Source: Elusimicrobiota bacterium (GTDB taxonomy: Bacteria; Elusimicrobiota; Elusimicrobia; UBA1565; UBA9628). Taken from it: a stretch of DNA of 42,316 nt. A model generated the notes under the pieces. The model was not told the DNA's origin. It saw nothing but the letters and a program-made list of their open reading frames with translations, and did not search any database. Numbering within the stretch: position 1 is the first letter of the stretch; each line of letters opens with the position of its first letter. Of this stretch, positions 1-42,316 are shown one piece after another. The stretch spans positions 1 to 42,316 of the forward strand of contig JAUYSH010000120.1 of assembly GCA_030696455.1 (NCBI GenBank), given 5' to 3'. Position numbers and translations under genes: made by a program.

Positions 1-659
1 CCGCCCGCGGCGGCTCCCCCCGCGCCCGGGGCTGGAGAGCCTCCCGCGCCGGTGTCGCCGCTGAGAGGGATCAGGGGAACGAAGCTCAGCGTGTAGATGC
101 GGGTGATGAGGTTCTCGACCTGCTTGGAGCGCGGCGTCACCACGTAGGTGTTGCTCTTGCCGATCTGCTGATAGGTCAGCCCCTTGATCTCGAGCAGGAC
201 CTGCAGAGCCTCGCGGACGGTCACGTTCTGGAGGAAGGCCGTCACGCGCTTGGACTCCAGGCCCTCGGTGATGATGAAGTTCACCTTCGCCTGCGCCGAG
301 ATCGTGTCGAGGAAGGTGGCCAGCGGCGCGCCCTTGACGCGCACGGTCACGCGCATGTCGAGCGGCGCGGTCGCGGCCGGCGGACCGCCGCGGGACGGCG
401 CGGACGCGCCGATCTGGACGCCCTGGACCTGCCGCGGAGACGCGTCGGGCTCGGGCTCGTCTTCGCCGATGGGGCCGCTGCCGATCGGGCCTCCGCCGGG
501 AGCCGTCGATTGCTGGAACTGTGGATTCGCCTCGGGCTCCGCCCGGCGTCGCTGCGCGAAGGCCTCCGAGGGGCCGGCCGCCGCCAGGCCGAGTGAGACG
601 AGGAGGGAAACGCTCGTTCTCGCGATCTTCATCCAGCGGCTCTCGTGCTTGCGAATCAT
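1..659 (-). CDS. pilQ: Type IV pilus secretin PilQ-like protein, N-terminal part (runs off the window)
   Basis: The reading frame is open from an ATG at 659 to the window edge, giving 219 codons with no stop. It begins with a signal peptide (hydrophobic stretch about residues 14-30, ending near AEAFAQ-like sequence), then a Pro/Gly-rich linker. A secretin/TonB short N-terminal-type domain follows at about residues 100-190, with the pattern of one alpha/beta repeat ending in a TYVVTP strand. A purine-rich ribosome site (AGGAGG) lies 5 bases before the start. PilQ forms the outer-membrane pore through which the pilus leaves. It is the last gene of an operon, 13 bases after pilP. The conserved secretin core must lie beyond the window, so a type II secretion GspD-like secretin is possible, but the pilMNOP context favours PilQ. 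Confidence 0.8.
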   Translation of the reverse strand, partial: MIRKHESRWMKIARTSVSLLVSLGLAAAGPSEAFAQRRRAEPEANPQFQQSTAPGGGPIGSGPIGEDEPEPDASPRQVQGVQIGASAPSRGGPPAATAPLDMRVTVRVKGAPLATFLDTISAQAKVNFIITEGLESKRVTAFLQNVTVREALQVLLEIKGLTYQQIGKSNTYVVTPRSKQVENLITRIYTLSFVPLIPLSGDTGAGGSPAPGAGGAAAG

Positions 660-672
660 GATGCCTCCTGCC

Positions 673-1404
673 CTAATCACGGCTGACGCCCTTGGTGAAC
701 TTCTTGCCCTGATAATTGAACGTCACGCCCAGGTCGGTGATCTTGATGATCCTGATCTTGGTGTCCCCGATGAAATCTCCGACCCCGAGGACCTCGTCGT
801 TGACGATGGCTTTGAAGCCGCTGTCGGGGTTGCTGACGATGCCCTGAAGGTTCACGAGGGAAGTCGGGTTCACCGCCTTGGGCTTGGCCGGCGCGCGATT
901 CCTGAACTTCGACGCGTTCGCGAGGTCCTCGGCGGCTTTGCGCCGGGCTTCCTCTTCCTCGAGGAGGCGAACCATGTCGAACGGCGACAGCGTGGGATCG
1001 CGTTTGAGCGGCAGGATGGTGGTCGACGACGCGGCAAAGGCGGCGGCCGATTCGGTCGACGCGACGGGCGCGGCGTCGACGGCGGGCGCGGGCGGGGGCA
1101 GCGCGGCCGGCGGCTCTGCCGCGGCCGCGGGAATCACGCCGGCGGCGTCCGCCGGGCCGGCGGCGGGCTCGGCCGCGGCCGCGGTGGAAACGGCGGGCGC
1201 CATCGGATTGACGAGCTTGGCGTTCGGGGAAGACTGGAACACCCCCCCTTCGGGGACGCGGCCGCGCGCCTTGGCCGCGACCGCCTTCTCGCGCTCGGCC
1301 TTGAGCCCCGACCACCAGTTGTAAAAGAGCACGCCGGGCACGGCCAGGGCGATCACGAGGATCACCCAGCCGAGGCCGCCGCGAGCGCTTCCGGTGCCGG
1401 CCAT
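673..1404 (-). CDS. pilP: Type IV pilus inner-membrane lipoprotein-like component PilP
   Basis: This 243-residue protein has one membrane segment near the N-terminus (about residues 11-27) and no lipobox, followed by a long Ala/Pro-rich linker. The C-terminal 70 residues form a small beta-domain with the pattern LVNLQGIVSNPDSGFKAIVN, typical of PilP/GspC homology regions (an isolated strand-rich domain that contacts the secretin). The start ATG at 1404 shares one base with the pilO stop (TGATG), so translation is probably coupled. In the known pilus machine PilP bridges the PilN/PilO inner-membrane ring and the PilQ secretin, and its place between pilO and pilQ matches. Classical PilP is a lipoprotein; here a transmembrane anchor seems to replace the lipid, as in GspC. 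Confidence 0.75.
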   Translation of the reverse strand: MAGTGSARGGLGWVILVIALAVPGVLFYNWWSGLKAEREKAVAAKARGRVPEGGVFQSSPNAKLVNPMAPAVSTAAAAEPAAGPADAAGVIPAAAAEPPAALPPPAPAVDAAPVASTESAAAFAASSTTILPLKRDPTLSPFDMVRLLEEEEARRKAAEDLANASKFRNRAPAKPKAVNPTSLVNLQGIVSNPDSGFKAIVNDEVLGVGDFIGDTKIRIIKITDLGVTFNYQGKKFTKGVSRD

Positions 1405-1994
1405 CAGTTGAACCTCTTCTTCGGGATCGCGGTCATCACCGAGGCGGACACGATGTTCCAGCCGAGCATCTCCGGCTTCTTCGTGATTTCGAGCTGGCTG
1501 ACGTGCATCATCGGAGTCGCCCCCTCGAGGCGCAGCAGCCAGGTGTAGACGTCGTTGAACCGGACGCTCAGCTGCACGCTCGAGGTCTGGTAGATCAGGC
1601 CGCTGGCCTCGGTCTCCACCACGGGCCGGAACATCTCGGGCGTGAGGTTGTCGGCGCGCATCGAGTCGATCATCGCGTTCGAGAGCCACTGCTGCTGATC
1701 CTTCAGGTGCGGCAGGGAGCCGTAGGAGCCGGCGAGCTGGTCGCGGACCTCCTTGTAGGCGGCGCTCGACTGAGACATGGCCCGCGCCGCCTCGATCTTC
1801 TCCGTCAGCCGGGAGATCTTGTCCTGCGGGGGCTTGTAAACCCCGAAGTAGGCGGCGGCGACCATGAAAGCGCTTATCCCGAACGCCTTGCCGAACCGCT
1901 TGGCGCCCTTGTGGCGGATCGTCCCGAGCACGAGATCCGCCTCGCTCTTGACTGCGTTCAGGTAAACGTTGAGATCGATGTTCTTGCCGGCCAT
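1404..1994 (-). CDS. pilO: Type IV pilus alignment protein PilO
   Basis: The 196-residue product has a short cytoplasmic N-terminus and one transmembrane helix (about residues 37-53). A helical coiled segment follows (about 58-105, with KISRLTEKIEAARAM), and then a ferredoxin-like C-terminal domain. This is the PilO/GspM plan. PilO pairs with PilN in the periplasm and sets the spacing of the inner-membrane platform. Its ATG at 1994 overlaps the stop of the upstream pilMN gene by one base, and its own stop overlaps pilP. Family length is usually about 200 residues, so it is full length. Confidence 0.78.
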   Translation of the reverse strand: MAGKNIDLNVYLNAVKSEADLVLGTIRHKGAKRFGKAFGISAFMVAAAYFGVYKPPQDKISRLTEKIEAARAMSQSSAAYKEVRDQLAGSYGSLPHLKDQQQWLSNAMIDSMRADNLTPEMFRPVVETEASGLIYQTSSVQLSVRFNDVYTWLLRLEGATPMMHVSQLEITKKPEMLGWNIVSASVMTAIPKKRFN

Positions 1995-3625
1995 CAGGGC
2001 TTCCTCAGCTTCATGTCGATGATGAACTCGGTGCGGCTTTCGAGGCGGCGCGCGAGCGCTTCGGGGTCGAGGCCGCTCCCGGACGAGTCGGGCGAGGTGC
2101 TCTTGCCTTGGACGGAGATCTGCACGTCGAATTTCGGGCCGAGGCTGGGGTCGCTCAACAGGATCTCCTTGAACTGGAAGGCGGTATCCTGCTCCTCGGC
2201 GCCCGTGGCGCCGCGGACCCGCCCGCTCAGGCTGAGCGCGAGGCCCGCCTTGTCGTTGGCCAGGGGATTGAGCACGCTGACCTTGGTGAGCCACATGTTG
2301 TCGGGCATGAGCGCGACGATCTCCCGCAGGATCGTCGAGATCACCACGCGCTCGTTGCCCGTGACCGCGCGTAGCTTCTCGAGCTGATCCTTCATCTCGA
2401 CGAGCTTGAGGTCGATGTCGGCGGGCCTAAGGCCCTGGAGCGCGGCCTGCACGTCCGGCTCGATCTTGTACTCGTTGAGCACCTTGGCGCGCTGGCTGTA
2501 GGTCGTCGCCTGGAAGATGCCGACGCCCGCGATGAGCAGCGCGCCCGCGAGGCCGGCGACGATGATGTCTCGCGCCACCTGGCGTTCGTCGTCGCCGACG
2601 CGGTCCTGCGTGGCGAGATCGATCGTGACCGCCGAGGGAACGGACGGGCGGGTGGAGGCGCCGATGGCCGCGTATCCGCCCCAGTCGCCGCCCTTGATCG
2701 ACAGCAGCTTGGCGGTATCCTGAATCTCGACGGCGACGCCGGTCTCCGCGGTGAAGGCGTCCTTCCAGGGCCCGAGCGTCGCGGGGGTGCCGCTGAGCTT
2801 GATCTTCGAGATCCCGGTCATGCCGAGCTGCTTCTGGGCGAAGGAGAGGCAGCCGGTCATGTCCACTTTGCGCTGGTCGCTGAGCGCCGCGGTCTCGCCC
2901 ATGAAGACCTCGCGGAAGAAGACCGGAAGGCCGCGGTCGCAGATCATGATGCGCACGTTGCCGCCGTCGAAATGAGCCTGCACGAAGGGCTCCGGGCCCT
3001 TGGCGGGCTCCACCGCCTGCCAAAGCCGCAGCACCGAGCAGGGCGCCACCTCGAGCCCGATGAGGTTGAGGCCGAGGGTGGCCAGCAGGCCCTGGATGTT
3101 CGCGAGGTTCTTGTTCTGGGTGACGGCGATGAGCACGCCCAGGCGGGGCTTGCCGGCGGCGTCCGGCGGCATCGCCTCCGCCTGAAAATCATGCGCAAGC
3201 GCGTCGAACGGGATCGGGATGTATTTTTTGGCCTCGATCGGCACCGAGGTGAGCAGGAAGCGGCGCTCCATCGGCGGCATCGGGAAGTAGCGCAGCAGAC
3301 CGAGGTGGTGGGAGAGCGAGACGACCACGTTCTTCGAGTTCCACCGGGTCTGGGACATGGACTGGCGGATCAGCCCGCCGATCTTGACCGGGTCGGCCAG
3401 GAAGTCGGTGCTCATCGTCATGGTGCCCGCGGCCGCGGCCTTGCCTTCAGGCGGGATAGGAATACGCACCAGGTGGTCGACGATGACGGCGCCCCCCTTG
3501 CCGGGACGCGTCTCGGCGATGTAAAGCATCTCGGGGCTCAGGTACAATCCGAGGCAGGGGCCGGACGCCGGCTTGGATTTGCCGAAGGCCAGCGTGTCGA
3601 TCAGCTGATCGAGCTTGGCGATCAT
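1994..3625 (-). CDS. pilMN: Fused PilM-PilN type IV pilus assembly protein
   Basis: One 543-residue frame carries two normally separate proteins. Residues about 24-345 have the actin-like ATPase fold of PilM (GLYLSPEMLYIAE at the start, a nucleotide-binding type pattern HFDGGNVRIMICDRG near 230, and GGYAAIGAS near 345). Residues about 365-385 form a transmembrane helix (IIVAGLAGALLIAGVGIF). The rest is a periplasmic helical and ferredoxin-like region like PilN/GspL C-terminus. In most bacteria cytoplasmic PilM binds the short N-terminal tail of PilN (INLLP motif); a fusion would make that contact permanent, as in GspL of type II secretion. The start at 3625 overlaps the upstream stop by four bases (ATGA). 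No frameshift is needed to read through the junction. Confidence 0.78.
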   Translation of the reverse strand: MIAKLDQLIDTLAFGKSKPASGPCLGLYLSPEMLYIAETRPGKGGAVIVDHLVRIPIPPEGKAAAAGTMTMSTDFLADPVKIGGLIRQSMSQTRWNSKNVVVSLSHHLGLLRYFPMPPMERRFLLTSVPIEAKKYIPIPFDALAHDFQAEAMPPDAAGKPRLGVLIAVTQNKNLANIQGLLATLGLNLIGLEVAPCSVLRLWQAVEPAKGPEPFVQAHFDGGNVRIMICDRGLPVFFREVFMGETAALSDQRKVDMTGCLSFAQKQLGMTGISKIKLSGTPATLGPWKDAFTAETGVAVEIQDTAKLLSIKGGDWGGYAAIGASTRPSVPSAVTIDLATQDRVGDDERQVARDIIVAGLAGALLIAGVGIFQATTYSQRAKVLNEYKIEPDVQAALQGLRPADIDLKLVEMKDQLEKLRAVTGNERVVISTILREIVALMPDNMWLTKVSVLNPLANDKAGLALSLSGRVRGATGAEEQDTAFQFKEILLSDPSLGPKFDVQISVQGKSTSPDSSGSGLDPEALARRLESRTEFIIDMKLRKP

Positions 3626-5628
3626 TCGGTCCTCGCGAACGCCAGATCGACCTTCGCGCCCGCGCCGGAGGAGTCGGAGGTCAGGTAAATGCGCTTGGAA
3701 TCCACCTGATAGCGGTTGACCAGGATGCTGGCGACCATCTTGGCGCGCTTGTCGGCGAGCGCGGCCCCGTCGGGCTCGCCGGCTTCGCTGTGTCCTGTCA
3801 CGCGCAGATTCTCGAGCGGATGCGTCGGCACCGCGGCGGCGGCCGCCGCGAGGAGGCGCTCGGCGTCGGGGGTCAGCTGATAGGTGCCCTTTCCGAAGTT
3901 CAAGGCCCACTTCGTGGCGGCGGACTTCGCAGGCTTGCTCTCCGGCGCGGCCGCGGCCTCATCGGCGGCCTCCTCCTGAGGCGCGGGTGCCGCGGCCTTG
4001 GGCTGGGTCGCGCGGGCGATCCGTCCCTTATCGGCCTTGCCGGCCTTTTTGCCGCGCACGGGGCGCTTGACGACCTGCCGCTTGACGCGGGGCGTTTCGG
4101 AACGCGGGGCGAGCTCCACGGCCCTCGGCGCCGCTTTCACGCCGGCGACGAGGGGCTTCGCCGAGGCTCCCGTCAGGTCCGCGCTGGGCGCCAGCGCGGC
4201 CGCCGCGGCGGGCGCGACCGGCGTCCCCTCCGCCGCGGACACGGCCTCGGCTTTCGTGCCCTCCGAGGCGCCCTGCTCCGCGAGCAGCCGCTCCGAGGCG
4301 CCGCCGTCGTCAAGCACCTGGATCCAGCGGTGCAGCGAGCGCTGCCGGTTCTTGGCGTCGAGGGCCGTCAGCACGCACTCGTAGCGTCCGGGGGGCAAGG
4401 TCTGTCCGAAGTAGTTCTGCTTGCCGTTCCAGAAGATTTGATGGAAGACGGGGCCGCCGCCGACGACGTCCTGCAGCGGCGCGAGCTCGGCCCCGTCGCG
4501 GGACGGCTGCAGCAGCTGGAATTTCCAGGACACGAGCCCGGCGGGCGGGTCGGAAACGGAGAACTCGATGATCACGCCCTGCCCGCGCGCGGGACGGAAC
4601 GACGGAGGATAGACGCCGAGGGAGATGGGCGGCCCGAGCTCGTCGCCGACGGCGCTCTCCACGACGAGGCTCAGCGGCTGGTTGTAGACGAACACGATGA
4701 CGACGCCCTTGAAATCCATCAGGCCTTTCGGGATGTCGACCTGCGTGTTCAGCAGGTTCACCCGCACTCTCGGCGGCGCGATGCCCGCGTTGAAGAAGTG
4801 AGACGAGATCCCCATGGTACGGCGCATGTCCATGACCTTCGCGTCGCCGATCGCGGTTCCCTCCGGCAGGATCACGGCCTGGGTCGTGCCGAGCGCGAAG
4901 ACGAGCTTCGTCAGCGGATCGAGGATCTTGGACGCGCCGGTCTGGAACGCGATGCCGGTCTGGAAAAGCGCCCCCGTCGGGATGCCGATGGCCTCCGGGT
5001 CGCCGTTTTCCCGCATGACGACGCGCACGCCCTCGATCGACTTGACCTCGGACAGGCTCCTCTCGACCGCGTTGCGCAGGCGAGCCCGGATCTCCTTGCG
5101 CATCAAGGTCTTGTTCGCCGCCGGCATGTCGTCGGCGCGCGCGCGCGCGGGCGCGGCCTTCCTGCGGGCCGCGGAGCGGGCGGAGTCGTCGTCGATCGAG
5201 TCGAAGCGGGTCGCGCGGCCGCGTGCGGCCTCGCCGTCGCTGATGGTCTCGGGCTTCACGCGCGCGGTCTCGGCCGGATCGGCGCGCCGGATGGGGCTCG
5301 CGACGTTGGGGTTCACCGGGACGGCGACGGAAACCCCGGCCTTCGGCGTCGGCGCGCCTCCGCCGCCTCCATGGGTGTTCATGCGATGCGTGATGAGATT
5401 GATGTACTCATTGGCCATCGAGCGTTCCGATGGATCGCCCTTCGTGAGAATCTCCATGAAACGGTCCATCGCTTGGATGTCCTCGCCTTGCTCGTAGAAG
5501 CGCACGGCGACCTTCATCGGACGGCTCAGGGCCGCGCCGCCGCTGTCGTCGTCCGACTGCGCGTGAACGCACGGGGCCGCGAGCCCGAGAGAAATGACGG
5601 CGATGACGGTGATTTTATGCAAAAGCAT
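3622..5628 (-). CDS. Secreted TPR-like/OmpA-domain protein heading the pilus operon
   Basis: The 668-residue product has a clear signal peptide (first 24 residues, ending CVHAQ). A short helical repeat-like segment follows (about 35-80, MKVAVRFYEQGEDIQAMDRF), then a low-complexity region. The middle domain (about 170-430) has beta-strand patterns, and a Pro/Ala/Lys-rich linker joins it to a C-terminal OmpA-type domain (about 560-668). That last domain keeps the helix LADKRAKMVASIL, whose Asp/Arg positions bind peptidoglycan in the family. It is the first gene of the pilus operon, so I infer a wall-anchoring role for the pilus machine, comparable in purpose to TsaP or FimV but not homologous by eye. 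Two starts are possible: ATG at 5628 (preferred) or TTG at 5631. Confidence 0.7.
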   Translation of the reverse strand: MLLHKITVIAVISLGLAAPCVHAQSDDDSGGAALSRPMKVAVRFYEQGEDIQAMDRFMEILTKGDPSERSMANEYINLITHRMNTHGGGGGAPTPKAGVSVAVPVNPNVASPIRRADPAETARVKPETISDGEAARGRATRFDSIDDDSARSAARRKAAPARARADDMPAANKTLMRKEIRARLRNAVERSLSEVKSIEGVRVVMRENGDPEAIGIPTGALFQTGIAFQTGASKILDPLTKLVFALGTTQAVILPEGTAIGDAKVMDMRRTMGISSHFFNAGIAPPRVRVNLLNTQVDIPKGLMDFKGVVIVFVYNQPLSLVVESAVGDELGPPISLGVYPPSFRPARGQGVIIEFSVSDPPAGLVSWKFQLLQPSRDGAELAPLQDVVGGGPVFHQIFWNGKQNYFGQTLPPGRYECVLTALDAKNRQRSLHRWIQVLDDGGASERLLAEQGASEGTKAEAVSAAEGTPVAPAAAAALAPSADLTGASAKPLVAGVKAAPRAVELAPRSETPRVKRQVVKRPVRGKKAGKADKGRIARATQPKAAAPAPQEEAADEAAAAPESKPAKSAATKWALNFGKGTYQLTPDAERLLAAAAAAVPTHPLENLRVTGHSEAGEPDGAALADKRAKMVASILVNRYQVDSKRIYLTSDSSGAGAKVDLAFARTE

Positions 5629-5669
5629 CAATTAATGCGCTTCCGGGCGCGTTTCTTCCGGACAGGTGA

Positions 5670-5675
5670 ATCATA
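5670..5675 (-). promoter_or_regulatory. Possible -10 box of the pilus operon promoter
   Basis: On the minus strand TATGAT lies about 41 bases before the start of the OmpA/TPR gene, inside an unusually AT-rich stretch for this window (about 5660-5710). No good -35 hexamer is visible at the right distance, so this is only a candidate. Confidence 0.35.
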
Positions 5676-5735
5676 CGAGAACGCGATTACTGAATTATTA
5701 CGCGAATTTTACCGGCCCGTCATCTGCTTCCCCCG

Positions 5736-8303
5736 CTACGGCGTGAGCCCCAGCGCGGCCAAACGGGCCCGTATTGCCGCGTTGCCGGGCTCCAAGGCGA
5801 GCGCCGTGCGCAGCTGCGCCCCCGCGTCCGCCGGCCGGTTCAGCGCCAAATAGGCGTTGGCGAGATTCACGCGCGGCGCGGCCCTCCTCGGGTCCCGGGC
5901 CACCACGGCTTCAAGCTCGGCGGCTCCTTCGGCCGCGCGGCCGTTGGCGAGCAGCAGGCTCCCGTAGACGAACCGGGCTTTCAAGAACGACGGGCGGCGA
6001 GCGACGAGGGCCGACGCCCTGCGCAGAGACCGCATCGACCAATCCCCCTTCGCGACGTCGGCATCGAGCGAGCGCAGCTCCGCGATGTCGTCGAGGATCG
6101 GGGCCCGCGGCCGGCCCGACTGAGCGGCGACGGCGAGCAGGTTCCGCTCGAGGGCGGCGGCGTCGGGGTGTATCTCGAGCGCGCGGGCGTAGGCGGCTTC
6201 GGCCTCGGGCCAGCGCCGGTCGATCGTCATCAGGTAGCCGAGGTTGTTCCAGTGATTCGTGTTCTCCGGGAAAATGCCCGTCGCCTCGGACAGCAGGGCC
6301 TCGGCGAGGGCCTTATGCTTCGCCGGTTCACGCAAATAGAACGCGCTGAGGCCGTTGACCACGGCGTCGGAGAGAGGGTTGAGCGCCCACGCCGTCTCGA
6401 AGTAGCCCCCCGCCTTGTCGGCCCTCCCGAGATGCGAGGCGTACACGGTGCCGAGATTGAAATAGATCTCATCGTAGCCCGCGTTGGCCTGGAGGGCGCC
6501 TTCGTAGGCTTCGGCGGCCTTGGCCGGCTGGCCGGAGCGCGCGTAGGCGTTGCCGAGCTCGTAGATCGCGTTGACCTCGCGCGGGCCCCACGCGCGCGAG
6601 CGCTCGAGCGAGCGGATCGCCGCGGGCATGTTCCCTTGCCGGATCTGCTTGAAGCCCGCGAAGTACCAGGCCTCGCGATTCCAAAAACGCACCTGCCACC
6701 ACGCGGCGAACAGGCACGCGCACGTCAGCACGGCGGCGAAGGCCCGGCGCGCCGCGAGCGGGCCGGGCGCCGGGAGGAAGCCCCCTCCGTCCCGCGCGCC
6801 GCGACCCATCGCGACGCCGGCGAGCCACCAGAACATGAAGGCGGGCACGGCAAAATGCAGGGACACGTTGAGCAGATTGTCGGCGAGCACCGCGGCGACG
6901 CCGGCGACCGCGCCGATCCAGACCGGATCCCCGCCGGCCTTCGTCCTGGCCCAGCGCCAGGCGGCGAGGAAGAACGTCGTCCACAACCACAGGAACGCGC
7001 CGAGGCCGATGAGGCCGGTCTGCGCGAACACCTCGAGGATCTCGTTGTGGGAGTTGTTCGCGTGGGTGCGCATGGTGTGATAAAACCTGTCCGCATGCAG
7101 AAGGGCGCCCTGGTAGAACGGGTAGAACAGCTCGAAGAGCCCTCCCCCTTTGCCCAGCAGCGGCTCCTCGCGGCCCATCAACCAAGACGAGGTCCAGATC
7201 AGCACGCGCTGATGCCAGGGGCTGTAGAAGCCGTCGCGCTTGGCGATCTCCGTGTGCTCGGTCAGCCGGCCGATGAAGGTGGGCGTGTAGCCCGAGGAGA
7301 TCGTGCTCGAGGGCCACGCCAGCGCGAGGGCGAGAGCCAGGCCGAAGAGCAGCCCCGCGGCGCGAGGCTGCTCGCGCAGGCCGGCCCTCAGGCGCGGCGC
7401 CGCCATGAGCGCCGCCGCGCCGACCGCGGCCCCGCCCCATGACGAGCGGGTGAGCGTGGCGAGGAGCGCCGCCTCGAGGACCAGGAACAGGAGGCCGTAC
7501 GCCCAGCGCCGGGGGCCGGATTTTTCCACAAGGAAAAGGGCGAGCGCCGACGGCATCAGGGCCGCGTTGTACGTCGAGAGGAAGTTGGGGTTGCCGAACG
7601 TGGACACCGCTCGACCGCCGTAGGGGTTGAGCACGTTGGGCCAGACCAGCTCGTAATTGAAGTACTGAAGCACGCCGTACACCGAGGCGAGAAATCCCGC
7701 CGCGAAGGCCAGGTGCAGGAAGTCGATCACGCGTCCGCGGCGGCATAGCCAGGCCGCGCCCGCGAGCCCCGCGGCCCAGACGAAGGCGCCGTAGGGGTCC
7801 CAGGCGAGCGTGAAGAAGTCGTCGGGTGACGCGCCGACCCGCGTGCGCATGGAAGGGAACGCGATCCACAGCAGGCCCCAGAACACGACGAAGCCGATCC
7901 ACGGCCCGAGCGGCACGTCGCTCGAGCCGTCGTCGTCGGCCGCGACGTTCGCGGCGAGCCAGAACGCGGCCGCGCAGTTGACGATCAGGAACATCGTCCC
8001 GCGCGCGCCCTCCGCGGCGATCGACGGCCGGAAGAACTCGGCGTGGCCGAGGTAGGCGCGCAGCCAGCTCGCGGCCCAGATGAGGATGAACGCGGCCAGC
8101 GGCCAGGCGATCGGCAATGCCGGCGCACGGGCTCCCCCGGGGCGCTCCGTCTCGCGCCACGCCCACGCCGCGACGGCCAGCGCGAGCAGGATGTTGAGCA
8201 GGGCGATCTGCGAGACGTAGGGGTTGCGCGTGAGGTTGGTGAAGAACAGCAGGGGGCACATGAAATGCGCCGTCACCAACAGCCACCGCCGGGCCGTGTT
8301 CAT
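5736..8303 (-). CDS. O-antigen ligase/polymerase-like membrane protein with C-terminal TPR domain
   Basis: This 855-residue protein has about a dozen hydrophobic segments through residue 530. It includes a large periplasmic loop with the HANNSHNEILEVFAQTGLIG pattern, typical of Wzy/WaaL (Wzy_C) enzymes that join or polymerise surface glycans on a lipid carrier. From about residue 560 on there are tetratricopeptide repeats (for example AIYELGNAYARSGQPAKAAE and HWNNLGYLMTIDRRWPEAEA). WaaL-TPR fusions are frequent in large-genome anaerobes and are often unlinked to an O-antigen locus, as here. The start is uncertain: ATG at 8303 lacks a clear ribosome site, and an in-frame TTG at 8321 sits 8 bases after a CATAAT box at 8330-8335. 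Substrate cannot be told; protein O-glycosylation, for example of pilin, is another option. Confidence 0.72.
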   Translation of the reverse strand: MNTARRWLLVTAHFMCPLLFFTNLTRNPYVSQIALLNILLALAVAAWAWRETERPGGARAPALPIAWPLAAFILIWAASWLRAYLGHAEFFRPSIAAEGARGTMFLIVNCAAAFWLAANVAADDDGSSDVPLGPWIGFVVFWGLLWIAFPSMRTRVGASPDDFFTLAWDPYGAFVWAAGLAGAAWLCRRGRVIDFLHLAFAAGFLASVYGVLQYFNYELVWPNVLNPYGGRAVSTFGNPNFLSTYNAALMPSALALFLVEKSGPRRWAYGLLFLVLEAALLATLTRSSWGGAAVGAAALMAAPRLRAGLREQPRAAGLLFGLALALALAWPSSTISSGYTPTFIGRLTEHTEIAKRDGFYSPWHQRVLIWTSSWLMGREEPLLGKGGGLFELFYPFYQGALLHADRFYHTMRTHANNSHNEILEVFAQTGLIGLGAFLWLWTTFFLAAWRWARTKAGGDPVWIGAVAGVAAVLADNLLNVSLHFAVPAFMFWWLAGVAMGRGARDGGGFLPAPGPLAARRAFAAVLTCACLFAAWWQVRFWNREAWYFAGFKQIRQGNMPAAIRSLERSRAWGPREVNAIYELGNAYARSGQPAKAAEAYEGALQANAGYDEIYFNLGTVYASHLGRADKAGGYFETAWALNPLSDAVVNGLSAFYLREPAKHKALAEALLSEATGIFPENTNHWNNLGYLMTIDRRWPEAEAAYARALEIHPDAAALERNLLAVAAQSGRPRAPILDDIAELRSLDADVAKGDWSMRSLRRASALVARRPSFLKARFVYGSLLLANGRAAEGAAELEAVVARDPRRAAPRVNLANAYLALNRPADAGAQLRTALALEPGNAAIRARLAALGLTP

Positions 8304-8443
8304 TGAGGAAAAGATTAGCAAATACCTTAATTATGTGACGGGCGCTCGCCGTCGTGATGCACCCGCGTCATCCGTGCGTCGTATCCAGTCCCATATATCA
8401 GAGGCGGCATATCAGGGCGCCCTAACTGTTTCCAGAAACAGTC
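8304..8443. other. Intergenic stretch with short repeated motifs
   Basis: No gene is seen. The stretch contains a CATAAT box (minus, 8330-8335) for the ligase-like gene, copies or near-copies of the motif GATAYGACGCAC that recur at 9714-9740 and 10005-10016, and one 18-base palindrome at 8425-8442. Confidence 0.5.
8425..8442. repeat. Palindrome ACTGTTTCCAGAAACAGT, copy 1
   Basis: This is an 18-base near-perfect palindrome of the form CTGT-N8-ACAG. Identical or one-base-different copies occur at 9964-9981 and 35403-35420, all between genes. It lies just outside one end of the IS4-type remnant. Confidence 0.8.
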
Positions 8444-8453
8444 GACTCGCGCC

Positions 8454-9461
8454 GGTGCCAATGCCGATCAGTTAAGAACCCTGAGTTTTCCTCTCCTTGG
8501 TCAAGCCGTACTTGCCCACGCGCATTTTCGTCACGCGCGGATACCGACGCTGTCGTCGAGGCGGCAGGACGAATGTCTCTAGTTTCAGCCTCATCTGCGC
8601 AAGCATCAACGGGAGCTTCCCGGGACTGGCCACCTCCGCCCAGTAGAATAAGTCGCGCATCATCATGAGCGTGGCCTGGAAGCTGATCCTGTTCGCCGGC
8701 AGTTCCAGCTTCAAGGCCATGCCTTCCATCTCTCGCCTGACCAAGTTGTAGGCGATCATCAGGCCAAGAATCTCCTGACGCACGCGGTCGGGCGACGGCG
8801 AACGAATCGCTTCGCGCCGGTCCAATGTTTGCGTCTTGATCTCGTCGTAAGCCAACTCCAATTCCCAGCGTTCGTGATATAGCTCGGCGACTTCACGTGC
8901 TGGATAGAGCTTGGGATCCAATAGCGACGCAACCAACGTGCGCGTTTTGAAGCCGGCCCGGCGGTAGCTGATGACGCGGATGCGCGATGTTTCGGGCAGT
9001 TCGGGATGCTTTTTTCTCGTCGAGCCGGTAACTCTGATCTCGGCCAACTCGTCGCCGGGCTCAAATCGCTCGATCGTATTCCAGACGCGCAAGTCGTCGC
9101 GAGCGCGGACCAGCCACTGCATCCCGCTGTTGGCCGTCCTCGCCCGGCTGGACCAAGTCTAATCGCTGCACGATCTCGGAGATCGAGCGGTCCCGAAATA
9201 GCGCCATGCCCACGACGAGCCAAACGATATTTTCAACCGGCAGCTTGCGCCGACGCAGGGTCGCCATCCCCTGCTTCGCCAGGCAGGACTCGATCCATTC
9301 CATCGGCAAATGAGAACGAAGGCCCTCGAAGGTCGCCGGAAGCCGCCCATCGCCGAGCGCGACAAGCGATGAGGCTGGACTCATCGTGCAGTCTCCTCTC
9401 GGCGGACGAAAAGACTGCAACATTCTCAGGGAAATCAGCTTAATCGATCGGCATTGGCGCC
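8454..9461 (-). mobile_element. IS4-family insertion sequence remnant with terminal inverted repeats
   Basis: The ends 8454-8476 and 9439-9461 are inverted repeats matching at about 20 of 23 positions (core CCAATGCCGATC, then TTAAG). The similarity continues weakly outward to 8444 and 9471 (GACTCGC on both sides). If the element ends at CCAATGCC, the flanks CGCCGGTG and CGCCGCTG could be an imperfect 8-base target duplication. Only one broken transposase gene lies inside. At about 1.0 kb the element is shorter than a full IS4-type element (about 1.4-1.6 kb), consistent with internal deletion. It could still move if a full copy elsewhere supplies transposase. Confidence 0.75.
8472..9384 (-). 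pseudogene. Broken IS4-family transposase
   Basis: Two pieces are in different frames. The N-terminal piece starts at ATG 9384 behind a GAGGAGA ribosome site. It reads as an IS4 N-terminal domain (LPMEWIESCLAKQG, then RRKLPVENIVWLVVGMALF) and loses sense near 9145. The C-terminal piece (about 9122 down to 8472) holds the IS4 YREK signature (YHERWELELAYDEIK) with the catalytic Glu. The central DDE region with the first two catalytic Asp residues is missing: the pieces add up to about 300 residues against some 430-450 in intact relatives. Deletion plus frame change make it inactive. The stop codon TAA lies within the left inverted repeat. Confidence 0.85.
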
Positions 9462-9482
9462 GCTGCGAGTCCGACGCGCCGG

Positions 9483-9707
9483 TCAGGCGCAGATCTGGAC
9501 GAGCTTGAGCCGCGCGCCCGCCCCGCTCTTGATGAGCACCTGCGCCTTGCGCACGCCGAAGCGTTCGGCGACCAGCCCGGCGAGCTCGGCGTTGGCCTTC
9601 CCGTCGACCGGCGGCGCTTTGACGCGCGCGATCCAGGTCCCGTCGCCCGCCTCGGCGAGCGAGGATTCCCGCGATTGCGGCTTCACCTTCACGCGAATGG
9701 TCTTCAT
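9483..9707 (-). CDS. DUF167/YggU family small protein
   Basis: The 74-residue product matches the DUF167 plan in full: a first strand TIRVKVKPQSRESS, the loop DGTWIARVKAPPVDGKAN with the conserved Pro-Val-Asp-Gly-Lys-Ala-Asn signature, and the end VLIKSGAGARLKLVQI. The family is widespread in bacteria, archaea and eukaryotes and its biochemical role is not established. The gene stands alone between the IS remnant and a tRNA. A TGATATGAT box ends 9 bases before its ATG (see the promoter entry) and no ribosome site is visible, so it may be translated from a nearly leaderless mRNA. Confidence 0.85.
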   Translation of the reverse strand: MKTIRVKVKPQSRESSLAEAGDGTWIARVKAPPVDGKANAELAGLVAERFGVRKAQVLIKSGAGARLKLVQICA

Positions 9708-9716
9708 GACGAGTGC

Positions 9717-9725
9717 ATCATATCA
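9717..9725 (-). promoter_or_regulatory. Extended -10 box just upstream of the DUF167 gene
   Basis: The minus strand reads TG-A-TATGAT, followed by 9 bases and the ATG at 9707. The same bases belong to a local repeat motif (GATAYGAYGCAC), so the promoter reading is tentative. Confidence 0.45.
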
Positions 9726-9757
9726 AGTGCGTCGTATCCGATAGGGCCCAAAGGAAA

Positions 9758-9785
9758 GCGCCCGCCCCCTTGAGGGGGCGGGCGC
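9758..9785 (-). terminator. Strong hairpin, probable terminator of tRNA-Thr
   Basis: A perfect 12-base-pair GC stem (GCGCCCGCCCCC and its complement) encloses a 4-base loop. On the minus strand, downstream of the tRNA, it is followed by a pyrimidine-rich tail (TTTCCTTT), as in an intrinsic terminator. Confidence 0.75.
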
Positions 9786-9839
9786 AACCGGGATGATACC
9801 GGTCATTCCCGGCGACCCGGCGACGTCGTATGAAAACCA

Positions 9840-9911
9840 AGCCGGGAATCGGATTCGAACCGACGACCTGCTGTTTACGAAACAGCTGCTCTACCGCTGA
9901 GCTATCCCGGC
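9840..9911 (-). tRNA. tRNA-Thr (anticodon CGU)
   Basis: The minus strand folds as a cloverleaf. The 7-bp acceptor stem is GCCGGGA/TCCCGGC, the D arm GCTC...GAGC, and the anticodon stem GCTGT/ACAGC with loop TTCGTAA. The T arm carries GTTCGAATC. The anticodon CGU reads the Thr codon ACG, frequent in this GC-rich window. The 3' CCA is not encoded. Confidence 0.95.
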
Positions 9912-9920
9912 GTGACGAAC

Positions 9921-9926
9921 ATTTTA
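9921..9926 (-). promoter_or_regulatory. -10 box of tRNA-Thr
   Basis: TAAAAT on the minus strand lies 9 bases before the mature tRNA 5' end. The -35 region is weak. A copy of the ACTGTTTCC palindrome (9964-9981) begins about 40 bases further upstream. Confidence 0.55.
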
Positions 9927-9963
9927 CCCTATTTCACGGACTTGCGGACCAGATGAGATTGGA

Positions 9964-9981
9964 ACTGTTTCCGGAAACAGT
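9964..9981. repeat. Palindrome ACTGTTTCCGGAAACAGT, copy 2
   Basis: This is a perfect 18-base palindrome, one base different from copies 1 and 3. It is upstream of tRNA-Thr and downstream of livF. The following bases (CGGTGCC, CATATGAG, CTGATATGACGCACC) resemble the other strand of copy 1's neighbourhood, so copies 1 and 2 seem to belong to a longer degenerate repeat. Confidence 0.8.
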
Positions 9982-10045
9982 CGCGGTGCCCCCATATGAG
10001 TGCCCTGATATGACGCACCGGGAATTAAAGACCCGTCGTTACACG

Positions 10046-10774
10046 TTAATGCAAACCGAGGTACGCTTTCTGGACGGCCGGGTCCTTCATCAGCGACGCG
10101 CTGTCCGAGGACGCGACGATCTCCCCCGTCTCGAGCACGTAGGCGCGCGTCGAGGCGCGCAGGGCGCGTTTGGCGTTCTGCTCGACGAGGAACACGGTCA
10201 CGCCTTCCTTGTTGATCAGCTCGATGATGTCGAAGATCTTGTCGACGACGACCGGCGCCAGGCCCATGGACGGCTCGTCGAGCATGAGCAGCTTGGGCGC
10301 CGACATCAGCGCGCGGCCCATCGCGAGCATCTGCTGCTCGCCGCCCGACAGCGTTCCTCCGAACTGCGCGCGGCGCTTTCCGAGAACTGGGAAGAGGTGG
10401 AAGACGTGATCGTATTCGCGGGAGAGGTCCTTCTCGCGGCGCGAGTAGGCGCCCATCTCCAGGTTTTCCATGACGGTCAATCGCGGGAAGATCCTGCGGC
10501 CTTCCGGAACGAGCGAGAGGCCCATGCGCATGATCTGGTCGGGCGGCAGGCCGGGCAGATCCCGGCCCTGGAAGCGGACGGCTCCCTTCTCGGGCTGCAG
10601 CAGCCCCGCCACGGTCTTCATGATGGTGGTCTTGCCGGCGCCGTTGTTGCCGATGAGGGCGACGACCTCGCCGGCGTTGACGGTCAGCGAGACGCCCTTG
10701 AGCGCGCGGATCTTCTTCCCGTAAACGGCGTGGACCGAGTCGAGCTCGAGCATCGCGGGAGGCTTCATCGTCAT
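10046..10774 (-). CDS. livF: Branched-chain amino-acid-type ABC transporter ATP-binding protein LivF
   Basis: The 242-residue ATPase carries Walker A GNNGAGKTT (about 42-50), signature LSGGEQQ (about 144-150), Walker B LLMLDEPS followed by MGLAP, and the switch His replaced in the usual LivF pattern (LVEQN). LivF and LivG form the ATPase pair of the HAAT importer family. The ATG at 10774 overlaps the livG stop by four bases. It is the last gene of livKHMGF and full length. Confidence 0.93.
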   Translation of the reverse strand: MTMKPPAMLELDSVHAVYGKKIRALKGVSLTVNAGEVVALIGNNGAGKTTIMKTVAGLLQPEKGAVRFQGRDLPGLPPDQIMRMGLSLVPEGRRIFPRLTVMENLEMGAYSRREKDLSREYDHVFHLFPVLGKRRAQFGGTLSGGEQQMLAMGRALMSAPKLLMLDEPSMGLAPVVVDKIFDIIELINKEGVTVFLVEQNAKRALRASTRAYVLETGEIVASSDSASLMKDPAVQKAYLGLH

Positions 10775-11565
10775 GACGCGCCCTCCTTGCCGAGATAGGC
10801 CTCGATGACGCGCGCGTTGGCGACGACCTCCCTGGGCTTGCCCTCGGCGATCTTGACCCCGTAGTCGAAGACGAAGACGCGGTCGGAGATGTCCATGACG
10901 ACGCGCATCTGGTGCTCGATCAAGAGGACGGTGACGCCCCGCTCGCGGACCTTGCGCACGAGTGCCACGAGGTCCTGCGACTCGGTCGGGTTCATGCCCG
11001 CGGTCGGTTCATCGAGGATCAAGAGCTTCGGTTCGGACGCGAGCGAGCGGGCGATCTCGAGCTTGCGCTGGGCGCCGTACGGGAGGTTCTTGGCGAGCTC
11101 GTTGCCCAGCGACTTGAGGCCGACGAACTCCAAGAGCTCCTTGGCCATGACCTCGACGGCCTTCTCCTCGTTCTTGAAGGCTGCGGTGCGCAGCAGCGGG
11201 CCGAGCAGGAACTGGTGCGTGCGCGTGTGGCGGCCCACCATCACGTTCTCGAGGGCGGTCATGTGCGCGAAGAGGCGGATGTTCTGGAAGGTGCGCGCCA
11301 CGCCGATGGCGACGATGTCGTGGCCGGCCATGCCGCGCAGCTCCTGGCCGTTGAAGAGGATCTGGCCGCGCGTGCCGGGGTAGACTCCGGTGAGCACGTT
11401 GAAGAAGGTGGTCTTGCCGGCCCCGTTCGGCCCGATCACTGAGACGATCTCCCCCTCGTGGATGGTGAGGTTGACCTGGTCGACGGCCTTCAGGCCGCCG
11501 AAGTGCTGCGCCAGGTCCTTGACCTCGAGGAGCACGCGCGCGGGCGGCGTTTTGGACGCGCTCAT
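10771..11565 (-). CDS. livG: Branched-chain amino-acid-type ABC transporter ATP-binding protein LivG
   Basis: The 264-residue ATPase has Walker A GPNGAGKTT (about 39-47), the LivG-type signature region LPYGAQRKLEIARS, and Walker B LLILDEPTAGMNP, the Met-Asn-Pro being typical of LivG. The long insertion after the Q-loop (FQNIRLFAHMTALENVMVGRH) is also standard. Start ATG 11565 overlaps livM by four bases (ATGA). It pairs with LivF under the LivH/LivM channel. Confidence 0.93.
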   Translation of the reverse strand: MSASKTPPARVLLEVKDLAQHFGGLKAVDQVNLTIHEGEIVSVIGPNGAGKTTFFNVLTGVYPGTRGQILFNGQELRGMAGHDIVAIGVARTFQNIRLFAHMTALENVMVGRHTRTHQFLLGPLLRTAAFKNEEKAVEVMAKELLEFVGLKSLGNELAKNLPYGAQRKLEIARSLASEPKLLILDEPTAGMNPTESQDLVALVRKVRERGVTVLLIEHQMRVVMDISDRVFVFDYGVKIAEGKPREVVANARVIEAYLGKEGAS

Positions 11566-12524
11566 GAGGTCAGCTCCGCCTCCCGCCGCGAGGACGGGAG
11601 TATGCCCTGGGGGCGGAACAAGGTGACGAGGACGAGGATGAGCCCGAAGAAGAGGTAGCGGTAGTTGATCCAGTCCGCCGACAGCTTCCACTGCATGATG
11701 GGCGGGAAGCCGACGAGCACCAGCGCGCCGACGAGAACGCCCGCGATCGAGCCCATGCCGCCGAGCACGACGATGGAGACGACGAGGATCGACTCCCAGA
11801 ACACGAAGGATTCGGGCGTCACGAACTGCTCCCACTGGGCGAACAGCCCGCCCGCGAGGCCGGCGAACGCGGCGGAGATCGTGAAGGCCAGGAGCTTGTA
11901 GTGGCGGACCGGGATGCCGGAGAGACGCGCGGCGATCTCGTCCTCGCGGATGGCGATCCAGGCGCGGCCGACGCGCGAGTCCTCGATGCGGCTCGAGGCG
12001 ATGACGCCGCCCGCGACCGCGATCAATATGAGGAGGTAATACTGGATGTTCGGGTCGGCGGAGAGGAAGGCGAGCGGGCGCCAGGGCGCGACCTGCAGGC
12101 CCTTGGGGCCGTTGGTCAGCGCGTCGAGGTTGTTGATGGTCAGGCGCGCGATCTCCCCGAAGCCCATCGTGACGACGGCGAGATAGTCTCCGCGCAAACG
12201 GAGAATGGTCAGGCCGAGCAAGGCCCTCACCGCGAGCGACATCATGACGGCCAGCACGAGTGCCGCGGGCGCGGGGACGCCCGCCCGCATCGCGATCGCG
12301 GTGGTATAGGCGCCGATCGCGTAGAAGGCGATGAAGCCGAGGTCGAACAGCCCGGCGTAGCCGAGGGTGAAGTTCAGACCCAGCCCGAGGAGCATGAACA
12401 GGCCGATCACGCCGCCGACGCGAACGAGATACTGCGCGTCGAGCGTCGCCGCCAGGAACGGGAACACGGCGGCGAGCGCCAGCGCGACCCAGGGCGTCCA
12501 CCGCCAGGCGAGGGCCTTCTTCAT
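11562..12524 (-). CDS. livM: Branched-chain amino-acid-type ABC transporter permease LivM
   Basis: This is a 320-residue permease with about eight to ten hydrophobic segments. It has the LivM hallmarks LNFTLGYAGLFDLGFIAFYAIGAY-type sequence near the start, the cytoplasmic loop RIEDSRVGRAWIAIREDEIAA (EAA-like contact with the ATPases), and GGMGSIAG near the end. The chosen start (ATG 12524, MKKALAWRW) overlaps the livH stop by four bases and removes an unlikely Arg-rich extension. It forms a channel heterodimer with LivH. Confidence 0.92.
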   Translation of the reverse strand: MKKALAWRWTPWVALALAAVFPFLAATLDAQYLVRVGGVIGLFMLLGLGLNFTLGYAGLFDLGFIAFYAIGAYTTAIAMRAGVPAPAALVLAVMMSLAVRALLGLTILRLRGDYLAVVTMGFGEIARLTINNLDALTNGPKGLQVAPWRPLAFLSADPNIQYYLLILIAVAGGVIASSRIEDSRVGRAWIAIREDEIAARLSGIPVRHYKLLAFTISAAFAGLAGGLFAQWEQFVTPESFVFWESILVVSIVVLGGMGSIAGVLVGALVLVGFPPIMQWKLSADWINYRYLFFGLILVLVTLFRPQGILPSSRREAELTS

Positions 12525-13420
12525 ACCTTCTCCGCGAGCTTCTCGCCGAGCAGCCCCGAGGGGCGCACGAGCAGCACGATGATCAGGACCGTGAAGGCGA
12601 TGACGTCGCGCCACTGCGCGCCGTTGGGGATATAACCTGAGGCCAAGACCTCGAGAAAGCCGAGGATGAAGCCTCCGAGGACGGCGCCGCGGATGTTCCC
12701 GATGCCGCCCAGCACCGCGGCGGTGAACGCCTTCGCGCCGGGCAGGAAGCCGAGGTTGTACTTGATCGAGCCGTAGTTCATCCCGTACAGCACGCCCGCG
12801 GCGCCGCCGAGCGCGCCGCCGACGAAGAAGGTCAGCGCGATGATGTAGTTGGGGTTGATGCCCATCAGGCCCGCGGTCTGGATGTCGTCGGAGCAGGCGC
12901 GCATGGCCTTGCCGAGCTTGGTGTGCTCGACGAAGAAATGCAATATGGCCATGAGGAGCAAGGCCGCGGCCAAGATGATGACCTGCAGCGAGCTGATGGT
13001 CGCCCCGAAGACCTCGACCTGGCCGATCGCGACCGGCTCGGGGAAGGTCAAGGATTGGGTGCTGATCCAGATGAACACGCCGTTCTGGAGGATGATCGAG
13101 ACGCCGATCGCGGAGATCAGGGGGGCCAGCCGCGACACGTGGCGCAGCGGCCGATAGGCGAAGCGCTCGATGAGCACGTTGATGAGGCCGGCGCCGGCCA
13201 TCGAGAGCACGAACATGCCCGCCAGACCCACGAGGCCCTCGCCGAATATCGCGGGCAGCAGCGCCGCGAGGCCCAGCGCCATGAACGCGCCCAGCATCAG
13301 CACCTCGCTGTGCGCGAAGTTGATCATGGTCAGGATGCCGTACACGAGCGTGTAGCCGAGCGCGATCAGGGAGTAGATCGCGCCGAGCGTCAGGCCGTTG
13401 ACCAGCTGCTGGACCAGCAC
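12521..13420 (-). CDS. livH: Branched-chain amino-acid-type ABC transporter permease LivH
   Basis: This 299-residue inner-membrane permease begins with the family pattern LVNGLTLGAIYSLIALGYTL and MINFAHSEV. It also has the AMRACSDDIQTAGLMGIN loop that contacts the ATPases and GGIGNIRGAVLGG. The start is GTG at 13420, three bases after the livK stop, so translation is probably coupled. Confidence 0.92.
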   Translation of the reverse strand: MLVQQLVNGLTLGAIYSLIALGYTLVYGILTMINFAHSEVLMLGAFMALGLAALLPAIFGEGLVGLAGMFVLSMAGAGLINVLIERFAYRPLRHVSRLAPLISAIGVSIILQNGVFIWISTQSLTFPEPVAIGQVEVFGATISSLQVIILAAALLLMAILHFFVEHTKLGKAMRACSDDIQTAGLMGINPNYIIALTFFVGGALGGAAGVLYGMNYGSIKYNLGFLPGAKAFTAAVLGGIGNIRGAVLGGFILGFLEVLASGYIPNGAQWRDVIAFTVLIIVLLVRPSGLLGEKLAEKV

Positions 13421-13423
13421 GCG

Positions 13424-14572
13424 CTAGCGGACGGAATCGAAGGCGCGCTTCTTGGCGACCGCGCGTGTCATCGTGACGATCTTGCTCGTCGTGTCGCCCT
13501 TATCGTCGAACACGGTCGTGCCGAGCACTCCCTGGTGCTTGGTCTTGCGGAGCTCCTCGATGACCTTGACGCGGTCGGGACCGCCGGCGCGCTCCATCGC
13601 GGCCATGATGATGTTGGCCGCCTCGTAGCCGAAATGGTCGAAGGGCTTGCGCTCGTCGTTGGGAAAGCGGGCCTTGTAATCCTCGACGAACTTCTTCGCG
13701 CTCGCCAGCTCATCGGCGGGCACGCCGACGATGGACAGGTACGCCCCGTCGGCCGCGTCACCGGCCACGTCGAACAGCCCGAACGTCATCGAGCCGTCCC
13801 CGGAGATGAAGGCGAAGGGGTGCTTGAGCGCGAGCTCGCGCATCTGCTTGAGGAGTAGGCCGGCCTCGGTGTAAAGGCCGCCGAAGTAGATGCCCTCGGC
13901 CTTGGACGGGTCGTTCTTGATCTTGGTCAGCAGGGCCTTGAAGTCCTTGTCGCCGACCGAGATGCCGTCCTCCGAGACGATCTTGCCGCCCTGCTCGAGG
14001 AACGTCTTCTTGAACTGCTCGGCCAGCCCCTGTCCGTAGGCGGTCTTGTCGTGAAGCAGGGCCATGCGCTTCTTGCCCAGCTTCTTCGACGCGAACGTCG
14101 CGGCGTAAGACCCCTGGACGTCGTCGGTGGGCACCACGCGGAAAACCATGCGCGGCCCCGCCCAGTCGGCGGAGTTCTGCTGCGCCGTCACCTCGGGGTT
14201 CGTCGCGGCGGGCGAGACCATCGCCACGGGCGCGCGCGCGTACACCTTCGCCGCCGAGATCGCGCAGCCGGAGTTGTAATGGCCGACGACGGCGACGACG
14301 CGAGGATCGGAGGCGATCAGGTTGGCGACGTTGACGGCCTCCTTCGGGTCGGCGCGGTCGTCATACGGCGCCGCGACGAGCTTGTAGGGGAAGCGCCCGG
14401 AGGCATTGGCTTCCTCGACGGCCAGCTCGACGGCGCGCCGCAGGCCCTGGCCCTCCGTGCCCATGTCGCCGGTCAGCGGCACCGCGACGGCGATCTTGAT
14501 CGACGTGTCCTTGGGTCCGCAGGCGGCCGAGAGGGCGACGGCCGCGACGACGAGGGCTTTGCGAAAAGTCAT
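13424..14572 (-). CDS. livK: Periplasmic substrate-binding lipoprotein of the liv transporter
   Basis: The 382-residue protein starts with a lipoprotein signal peptide whose lipobox LSAAC puts the lipidated Cys at residue 18. A type I periplasmic-binding fold follows, with family marks IKIAVAVPLTGDMG, the hinge-region VVAVVGHYNSGCAISAAKVY, and VSPAATNP. It is the first gene of livKHMGF, with a clear AGGAGAT ribosome site. The ligand may be a branched-chain amino acid, but the LivK family also includes amide, urea and aromatic-acid binders, so the substrate is open. Confidence 0.88.
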   Translation of the reverse strand: MTFRKALVVAAVALSAACGPKDTSIKIAVAVPLTGDMGTEGQGLRRAVELAVEEANASGRFPYKLVAAPYDDRADPKEAVNVANLIASDPRVVAVVGHYNSGCAISAAKVYARAPVAMVSPAATNPEVTAQQNSADWAGPRMVFRVVPTDDVQGSYAATFASKKLGKKRMALLHDKTAYGQGLAEQFKKTFLEQGGKIVSEDGISVGDKDFKALLTKIKNDPSKAEGIYFGGLYTEAGLLLKQMRELALKHPFAFISGDGSMTFGLFDVAGDAADGAYLSIVGVPADELASAKKFVEDYKARFPNDERKPFDHFGYEAANIIMAAMERAGGPDRVKVIEELRKTKHQGVLGTTVFDDKGDTTSKIVTMTRAVAKKRAFDSVR

Positions 14573-14610
14573 TGATTATCTCCTAAACCTCAATATGCGG
14601 ACCGGCGCCG

Positions 14611-14640
14611 ATTATGCCTCATTGGGCGCGCCATTGTCCA
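14611..14640 (-). promoter_or_regulatory. Probable promoter of livKHMGF
   Basis: On the minus strand, TGGACA (14635-14640) and CATAAT (14611-14616) are 18 bases apart, each one mismatch from the sigma-70 consensus. Expected transcription start is about 14604, giving a leader of about 30 bases that holds the livK ribosome site. Confidence 0.6.
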
Positions 14641-14676
14641 TCCGCCCTCGAACGGCGAACGTTGATGCGGGCCGGG

Positions 14677-14795
14677 GAGGAGGATCGACCCTCGCCGGAG
14701 GCGTTCGGATTGACCTCACTCTCGGGTCCGTCCGCGACGTATGAAGACCCCTTGTCGCGGCGGACCCTCCGCCCCGGCGAGGGTCGATCCTCCTC
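14677..14795. repeat. Long inverted repeat A (22-base perfect arms)
   Basis: Bases 14677-14698 and 14774-14795 are perfect reverse complements (22 of 22), beginning GAGGAGGATCGACC and separated by 75 bases. The flanking three bases (CGG) also match. The 119-base unit could be a MITE-like element or a large RNA hairpin. Confidence 0.85.
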
Positions 14796-14913
14796 TCCGA
14801 TGACTCGTCAGGTCAGCCTCGCGTGCGCACGGCAACGGCTTTATCGCCTTCGGCGATGGGCTTCTTTGTGAGCGCGCAACGGCGAGGAAGCAGGGTGGCC
14901 GACTCCGTCATAA

Positions 14914-15040
14914 GGCCCGGCGGGGGTTTCATGTCCTGAGGGGTGTGGGGTCGCCGCGCCGTTTGCGCTCGAAGCGCGGTCGACCCCAAGCGAGGCTCAA
15001 TGCCGAGCGGCCCCGAAGGACATGAAACCGCCGCCGGGCC
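14914..15040. repeat. Long inverted repeat B (24-base arms with nested inner repeat)
   Basis: Bases 14914-14937 and 15017-15040 are reverse complements at 23 of 24 positions (core GGTTTCATGTCCT). Inside, about 14946-14959 (TGGGGTCGCCGCGC) pairs imperfectly with GCGCGGTCGACCCCA near 14975-14989, so a transcript would fold into a two-tier hairpin ending about 58 bases before the shc start. Confidence 0.8.
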
Positions 15041-15081
15041 GTCGCGAGGCCGTCGCCGTACCGTCAAGGAGCCGTCCCCTG

Positions 15082-15090
15082 TGGTATAAT
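15082..15090 (+). promoter_or_regulatory. Extended -10 promoter of shc, predicted leaderless
   Basis: TG-G-TATAAT is a perfect extended -10 element with the consensus hexamer at 15085-15090. The ATG of shc follows after only 8 bases, so transcription should begin within about two bases of the start codon. No ribosome site could fit. The -35 region is poor, as is usual with extended -10 promoters. Confidence 0.7.
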
Positions 15091-15098
15091 TGACGGGC

Positions 15099-17126
15099 AT
15101 GATCAAAAACATGGTCTCTGGCTGGCTCACCCTCGGGCGCGACCGCAAGCCCGCCGATCTTCTCGACAGCATCAAGCCGGAGGTTCGGCTCGCTTCCTCT
15201 AGTAAAGAGACCCCGGAGCGCCTGAGCGACGCCATCCGCCGCTCCCAGGACGCCCTGCTGCGCATGCAGAACCAGGAGGACGGCTATTGGTGCGGCCCGA
15301 TCTTCGGCGACACGACGATCGACTCCGACACGATCATGCTCCTGAACTTCCTCGGCCGGGGCAACTCGGTCAAGGTCCGCCGCCTGGCCAACCACATCCT
15401 CAACAAGCAGAACGCCGACGGCGGCTGGCCGATCTACGACAACGGCCCCTCCGAGATCTCGGCCACGGTCAAGGCCTACTGGGCGCTCAAGTTCGCGGGC
15501 CACTCCCCCAACGAGCCCCGCCTCGAGGCCGCCCGCAAGAAGATCAAGGCGCTCGGCGGGGTGCATAAGGCCAACTCCTACACCAAGTTCTATCTCGCCC
15601 TCTTCGGCCAATATGACTGGCGCGGCATCCCCTCCATCCCGCCCGAGATCATGCTGTTCCCGAAGTGGTTCTACTTCAACCTCTACGAGATGTCCGCGTG
15701 GACGCGCCCGATCGTCGTGCCGCTGTCGATCGTCTGGGCGTTCCAGCCCCAGATCCCCTGCCCCGCGCACGCCACGATCGACGAGCTCTTCCCGGACACC
15801 CGCCGCTACATCCCGTTGACCGAGGCGGTCGGCCCGCACTCGTTCGTTTCCTGGTCGACCTTCTTCCTCATGTGGGACTCGTTCCTCAAGGGCATGGAGG
15901 GCCGCGGCGGCCATTGGATCCGCGTCTGGTCCCTGCGCTTGGCCGAGGACTGGATCCTCGAGCGCCTGCAGGATAGCGACGGGCCCGGCGCCATCTTCCC
16001 CCCGATCGTCAACGCGATCATGGCCATGAAGTGCCTCGGCTACCCCGACACCGACCCGCGGCTCGTGGCACTCATGCAGGAGCTCGACCGCCTCGAAGTC
16101 CCCTCCGAGGACAGCACGCGCTATCAGCCCTCCCGCTCCCCCGTCTGGGACACCGCGATCAAGATGATCGCGCTGGCCGAGTCCGGCCTCGACCGCTCCC
16201 ACCCCGCGCTCGTGCAGGCCGCGCAGTGGACGATCTCCAAGGAGATCAAGATGCGCGGCGACTGGTCGGTCACGAACCCCGGCGGCCCGACGGGCGGCTG
16301 GCACTTCCAGTTCAACAACCCGTTCTACCCCGACGTCGACGACACCGCGATGGTCCTCCTGGCCCTGCGCCACGTCCACCTCGAGGAGCCCAACGCCCAG
16401 ATCCGCGAGAAGTCCTTCGTGCGCGGCCTGAACTGGCTCATGAGCATGCAGTCCGTCACGGGCGGCTTCGCGGCCTTCGACAAGGAGAATACAAAGCAAA
16501 TTCTGGAAAAAATCCCCTTCGCCGACCACAACGCGATGATCGATCCCCCGACGGCGGACATCACCGCGCGCGTGCTCGAGCTTCTCGGTTACTGCGGCTA
16601 CGACGCCTCCTACCCCGCGGCCGCCAAGGCCATCCGCTTCGTCAAGGACGAGCAGGAAAGCGACGGCTCCTGGTACGGCCGCTGGTGCGTCAACTACATC
16701 TACGGCACGTGGCAGGCCGTGCGCGGCCTGGCCGCCATCGGCGAGAACATGAACCAGCCGGCGATCAAGCGCGCCGTCTCCTGGCTCAAGAGCGTCCAGC
16801 TGCCCAACGGCGGCTGGGGCGAGACCTGCGAGACCTACTCCGACCCGTCGCTCAAGGGCAAGGGCCCGGCCACGCCGACGCAGACCGCCTGGGCGATCAT
16901 GACCTTGATGGCCGCCGGCGACTACTCGAGCGAAGCGCTCAAGAAAGGCGTCGAGCACCTCGTCTCCACCCAGCGCCCCGACGGCACCTGGGACGAGACG
17001 GAGTTCACGGGCACGGGCTTCCCCAAGGTGTACTATCTCGAGTACACGATGTACCGCAACAACTTCCCGCTTCAGGCTCTGGGCATCTACCGCAAGGCGC
17101 TCGCCCAGAACCTCGTCGCTTCCTAA
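15099..17126 (+). CDS. shc: Squalene-hopene cyclase
   Basis: The 675-residue enzyme cyclises squalene to hopene/diplopterol at the inner membrane. The catalytic DxDD motif is present as DVDD at residues 412-415 (context FYPDVDDTAM). Several QW repeats are visible (for example QNADGGWPIYD, QESDGSWYGRW, QLPNGGWGE, QRPDGTWDE), as is the WDTAIKMIAL pattern near 350. Length is typical of the family (630-690). I start at ATG 15099, just behind an extended -10 box; an upstream in-frame TTG at 15090 overlaps that box and is unlikely. It leads the hopanoid operon, followed 19 bases later by hpnH. No squalene-synthesis genes are in the window, so squalene must come from elsewhere in the genome. Confidence 0.96.
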   Translation: MIKNMVSGWLTLGRDRKPADLLDSIKPEVRLASSSKETPERLSDAIRRSQDALLRMQNQEDGYWCGPIFGDTTIDSDTIMLLNFLGRGNSVKVRRLANHILNKQNADGGWPIYDNGPSEISATVKAYWALKFAGHSPNEPRLEAARKKIKALGGVHKANSYTKFYLALFGQYDWRGIPSIPPEIMLFPKWFYFNLYEMSAWTRPIVVPLSIVWAFQPQIPCPAHATIDELFPDTRRYIPLTEAVGPHSFVSWSTFFLMWDSFLKGMEGRGGHWIRVWSLRLAEDWILERLQDSDGPGAIFPPIVNAIMAMKCLGYPDTDPRLVALMQELDRLEVPSEDSTRYQPSRSPVWDTAIKMIALAESGLDRSHPALVQAAQWTISKEIKMRGDWSVTNPGGPTGGWHFQFNNPFYPDVDDTAMVLLALRHVHLEEPNAQIREKSFVRGLNWLMSMQSVTGGFAAFDKENTKQILEKIPFADHNAMIDPPTADITARVLELLGYCGYDASYPAAAKAIRFVKDEQESDGSWYGRWCVNYIYGTWQAVRGLAAIGENMNQPAIKRAVSWLKSVQLPNGGWGETCETYSDPSLKGKGPATPTQTAWAIMTLMAAGDYSSEALKKGVEHLVSTQRPDGTWDETEFTGTGFPKVYYLEYTMYRNNFPLQALGIYRKALAQNLVAS

Positions 17127-17145
17127 GCTTTCAGGAGACCGAACC

Positions 17146-18258
17146 ATGGCCATGTCGATGCAGGCGCAGCTCGCCGTTTTCAAGTACCTCGTCACGCAGA
17201 AGATGAAGGGCGTCGAGAAGTATCCCCTCGTCATGATGCTCGAGCCGCTCTTCGCCTGCAACCTCGAGTGCGCGGGCTGCGGCAAGATCCAGTACCCGAC
17301 CGACATCCTGCGCAAGCGCATGACCCCCCAGGAGGTCTTCGACGCGGTCGAGGAATGCGGCGCCCCCATCGTCTCCATCGCCGGCGGCGAGCCCCTCATC
17401 CACCCCGAGATCAAGGAGATCGTCGACGGCCTCATCGCGCGCAGGAAGCCGGTCTACCTGTGCACGAACGCGATCCTGCTCGAGAAGAACATCCACAAGT
17501 TCACGCCCTCGCCCTACCTCATCTTCTCCATCCACCTCGACGGGGTGGAGAAGACGCACGACCGAATGGTCTGCCAGCAGGGGGTCTACAAGACCGCCAT
17601 CTCGGCCATCAAGCTCGCCAAGTCGAAGGGCTTCTGCGTGATGACGAACTCCACCATCTTCCAGGGCGAGGACGTCGCCGAGTTCCGCGAGTTCTTCGAC
17701 CAGAACATGGCCATGGGCCTCGACGGCATGATGATCTCCCCCGGCTACGCGTACGAGAAAGCCCCGGAGCAGCAGCTCTTCCTCAAGCAGGAGCAGAGCA
17801 AGGCCTGGTTCAAGGAGGCCCTCAAGGACTGGCGCACCAAGGGCTGGGCGTTCAACCACTCCCCCTTCTATATGGACTTCCTCGAGGGCAAGCGCACCTA
17901 CGACTGCACGCCGTGGGGCAACCCCCTGCGCAACGTGTTCGGCTGGCAGCGCCCGTGCTATCTCATGAACGAGGGCGGCTACGCGAAGTCATACAAGGAA
18001 CTGCTCGAGACGACGGACTGGTCCAAGTACGGCCACGCCTCGGGCAACCCGAAGTGCCTCAACTGCATGACGCATTGCGGCTTCGAGCCGACGTCGGTCG
18101 CGGACTCCTTCTCCAGCATCTCGAGCTTCTTCGAGATGGTCGCCGACTTCGCCTCGATCAAGGCCCCCAAGAAGGTCTCGCTGTCCTACGACCGCAACGG
18201 CACGTACGAGGAAGTCCTCTCCAAGGCCGAGCCCAAGGAGCCGGCCGGAAAGCACTGA
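17146..18258 (+). CDS. hpnH: Adenosyl-hopane synthase, radical SAM protein HpnH
   Basis: The 370-residue protein has the radical-SAM cluster motif CNLECAGC (Cys 38, 42, 45). It also has the HpnH-specific neighbourhood KIQYPTDILRKRMTPQE, SIAGGEPLIHPEI and a Cys-rich C-terminus (GNPKCLNCMTHCGFEPT). HpnH joins the 5'-deoxyadenosyl group of SAM to hopene, giving adenosylhopane, the first step to extended hopanoids. A good AGGAGA ribosome site lies before ATG 17146. Its stop overlaps the hpnA start (TGATG). Confidence 0.95.
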   Translation: MAMSMQAQLAVFKYLVTQKMKGVEKYPLVMMLEPLFACNLECAGCGKIQYPTDILRKRMTPQEVFDAVEECGAPIVSIAGGEPLIHPEIKEIVDGLIARRKPVYLCTNAILLEKNIHKFTPSPYLIFSIHLDGVEKTHDRMVCQQGVYKTAISAIKLAKSKGFCVMTNSTIFQGEDVAEFREFFDQNMAMGLDGMMISPGYAYEKAPEQQLFLKQEQSKAWFKEALKDWRTKGWAFNHSPFYMDFLEGKRTYDCTPWGNPLRNVFGWQRPCYLMNEGGYAKSYKELLETTDWSKYGHASGNPKCLNCMTHCGFEPTSVADSFSSISSFFEMVADFASIKAPKKVSLSYDRNGTYEEVLSKAEPKEPAGKH

Positions 18259-19253
18259 TGGATTCGGCGTTCCTGACGGGCGGGACGGGCTTCGTCGGAG
18301 CCTCTCTCGCCCGTTTGCTTTTACAGAAGGGCCTCAAGGTCAAGGCGCTCGCGCGTAAAGGCAACGACCGGAGCAACCTCGCGGGGCTGAACGTCGATAT
18401 CGTGGAAGGCGGCCTTCTCGACAAGGACGCCATCGAAAACGGCGTCAAGGGCTGCCGGTATGTGTTCCACGTCGCCGCGGACTACCGCATCTGGATACCG
18501 AATCCGGCGGATATGTACGCGGCCAATGTCGAAGGAACGGAAATCGTATTGAGATCCGCGGCGAAGGCCGGCGCGGAACGGATCGTGCATTGTTCCTCGG
18601 TGGCCGCGATCAAGGTCCCCGACGACCACACGCCCGTGGATGAGACCAATGAATATTCATCCCTCGACGAGATCGTCGGGCACTACAAGAAATCAAAATT
18701 TCAGGCCGACGTGCTTGCCCGCCGCCTGGGCAAGGAGGGCCTGCCGGTCGTGACGGTCAATCCGGCGGCGCCGATCGGGGCTTACGACATCAAGCCCACG
18801 CCGACGGGAAAAATGGTCGTCGATTTTCTCAACGGCCGGATCCCGTCGTACATCGACACGGGCCTCAACATCGTGCATGTCGAGGACGTGGCCATGGGCC
18901 ATTGGCTCGCGGCTCAGAAAGGCCGCGTCGGCGAGCGCTACATCCTGGGCGGCGAGAACCTCACGCTCAAGCAGGTGCTCGACCTCCTGGCCGAGGTGTC
19001 GGGCCTTCCGGGTCCCAAGTTCAAGACTCCTTACGCGCTCGCCTATGCCTTCGGCGCGGTCGACACCGCGATCGCGGTAATGCGCGGGACCACGCCGATG
19101 GCGCCGCTCGACGCCATCAAGATGGCCAGGCACTACATGTGGTTCTCCTCGGAGAAGGCCAAGGCCGAGCTCGGCTTCGCGCCCCGCGCGGCCAAGCTCG
19201 CGCTGAAGGACGCCGTCGAATGGTACCTCGCGAACGGCTACGCCAAGAACTGA
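18258..19253 (+). CDS. hpnA: Hopanoid-associated NAD-dependent sugar epimerase HpnA
   Basis: The 331-residue extended short-chain dehydrogenase has TGGTGFVG (7-14) for NAD binding, VFHVAADYRIW, SSVAAIKV and the catalytic Tyr/Lys pair in GHYKKSK. VNPAAPIGAYDIKPTPTG is characteristic of the HpnA group. Members occur in hopanoid clusters and are thought to act on the sugar-like side chain; the exact reaction is not settled. The start shares one base with the hpnH stop. It is the last plus-strand gene before the opposite-strand island. Confidence 0.9.
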   Translation: MDSAFLTGGTGFVGASLARLLLQKGLKVKALARKGNDRSNLAGLNVDIVEGGLLDKDAIENGVKGCRYVFHVAADYRIWIPNPADMYAANVEGTEIVLRSAAKAGAERIVHCSSVAAIKVPDDHTPVDETNEYSSLDEIVGHYKKSKFQADVLARRLGKEGLPVVTVNPAAPIGAYDIKPTPTGKMVVDFLNGRIPSYIDTGLNIVHVEDVAMGHWLAAQKGRVGERYILGGENLTLKQVLDLLAEVSGLPGPKFKTPYALAYAFGAVDTAIAVMRGTTPMAPLDAIKMARHYMWFSSEKAKAELGFAPRAAKLALKDAVEWYLANGYAKN

Positions 19254-19255
19254 GG

Positions 19256-19570
19256 CTATCTTCCGGCGATAATCCGTCCCAGCTCGGGCGCTTTTACTCC
19301 CAGCGCGAAGTGAGACCTCACCAGCAAATCGACGGAAACAGACGGGTCTCCCGCCTCCATCTTCGCGACACGGCTTTGGCTCGAGTGAATAAGCTTCGCC
19401 GCTCGCACCTGCCCTAATCCCTTTTTGATTCGAACCGCGCGCAGGCTTTTCGTGAGCCTCAGCTTGACCTCGATAAACTCCTCTTCTTCGTCGGACAGAC
19501 CGAGGAATTCCTTTACGGTCGAGAAGCGAAATCCCTTGGCCTCGAGCCGCTTGCGCTTGGCTTCATTCAT
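19256..19570 (-). CDS. higA: HTH antitoxin of a HigBA-type module
   Basis: This 104-residue protein has an acidic helix (SDEEEEFIEVK) and then a helix-turn-helix of the Xre/HigA kind (SLRAVRIKKGLGQVRAAKLI, then SSQSRVAKMEAGD). Such antitoxins bind the toxin and repress their own promoter. Its ATG at 19570 lies inside the toxin gene (8-base overlap), so the order is toxin first, as in higBA. Its stop is only three bases from the convergent hpnA stop. The assignment rests on fold pattern and context. Confidence 0.85.
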   Translation of the reverse strand: MNEAKRKRLEAKGFRFSTVKEFLGLSDEEEEFIEVKLRLTKSLRAVRIKKGLGQVRAAKLIHSSQSRVAKMEAGDPSVSVDLLVRSHFALGVKAPELGRIIAGR

Positions 19571-19895
19571 CGTCGTAGACCCTGAGCCTTTTTTGACAGG
19601 CATCAATCACTCCATACGGCGTTTTTCTTGTCGACTTCTTGAACACGTCCAAAACAAGAATTGCATCCGGATCTATCCGGTATACGATCCGCCACCGAAC
19701 CGTCTCATCCGATATCCGCAGTTCGTGGCACCGGGGGCCGATTACCGGCATCGGCCTGGACTGAGGCATTCCCAAGCTTTCGCCTTCCTGGAGCTCCCGC
19801 AATAGGAATCCCGCTTCTTTCCGCGCGGCCGTAGATAACGGCGGCGAAGACAGTTCTCCGTGAAGCAGGACCAGGCTTTTCCCGGTCCGGCTCAT
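19563..19895 (-). CDS. higB: HigB/RelE-superfamily toxin (Gp49-like)
   Basis: The 110-residue basic protein carries the Gp49/HigB2 pattern: a helix AARKEAGFLLRELQEGESLG, HELRISDETVRWRIVYRIDP, and VLDVFKKSTRKTPYGVIDACQKR. In the family these toxins are mRNA interferases that cut on the ribosome. The C-terminal Lys/Arg-rich KKSTRKTP is the usual active-site region. Its ATG lies 8 bases after a TACAAT box, so its mRNA should be leaderless or nearly so. It overlaps the antitoxin gene. Confidence 0.87.
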   Translation of the reverse strand: MSRTGKSLVLLHGELSSPPLSTAARKEAGFLLRELQEGESLGMPQSRPMPVIGPRCHELRISDETVRWRIVYRIDPDAILVLDVFKKSTRKTPYGVIDACQKRLRVYDDE

Positions 19896-19903
19896 CTTCC
19901 CCC

Positions 19904-19932
19904 ATTGTATGTCAGGTCTGACATATTGTCAA
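19904..19932 (-). promoter_or_regulatory. higBA promoter with a palindromic operator in its spacer
   Basis: The minus strand shows TTGACA (19927-19932), exactly 17 bases, then TACAAT (19904-19909). The palindrome ATGTCAGACCTGACAT (19909-19924, 7-base arms) sits between the two hexamers. Occupation by the antitoxin complex would block RNA polymerase, the usual autoregulation of such modules. Confidence 0.82.
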
Positions 19933-19940
19933 TAGGGGTG

Positions 19941-20255
19941 TCAGCGAATTCGGAAAGACAGGACCTTGACTCCCGGCTGGATGGACAGCTTCAGGAAGTC
20001 GTAGTGGCTCGGGCACAGCATCCCGAACCCGGCGCGCTCGATCAGCGCCGGCGTCCATTCCCCTCCCGCCGCGGTCAGCGCCCGGTCGCAGTTGCTGCAC
20101 CAGGCGTCGGGGTAGCGCTTCTTATCCGACGACGCCCAATGGAAGCCCACCGCCGTCGGGTGCATCGTGTCCGGCGCGCTCACGACGTGCCGGCACGCCA
20201 TCGCCATCTGGTTTACGCCGTGGTGACGCTTGCTCCAAGGATTCGAATCGCACAT
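19941..20255 (-). CDS. Small Cys/His-rich protein of unknown function, paralogue 1
   Basis: This is a 104-residue protein with possible metal ligands: ACRHV (Cys21, His23), HPTAVGFHW (His32, His39), WCSNCDRAL (Cys53, Cys56) and LCPSHYDF (Cys81, His84). The arrangement CxxC...CxxH suggests a zinc-ribbon-like fold. It has no signal peptide or membrane segment. A paralogue lies at 22635-22934, sharing the ACRH, WCSxCDxAL, AAGGxW and AGFxxLCP blocks. It starts at ATG 20255 behind AGGAGAT and ends 45 bases before the higB start. I do not recognise a named function. Confidence 0.8.
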   Translation of the reverse strand: MCDSNPWSKRHHGVNQMAMACRHVVSAPDTMHPTAVGFHWASSDKKRYPDAWCSNCDRALTAAGGEWTPALIERAGFGMLCPSHYDFLKLSIQPGVKVLSFRIR

Positions 20256-20280
20256 GGTAATCTCCTGAGGCCGTGGTCCG

Positions 20281-20325
20281 GGCTGCGGCCTCACTTACCA
20301 TACGATTGAGCACCCGAAAAAGTTG
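20281..20325 (-). promoter_or_regulatory. Upstream block shared with the paralogous gene at 22934
   Basis: On the minus strand, AACTTTTTCGGG, then TCAATCGTATGGTAAG and GAGGCC, nearly repeats the block at 22968-23012 (AACTTTTCGGGG, TCGATCGTATGATAAG, GAGGCC). TATGGT/TATGAT could be the -10 box. The promoter region was therefore duplicated along with the gene, or kept by selection. Confidence 0.55.
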
Positions 20326-20366
20326 CATGCCGGCGTACCATGGACGGGAGCAAATCAGCTGTTTCC

Positions 20367-21989
20367 CTAAAGCGGCTTGCGCTTGACGGGGATCGGCCCT
20401 ACCGGAACTTCAGGCCGCCGTGAATCATATCCGGCGTTCCTCTCGTCCCGGTACATCAGGTATTCATCGTAGGCTTTGGGATCCGCCGAGCGTACCCGCG
20501 CGAGCCTCGTCTCGGCCTCGCGCTCGAGCGGATCCCGCCATTTACGTTCATATTGCGGCTCGTGTCGCGCCACGAGCCCCCGATTCTCCATCAAGTCCCA
20601 TAGATCCCGGAATGCCGCCAGTTGCCGCGCGTCGAGGTCCTGTACCTTGAGCTCGTTCCAGCCATCGCATTGGCCTCGCGAGAGCCGCAGAAGGGCGCAC
20701 CGGCTTTCCTTGAACGCCTTCTCGATCTCTTTGGCGTAGCGGGTTGAATTGACCCGCAATCCGGCCACGGTCTGGCCCCAATAGGAGCATCCGCCTTCGC
20801 GGCAGGAGGAGGCGAAGTCAAGCGGGCCCAATGGACGACCGTGATGTTCGACGCGATAGACCGGGATGTCCATGACGACCGGCCAGGGGCCCGGGCGCTC
20901 GTCCTTCAGTTCCGGGTAGTAATACATCGTCATGCGGCGGGCATTGGCCCCCAACCCGGCCGCCGCTTCCTCGAACCGGGCGGCGATGAACTTATCGCTC
21001 AGCAGATCCCGGCTCGTCAGCTCGACGTGAACGCGGCCGACTTCGATGACCGTGATGCCGTGTGCTTCCGCCCCCGCGAAAGGGACCTCTCCGGTCCAAA
21101 TGTGGAGCGCCTCATTCAGAGGCGGATAGTCCCTGGGGGAGGATCCCACGGCCTTGATCCGGAACGGCCGATCCGGAGGCGGCAGATCTCGGCGATCGTC
21201 GTACCGCGTCGAAACGCGCCAGCCGATATTCGGCGTCGTCGTCGAGACGAGTTCGGCGGTGGAGGTCCTCTCTTTCGTCGAGACGACGGTCGCTTCGCCG
21301 TCGGCTCCGCCCCGGAGGGGAAGTTCCAATCCCGCGGAGAGACCGTCGCGGCTGCCGGCGTCGAGCTCGACAAGCGTCTTTATCCCGCCGACAGGCCAGG
21401 GCTCCGTCGAGTTCGATATCGGTCGTCCGACCGAAATGACCGACGCGTCGACGACGCGGTCCAGGATGAGCGGCTCTATCGATGCAGGGACCTTCGGGCG
21501 CCCGGTCGCGAGCTTGAGCCCGGCCCCTCGTCTCATCATGAAGTGGCCGCGACGGCCGTAGCTCGGCTCCCAACCCCGGTTCACGTAGTTGGCGAACCGC
21601 ACGAGTTCTCCTTCTCTTAGGAGATATGCGCGGGCGCCCCATGTCACGACATGAAAGTCCTTGTCGGCGAGCCAATACGACTTCGTCCCCTCGAAACGAA
21701 GCGTGTCACCAATTCGCCGGACGCGCCCTCTCTCCGTCGGACTCGAGCCGGTGCAACCCGAGCTTTCGAGGATGAAAGTCCCTTTCGGAGACAAAGTCAG
21801 GCTGAGGTTATGTCCGAGCCCATCGCCCTCGTAATATTCGCCGGCCCATGGATGGGAGGGCCCGGCTTCGTCGATTTCGTCGCGCAACGGCCGCTTTTCG
21901 GCATCGCCGGGCCATTCCCATTTTTCCCCGGCCGCCGCGCAGGGAATGAGCCATCCGAGACAGACCGCTGACAGGCAAGCCGCGCGCAT
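20367..21989 (-). CDS. Secreted protein of unknown function
   Basis: The 540-residue product has a signal peptide (MRAACLSAVCLGWLIPCAAAG, cleavage near residue 20). The N-terminal third has a strand-rich pattern (WAGEYYEGDGLGHNLSLTLS, SSGCTG) resembling small lipocalin-like or plasma-surface domains. A middle region (about 180-260) is followed by an inhibitor-like or enzyme domain, and the C-terminus is charged and helical (about 450-540). I recognise no catalytic motif. Its codon use looks somewhat less GC-biased than the hopanoid genes. It lies between the two toxin-antitoxin modules on the same strand. A role outside the cytoplasm is all that can be claimed. Confidence 0.7.
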   Translation of the reverse strand: MRAACLSAVCLGWLIPCAAAGEKWEWPGDAEKRPLRDEIDEAGPSHPWAGEYYEGDGLGHNLSLTLSPKGTFILESSGCTGSSPTERGRVRRIGDTLRFEGTKSYWLADKDFHVVTWGARAYLLREGELVRFANYVNRGWEPSYGRRGHFMMRRGAGLKLATGRPKVPASIEPLILDRVVDASVISVGRPISNSTEPWPVGGIKTLVELDAGSRDGLSAGLELPLRGGADGEATVVSTKERTSTAELVSTTTPNIGWRVSTRYDDRRDLPPPDRPFRIKAVGSSPRDYPPLNEALHIWTGEVPFAGAEAHGITVIEVGRVHVELTSRDLLSDKFIAARFEEAAAGLGANARRMTMYYYPELKDERPGPWPVVMDIPVYRVEHHGRPLGPLDFASSCREGGCSYWGQTVAGLRVNSTRYAKEIEKAFKESRCALLRLSRGQCDGWNELKVQDLDARQLAAFRDLWDLMENRGLVARHEPQYERKWRDPLEREAETRLARVRSADPKAYDEYLMYRDERNAGYDSRRPEVPVGPIPVKRKPL

Positions 21990-22063
21990 GCGACAGTATG
22001 CCCCCCGTCGGGGAATCTGTCCAGGCCCTCGGCGTTCGGCCGAAGGGCGGAGGCTTCCCTGAT

Positions 22064-22327
22064 CTACTTGTAAATCTCGCGCCGGTGTCCGAGATCGATG
22101 ACGAGGACGAGAAGCTCGCCCTGCCGGATCTCATACAGTATCCGGTAGCTGCCGAACCGGTGCGATCGCAGGCCCTTGAGCTCGCCGTGGAGGGGCTTCC
22201 CCTCCGCGACGGGATCCCGCGAAATCGCCCGGAGCGCGGCGACGAAGCGCTGGTAAAGCTTCTTGTCGGCCCGAAAGACCCGTTCGAGGTCCTTTTCCGC
22301 CTGCCGGCTCAGCTCGACTTTATACAC
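22064..22327 (-). CDS. relE: RelE/ParE-family toxin
   Basis: The 87-residue basic protein reads as a complete RelE fold: MYKVELSRQAEKDLERV, a two-helix hairpin (KLYQRFVAALRAISRDP), GELKGLRSHRFGSYRILYEI and VLVIDLGHRREIYK. The Arg-rich strand and the final Tyr are the residues used for mRNA cleavage in RelE. The start lies 8 bases inside the antitoxin gene, so it is the downstream partner of a Phd/YefM-RelE pair. Confidence 0.9.
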   Translation of the reverse strand: MYKVELSRQAEKDLERVFRADKKLYQRFVAALRAISRDPVAEGKPLHGELKGLRSHRFGSYRILYEIRQGELLVLVIDLGHRREIYK

Positions 22328-22592
22328 CTTCCAGCCGGAGCCGGAGCGCGTCCAGGGATGCGGTCTTGCCGGCGCGCGCGTCTTTCCACGACTTGCGGAT
22401 CCGCTTGGCGGCGGCCTTGTCGGAGAGGATCTCGATGGTCTCGAGGAGCCCTTCGTAGTCCTCGGGGCTGATGAGCATCATGACCGGGTGCCCTCGCCGT
22501 GTGACGATGTACCGGTCCAGCTTCGTTTCGACGGAATCCGCGACCTGGGGGAGCCCGGGGCGCAGCGCTTTGAGCGTGATGGTCTTGAGCAT
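22320..22592 (-). CDS. Phd/YefM-family antitoxin
   Basis: This 90-residue protein has the YefM/Phd N-terminal DNA-binding plan (KTITLKALRPGLPQVADSV, then DRYIVTRRGHPVMMLISPED) and a charged helical tail that would wrap the toxin. I choose ATG 22590-22592 rather than the longer frame because a TATACT box ends six bases before it. A seven-residue longer form would need a start inside or upstream of that box. It overlaps the toxin by eight bases. Confidence 0.85.
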   Translation of the reverse strand: MLKTITLKALRPGLPQVADSVETKLDRYIVTRRGHPVMMLISPEDYEGLLETIEILSDKAAAKRIRKSWKDARAGKTASLDALRLRLEGV

Positions 22593-22598
22593 CTCATA

Positions 22599-22626
22599 AG
22601 TATACACCAACGGGTACATTTCGCAA
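22599..22626 (-). promoter_or_regulatory. Promoter of the yefM-relE pair, predicted leaderless
   Basis: The minus strand has TTGCGA (22621-22626), 16 bases, then TATACT (22599-22604), with TG just upstream of the -10. The ATG follows after 6 bases, leaving no room for a ribosome site. Confidence 0.65.
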
Positions 22627-22634
22627 GCCCCGGG

Positions 22635-22934
22635 TCAGCGCGATCGGGAGGGCGAGCCGTAGGCCGCCTCGAGCCTCGCGAGCCCGAAGCAGCACGGGCA
22701 CAGCTCGGCGAAGCCCGCCCGCTTCCGCAGGGCCTCGGTCCACCTCCCTCCCGCGGCGGCGAGCGCCTTGTCGCAGGCCGAGCACCAGCCTGTTTCCAAG
22801 TCGGGCGACCGGGTCGAATGAAAGCCGATGCGCCGTTCGGACATCGACTCGACGGTTCTCACGATGTGGCGGCAGGCGATGGGCGGCGTTCTCCTGCCGT
22901 GCCTGCGGCGCGGGACCTCAAGCGTATCGATCAT
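22635..22934 (-). CDS. Small Cys/His-rich protein of unknown function, paralogue 2
   Basis: The 99-residue protein repeats the plan of the gene at 19941-20255: ACRHI (Cys21, His23), His39, WCSACDKAL (Cys51, Cys54), AAGGRWTEAL and AGFAELCPCC (Cys79, Cys81, Cys82). The terminal ligand pair is CxxC here but CxxH in paralogue 1. The N-terminus is Arg-rich. ATG 22934 follows GGGAGGAC. It ends 42 bases before the yefM antitoxin, the same arrangement as paralogue 1 and higBA. Function unknown; a zinc-binding regulator or adaptor is a guess. Confidence 0.8.
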   Translation of the reverse strand: MIDTLEVPRRRHGRRTPPIACRHIVRTVESMSERRIGFHSTRSPDLETGWCSACDKALAAAGGRWTEALRKRAGFAELCPCCFGLARLEAAYGSPSRSR

Positions 22935-22967
22935 GGCGTCCTCCCGAGGCTCGGAACGGGGCCTCCT

Positions 22968-23012
22968 TATCATACGATCGACCCCCCCGAAAAGTTCCCT
23001 CCGCCGGCCAGG
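22968..23012 (-). promoter_or_regulatory. Upstream block of paralogue 2, matching 20281-20325
   Basis: See the entry at 20281. The minus-strand -10-like TATGAT is inside the conserved part, and the predicted leader is about 40 bases with a good ribosome site. Confidence 0.55.
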
Positions 23013-23083
23013 TTTATCTTGGGATAAACATGGCGTTCGGCGCGGGCTGATTCGATTTTCTCCGTCTGAAACGGGCCGGAAAA

Positions 23084-23092
23084 TGGGATAAT
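23084..23092 (+). promoter_or_regulatory. Extended -10 promoter of hpnG, predicted leaderless
   Basis: TG-G-GATAAT ends 8 bases before ATG 23101, the same geometry as at shc. Because hpnG restarts transcription after the opposite-strand island, this promoter would serve the whole hpnG-to-28111 operon. Confidence 0.65.
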
Positions 23093-23100
23093 ACGCGTCG

Positions 23101-23823
23101 ATGCCCATTTTGATGGAAGAATCGACCGAAACGCCTCGCGTCAAGCTCCCCAAAACCCCGATCCTGATCACCGCCGCGACGCGGTGGGAAGCACGGCCGT
23201 TGGCGAACGCCCTGGGCCTGGAGGCGGCGGGCGAAGACCGGTTCGAAGGCGTCGTCGGGGGGCGGCGCGTGGTCCTGGTCAAGACCGGGATCGGGGCGAA
23301 GAACACCACGGACAAGCTCAACGGCTTGGACGGCAACGGATGGTTACTCGTCATCAGCGCGGGACTTTGCGGGAGCATGCAGAAAGACGTCCGCCACGCA
23401 GATATCGTGGCCGACGTTCGCGAGGTGGAGCTGGACTTCGTCGGCCTTCTCAAAGAAACGGCGGAACGGCGCTCCACGCCCTTCCATTTCGGCAAGATAC
23501 TCCACACCAACATCGTTTTAAAGCCTGACACCAAGCTGGCCCTTGGCCAGGAACAGCGCGCGATTGCTTGTGATATGGAAACCGCGGCGGTCCGGCGCTG
23601 GGCCGACGGCAAGATCCCGACCATCGCCGTGCGCGCGGTCCTCGACGACGCCGACGAGGAGATCACGGGCGAATATCCGGATGGAGAAGATGCCTTGTCT
23701 CTTGCGCGCTTCGCGCGCGATCACGCCTCCTCTTTGCCCTCGCTGATCCGCACGGGCTATCGCTCCGCCCGCGCGATGAAGACCCTTTCCCGATTCTTGA
23801 CCGCCTATCTGGAGAACCTGTGA
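23101..23823 (+). CDS. hpnG: Adenosylhopane nucleosidase/phosphorylase HpnG-like
   Basis: The 240-residue protein has the purine-nucleoside-phosphorylase/MTA-nucleosidase pattern: ILITAATRWEARPLANALG, VLVKTGIGAKN, VISAGLCGS, ACDMETAAV (the Met-Glu ribose-binding pair), and VRAVLDDADEE with the base-contacting Asp. HpnG removes adenine from adenosylhopane to give ribosylhopane. The assignment over a generic nucleosidase rests on the cluster context. Its stop overlaps the next start (TGATG), so it is coupled to the prenyl synthase gene. Confidence 0.88.
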   Translation: MPILMEESTETPRVKLPKTPILITAATRWEARPLANALGLEAAGEDRFEGVVGGRRVVLVKTGIGAKNTTDKLNGLDGNGWLLVISAGLCGSMQKDVRHADIVADVREVELDFVGLLKETAERRSTPFHFGKILHTNIVLKPDTKLALGQEQRAIACDMETAAVRRWADGKIPTIAVRAVLDDADEEITGEYPDGEDALSLARFARDHASSLPSLIRTGYRSARAMKTLSRFLTAYLENL

Positions 23824-24734
23824 TGACCACCTCTCTCGTGCGGGCCATGGAAAAAAATACGGCCATGGTCGACATGTGCATGGAGAAGCTCCTCTCCCCC
23901 ACCCCCGACCTGCCCGAGTCCATCCGCAAGGCGATGCGCTACTCGTTGTTCGCCGGCGGCAAGCGCCTTCGCCCCACGCTCGTCCTCGAGGCCGCGGAGT
24001 GCTGCGGCCTGAACGCGAAGAAGGCGCTCAAGACGGCGGCCGCGCTCGAGATGATCCACACCTATTCCTTAATCCACGACGACCTCCCCGCGATGGACGA
24101 CGACGATCTGCGCCGCGGCAAGCCCACGAACCATAAGGTGTTCGGCGAGGCGATGGCCATCCTCGCCGGCGACGGCCTGCTCACGAAGGCCTTCGAGGCC
24201 GCCGCGGAGAACGCGGCCGATAATAAATTGAAGGGCCGCGAAGCGGCCGAGCTCGTGCGCCTGATCGCCTACGGGGCGGGCGGCGAAGGCATGGTCGGAG
24301 GGCAGGTCGCGGACCTCGCCGCCGAAGGCATGTCCAAGAAGATCTCCAAGGCCGCCGCCGCGAAGGTTCTAGAGGCGGTGCACCGGAGAAAAACCGGTGC
24401 ATTGATCATCGCGAGCCTCGACGCGGGCGCCGTCCTCGCCGGCGCCGCCGACGCCAAGCGGGAGGCCCTGCGGTCTTACGGAGAATGCATCGGCCTCGCC
24501 TTCCAGATCGCCGACGACGTCCTCGACGTCGTGGGCGACAAGAAGAAGCTGGGCAAGCGCGGCAGCGACCGCGACAACGACAAATTGACCTACGCCTCGC
24601 TGTACGGCGTGGACGGGGCGCGCGCGAAGGCGCGCGCGCTCGTCGAGATGGCGCACGCGCACCTCAAGAGCTTCGGCCGCAAGGCCGAGACGCTCCACGA
24701 ATTGGCCGACTACATCATCGAAAGGGATAAATGA
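23823..24734 (+). CDS. ispA: Polyprenyl (farnesyl) diphosphate synthase
   Basis: The 303-residue trans-prenyltransferase has the first Asp-rich motif DDLPAMD (86-92, context LIHDDLPAMDDDDLRRG), the GGKRLRP substrate motif (45-51), KTGALI in the middle, and the second Asp-rich motif DDVLD (QIADDVLDVVGD). It condenses IPP with DMAPP/GPP. In a hopanoid operon farnesyl diphosphate, the precursor of squalene, is the expected product; geranylgeranyl diphosphate cannot be excluded from sequence reading alone. It overlaps hpnG by one base and dxs by four. Confidence 0.93.
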   Translation: MTTSLVRAMEKNTAMVDMCMEKLLSPTPDLPESIRKAMRYSLFAGGKRLRPTLVLEAAECCGLNAKKALKTAAALEMIHTYSLIHDDLPAMDDDDLRRGKPTNHKVFGEAMAILAGDGLLTKAFEAAAENAADNKLKGREAAELVRLIAYGAGGEGMVGGQVADLAAEGMSKKISKAAAAKVLEAVHRRKTGALIIASLDAGAVLAGAADAKREALRSYGECIGLAFQIADDVLDVVGDKKKLGKRGSDRDNDKLTYASLYGVDGARAKARALVEMAHAHLKSFGRKAETLHELADYIIERDK

Positions 24735-26632
24735 CCATGGAACTGCTCAAAGACATCGATTCGCCCGCCGACCTCAAGAAGCTCAAGCCCGAGCAGCTGC
24801 CGAAGGTCGCCGCGGAGGTGCGCGCGTTCATCCTGGACACCGTGTCCAAGCTCGGCGGCCATCTCGCCTCGAGCCTGGGCTCGACCGACATCACGGTCGC
24901 CCTGCACTACGCCTTCGACACGCCCAAGGACCGGCTCGTCTGGGACACCGGGCATCAGACCTACGGCCACAAGATCCTGACCGGCCGCAAGGACCGCATG
25001 GGCACGATCCGCCAGTTCGGCGGCTTGTCCGGCTTCCTGAAACGGTCCGAATCCGAGTACGACTCCTTCGGCGCCGGGCACGCCTCGACGGCGATCTCCG
25101 CCGCGCTCGGCATGGCCGTGGCGCGCGACCTCAAGGGCGAGAAGAACAAGGTCGTCGCGATCGTCTCCGACGGCTGCATGACGGGCGGGGAGTCCTACGA
25201 GGGCCTGCAGAACGCGGGCCAGGTGCAGACGGACATCATCGTCGTGCTCAACGACAACCAGATGTTCATCTCCAACCGCGTCGGCGCGCTCGGCGCGTTC
25301 CTGTCGAAGCTGCTGACCCTCGGCGCCGTGCGCAACGCCGAACACACCGTCAAGAAGTTCCTGGCCCGCTTCCAGTTCTGGGGCGAGAGCATCCTCCGCC
25401 TGGCCAAGCGCGCGAAGGTCCTGCTCTTCCCCGGCATGCTGTTCGAGGAGATGGGCTTCACGTACTTCGGGCCCGTGGACGGCCACGACGTCGAGCAGCT
25501 CGCCTCGGTGTTCAAGCACGTCAAGACGCTCGGCGGCCCCGTGCTCGTGCACTGCGTGACGAAGAAGGGCAAGGGCTACCCCGCCGCCGAGGAGGACCAG
25601 TACAAGTGGCACGGCCCGGGCAAGTTCGACGTGGCCACCGCGAAGTTCCTCAAGACGCCCATCACCAAGGAGCCGCCGCCCACCTACACCGCCGTGTTCG
25701 GCAAGGCCGTCGTCAAGGAGGCCGAGAGCGACCCCCGCATCGTGGGCATCACGGCCGCCATGCCGGAAGGCACGGGCATGGACGCCTTCCGCGACCGCTT
25801 CCCCAAGCGCTACTTCGACGTGGGCCTGGCCGAGGAGCACGCGGTGACCTTCGCCGCGGGGCTCGCGTCCGAGGGCTACCGGCCGATCGTCGCCATCTAC
25901 TCGACCTTCCTCCAGAGGGCGTACGATCAGATCGAGCACGACGTCTGCCTGCAGAAGCTGCCGGTGATCCTCTGCCTCGACCGCGCCGGCCTCGTCGGCG
26001 AGGACGGCCCGACGCACCACGGCGTGTTCGACTACTCCTACCTGCGCATGATCCCGGGCATGACCGTCATGGCCCCGGCCGACGAGAACGAGCTGCAGAA
26101 CATGCTGCGCACCGCCATCGAGCTCAACGCGCCGGTTTCCATTCGATATCCCCGGGGCAACGGCATCGGGGTCGCGATGGACGCCGAGGCCAAGGCCCTG
26201 CCCGTGGGCAAGGGCGTGCGCCTCAAGGACGGCACCGACGTGACCTTGCTCGCCATCGGCAACCGGGTCCACCCGGCGCTCGAGGCGGCCCAGATTCTCG
26301 AGGACAAGGGCATCTCGGCGGGTGTGGTCAACATGCGCTTCGTCAAGCCCATGGACGTCGAGCTGCTCAAGGAGTGCGCGGCCAAGACGCCGCGCCTCGT
26401 GACGATCGAGGACAACGTGATCCAGGGCGGCTTCGGCTCGGCGGTCCTGGAAGCCCTCACCCCCGGGCGCGCGGAGGTTCTGCGCCTCGGCATTCCGGAC
26501 TCGTTCGTCGAGCACGGCGCGCCGCATCTGCTGTACGACTCGATCGGGCTGTCGGGCCCCAAGATCGCCGAGCGGGTCGCCGCGTGGCTGCCGCAGAAAT
26601 CGCGCGCCGCCGCTCAAAGCCAGGAGGCTTAA
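24731..26632 (+). CDS. dxs: 1-deoxy-D-xylulose-5-phosphate synthase
   Basis: The 633-residue enzyme makes DXP from pyruvate and glyceraldehyde-3-phosphate, the entry step of the MEP pathway. Seen: WDTGHQTYGHKILTGR, GAGHAST, the thiamine-diphosphate motif here SDG...NDNQMFIS (usually GDG), the central transketolase domain with FDVGLAEEHAVTFAAGLA (catalytic Glu and His), DRAGLVGEDGPTHHG, and the C-terminal domain. Length is normal (about 620-640). The Gly-to-Ser change in GDG and ISNRVG instead of ISENVG mark it as divergent. Start ATG 24731 overlaps ispA (ATGA); ATG 24737 is an alternative with better ribosome-site spacing. Confidence 0.94.
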   Translation: MTMELLKDIDSPADLKKLKPEQLPKVAAEVRAFILDTVSKLGGHLASSLGSTDITVALHYAFDTPKDRLVWDTGHQTYGHKILTGRKDRMGTIRQFGGLSGFLKRSESEYDSFGAGHASTAISAALGMAVARDLKGEKNKVVAIVSDGCMTGGESYEGLQNAGQVQTDIIVVLNDNQMFISNRVGALGAFLSKLLTLGAVRNAEHTVKKFLARFQFWGESILRLAKRAKVLLFPGMLFEEMGFTYFGPVDGHDVEQLASVFKHVKTLGGPVLVHCVTKKGKGYPAAEEDQYKWHGPGKFDVATAKFLKTPITKEPPPTYTAVFGKAVVKEAESDPRIVGITAAMPEGTGMDAFRDRFPKRYFDVGLAEEHAVTFAAGLASEGYRPIVAIYSTFLQRAYDQIEHDVCLQKLPVILCLDRAGLVGEDGPTHHGVFDYSYLRMIPGMTVMAPADENELQNMLRTAIELNAPVSIRYPRGNGIGVAMDAEAKALPVGKGVRLKDGTDVTLLAIGNRVHPALEAAQILEDKGISAGVVNMRFVKPMDVELLKECAAKTPRLVTIEDNVIQGGFGSAVLEALTPGRAEVLRLGIPDSFVEHGAPHLLYDSIGLSGPKIAERVAAWLPQKSRAAAQSQEA

Positions 26633-27618
26633 TGACCACCTCGTCCCCCTCCCAGATCCGCATCGAGAAGCTCGTGATCGCGAAGATCCGCGGCTTCTGC
26701 GCCGGCGTCGTGCGCGCCATCGAGGTCGTCGAGCGCGCCCTCGAGCTGTGCGGCGGCAAGGTCTACGTCCGCCACGAGATCATCCACAACCGCTACGTCG
26801 TCGACGAGCTGCGCCAGAAGGGCGCCATCTTCGTCGAGGAGCTCACCGAAGTGCCCAACGGCTCCTGGCTGATCTTCTCCGCTCACGGCGTCGGCCCCGA
26901 CGTCGTGGCCGAGGCGCGCGCGCGCCAGCTCAAGATCATCGACGCGACCTGCCCGCTCGTCACCAAGGTCCACCTCGAGGCGATCGCGCTGGCCAAGCAG
27001 GACTACACGATCGCGCTGATCGGCCACCGCGACCACGTCGAGACGATCGGCACGCTCGGCGAGGCGCCCGAGCACATGGTGGTCGTGGGCTCGGTCGCGG
27101 AGGCCGAGACCATCTCGGTCCCCAACCCCGACAAGATCGCCTATCTCACGCAGACGACCTTATCCCTCGACGACACGCGCGAGATCGTCGCCGTGCTCAA
27201 GCGACGCTTCCCCAAGCTGGGGGCGCCCAAGAAGGACGACATCTGCTACGCGACCCAGAACCGGCAGAACGCGGTCAAGGCGATGGTTCCTTCGATCGAC
27301 CTCCTGCTCGTGCTCGGCGCGCCCAACAGCTCCAACTCCAACCGCCTCGTGGAGGTCGCCCTGGCCAAGGGCGTCAAGTCCCGCCTCATCGAGCGCGCCG
27401 CCGACATCAAGGACGAGTGGCTCGAGGGCGTCAAGACCTTGGGCCTGACGAGCGGAGCGTCGGCCCCGGAAATTCTTTTCCAGGAGGTCGTCACGCTGTG
27501 CAAGGAGCGCTACGGGGTCACGACGATCGAGGAGCTCGAGACGGTCGAGGAGAACGAGCATTTCGGCCTGCCTTACGAGCTCGTCAAGATGATCAAGGAC
27601 AAGGGAGCCGCCGCGTGA
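26632..27618 (+). CDS. ispH: 4-hydroxy-3-methylbut-2-enyl diphosphate reductase
   Basis: The 328-residue iron-sulfur reductase makes IPP and DMAPP in the last MEP step. The three cluster Cys are seen in RGFCAGVVRAIE, DATCPLVTKVH and ICYATQNRQ. SAHGVGP and LGAPNSSNSNRL bind the diphosphate, and TSGASAPEILF closes the site. An AGGAGG ribosome site precedes ATG 26632, which shares a base with the dxs stop. Its stop overlaps a tiny zinc-ribbon gene. Confidence 0.95.
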   Translation: MTTSSPSQIRIEKLVIAKIRGFCAGVVRAIEVVERALELCGGKVYVRHEIIHNRYVVDELRQKGAIFVEELTEVPNGSWLIFSAHGVGPDVVAEARARQLKIIDATCPLVTKVHLEAIALAKQDYTIALIGHRDHVETIGTLGEAPEHMVVVGSVAEAETISVPNPDKIAYLTQTTLSLDDTREIVAVLKRRFPKLGAPKKDDICYATQNRQNAVKAMVPSIDLLLVLGAPNSSNSNRLVEVALAKGVKSRLIERAADIKDEWLEGVKTLGLTSGASAPEILFQEVVTLCKERYGVTTIEELETVEENEHFGLPYELVKMIKDKGAAA

Positions 27619-27812
27619 GCCGCCCCGGGCAATGGCTGCAGCCCCGTCACGGCTCCAAGGAGGCGTTCGACAAGGATTTCCCCGCCCTCGACGCGGGCGG
27701 GCTGACGGTGGCCTGCCCCGGGTGCAAGGAGACGGTGACCTTGGCGCGCAAGTCCGTCGCGGGCAAGGGCGGCGGCTGGTGCAAAAAATGCAATCGAGGT
27801 GTAGGCATATGA
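27615..27812 (+). CDS. Small zinc-ribbon protein coupled to ispH
   Basis: The 65-residue product starts at GTG 27615, which overlaps the ispH stop (GTGA). It has two CxxC knuckles, CPGC (34, 37) and CKKC (56, 59), 18 residues apart, a classic zinc-ribbon or rubredoxin-like spacing. The rest is basic and Gly-rich, with no signal or membrane segment. I cannot name its function. Coupling to an iron-sulfur enzyme at the end of an isoprenoid operon is the only clue. It was chosen as a gene because both ends overlap neighbours in operon fashion and the Cys pattern is orderly. Confidence 0.68.
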   Translation: MSRPGQWLQPRHGSKEAFDKDFPALDAGGLTVACPGCKETVTLARKSVAGKGGGWCKKCNRGVGI

Positions 27813-28111
27813 TGAAGACTTTGACCGAAGAGCTCGTGATCGAGAAGGTCGTCCCGGCCGAGCCGGACCAGCGGGAACTGCCGCGCGAAGAGGTCGATCT
27901 CGCCAAGATCCCCAAGCGCGCCCCGCCCTCCAAGGGCATGTGCATGCGCTGCGGCGAGAACAAGCCGATCAACCGCCTGATGCTGTGCTACCCCTGCTGG
28001 GTCAAGTCCCAGCTCGAGAAGGACGGCTGGAAGGAAGGCGAGCCCCATCCCGACTCGTGCGGCTGCGAGGGCATCAAAGGCCACCCCGACCGCAAGTCCG
28101 TCGGCAACTGA
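27809..28111 (+). CDS. Second small zinc-ribbon protein ending the hopanoid/isoprenoid operon
   Basis: This 100-residue protein begins at ATG 27809 (overlapping the previous stop; ATG 27812 is equally possible). It has an acidic N-terminal third (LTEELVIEKVVPAEPDQREL). A four-Cys ribbon follows, CMRC (45, 48) and CYPC (60, 63), and then a tail with CGCEG and two His (HPDSCGCEG, GHPDRK) that could bind a second metal. No named family is recognised. It is the last gene before a terminator-like hairpin shared with the convergent orn gene. Confidence 0.7.
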   Translation: MMKTLTEELVIEKVVPAEPDQRELPREEVDLAKIPKRAPPSKGMCMRCGENKPINRLMLCYPCWVKSQLEKDGWKEGEPHPDSCGCEGIKGHPDRKSVGN

Positions 28112-28193
28112 CTTCACGGGCGCGTCACGCACGCACGACGCGCCGTCCATGGCGGCTGACGGCTTCTCACGCTAAACTAGCGGCAGAAGCAAA

Positions 28194-28226
28194 ACGGCCC
28201 CCGGCGGAGAAAACGTCGGGGGCCGT
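28194..28226. terminator. Hairpin between convergent operons
   Basis: Stem ACGGCCCCCG (28194-28203) pairs with CGGGGGCCGT (28217-28226) around a 13-base loop. On the plus strand ACTTCTTGTT follows, and on the minus strand TTTTGCTT. It can serve as a bidirectional terminator. A smaller GCGCGTC...GACGCGC hairpin lies at about 28120-28143. Confidence 0.72.
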
Positions 28227-28260
28227 ACTTCTTGTTCGGAGCGTTTATCGATATTTCGCG

Positions 28261-28806
28261 TCAGCGAAAGACGTTCTTGCGGTAGTGCTTGAGCTCGGCG
28301 ATCGACTCGTGCACGTCCGCGAGCGAAAGATGCTGCTTGCTCTTGGAGTACACGTACTTCTGCTCGGGGTACCAGCGCGAGACGAGCTCTTTAATGGAAG
28401 AGACGTCGATCGAGCGGTAGTGGAAGTAGTCGTGCAGGCGGGGCATGTACTTGACCAGGAAGCGGCGGTCCTGGCCGATGGTGTTGCCGCACAGCGGCGA
28501 CTTGCCCGGAGCGCACCAGGGCGACAGGAAGGCCAGGGTCTGCATCTGAGCGTCGAGGACGGTGACCGCGGAGTCCCGGCAGCGCTGCGTGAGACCCGAC
28601 TTGCCGTGCTGCTCGACGCACCAGGGGTCCATCGCGTGGAGGATATCGTCCGGCTGATGGATGGCGAGGCAGGGGCCTTCGGCCAGGACGTTGAGCTCCC
28701 CGTCGGTCACGACCGTGGCGATCTCGAGGATGAAGTCCTTCTCGGGCTCGAGGCCGGTCATCTCCAGATCGAGCCAGACCAGGTTCTTTTCGTCGGGGGA
28801 GGCCAT
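28261..28806 (-). CDS. orn: Oligoribonuclease
   Basis: The 181-residue 3'-5' exonuclease of the DEDDh group carries LVWLDLEMTGLEP (Asp13, Glu15), ILEIATVVTD, LCGNTIGQDRRFL (third Asp region), and HLSLADVHESIAELKHYR with the catalytic His/Asp. Orn degrades 2-5-nt RNA and pGpG, the product of cyclic-di-GMP breakdown. Length is typical (about 180). The start ATG 28806 lies 5 bases after an extended -10 box. It stands alone, convergent with the isoprenoid operon and divergent from the lipoprotein operon. Confidence 0.95.
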   Translation of the reverse strand: MASPDEKNLVWLDLEMTGLEPEKDFILEIATVVTDGELNVLAEGPCLAIHQPDDILHAMDPWCVEQHGKSGLTQRCRDSAVTVLDAQMQTLAFLSPWCAPGKSPLCGNTIGQDRRFLVKYMPRLHDYFHYRSIDVSSIKELVSRWYPEQKYVYSKSKQHLSLADVHESIAELKHYRKNVFR

Positions 28807-28811
28807 GGCCG

Positions 28812-28820
28812 ATAATACCA
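28812..28820 (-). promoter_or_regulatory. Extended -10 promoter of orn, predicted leaderless
   Basis: The minus strand reads TG-G-TATTAT, then 5 bases (CGGCC), then ATG 28806. Start of transcription and of translation should nearly coincide. Confidence 0.65.
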
Positions 28821-28853
28821 AAATGGACGTGACCACGGTCACATTGGCCTTTC

Positions 28854-28882
28854 TTGACAGACCCCCCCCTGTCTGTTAGACT
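28854..28882 (+). promoter_or_regulatory. Promoter of the lipoprotein operon
   Basis: TTGACA (28854-28859) and TAGACT (28877-28882) are 17 bases apart, with TG one base before the -10. Transcription should start near 28889. The roughly 30-base leader contains a GGGCC...GGCCC hairpin directly before the GGAGGA ribosome site. This gene therefore has a normal leader, unlike its divergent neighbour orn. Confidence 0.75.
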
Positions 28883-28919
28883 TCAGAAACGCCGGGCCAA
28901 AGGCCCGGCCGGAGGACTT

Positions 28920-29492
28920 ATGAACAGCAACAGTTTCGGCCGCATCGCGCTCGTGCTCGTCGCCGCCCTCGCCTTGGGCGCCTGCGGCGGCGCCAAGAAG
29001 TCGCCGATCGCCAACAACGCCCCGGAGTGGGTCAACAAGGGCTCCGGCGCCATGAAGGACAAGGACGGCAAGCAGGTGTTCTACGGGGTCGGCATCGCCC
29101 AGGGCATCCGCAACCGCGCCCTCTCCGTCTCCGCCGCCGACGACCGCGGCCGCGCCGAGCTGGCCAAGATCATGAACTCCTACGTCACCTCGCTGACCAA
29201 GGACTACATGGCCTCGATCACCGCGGGCGACATGACGAAGTCCTCCGAGGAGCAGATGGTCTCCAACACGATGAAGAACTTCGCCAAGTTCACCCTCCAC
29301 GGCTCGATCCCGGTCGACCACTGGAAGGATCCCTCCGACGGGACCTTGTTCGCCCTCGTCAAGCTCGACATGGCGGCCGTCCAACAGAGCCTCAACGAGT
29401 CCAAGGAGCTCGACGCCAAGGTCCGCGACTACGTGAAGGCGAACGCCGAGAAGGCCTTCGACGAGCTCGCCGCGGAAGAGGCGAAGCACTAA
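28920..29492 (+). CDS. LPP20-like lipoprotein
   Basis: The 190-residue lipoprotein has lipobox ALGAC (lipidated Cys22). An LPP20-like domain follows: PEWVNKGSGAMKDKDGKQVFYGVGIAQGI, ADDRGRAELAKIMNSYVTSL, and FALVKLDMAAVQQSL. In this family a strand-helix domain begins with a Trp-containing segment and a GxG turn. It heads a four-gene lipoprotein operon and has a strong GGAGGA ribosome site. Related proteins occur near flagellar or cell-wall-synthesis lipoproteins; here the LpoB-like neighbour points to wall synthesis. It resembles the fourth gene of the operon in layout. Confidence 0.8.
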   Translation: MNSNSFGRIALVLVAALALGACGGAKKSPIANNAPEWVNKGSGAMKDKDGKQVFYGVGIAQGIRNRALSVSAADDRGRAELAKIMNSYVTSLTKDYMASITAGDMTKSSEEQMVSNTMKNFAKFTLHGSIPVDHWKDPSDGTLFALVKLDMAAVQQSLNESKELDAKVRDYVKANAEKAFDELAAEEAKH

Positions 29493-29493
29493 A

Positions 29494-30087
29494 ATGCTCA
29501 AGGCCCTCCCCCTCGTCGGGCTGGCCCTCGTCCTCACGGCGTGCGGCGGCACCTCGGTGCAGCGCATGGACGAAGGCTCGGTCAAGGACGTCAGCGGCCG
29601 CTGGAACGACACCGACTCGCGCCTCGTGGCCGAGGAGATGATCGCCGACAGCCTGTCGCGGCCCTGGTACGGGGCCGCCCAGGCGAAGCTGGGCAAGAAC
29701 CCGACCGTGATCGTGGGCTCGGTCAAGAACCAGTCCCAGGAGCACATCAACACGGACACCTTCGTCGAGGACCTGCAGCGCTCCCTGATCAACTCCGGCA
29801 AGGTGGAGTTCGTCGCCAGCAAGGGCGAGCGCGGCGAGGTCCGCGAGGAGCGCCTCGACCAGGACACGAACGCCGAGGAATCGACCCGCAAGGCCCACGG
29901 CCAGGAGACCGGCGCCGACTTCATGCTCAGCGGCGCGCTGAACCAGATCGTGGACCAGGAAGGCGGCAAGGCCGTGGTCTTCTATCAGACGAACCTCAAG
30001 ATGCTCGACCTGAAGACGAACAAGATCGTCTGGAACGGCCAGAAGAAGCTCAAGAAGTTCGTCAAGCGCTCCAAGGCCGGCTGGTAG
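29494..30087 (+). CDS. lpoB: LpoB-like penicillin-binding-protein activator lipoprotein
   Basis: The 197-residue lipoprotein (lipobox LTAC, Cys17) carries the LpoB core: SGRWNDTDSRLVAEEMIADSL, PTVIVGSVKNQSQEHINTD, FVEDLQRSLINSGKVEFV, and ADFMLSGALNQIVDQEGGKAVVFYQ. In Enterobacteria LpoB reaches through the peptidoglycan to activate PBP1b; homologues outside that group have lacked direct tests. It starts one base after the previous stop. The linker between Cys17 and the core is short, unlike the long disordered stem of E. coli LpoB. Confidence 0.82.
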   Translation: MLKALPLVGLALVLTACGGTSVQRMDEGSVKDVSGRWNDTDSRLVAEEMIADSLSRPWYGAAQAKLGKNPTVIVGSVKNQSQEHINTDTFVEDLQRSLINSGKVEFVASKGERGEVREERLDQDTNAEESTRKAHGQETGADFMLSGALNQIVDQEGGKAVVFYQTNLKMLDLKTNKIVWNGQKKLKKFVKRSKAGW

Positions 30088-30095
30088 GGTGATCG

Positions 30096-31445
30096 ATGGG
30101 CGTTAAACGGCCCCGCCTTTCTCCCCAGAGAGGCGGGGCCGTGCTTTTCCTGCCGCTGCTCGTGCTCCTCGCGGCGTGCGGCGGCCCGTCGGGCTCGATG
30201 CGCAAGGACGTCAACGGCCTGCTCGCCGCCCGGAACTTTGACGGGGCGCAGGCCCGCGTCGAGAAGGCCAAGGAAAGCTCTTACGGGAAGAAGAACCAGG
30301 TCCTCTATTACCTTGACCTCGGCGCGGTCCAGCACGACGCCGGCAGGTTCAAGGAGAGCGACGCGAGCCTCGACAAGGCGGAGCGGCGCATGGAGGAGCT
30401 CTACACCAAGAGCGTGAGCAAGGCCGCCGGGACCTTGGTGCTCAACGACAACACGACCGAGTACGCCGGCGAGCGCTTCGAAAGGGCGATGGTCAACGCC
30501 TACCGCGCGCTCAATTATGTGTTCCTCGGCGACCAGGAGAACGCCCTCGTCGAGGTGCGCAAGCTCTCCCGCCTCCTTCAGGAGTACGCCGACACGCTCC
30601 ACGGAAAGAATACGGCCTACAAGGACGACGCTTTCGCCCAGTTCCTCGCCAGCCTGCTCTACGAGGACGACGGCCGCCTCGACGATGCGCGCATCGCCCG
30701 GGAAAAATCCCGCGCCGCCTACAAGCTGTACGCCGCCGCCTACGGCCTGCCCGCCCCGTCTTTGGAGCCCGCGGGCGGGAAGAACGGCGGGGAGCTCGTG
30801 TTCCTGCATTACAACGGCGTCGCCCCCCGCAAGGTCAGCAAGTCCTTCTCCGTGGCCTGGCGCGACGCCGCCATCGCCCTCGACGCCTCTCAGGACGACG
30901 AAGCCGAGGCCGCCAAGGCCAAGAACGCGATCCGCGGCGGGCTGCTCGGCAAGTCCATCACGGTCTCCTACCCCGACTACGTCCAGGACCCGTTCCAAAT
31001 CGCCGCCTCCGCGGTCGAGGCCGGAGGCGTGACCGCGCCGACGGAGCTCGCCCAGGATATCTCCGCCATCGCGCGCAAGGACCTGGCCGAGCGGCAGGCG
31101 GTGATCCGCACGCGCGCCATCGCCCGCGCGACGGTCAAGTTCGTCCTCGCCAAGGCCGTCGCCGACGAGGTCTCCAAGAAGTACGGCAAGAACTCCTGGC
31201 AGCACCTTCTCGCCCAGGCCGGCGGGGCCGCCACGTCGGCCGCCACCGAGGGCGCCGACATCCGGGCCTGGGCCACCTTGCCCGCGCAGTTCCGCGTCGC
31301 GCGCCTGCGCCTGCCGCCCGGCACGCATGACGTGGTCGTCAAGTACCTGGGTCCCTCGGGCGCCGAGCTTTCCAGCCGCACGTTCAAAGACGTCGTCATC
31401 CGCCAAGGACGGCGAACCTACCTCCACGACAGGACCGCTCTATGA
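30096..31445 (+). CDS. COG3014-like TPR lipoprotein
   Basis: This 449-residue lipoprotein has Cys28 in LLVLLAAC. A helical repeat region follows (YYLDLGAVQHDAGRFKESDASL, ERAMVNAYRALNYVFLGDQE, ALVEVRKLSRLLQEY), then a strand-rich second half ending RLPPGTHDVVVKYLG. This is the COG3014 layout, a family often found beside LpoB and LPP20-like genes. ATG 30096 lies 8 bases after the previous stop. The first 15 codons overlap a 12-bp GC hairpin (30107-30142). A GTG at codon 16 directly after the hairpin is an alternative start that would still give a lipoprotein signal. Confidence 0.8.
   Translation: MGVKRPRLSPQRGGAVLFLPLLVLLAACGGPSGSMRKDVNGLLAARNFDGAQARVEKAKESSYGKKNQVLYYLDLGAVQHDAGRFKESDASLDKAERRMEELYTKSVSKAAGTLVLNDNTTEYAGERFERAMVNAYRALNYVFLGDQENALVEVRKLSRLLQEYADTLHGKNTAYKDDAFAQFLASLLYEDDGRLDDARIAREKSRAAYKLYAAAYGLPAPSLEPAGGKNGGELVFLHYNGVAPRKVSKSFSVAWRDAAIALDASQDDEAEAAKAKNAIRGGLLGKSITVSYPDYVQDPFQIAASAVEAGGVTAPTELAQDISAIARKDLAERQAVIRTRAIARATVKFVLAKAVADEVSKKYGKNSWQHLLAQAGGAATSAATEGADIRAWATLPAQFRVARLRLPPGTHDVVVKYLGPSGAELSSRTFKDVVIRQGRRTYLHDRTAL
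30107..30142 (+). terminator. GC-rich hairpin inside the lipoprotein operon
   Basis: Stem ACGGCCCCGCCT (30107-30118) pairs perfectly with 30131-30142, with an inner CTC/GAG pairing, and GCTTTTCC follows. It straddles the 5' end of the third gene. It could cause partial termination or mask translation, lowering the last two lipoproteins relative to the first two. Confidence 0.55.
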
Positions 31446-32485
31446 GAAACACGCTGCTCGTAGCACTCGCCGCCGCCGTGCCCCTGCTGACCGCGTGCGG
31501 AGGCGGAGCCGCGCGTAAATCCTCCTCCGGCGGGTCGCGGCCCAACTGGGTGGAGGGCGAGAGCCCCCGCTGGACGCGCGCCCAGAACGTCCTCGGCGTC
31601 GGCAGCGGCGACGATGAGGAGTCGGCCGCCGACCGCGCCCGCGGCGAGATCTCCCGCGTGTTCTCGAGCGCGGTCACCGTGGACACCACCGTCGACGAGA
31701 CCGAGACGAGCCTCTCCCAAGGCGGCGCGGCGAGCACCTCGTTCTCGCAGGTCGTCGCCCAGAAGGTGCAGACCGCCTCGAAGAAGATGCTCGAGGGCGT
31801 CGAGGTCGTCGAGCGCTGGAAGGACGCCTCCACGAACCGTCATTACGCCCTGGCCGTTCTCAACAAGGGCAAAGCCATGGTCGCCGTCGCTGAGCGGACC
31901 GCCGCGCTCGATGCCGACGCGTCGCTGTGGAAGGCCCGCCTCGAAGGCTCCGTCGACCGCTTCGAGCGCGCCAAGGCCGGCGCGAAGCTCGCCGCCGTGC
32001 TCAAGGGCCGGCTCGACCTCGAGAACGACCGCCGCGTGCTGGGCGGCGGCGCGCTCGCCTCGACCGTCGATGTCTCCGCCGCGCGGGCCGCCGCGGCCTT
32101 AGCACTCCAGGCGCTCGACGTCGTCGTCATCGCGACCGGGGAGCACTCCGAGGGGCTTGAGACCGGCCTCGTCTCCGGCCTCGCCGCCTCGGGGCTCACG
32201 GCCAAGCGCGGCAACCCCGGCGACGCCGGCGATCTGATCGTCGAGTCCCGCTCCGGCGCCCAGACGGTCGAGGGAGGCGACGCCCGCTGGAAATGGTCGC
32301 GAGGGTCGGCGACGGTCACCCTCAAGGACGGCCGCGCGGACAAGGCCTTCGCCCGCTTCGAGGTGACCGAGCGCCAGGCCTCTGCCGACGCCGGCGAGGC
32401 CCGCCGCCGCGCCGCCGCCGGCCTGGCGAAAAAGGCCGCCGAGCAGACCGCCTCGGCCATCACCGCCTTCTTCGAGAACCAGTAA
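31442..32485 (+). CDS. LPP20-like lipoprotein with C-terminal extension
   Basis: The 347-residue lipoprotein (lipobox LLTAC, Cys19) has an LPP20-like first half: RPNWVEGESPRW, VLGVGSGDDEESAADRARGEISRVFSS, then VERWKDASTNRHYALAVLNK. The second half (about 175-347) alternates strands and helices and contains a predicted LPS-assembly/LptE-like or secretin-like small domain that I cannot name. The ATG overlaps the previous stop by four bases. It is the last gene of the operon, convergent with the AsmA-like gene. Confidence 0.78.
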   Translation: MRNTLLVALAAAVPLLTACGGGAARKSSSGGSRPNWVEGESPRWTRAQNVLGVGSGDDEESAADRARGEISRVFSSAVTVDTTVDETETSLSQGGAASTSFSQVVAQKVQTASKKMLEGVEVVERWKDASTNRHYALAVLNKGKAMVAVAERTAALDADASLWKARLEGSVDRFERAKAGAKLAAVLKGRLDLENDRRVLGGGALASTVDVSAARAAAALALQALDVVVIATGEHSEGLETGLVSGLAASGLTAKRGNPGDAGDLIVESRSGAQTVEGGDARWKWSRGSATVTLKDGRADKAFARFEVTERQASADAGEARRRAAAGLAKKAAEQTASAITAFFENQ

Positions 32486-32500
32486 CGGGCGTCGGGCAGT

Positions 32501-32573
32501 CGGTGTCAGTCCTGCCGTTTTCACTATTCGTCGGGCCGCCCAGGGAAAAGTGAAATTGGGAGGACTGACACCG
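32501..32573. repeat. REP-like imperfect palindrome between convergent genes
   Basis: Bases 32501-32525 and 32549-32573 are inverted copies at about 21 of 25 positions (outer CGGTGTCAGTCCT and inner TTTCACT perfect). The GGTGTCAGTCC arm is like those of extragenic palindromes mobilised by REP-associated (Y1) transposases. It fills most of the gap between two convergent stops and may also end transcription from both sides. Confidence 0.75.
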
Positions 32574-32584
32574 ATTCCTCGGCG

Positions 32585-35368
32585 TCAGCGCCGGAGAAGG
32601 CCTTCGATCAGGTTCTTGCCGGCGTTCTCGAGGAGCTTGCCGACCTTGACCTTGGTTTTGGGGGTGGTCACGGTGCCGGTCACCGCCACGTCGAGCGCGG
32701 GAAGGTTGCCGACCTGGGCGGTCACGGTGAGGTCCAGGGCCTCGGCGGGAAGGTCGATCGTGCCGAGCGCGGAGATCTGGGCGGCGGTCGAGTCCATCTC
32801 CGACTGCCGCAAGGTCATCACCCCATCCTTGAAGAGGTAATCGCCGGTGATCCGCCGGACGGTGATGTCGTTGAGGTTCACGCCCAGGCTGAGCTTCTGG
32901 AAGATCAGGATCGGGAAGATCAGGACCTTCACGATCGGGGACTGCAGGGCCATGTCTCCGACGGCGTGAAGCTTCCCCGCGCCGGTCCCGATCTTGGCGT
33001 CGCCGCTGAGCTTCTTCATGTCGGGCGTGACGCCGTAAAGGTCCCAGGACGCGGCGACGGCCTGGACCTGGGCGTTCGGGTGTATCAACGCGCCGATGTC
33101 CACCTTGCCGCGCGTGCGGATCGGCGTCGCGGGCTTGGCTTCCGTCGGCTTGCCGGCCCTTTCCGCCTTGCCGGCCCGCGAGGCCTTCGCGTCGGTCTCG
33201 AGCTTTTTCTTGGCCGTCAGATAACGGCCCAGGTCGAAGCGGTCGAGGGATGCCTCGACTTGGATCTCCGGGACCTTCGCGTACTCCTTGACCGTCAGGT
33301 CCATCGTCAGCGTTCCGTCCGCGATCTTGCCCGTCAGATTCGGGACGTCGATGCGTCGCTCGTCGAAGGACGCCGTGCCGGTGAACTCCGAAAGCGCCAT
33401 CTCGGCGACCGTGGCCCCCAGGCCCTTGAACTGCAGCTTGCCTCCGAACAGCGGCTTCTCCTTGGTCCCGGTGACGGAGAGCGCGAAGAAGCCCGAGCCG
33501 GCCAGCTTGAGGTCCCGGGTCCGCGGCGTCAGGCGCGTCAGTTCCTCGAGTACGAAGCGCTTGCACTTGACGAGCAGGTCGAAGGCGCCTCGCCCGGCGG
33601 GATCGGACACGCCGCCTTCGATGGAGATCTCGTTGCTCGCGATCTTCACGGCGAAACGGCGCAGGCGGATCGCGCGCGGGGTGTAGGAGAGGTCCGCGTC
33701 CCAGCGTGAGGCGGGCAGTTCGAGGCCCGGGGGCACCCCGGGGAAGGGCAGGTCCTTGTCGGTCAGCGCCGGCAGGTCGAGGTCGGCCGTGATGTCGAGG
33801 GCGGGGTCCGGCGCGCCCGCCAGGGCCTTGGCGACGACGCCGTCGAGGCGCAATGTCCCGCTCTTGCCCTTGATCGCGGCCTTCTCGAAGACGAGGTCGT
33901 CGCCCTTCACGCGCGCGCCGCCGTCGAGGCGCATCGCGGGGACGATGAAGCCGGGCGGAAGGGCGGCGACGGCCACGGGGAGCTCGGAGACCTTGAAAGA
34001 GGGCACGTCCACGGCGAAGCGCAAAGCCAGGTCGGGGATGAGCTTGGCCCCGCCCAGCCCGCGCACGACGCCGGAGGCCGACGCGGTCCCCTGCTTGAAC
34101 TTCGCTTCCAGCGAGGCGAGCCTGACCTCGCCTCCCGCGTAAGCGCCCTCGCCGTCGAGGCGCATGGCGGGGATGAAGGTCTTGGGCGGAAGCTTGATCC
34201 AAGGGTAGCGGCCGGCGCGGATCTCCGGCACGTCGACGCCGAACTTCGCCCTTCCCTCATAGACCGGCGCGCTCCCGCCGAGGCCTCGCGCGGCGCCAGA
34301 GCCCTCGATCTTGCCTTCCGCCCAGCTCACGCGGAAGGACTTGAGCGCGGCCGTGCTTCCTTCATAGCGTCCCTCGAGCACGGCGTCCCCGGCGGGGATC
34401 GTCAGGGCGGGGATGCCGGCCGCCGGGAGCCATTTCGCGATCAAGGTCGTGTCGAGGCCGGACGTCTTGAGCTTGAGGTCGACGTCGATGACGCGCGCGC
34501 CGCCGGCCGCGGGCGAAGAGACGGAGATGTCCCCCTTCGCGTCGAGCAAGGTCTTGCCCGCCGCGGTCAAGGCCGCTTCGAGCTCGGCCGCCGGAGCCTC
34601 GAGGCCGGCGACCTTCCCCTTCGCGACGAGAGCGAGCCCCTCCTGCTCGGCGCTGAGGCGGCGGACGTCGACCTTGAACTTGTCCCGGTCGCCGCGCGCG
34701 GGATGGACGGTGCCCTCGAAGCCCAGCGCGGCGTCGACGGGCCGGCCGCCCGCCTTGCCTTTCACGCGCGCCGACGCCTCGAGGTCGAAGGGCTCGGCGA
34801 GGCTGAAGTCGTCGAGCCGCAAGGTCAGCCCCGAGGCCGACCAGGACGCTCCCGCGGCCTTGTCGACGTAGGCCGCCGCGCCCCGGGCCACCCGCAGGTG
34901 CCGAACGTTGAATTCCGCCGGCGCTTCCTCCGAGGGCTTCGCCGGGGCTGCCGTTGACGCAGCGGCGGAGCCGGCGAGCGTGTCGAAGTTGAAGGAGCCG
35001 TCGGCGTTGCGGACGACGCTCACCACCAGCCCGTCGGCCGACGCCGAGGCGATCACGAGCTTGCGCCGCAGCAAGGCCTTCCAGCTCGGGCGCAGGCTGA
35101 AGGTCTCGACGCTGAGAAAGGTGCCGGCGGCGAAATCAGGACGCTCGGAGACCTCGAGCCCTTGCAGATGCAGGCCGGTCAGGCCCGCGTCGATGCGCGC
35201 CAGGCGCACCTCGCGGCCGAGCTGCTTGCGCGCCTTCTCCAGCACGAAGGCGCGCGCCTTGGGCTCCGGGAAGAAAGCCTTGAGCGCGAGCACGGCCGCT
35301 CCCGCCGCGAGGGCGGCGAGCAGGGCGAGCGATGCGGTGACCTTCAGCCAGAGCCGGGCGCGTGCCAT
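32585..35368 (-). CDS. AsmA-like envelope protein
   Basis: The 927-residue protein has one N-terminal membrane anchor (about residues 8-30) and AsmA-type N-terminal pattern (VLEKARKQLGREVRLARIDAGLTG, LQGLEVSERPDFAAGTFLSVE). A long series of beta-strand repeats follows, ending with VAVTGTVTTPKTKVKVGKLLENAGKNLIEGLL, typical of AsmA-like C-termini. The family forms periplasmic beta-groove bridges thought to move phospholipids to the outer membrane. Its ATG lies 6 bases after an extended -10 box. It is divergent from the protease gene, and the two share a short control region containing a palindrome. Confidence 0.85.
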   Translation of the reverse strand: MARARLWLKVTASLALLAALAAGAAVLALKAFFPEPKARAFVLEKARKQLGREVRLARIDAGLTGLHLQGLEVSERPDFAAGTFLSVETFSLRPSWKALLRRKLVIASASADGLVVSVVRNADGSFNFDTLAGSAAASTAAPAKPSEEAPAEFNVRHLRVARGAAAYVDKAAGASWSASGLTLRLDDFSLAEPFDLEASARVKGKAGGRPVDAALGFEGTVHPARGDRDKFKVDVRRLSAEQEGLALVAKGKVAGLEAPAAELEAALTAAGKTLLDAKGDISVSSPAAGGARVIDVDLKLKTSGLDTTLIAKWLPAAGIPALTIPAGDAVLEGRYEGSTAALKSFRVSWAEGKIEGSGAARGLGGSAPVYEGRAKFGVDVPEIRAGRYPWIKLPPKTFIPAMRLDGEGAYAGGEVRLASLEAKFKQGTASASGVVRGLGGAKLIPDLALRFAVDVPSFKVSELPVAVAALPPGFIVPAMRLDGGARVKGDDLVFEKAAIKGKSGTLRLDGVVAKALAGAPDPALDITADLDLPALTDKDLPFPGVPPGLELPASRWDADLSYTPRAIRLRRFAVKIASNEISIEGGVSDPAGRGAFDLLVKCKRFVLEELTRLTPRTRDLKLAGSGFFALSVTGTKEKPLFGGKLQFKGLGATVAEMALSEFTGTASFDERRIDVPNLTGKIADGTLTMDLTVKEYAKVPEIQVEASLDRFDLGRYLTAKKKLETDAKASRAGKAERAGKPTEAKPATPIRTRGKVDIGALIHPNAQVQAVAASWDLYGVTPDMKKLSGDAKIGTGAGKLHAVGDMALQSPIVKVLIFPILIFQKLSLGVNLNDITVRRITGDYLFKDGVMTLRQSEMDSTAAQISALGTIDLPAEALDLTVTAQVGNLPALDVAVTGTVTTPKTKVKVGKLLENAGKNLIEGLLRR

Positions 35369-35374
35369 GCGGCG

Positions 35375-35383
35375 ATTTTATCA
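35375..35383 (-). promoter_or_regulatory. Extended -10 promoter of the AsmA-like gene, predicted leaderless
   Basis: The minus strand reads TG-A-TAAAAT, then 6 bases (CGCCGC), then ATG 35368. The palindrome at 35403-35420 would touch the -35 region. Confidence 0.68.
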
Positions 35384-35402
35384 CACTTCATCGTTGAGGC
35401 CG

Positions 35403-35420
35403 ACTGTTTCCAGAAACAGT
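35403..35420. repeat. Palindrome ACTGTTTCCAGAAACAGT, copy 3
   Basis: This copy is identical to the one at 8425-8442. It is centred between two divergent promoters, abutting the -35 region of the AsmA-like gene and ending 18 bases before the -35 of the protease gene. That is a good operator position. Confidence 0.8.
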
Positions 35421-35438
35421 TGCCGCCAGTTCATCGCC

Positions 35439-35467
35439 TTGACAAGCCGCCCCGGCGGGGACATAAT
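35439..35467 (+). promoter_or_regulatory. Promoter of the protease gene, predicted leaderless
   Basis: TTGACA (35439-35444), exactly 17 bases, CATAAT (35462-35467), then 6 bases and ATG 35474. It is the best sigma-70-type match in the window and leaves essentially no 5' leader. Confidence 0.8.
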
Positions 35468-35473
35468 CGCTTC

Positions 35474-37213
35474 ATGCGTCATCTCCTCCTCGCCGCCGCG
35501 TTGACGGTCGTCGCGCTGCCGTCCGCCGCGGCAGAATCCGCTTCGTCATTCTCATCTTTGCTCAAGCGCGTGTCCAGCTATCTGGGCGCGCCCGCGGTCC
35601 GCAATGCGCGACGCCACGCCGCCGTCGCGGCCGTGCGCGGCGGCATCCCGACCGATCAAGGCGAAGACCTCGACCTGCTGCTGCTCGACCGGGCGGGCGC
35701 CCTGCGCTCGGCGCTGCGCCGCCCCGCCGCCTCCGCCGCCGACGAGAACGCCTTGCGCCCGGTCTACGAGGCGCTGGCCGCCTCCCAGTTCGTGCAGGCG
35801 CTTTCCATCGTGGGCGCCCCCGAGGGACGCGGCGAAGCCGCCGCCGCCCTCGAGGCCTGGGCCAAGGAGCCGCGCAAGCCCGCGCCCGCCCCGGCCGTGC
35901 TGGCGCTCCTGACCGGCCCCGCCGCGCGCATCGACGACAAGGAGCTCGTGAAGGCCGGCTGGGGCGCCTACGTCCGCCTCCTCGCCGCCGGCCCCTCGCC
36001 GGCCCGCCCCGCCGCCCCCGGCTGGACCGCCGGCGCGGACGCCGCCAAGCTCGACGAGACCCTCAAGGGCCTCTCCGACTCCTGGTTACAAAAGAAACTT
36101 CCGCCGGAGGCGGAAGCCAAGGCCCACCTGCTCGCGGGCCAGGTCTATGCCGCCCTGGCCCAGGCCGAGCTCAAGGGCCGCGCCCCCGCCTCCTCCGCTC
36201 CCGCCGTCCTGGCCAAGGACGACGCCGTCCCGGCGGCGCCCGAGCCCGCCGTCGCCTTCGACCCGAAGGCCGTCTATCAGCAGGCCGCGCGCTCCGTCGT
36301 CCTTATCATAGCCTCGGCCTCCTCCGGCTCGGGCGAACTCGGCACGGGCTCGGTCGTCGACGCCGGTCGCCGCCGCATCCTGACCAACGCCCATGTCGTC
36401 ATCTCCGACGCCACTCGAAAGCCCTGGTCCCGCGTCAACGTCTACTTCAAGCCCGCCAAGCTCACGGGCAGCGCCCAGCGCGACCTCGTCGATCCAGTCG
36501 CGGCCAAGGTCCTGTTCTGGGACTCCGGCCTCGACCTCGCCTTGCTCGAGGTCGAGCGCCTGCCCGCCGGCACGCCCGCCATCGCCCTCGGCCATCCCGA
36601 CAATGTCTCCGTCGGCGACCGCGTCGCCGCGATCGGCCATCCCGAGCAGGGCGGCCTGTGGACGCTCACCACGGGGGTGATCAGCACCGTGCTCGCCGAC
36701 CTCGGCGGCGTGAAGGGCAAGGACGCCTTCCAGACCGACGCGTCGATCAACCGCGGCAACTCCGGCGGGCCCCTGCTCGACGCCTCCGGCCGCCTCGTCG
36801 GAGTCAACACCCTCATGTCGCGCAAGGCCGCCGACGGCCTGGCCATCACCTCGGTCAATTTCGCGGTCAAGGCCGACATCGCCAAACGCTGGCTGTCCGC
36901 CCAAGGCGAGGCGCTGGCCTACGGCGCCGCCTCCGCCCCCGTGCTGACCGCGGGCGTCCCCAAGCCCGTCCCCGCTCCCCCGGCGGCCGAAGTGAAGCTC
37001 GTCGCGCCCGCGCCCTCGGTTTCCGGGACGCTCTCGCGCGCTCCCGCCCCCGCGCCGCGCACCGTCACCGTCGCCAAGCCGGCCGTGCCGCGCGTCATGA
37101 TCACCGAGAGCAAGCCCTTCAAGACGGAAAGCCTCATCGAGGCCGAGATCTCTAAAATGGAAGACCTCGGCGACGAGATGCGCGACGAGATCAGGAGCAA
37201 GCTGAAACGATGA
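35474..37213 (+). CDS. Secreted trypsin-like (S1C/HtrA-type) serine protease without PDZ
   Basis: The 579-residue protein has a signal peptide (first 20 residues, ending SAAAE) and an Ala-rich helical N-terminal half (about 25-270). A chymotrypsin-fold domain follows with all three catalytic residues: His307 (ILTNAHVV), Asp354 ([10 protein letters not shown]) and Ser430 ([10 protein letters not shown]). GVNTLMSRK and INFAVK-like strands follow as in HtrA/DegP. A Pro-rich linker and a short charged helix close the protein; no PDZ domain is visible. The start at 35474 is set by the promoter and signal peptide. It overlaps the NlpC/P60 gene by four bases, so both are probably co-produced for envelope or wall turnover. 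Confidence 0.87.
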
Positions 37214-38496
37214 ACACTTTCCCCCTTCTTCTCCTCTTCCTCCTCGCCGCTCCCGCGTCCGCCCAGCCGCGAAAGAACGTCCTGGAGACTTTGGGCGAGG
37301 CCCTCGAGTCCGACAAGGGCTATGAGCCCGCCGAACGCGCGGCCCTCATGTCCGCCATCAAGGACCGCTTCGCCGACTACGGCGTGCAGGTCGTCAATCC
37401 CCAGCGCGCGAAGGCCATCCCCGTGGTTCTCCACATCCTCACCGAGGGCTCCTTCGACCAGGCTCCCCCCGAGCGCGTGGCCGACGTCGCCTTCGCCGCC
37501 TATCAGGCCATGTCGCGCGGCGCCGATCCCGAGGTCGTCGAGGGCGTGGCCCTGTACGGCTACCGCAAGAAGGTCTCCGCCGACACCCTCTCCACCTGGG
37601 CCAACGGCTACAAGCAGCTCATCGACGGCAAGGTCCCCGGCGACGTCGCCGCCGACCTCGTGCGCGTCTCCATGGAGAAGAACCTGCCCGACTCGGACTT
37701 CAACACCTTGAAATGGTCGCTCGTCGACGGCGTGAAAAATGGTTTTGATCCAAAGGACTATGCCAGCTATCTGTTCGGTACCTTGATGGAGGGCAAAAAG
37801 GGCCCCGGCCGCATCAGCGCCGACGCCAAGGCGGTCTTCTTAAAGGCTCGCCGCGCCAAGAAGAAGCCCGCCATCCCCGACTACAAGGGCGTCTTCACCA
37901 AGGCCCTGCCCCCGCCCCCGGTCTATATCCCCCCCGCGGTGAAGTCCGTGATCGCCGAGGTCCCCGTCTTCAAAGAAGCCCAGAAGAAGACCACCGACGC
38001 TTTGGGACGCCTCGGCCTGGGCATCCCGCAGATGCCGCGCGTCACCACTCCGAAGCCCGACCGTCCGGCGCCCAAGCCCGCGCCTCGCGTCGAGCCGGAG
38101 CCCGTCGCCGTGTCGCCCGGCATCCAGAAGCTGTGGCCCGGCCTCGACGCCTCCGCGCGCTCCTATCTGGGCACTCCGTACGTCTGGGGCGGCACCACGC
38201 ATCAGGGCATCGACTGCTCCGCCCTCACGCAGAACACCTTCGGCGAGAACCGGGTCAAGATCCCCCGCGTCAGCCGCGATCAGTGGAAGACGGGAGACAA
38301 GACCGAGACCCTGCGCGAGGGCGACCTCATCTTCTTCAACACCATGGGCGCCGGAGTCTCCCATGTGGGCATGGTCACCGATCCCAAGGCCAAGAAGTTC
38401 ATCCACGCCTCCTCGTCCAAGGGCGTGATGGTCGCCGACCTCAACAACAAGTGGTTCGGCCAGCGCTACCTAGGCGCGCGCCGCGTCGTGCCTTAG
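37210..38496 (+). CDS. Secreted NlpC/P60 peptidoglycan endopeptidase
   Basis: The 428-residue protein has a signal peptide (first 19 residues, ending ASAQ). A helical domain of unknown role follows (about 20-220), then a Pro-rich linker (about 220-315). The C-terminal NlpC/P60 domain has catalytic Cys336 ([16 protein letters not shown]), His385 (SHVGMVT) and third residue His399 ([10 protein letters not shown]). Such enzymes cut D-Glu-meso-DAP or stem-peptide bonds. The ATG at 37210 overlaps the protease stop. The last 27 bases overlap the convergent transporter gene. Confidence 0.92.
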
Positions 38497-39675
38497 CGCG
38501 AAGCGCAAGCAAGGCCACGCGGCGAGCGTTCCCGCCGTGCCGACCAGGGACAAGACCACCATCGCGGCATACGCCCCGTGCGCGGCGCTGAGGCTTTCGT
38601 ACAGCCGGCCTCCAAGCGTGTTCGACGCGCTCGCGGCGATATTGAACACCGCCATGTAGGCCGCGAAAACGGTCGCCTCGGCCCCTTCGGGGCAGGACTT
38701 CGCCGCGAGGTCCATCCACGCCAAGCGAAACATCACTCCGGTCAGGCTGAACAGCACGGTCAGGATCATGATCGACAACGGTCCCCGGTAGAACAGATAC
38801 AGCAACGTCAGCGGCGCGCCGAGCCAGACCGACGCGCGGGCGATCCTCTCGGTGCCTCCGCCGGTCAGACGGGCGAACAATCCCGCTCCCGCCAACCCCG
38901 CGAAGCCCCCCGCCGTGGCCAAGCCTCCGATGAAAATCGGCGACAGCTTCAGCGCCTCGCTCTGATAATAAAACTGGGCCGTGCCGAGGAACGGGCTGAA
39001 GCTCCAAAGAAAGATCCCCAGCGCCACGGCCCAGGCCTTCGGGTCGCGGAACATCCCGGTCAGGCCGCTCCAGCCCCGCGCCGCCGTCTCCTTCACGTCC
39101 CCGACCCCGGCCTCATCAACCCACCTCGCCGACCACGCCGTCATCAAGGGGAAAATTGCCGTGAGTATGAACACCCAGCGATAAGGCGCGTGCTGCGCCA
39201 GCCAACCTCCTCCGAGGCCGGTCACGATCAAGGTTCCATAGAGCGTCCCGATCGACACGGCCTGGTATATCCCGGTCTTCCCGCGCTCCTTCCCTCTCTC
39301 CACCATCACGCCGTCGCAGACCACGTCAGACAGCACGAAGCCGACGTTCACTAATATCAGGAGAGCGAGCGCCGCGAGGTAGTTCGGCTCCTTGAGCCCG
39401 GCGAGCAGCAGCCAGCCCAGCGAGGTCAGAAGAGACACCGCGATCAGGTGCGGCGCGCGCCTCTTTCCCGCCCATGGCAGAAAATCGGTCAGGACGCCGA
39501 ACAGGGGTTTGATCGTCAGGGGCAAGGTCATCCACGCCACGAACAGCGCGGCCTGGCCCGGCCCAAGCTGGAGGGCATCCTTCAGGTAGTACGACACCGG
39601 CTCGTAGGCGAGCCCGCCCATGCCCTGGGCGAAATAGTTCACCGCGAAGAACAGATAGATCTTGTCGCGCTTCAC
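38470..39675 (-). CDS. MFS transporter of the BT1 (folate/biopterin)-like type
   Basis: The 401-residue protein has about 12 hydrophobic segments. [47 protein letters not shown] and [19 protein letters not shown] are the marks of BT1-like carriers (TMD loop 2-3 with the GxLxD motif and the SDxxxDxxxVE motif). BT1 proteins in protists and plants carry folates or biopterin; bacterial members are uncharacterised. It starts at GTG 39675, ten bases after the cytidylyltransferase-like stop, so it belongs to the tatA operon. AmpG-like permeases are a related alternative, which would suit the wall-hydrolase neighbour. Confidence 0.75.
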
Positions 39676-39685
39676 GCGGTCGCGC

Positions 39686-40066
39686 CTATCCGCAGGACGA
39701 CGAGCTTTGGTCTTCTTTGCCCGGGAACCAGGGCATCACGATCACGTCGACACCCATGTCCTTGACCGCCTTCTCCGTCTCCGGATCGGGCAGCTTCTGG
39801 TCGTAGCCGAGCACGAGGATGTCGGGGTTCTCCCTTCTCATCGTCTCGGCGAAGCTCGCGGCGTCGCCGATCACCACCTTGTCGGCGATGCCCAGGGCCT
39901 CGACCCATTTCTTCCTTTGCTTCGCGGGGACGGCGTTGGGCTTGCGGTTGTGCGAATCGTTGGATAGCACGACGACGAGGATGTCGCCCAGGACGCGGGC
40001 GGAGCGCAGCAGGCGGACATGCGCGGCGTGGACGCGGTTGAAGCAGCCCGCGGCGAAGACGATCAC
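39686..40066 (-). CDS. Small cytidylyltransferase-like nucleotidyltransferase
   Basis: The 126-residue protein has the nucleotidyltransferase plan: VFAAGCFNRVHAAHVRLL (HxGH-type loop, here HAAH), VVLSNDSHNRKPN, the KRKKW-like QRKKWVEAL, and VLGYDQKLPD near the end. Relatives include glycerol-3-phosphate cytidylyltransferase, archaeal FAD synthase and the RfaE/HldE C-terminal domain. Two usual residues differ: Asn for Asp in GxFD, and Ala for Gly in HxGH. The start is GTG 40066, eight bases after the tatA stop. Substrate unknown. Confidence 0.75.
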   Translation of the reverse strand: MIVFAAGCFNRVHAAHVRLLRSARVLGDILVVVLSNDSHNRKPNAVPAKQRKKWVEALGIADKVVIGDAASFAETMRRENPDILVLGYDQKLPDPETEKAVKDMGVDVIVMPWFPGKEDQSSSSCG

Positions 40067-40074
40067 GGGCTTAC

Positions 40075-40266
40075 TCAGGGCTTTTTGGACGGTTCATCGT
40101 CCTTCTTGGGGGCATCGTCGTCGTCGATGCCTTCCTTCAGGCCCTTCTTGAACATATTCATGGCGCGGCCGCACTGCTTCGCGAACTCAGGGATCTTGCT
40201 GGGTCCGAAAAGGATCAGCGCGACGACGGCGATGATGACGATTTCCGTGGTTCCGAGACCGCCCAT
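40075..40266 (-). CDS. tatA: Twin-arginine translocase protein TatA
   Basis: The 63-residue protein has the TatA/E plan: short N-terminus, transmembrane helix EIVIIAVVALILF (about 8-20), FGPSKIPE hinge, amphipathic helix FAKQCGRAMNMFKKGLKEG and a charged tail. TatA oligomers form the passage for folded proteins. A GGAGGA ribosome site and TG-G-TAAAAT box give it a normal leader. No tatC is in the window. Confidence 0.92.
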   Translation of the reverse strand: MGGLGTTEIVIIAVVALILFGPSKIPEFAKQCGRAMNMFKKGLKEGIDDDDAPKKDDEPSKKP

Positions 40267-40290
40267 AACGTTCCTCCGGGGTACGAGGAC

Positions 40291-40299
40291 ATTTTACCA
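40291..40299 (-). promoter_or_regulatory. Extended -10 promoter of tatA
   Basis: TG-G-TAAAAT on the minus strand, 24 bases before ATG 40266; the leader contains a GGAGGA ribosome site at 40272-40277. It is a leadered contrast to the leaderless set. Confidence 0.6.
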
Positions 40300-40405
40300 T
40301 TATTCAGGTTGGGGCGGGTTGGGCCGAGCGCTCGTATTAGCTAAACTGCCCCAGCGCAACGCGAGCGTTTGAACTCATCCTGGACCGAGTCCCGATGGAA
40401 ATCTC

Positions 40406-41176
40406 ATGACCTACCTGATCATCTGCGCCGTCTCCCTCGCCGCGTCGAGCCTGACGTTCTTCTCGGGCTTCGGCCTCGGCACCTTGCTCCTCCCCGCGTT
40501 CTCGCTTTTCTTCCCCATCCGCGAAGCCGTGGCGATGACCGCCGTCGTGCACGCCCTCAACAACATCTTCAAGCTCGTCCTCGTCGGACGCCACGCGAAC
40601 CGCAAGGTCCTCCTGGCCTTCGGGCTCCCCGCCATCGCCGCTTCCTTCGCCGGCGCCGCTTTGCTCCTCTGGCTCTCGAGCATCCCCCCCATCGCCAGCT
40701 ACGAGTCCTTCGGAAGGCTCTGGCACGTCATGCCCGTCAAGCTTGTCATCGGCTTCCTGCTTCTCGCCTTCGCCGCGATCGAGGTCGTCCCGAGCTTCTC
40801 GGCCATGTCCTTCGGCCCGCGCTACATGGCGCTGGGCGGCTTGTTGAGCGGCTTCTTCGGCGGCCTCTCGGGCATGCAGGGGGCCCTGCGCTCGGCGTTC
40901 CTGGTGCGCGCCGGCCTGCCGAAGGAGGAGTTCATCGCCACCGGCGTCGTCATCGCCTGCTTGATCGACGCGTCCCGCATCGGCGTGTACGCGAAGGCCG
41001 GCTCCTTCGGCGGCGGCGGCGATCACGGGCTCCTCATCGCCGCCGTCCTGGCCGCCTTCCTCGGAGCTTTCCTGGGGAACCGCTACCTCAAGAAGCTGAC
41101 CATGCACGGCATCCAGCGCCTCGTGGCCGGTATGCTGGCGGCGGTCGCGGTTGGTTTGATGGCCGGAATTTTATAA
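40406..41176 (+). CDS. TSUP-family (TauE/SafE) membrane permease
   Basis: The 256-residue protein has about eight hydrophobic segments in two halves. The TSUP signatures GFGLGTLLLPAF near the start and GGLLSGFFGGLSGMQGALRSAF in the second half are both present. The family exports or imports sulfur-containing and organic anions such as sulfite or sulfoacetate; the substrate here is unknown. ATG 40406 has only a weak ribosome site (GGAAAT). The next gene, a cytochrome c, follows after 11 bases, so they may be co-transcribed, which would suit sulfite or other anion redox work. Confidence 0.88.
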   Translation: MTYLIICAVSLAASSLTFFSGFGLGTLLLPAFSLFFPIREAVAMTAVVHALNNIFKLVLVGRHANRKVLLAFGLPAIAASFAGAALLLWLSSIPPIASYESFGRLWHVMPVKLVIGFLLLAFAAIEVVPSFSAMSFGPRYMALGGLLSGFFGGLSGMQGALRSAFLVRAGLPKEEFIATGVVIACLIDASRIGVYAKAGSFGGGGDHGLLIAAVLAAFLGAFLGNRYLKKLTMHGIQRLVAGMLAAVAVGLMAGIL

Positions 41177-41187
41177 CGTAGCGCGTG

Positions 41188-41868
41188 ATGAAACGATTTC
41201 TTCCCGTTTACCTTCTCCTCGCCGCCGCCTGCAACCAGCCCGTGACGGCCGGTCCCGCCGCGGGCAAGGCCCTGTTCAACCAGTCCGGGTGCGCGTCCTG
41301 CCACAAGGTCGGAGAGCTCGGCAGCGCCGTCGGGCCCGACCTTACCATGGTGGGCCTGCGCCACAGCCCGGAGTGGCTCGAGCTCTATATAAAGGACCCG
41401 CAGGCCTGGAAGAAGGACACCTTGATGCCCAACCGGCGCATGTCCGACGAGGCGCGCAAGGCCATCGTCGATTACATGGCCATGCTCAAGGGCCAGGACT
41501 GGGGCCAGGGCGAGCGCCCCTGGGACAAGCCTTCCCTATTAAAGGACCCCGTCGCGCGCGGCCGCGTGCTCTACAACCGCGCCGGCTGCGCGGGCTGCCA
41601 CGGAGTCGACGCCGCGGGCGGCTACCCCAACAACAACGTGAAGGGCGGCATGATCCCCCCGTTGAACAAGGCCGTGGAGGGCTTCACCAAGGCGGAGCTG
41701 ATCAAGAAGATCAAGGCGGGAGTGGCCGAGTCGCAGAAGGAGGACCCGAAGGGGCCGGCGCCGATGATCCGCATGCCCGCATGGGGCGAGGCCCTCGACG
41801 AGAGCGAGCTCGACGCCGTCGCGAGCTACCTGCTGAGCCTGACGACGGGCGAGAAAGCCGACTTCTAG
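41188..41868 (+). CDS. Dihaem cytochrome c lipoprotein
   Basis: The 226-residue protein has a lipobox (LAAAC, Cys15) and two class I cytochrome c domains: CASCH (35-39) with likely Met ligand in TLMPNRRM, and CAGCH (134-138) with likely ligand in IRMPAW. It would be a periplasmic or outer-leaflet electron carrier. Its partner oxidase or reductase is not in the window. ATG 41188 is preferred; GTG 41185 is immediately upstream, and a TATAAC box at 41172-41177 lies 8-10 bases before the two, possibly another near-leaderless promoter. Confidence 0.92.
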   Translation: MKRFLPVYLLLAAACNQPVTAGPAAGKALFNQSGCASCHKVGELGSAVGPDLTMVGLRHSPEWLELYIKDPQAWKKDTLMPNRRMSDEARKAIVDYMAMLKGQDWGQGERPWDKPSLLKDPVARGRVLYNRAGCAGCHGVDAAGGYPNNNVKGGMIPPLNKAVEGFTKAELIKKIKAGVAESQKEDPKGPAPMIRMPAWGEALDESELDAVASYLLSLTTGEKADF

Positions 41869-41920
41869 GCGTCGAAGGACGCTCACGCGGCGGCTATGCC
41901 CAGGGCCGGGGCCCGGACGC

Positions 41921-41926
41921 TAGAAT
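41921..41926 (+). promoter_or_regulatory. -10 box of the DUF1207-like gene, predicted leaderless
   Basis: TAGAAT is followed by 6 bases (GCGGCC) and ATG 41933; no ribosome site can fit between them. Confidence 0.55.
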
Positions 41927-41932
41927 GCGGCC

Positions 41933-42316
41933 ATGCGGTCAGCCCTCAGCGCGGTCCTGCTCGCCCTCGCCGCGAACGCCGCGGCGGAGCCGGTCGTCGA
42001 CGTGTTCCCCCGCGGGGATCAGGTGTTCCAGCAGTTGAAGGCGGACCCGCGCGCCGTCGGCCTGGGGGCGTCGTACTACCGCTTCGACGGAGGGCACCGC
42101 TCCGACGTCGCGCTCGGCCATAGCTGGGGGATGACGCGCTGGCGGTCGAGTTCGCAGGCCTGGACCTGGCAGTGGAACATCGAGGCGATGGCATACTCGA
42201 GGTTCACGCTCAGCGGCGAGCTCAACTCCTTCGAGACGGTGGACTTCTTCGGGAACCTTCCGGTGGCGGTGCGGCGCGGGAAATTCTCGGCGCGGGCGAT
42301 GCTCTTCCACGAGAGC
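41933..42316 (+). CDS. DUF1207-like outer-surface protein, N-terminal part (runs off the window)
   Basis: An open frame of 128 codons reaches the window edge. It begins with a signal peptide (about 19 residues, ending NAAAE). FPRGDQVFQQLKADPRAVGLGASYYRF follows, then alternating strands (WQWNIEAMAYSRFTLSG, NSFETVDFFGNLPVAVRRG). DUF1207 proteins begin in this way and are predicted outer-membrane beta-barrels with no known function. The missing C-terminus prevents a firm assignment. Confidence 0.65.
   Translation, partial: MRSALSAVLLALAANAAAEPVVDVFPRGDQVFQQLKADPRAVGLGASYYRFDGGHRSDVALGHSWGMTRWRSSSQAWTWQWNIEAMAYSRFTLSGELNSFETVDFFGNLPVAVRRGKFSARAMLFHES

What the first reader, a model, noticed from the sequence alone, without database searches (positions are those of the whole stretch)
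1994..5628. Type IV pilus operon with fused PilM-PilN and an OmpA-domain leader gene
PilM and PilN are usually separate and meet through a short PilN peptide; here they are one polypeptide, echoing GspL of type II secretion. The operon also begins with a 668-residue secreted protein ending in a peptidoglycan-binding OmpA domain, not part of the standard pilMNOPQ set. PilP also appears to have a transmembrane anchor instead of a lipid. Together this suggests a pilus platform with its own wall anchor.
Basis: partly seen in the sequence, partly recalled or inferred. Interest (0 to 1): 0.5.

Follow-up and report, generated by a model that had tools for sequence, protein, structure and literature searches.

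The report
Divergent pilus machine with wall-anchored leader
These bacteria carry, besides an ordinary type IV pilus machine, a second and compact one in which two inner-membrane parts are welded into a single protein and a wall-binding protein leads the operon; in small-genome relatives it is the only such machine seen, alongside dozens of pilus-subunit genes.

Summary
In detail: a 543-residue PilM-PilN fusion without frameshift, a PilO-like protein, a membrane-anchored PilP-like protein, a secretin cut by the contig end, and a 668-residue leader ending in an OmpA domain. But it is this Elusimicrobiota genome's second pilus-type machine: separate pilM, pilN, pilO, pilQ and pilB genes lie elsewhere. 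By inference the window operon continues on another contig with ATPase, platform and four pilins. The fusion matched in 189 of 294 phylum genomes (16 outside the class, weakly; some families of the class lack it). The leader preceded it in 75 of 75 testable named loci. Family matches are pilus-like; gene order, fusion and membrane-anchored PilP resemble type II secretion. In one small-genome lineage conventional PilM is missing (0 of 26 genomes), prepilin motifs number 12 to over 90, PilT is intact in the six genomes checked, and the leader lacks its terminal OmpA domain (0 of 16). So the wall anchor is dispensable. PilM-PilN fusions are already reported for Campylobacterota. A new variant of a known kind.

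The parts
3622..5628 (-). Leader gene, 668 aa: signal-like N terminus, TPR-like helices, OmpA-like core, beta (Ig-like) domain, disordered linker, terminal OmpA domain
5374..5523 (-). TPR-like helical stretch of the leader (residues 37-86, numbered from TTG 5631)
   Evidence: AlphaFold helices 37-47, 51-64, 67-86; very weak profile similarity to LapB (E 0.17-0.42)
4654..5115 (-). OmpA-like core domain of the leader (residues 173-326)
   Evidence: YiaD 2k1s Z 12.2 over 183-326; kept also where the terminal domain is lost
4312..4629 (-). Beta domain of the leader (residues 335-440), read as Ig-like
   Evidence: seven strands at mostly high pLDDT in the AlphaFold model; the name is inference, the domain was not searched alone
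3625..3924 (-). Terminal OmpA domain of the leader (residues 570-669); absent in the small-genome lineage
   Evidence: Pfam OmpA 1.5e-8; Z 15.2 to 9uu2; losses
1994..3625 (-). Fused PilM-PilN (GspL-like layout), 543 aa
2636..3625 (-). Actin-like PilM part of the fusion (residues 1-330)
   Evidence: PilM 5eou Z 23.6, 2ych Z 22.5
2615..2623 (-). Junction motif hydrophobic-D/E-hydrophobic (residues 335-337), proposed counterpart of the PilN N-terminal INLLP peptide
   Evidence: Asp in 19 and Glu in 2 of 21. Of the PilM rows only the PilM:PilN1-12 chimera aligns beyond residue 330, to 342, but unrelated actin-like rows reach that far too, so this is weak support
2507..2569 (-). Transmembrane helix of the fusion (about residues 353-373)
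   Evidence: hydropathy, helix 345-385
2006..2341 (-). Periplasmic PilN-like alpha-beta domain (residues 429-540)
   Evidence: AlphaFold element order; profile match to M. xanthus PilN E 0.0032 over 354-450; Pfam PilN 0.0036, under its cut-off, in relative L037
1404..1994 (-). PilO/GspM-like protein, 196 aa, one N-terminal hydrophobic helix
   Evidence: sub-threshold T2SSM 0.021 and GspM_XpsM 2.6e-4; Pfam PilO over cut-off in L053; O, P and secretin kept in 62 of 62 testable named loci
673..1404 (-). PilP/GspC-like protein, 243 aa, TM-anchored, no lipobox
   Evidence: only a sub-threshold T2SSB match, 0.019; the name rests on position and topology
3..680 (-). Secretin, N-terminal 226 aa, cut by the contig start; the other half is read at the end of contig C36
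   Evidence: STN 1.2e-7, PilQ model 1.6e-7; halves match residues 1-218 and 256-593 of the L034 secretin at 84% each
5736..8321 (-). Wzy_C (O-antigen ligase / O-oligosaccharyltransferase type) membrane protein with C-terminal TPRs; same-strand neighbour of the leader
   Evidence: Pfam Wzy_C 7.7e-14 and TPRs; upstream in 59 of 63 testable named loci

Best explanation
This is a complete, separate type IV filament machine, widespread in the class Elusimicrobia, built of parts that resemble type IVa pilus proteins and laid out like a type II secretion operon. Proposed working: the cytoplasmic actin-like PilM part, which no longer shows the usual ATP-binding aspartate, sits under the ATPase and platform. 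It is welded through a short acidic motif (proposed counterpart of PilN's INLLP peptide), one TM helix and a coiled stretch to the periplasmic PilN part, so the two cannot come apart. The PilO-like and TM-anchored PilP-like proteins link it to the secretin. One major and three minor (pseudo)pilins form a filament. The exported leader holds or aligns the secretin end: its TPR-like/OmpA-like/beta core is the constant part, and a long flexible linker with a terminal OmpA domain tethers it to the wall in most members seen. It most likely makes a retractable pilus. Shown: gene content, fusion, conservation, coexistence with a second machine, lineage-specific losses. Inferred: continuation on C36, contacts, filament type, wall binding, retraction.
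For: Fusion at 22-88% identity in the listed rows. Leader 75/75, O-P-secretin 62/62, downstream ATPase and platform 51/53 testable named loci. Own genome also holds pilM, pilN, pilO, an AMIN-bearing secretin and a PilB-type ATPase and a locus read as Tad-like. Nearest folds are PilM, Z 18.4-23.6, above GspL at 14.4-15.6. The profile finds four PilM sequences and one PilN in the PDB and no GspL at E up to 10. PDB best match of the ATPase is PilB (491 bits; best GspE 375). E. coli GspG, GspK, GspL, GspM, GspC and GspD ring their Pfam families; the operon's counterparts do not reach those cut-offs. In 26 of 26 small-genome family members conventional PilM is missing while the fusion is present. 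Six of these have one PilB/GspE-type ATPase each, the operon's, and intact PilT (10 of the 11 PilT-sized frames submitted, all 10 over cut-off).
Against: Type II-like traits: single-locus order L-M-C-D-E-F-G-I-J-K, fused L, TM-anchored C, no PilT or PilY1 noticed in the loci read, and coexistence with conventional PilM in 37 of the 39 non-f4 genomes that have a strong fusion match. The L protein of an annotated type II locus, Comamonas, also fails T2SSL and GspL_C and rings only PilN, so failing those models does not exclude type II. The GspE chains align over fewer residues than the PilB chains, and over the shared core Thermus PilF (329 bits) scores below GspE (375). The O protein has sub-threshold GspM matches. 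NCBIfam scores are close and below cut-offs for both systems (ATPase PilB 586, GspE 553; L053 secretin GspD 221, PilQ 212), and the platform scores best with GspF. The ATPase tree does not resolve its place. PilT lies elsewhere and could serve another role. The loss of PilM and the pilin increase are one lineage, so perhaps one event.
Confidence: 0.65

Rival explanations
1. A genuine type II secretion system in divergent form: the operon exports folded proteins with a short pseudopilus, and the sequence families have drifted past recognition.
For: The inferred gene order is, but for a missing H, a cyclic permutation of the order read in Comamonas and is close to other T2SS loci. GspL/PulL is described as a PilM+PilN fusion (PMC10191384, passages). 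A Comamonas T2SS L protein also misses T2SSL and GspL_C and rings only PilN. TM-anchored PilP-like protein. The last minor pilin lacks Glu5, as E. coli GspK does. Sub-threshold GspM matches of the O protein. Of 39 non-f4 genomes with a strong fusion match 37 keep a conventional PilM. T2SS were under-recognised outside Proteobacteria (PMC6668835, passages).
Against: No T2SSG in 7 major pilins and no T2SSK in the window genome's K, although E. coli controls ring. K-like frames are roughly 90-160 residues from the cleavage site, against 327 for E. coli GspK. One Secretin_N against three. PDB ATPase match nearer to PilB, with the caveat on aligned length. PilT is kept and prepilin genes are numerous where this is the only such machine seen.
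Confidence: 0.28
2. The leader is a general wall or outer-membrane protein that only shares the promoter and does not act with the machine.
For: The terminal OmpA domain is dispensable (0 of 16 in one lineage); OmpA proteins are common.
Against: The leader sits next to the fusion in 75 of 75 testable named loci and 15 of 15 further loci, also where ATPase and platform genes lie upstream, with a 4-base overlap in the window.
Confidence: 0.12
3. The fusion is a sequencing or assembly artefact.
For: The operon lies at a contig end in a 147-contig assembly; one relative, a complete long-read genome, has broken frames in neighbouring genes (L036).
Against: The same single frame in 21 of 21 aligned sequences, relatives at 21-88% identity.
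Confidence: 0.01

Closest known systems
Type IVa pilus PilM-PilN-PilO-PilP-PilQ platform
   Same: PilM fold and profile, PilN/PilO-like periplasmic parts, secretin with STN and one Secretin_N as in PilQ, PilB-like ATPase, PilC/GspF platform, type IV pilins
   Different: pilM and pilN fused; PilP-like protein with TM anchor; secretin without AMIN match; genes in one locus with pilins; TPR-like/OmpA/beta leader; usual ATP-binding Asp absent
Type II secretion system GspL-GspM-GspC-GspD
   Same: fused PilM+PilN layout, TM-anchored C-like protein, gene order, single locus, last minor pilin without Glu5
   Different: type II-specific Pfam cut-offs not reached; larger actin-like part (about 330 aa; T2SSL covers residues 6-233 of E. 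coli GspL); small K; fewer secretin N domains; a leader not seen in the type II loci fetched here
Campylobacterota type IV pilus clusters with fused pilM-pilN
   Different: sequences not compared here; no OmpA leader is mentioned in the passages seen
Akkermansia Amuc_1101 family (NF045709), a 608-position PilM-like model
   Same: hit by the window fusion at 7e-8; the model is long enough to hold PilM plus a further domain
   Different: only part of the PilM region aligns; whether its C-terminal part is PilN-like was not tested

Membership tests
Type IVa pilus machine | PilM family actin-like protein | tested here: met
   Pfam PilM_2 over cut-off in relatives such as L037 and L039, 21.4 bits against a cut-off of 27 in the window itself; Z 23.6 to PilM
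Type IVa pilus machine | separate pilM and pilN, PilN starting with the INLLP-type peptide | tested here: not met
   one frame in 21 of 21; the conventional pilN of the same genome starts MIKINLVP
Type IVa pilus machine | PilP is a lipoprotein (recalled) | tested here: not met
   0 of 84 frames with a lipobox-like motif, hydrophobic helix instead; the PilP-sized gene of the conventional set shows no lipobox either
Type IVa pilus machine | PilQ secretin with AMIN plus N0, N1 (recalled) | tested here: not met
   STN plus one Secretin_N, no AMIN at E up to 0.1 in the L034 and L053 secretins; own conventional secretin has AMIN
Type IVa pilus machine | retraction ATPase PilT available | tested here: inconclusive
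   none noticed in the locus; elsewhere in six small genomes 10 of 10 submitted frames (of 11 found) exceed the PilT cut-off
Type IVa pilus machine | builds a surface pilus | not testable with these tools
   -
Type II secretion system | GspL (T2SSL plus GspL_C) | tested here: inconclusive
   no match at E up to 1 in the window; E. coli GspL rings 2e-84 and 6e-42, but the Comamonas type II L protein fails them too
Type II secretion system | GspD with N0 and three further N domains | tested here: not met
   one Secretin_N in two full-length secretins against three in E. coli GspD
Type II secretion system | GspG (T2SSG) major and GspK (T2SSK) minor pseudopilins | tested here: not met
   7 major pilins and the window genome's K show no T2SSG/T2SSK; E. 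coli controls ring
Type II secretion system | one locus with fused L, TM-anchored C and a pilin cassette | tested here: met
   in the window's own genome split over two contigs
Type II secretion system | secretes folded proteins | not testable with these tools
   -
OmpA-type peptidoglycan binder (leader) | OmpA fold with Asp/Arg pair that binds diaminopimelate (motif recalled) | tested here: inconclusive
   fold met; Arg 17 of 17, canonical Asp 0 of 17 in aligned terminal domains

The most novel reading that the evidence does not exclude
In one small-genome Elusimicrobiota lineage this fused machine has replaced the lost conventional type IV pilus and, cut loose from the wall by loss of the leader's OmpA domain but still served by PilT, assembles a very large and variable set of pilins (12 to over 90 genes in 1.3-1.7 Mb genomes): a hard-wired, single-locus pilus machine specialised for a diversified pilin repertoire.
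Probability: 0.35. Interest if true: 0.72.

Novelty: new variant of a known kind. Interest (0 to 1): 0.52.

Why it matters
It looks like a natural intermediate between type IVa pili and type II secretion: pilus-like parts in a secretion-style layout, including a fused PilM-PilN. It offers a test of which of these features go with pilus building and which with secretion. The lineage that keeps only this machine, plus PilT and dozens of prepilins, makes that test direct if a cultured member is used. It also gives a natural experiment on wall anchoring, since one lineage lost the OmpA domain of the leader and the others seen kept it.

Tried and rejected
Frameshift or assembly artefact as the cause of the fusion: rejected. 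Leader as an unrelated neighbour: largely rejected. Placing the operon ATPase among type II or type IVa ATPases by tree: inconclusive; the operon clade is 100/100 but the backbone is open, long branches meet, and the bootstrap had not settled (L103, a fragment, was dropped before the tree). In the list for the leader the rows cover mostly the terminal OmpA domain; the beta domain is called Ig-like from its strands only. Literature: in the listings and the passages read I saw no description of this operon in Elusimicrobiota; most listed papers were not opened, the library lacks most subscription papers, and the E. minutum genome paper, which I recall as noting many pilE genes, was not seen.
Full report
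WHAT IS THERE. The window is the first 42,316 bases of contig C75 (117,824 bases) of a 4.01-Mb, 147-contig genome. On the minus strand lie, in order: a Wzy_C+TPR membrane protein (8321-5736), the leader (5628-3622, 668 aa), the fusion (3625-1994, 543 aa), a PilO/GspM-like protein (1994-1404), a PilP/GspC-like protein (1404-673) and a secretin cut off at the contig start (680-3). Genes from the leader to the PilP-like protein overlap by 1-4 bases. The frame is open across the junction with an even coding signature, and 21 of 21 aligned sequences, the window's included, are one frame.

THE REST OF THE OPERON. Contig C36 ends in the other half of a secretin, followed by a PilB/GspE-type ATPase, a PilC/GspF platform protein and four pilin-type proteins. 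The two secretin halves match residues 1-218 and 256-593 of one relative's secretin at 84% each; the gap between them falls in a Gly/Ala-rich linker. I infer that C36 continues C75; the contigs were not joined and share no exact overlap. A relative on one 1,643,562-bp contig (L053; the size is the one I recall for Elusimicrobium minutum, not confirmed by a call) shows the same run unbroken: leader, fusion, O, P, secretin, ATPase, platform, six pilin-type genes.

HOW WIDESPREAD. The fusion matched in 189 of 294 phylum genomes; 16 of the 189 lie outside the class, all with E of 7.9e-8 or weaker, and may be ordinary PilM. Some class members have no match or only a weak one (for example families f7, f9, f12 and two f1 genomes of the window's own genus). 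In the named collection 82 relatives were found and 80 kept: 68 are titled Elusimicrobia, Elusimicrobiota, Elusimicrobiales or Elusimicrobium and 12 only 'bacterium'. In those 80, where enough sequence is present, the leader precedes the fusion in 75 of 75, O-P-secretin follow in 62 of 62, ATPase and platform follow in 51 of 53 (not L097, L100), and the Wzy_C gene lies upstream in 59 of 63 (not L085, L095, L097, L100). In five loci (L044, L045, L095, L099, L100; L044 and L100 share a contig length) the ATPase and platform genes lie upstream of the leader instead.

NOT THE ONLY MACHINE. The same genome has pilM, pilN, pilO, a PilP-sized gene without a Pfam match, and an AMIN-bearing PilQ on C113; a PilB-type ATPase on C6 beside frames read as pilT and pilC by position, size and T2SSE match; and a locus on C106 read as Tad-like. 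Secretin domains were found at three places. The conventional PilN starts with MIKINLVP.

THE FUSION. AlphaFold (mean pLDDT 81.6) gives an actin-like part to about residue 330, a TM helix within 345-385, a coil and an alpha-beta domain at 429-540. The best structural rows are PilM: the PilM:PilN1-12 chimera 5eou (Z 23.6, rmsd 4.4, 299 aligned, model 22-342), 2ych (22.5) and 3jc8 (21.4). FtsA rows follow at up to 17.5, and GspL cytoplasmic domains score 14.4-15.6. Of the PilM rows only the chimera aligns beyond residue 330, which would fit the junction motif (hydrophobic, Asp or Glu, hydrophobic; acid in 21 of 21) standing where PilN's peptide binds. But Hsp70 and MreB rows reach as far, so this is weak. 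The Asp of the first phosphate motif (GxDxG type, recalled; GIDVG in the conventional PilM of this genome) is absent in 21 of 21, so nucleotide binding is probably lost. By sequence profile the PDB gives four PilM sequences and one PilN and no GspL at E up to 10.

PILUS OR TYPE II SECRETION. For type II: the layout. Comamonas runs E-F-G-H-x-x-K-L-M-x-D (x for unnamed pilin or hypothetical), Bradyrhizobium E-F-G-H-I-J-K-L-M and Methylosinus E-F-G-x-x-x-K-L-M with D divergent beside it, L being annotated as a PilN-domain protein. The inferred window order L-M-C-D-E-F-G-I-J-K is, but for H, a cyclic permutation of the Comamonas one; the letters for the minor pilins are mine. PulL is described as a PilM-PilN fusion (PMC10191384, passages). 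Type IVa genes are usually in several loci (PMC6668835, passages). For the pilus family: E. coli K-12 type II proteins ring T2SSL, GspL_C, T2SSM, T2SSC, T2SSG, T2SSK and three Secretin_N. The operon proteins ring PilM_2 (over cut-off in relatives), PilO (over cut-off in L053), PilN weakly, a single Secretin_N and, for the pilins, only the prepilin motif. Against a clean verdict: the window's O has sub-threshold T2SSM (0.021) and GspM (2.6e-4) matches and its P a sub-threshold T2SSB match (0.019). The Comamonas type II L protein rings only PilN. The ATPase's best PDB match is PilB (491 bits) against 375 for GspE, but the GspE chains align over fewer residues and the Thermus PilF core alone scores 329. 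NCBIfam scores are nearly even and below cut-off (PilB 586, GspE 553; platform best with GspF; L053 secretin GspD 221, PilQ 212), though the conventional PilB of this genome also misses its cut-off narrowly (668 against 676). The ATPase tree gives the operon its own 100/100 clade but no resolved position.

A LINEAGE THAT KEPT ONLY THIS MACHINE. In 79 class genomes of at least 90% completeness, the 26 of family f4 (genera g18, g19, g23; 1.3-1.7 Mb) have no conventional PilM (0 of 26 at E below 1e-20; in three no PilM match at all). The fusion is present in 26 of 26 (two less complete f4 genomes there, G252 and G263, have no match). Of the other 53, 51 have conventional PilM (not G160, G152). 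In one search, 39 of these 53 have a strong fusion match (9 have none, 5 only a weak one), and 37 of the 39 have both. Six of the 26 were looked at further: each has one PilB/GspE-type ATPase, the operon's, one Tad-like ATPase and two PilT-sized ones, one of these split in G034. Eleven intact PilT-sized frames were found; ten were submitted and all ten exceed the PilT family cut-off. Each of the six has two secretins, one at the operon and one beside the Tad-like ATPase. T2SS is described as having lost PilT (PMC10191384, passages). This is why I favour a pilus. It is one lineage and may be one event.

THE LEADER. AlphaFold (mean pLDDT 71.0) shows TPR-like helices at 37-86, an OmpA-like core at about 173-326 (YiaD Z 12.2), a beta domain at 335-440, a low-confidence linker at 456-571 and a terminal OmpA domain (Z 15.2 to 9uu2). 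The terminal domain is found in the same frame in 77 of 78 named leaders (in L089 it lies in the next frame), but in 0 of 16 leaders of the small-genome lineage (L052, L053; 14). An f4 genome of another genus (L221) keeps it. Some named loci titled Elusimicrobium (L138, L142, L147) keep it too, so the loss does not follow that name. L053 has a lipobox-like LAGC; of the 14 only L210 has such a motif, so a switch to a lipid anchor is not a general rule. In aligned terminal domains the Arg of the binding pair is kept in 17 of 17 and the usual Asp in 0 of 17. Wall binding is therefore likely by fold but unproven.

PRIOR WORK. Most Campylobacterota pilus clusters are reported to have pilM and pilN fused (PMC11870540, passages). 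A Tad-like region is reported for E. minutum (PMC8809381, passages). Pilins are described as the only appendages of Endomicrobiaceae (PMC11257099, passage). The paper on the CP096137 genome holds none of the words secretion, pili or pilus (PMC9476967, term search).

VERDICT.

Noticed in passing
Own genome C118, C134 and C6:17090-18193 (L056, L057, L060): Three PilB/GspE-type ATPases carry N-terminal response-regulator receiver domains (Response_reg 2.6e-23, 4.9e-22, 6e-57), in one case with two receiver stretches: signalling domains fused directly to filament-type motors.
   Followed up: partly
Window 8472-9423: Remnant of a DDE transposase (DDE_Tnp_1 7.6e-11 for the frame 9122-8472), with further short frames beside it, between the Wzy_C gene and a tRNA-Thr at 9840-9911.
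   Followed up: no
G036:C1:732119 and 734279, G003:C4:126668 and 128556, likewise G045, G028, G220, G134: A weak PilM-like protein of about 415-436 aa lies about 2 kb from a PilT-sized ATPase in these six genomes: a possible further conserved PilM/PilT locus, kept even where the conventional pilus is lost.
   Followed up: no
Window 28854-32485: Run of four same-strand ORFs with lipoprotein-like N termini (ACGG), none examined further.
   Followed up: no
Window 5736-8321: The Wzy_C+TPR protein is kept beside the leader in 59 of 63 testable named loci, with a second, weaker Wzy_C match further upstream in many; it could glycosylate pilins or ligate O-antigen.
   Followed up: partly
L036/L077 (CP096137): The complete genome of the same genus shows broken frames in the Wzy_C, leader, P and secretin genes; I suspect read errors rather than decay, since relatives are intact.
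   Followed up: partly
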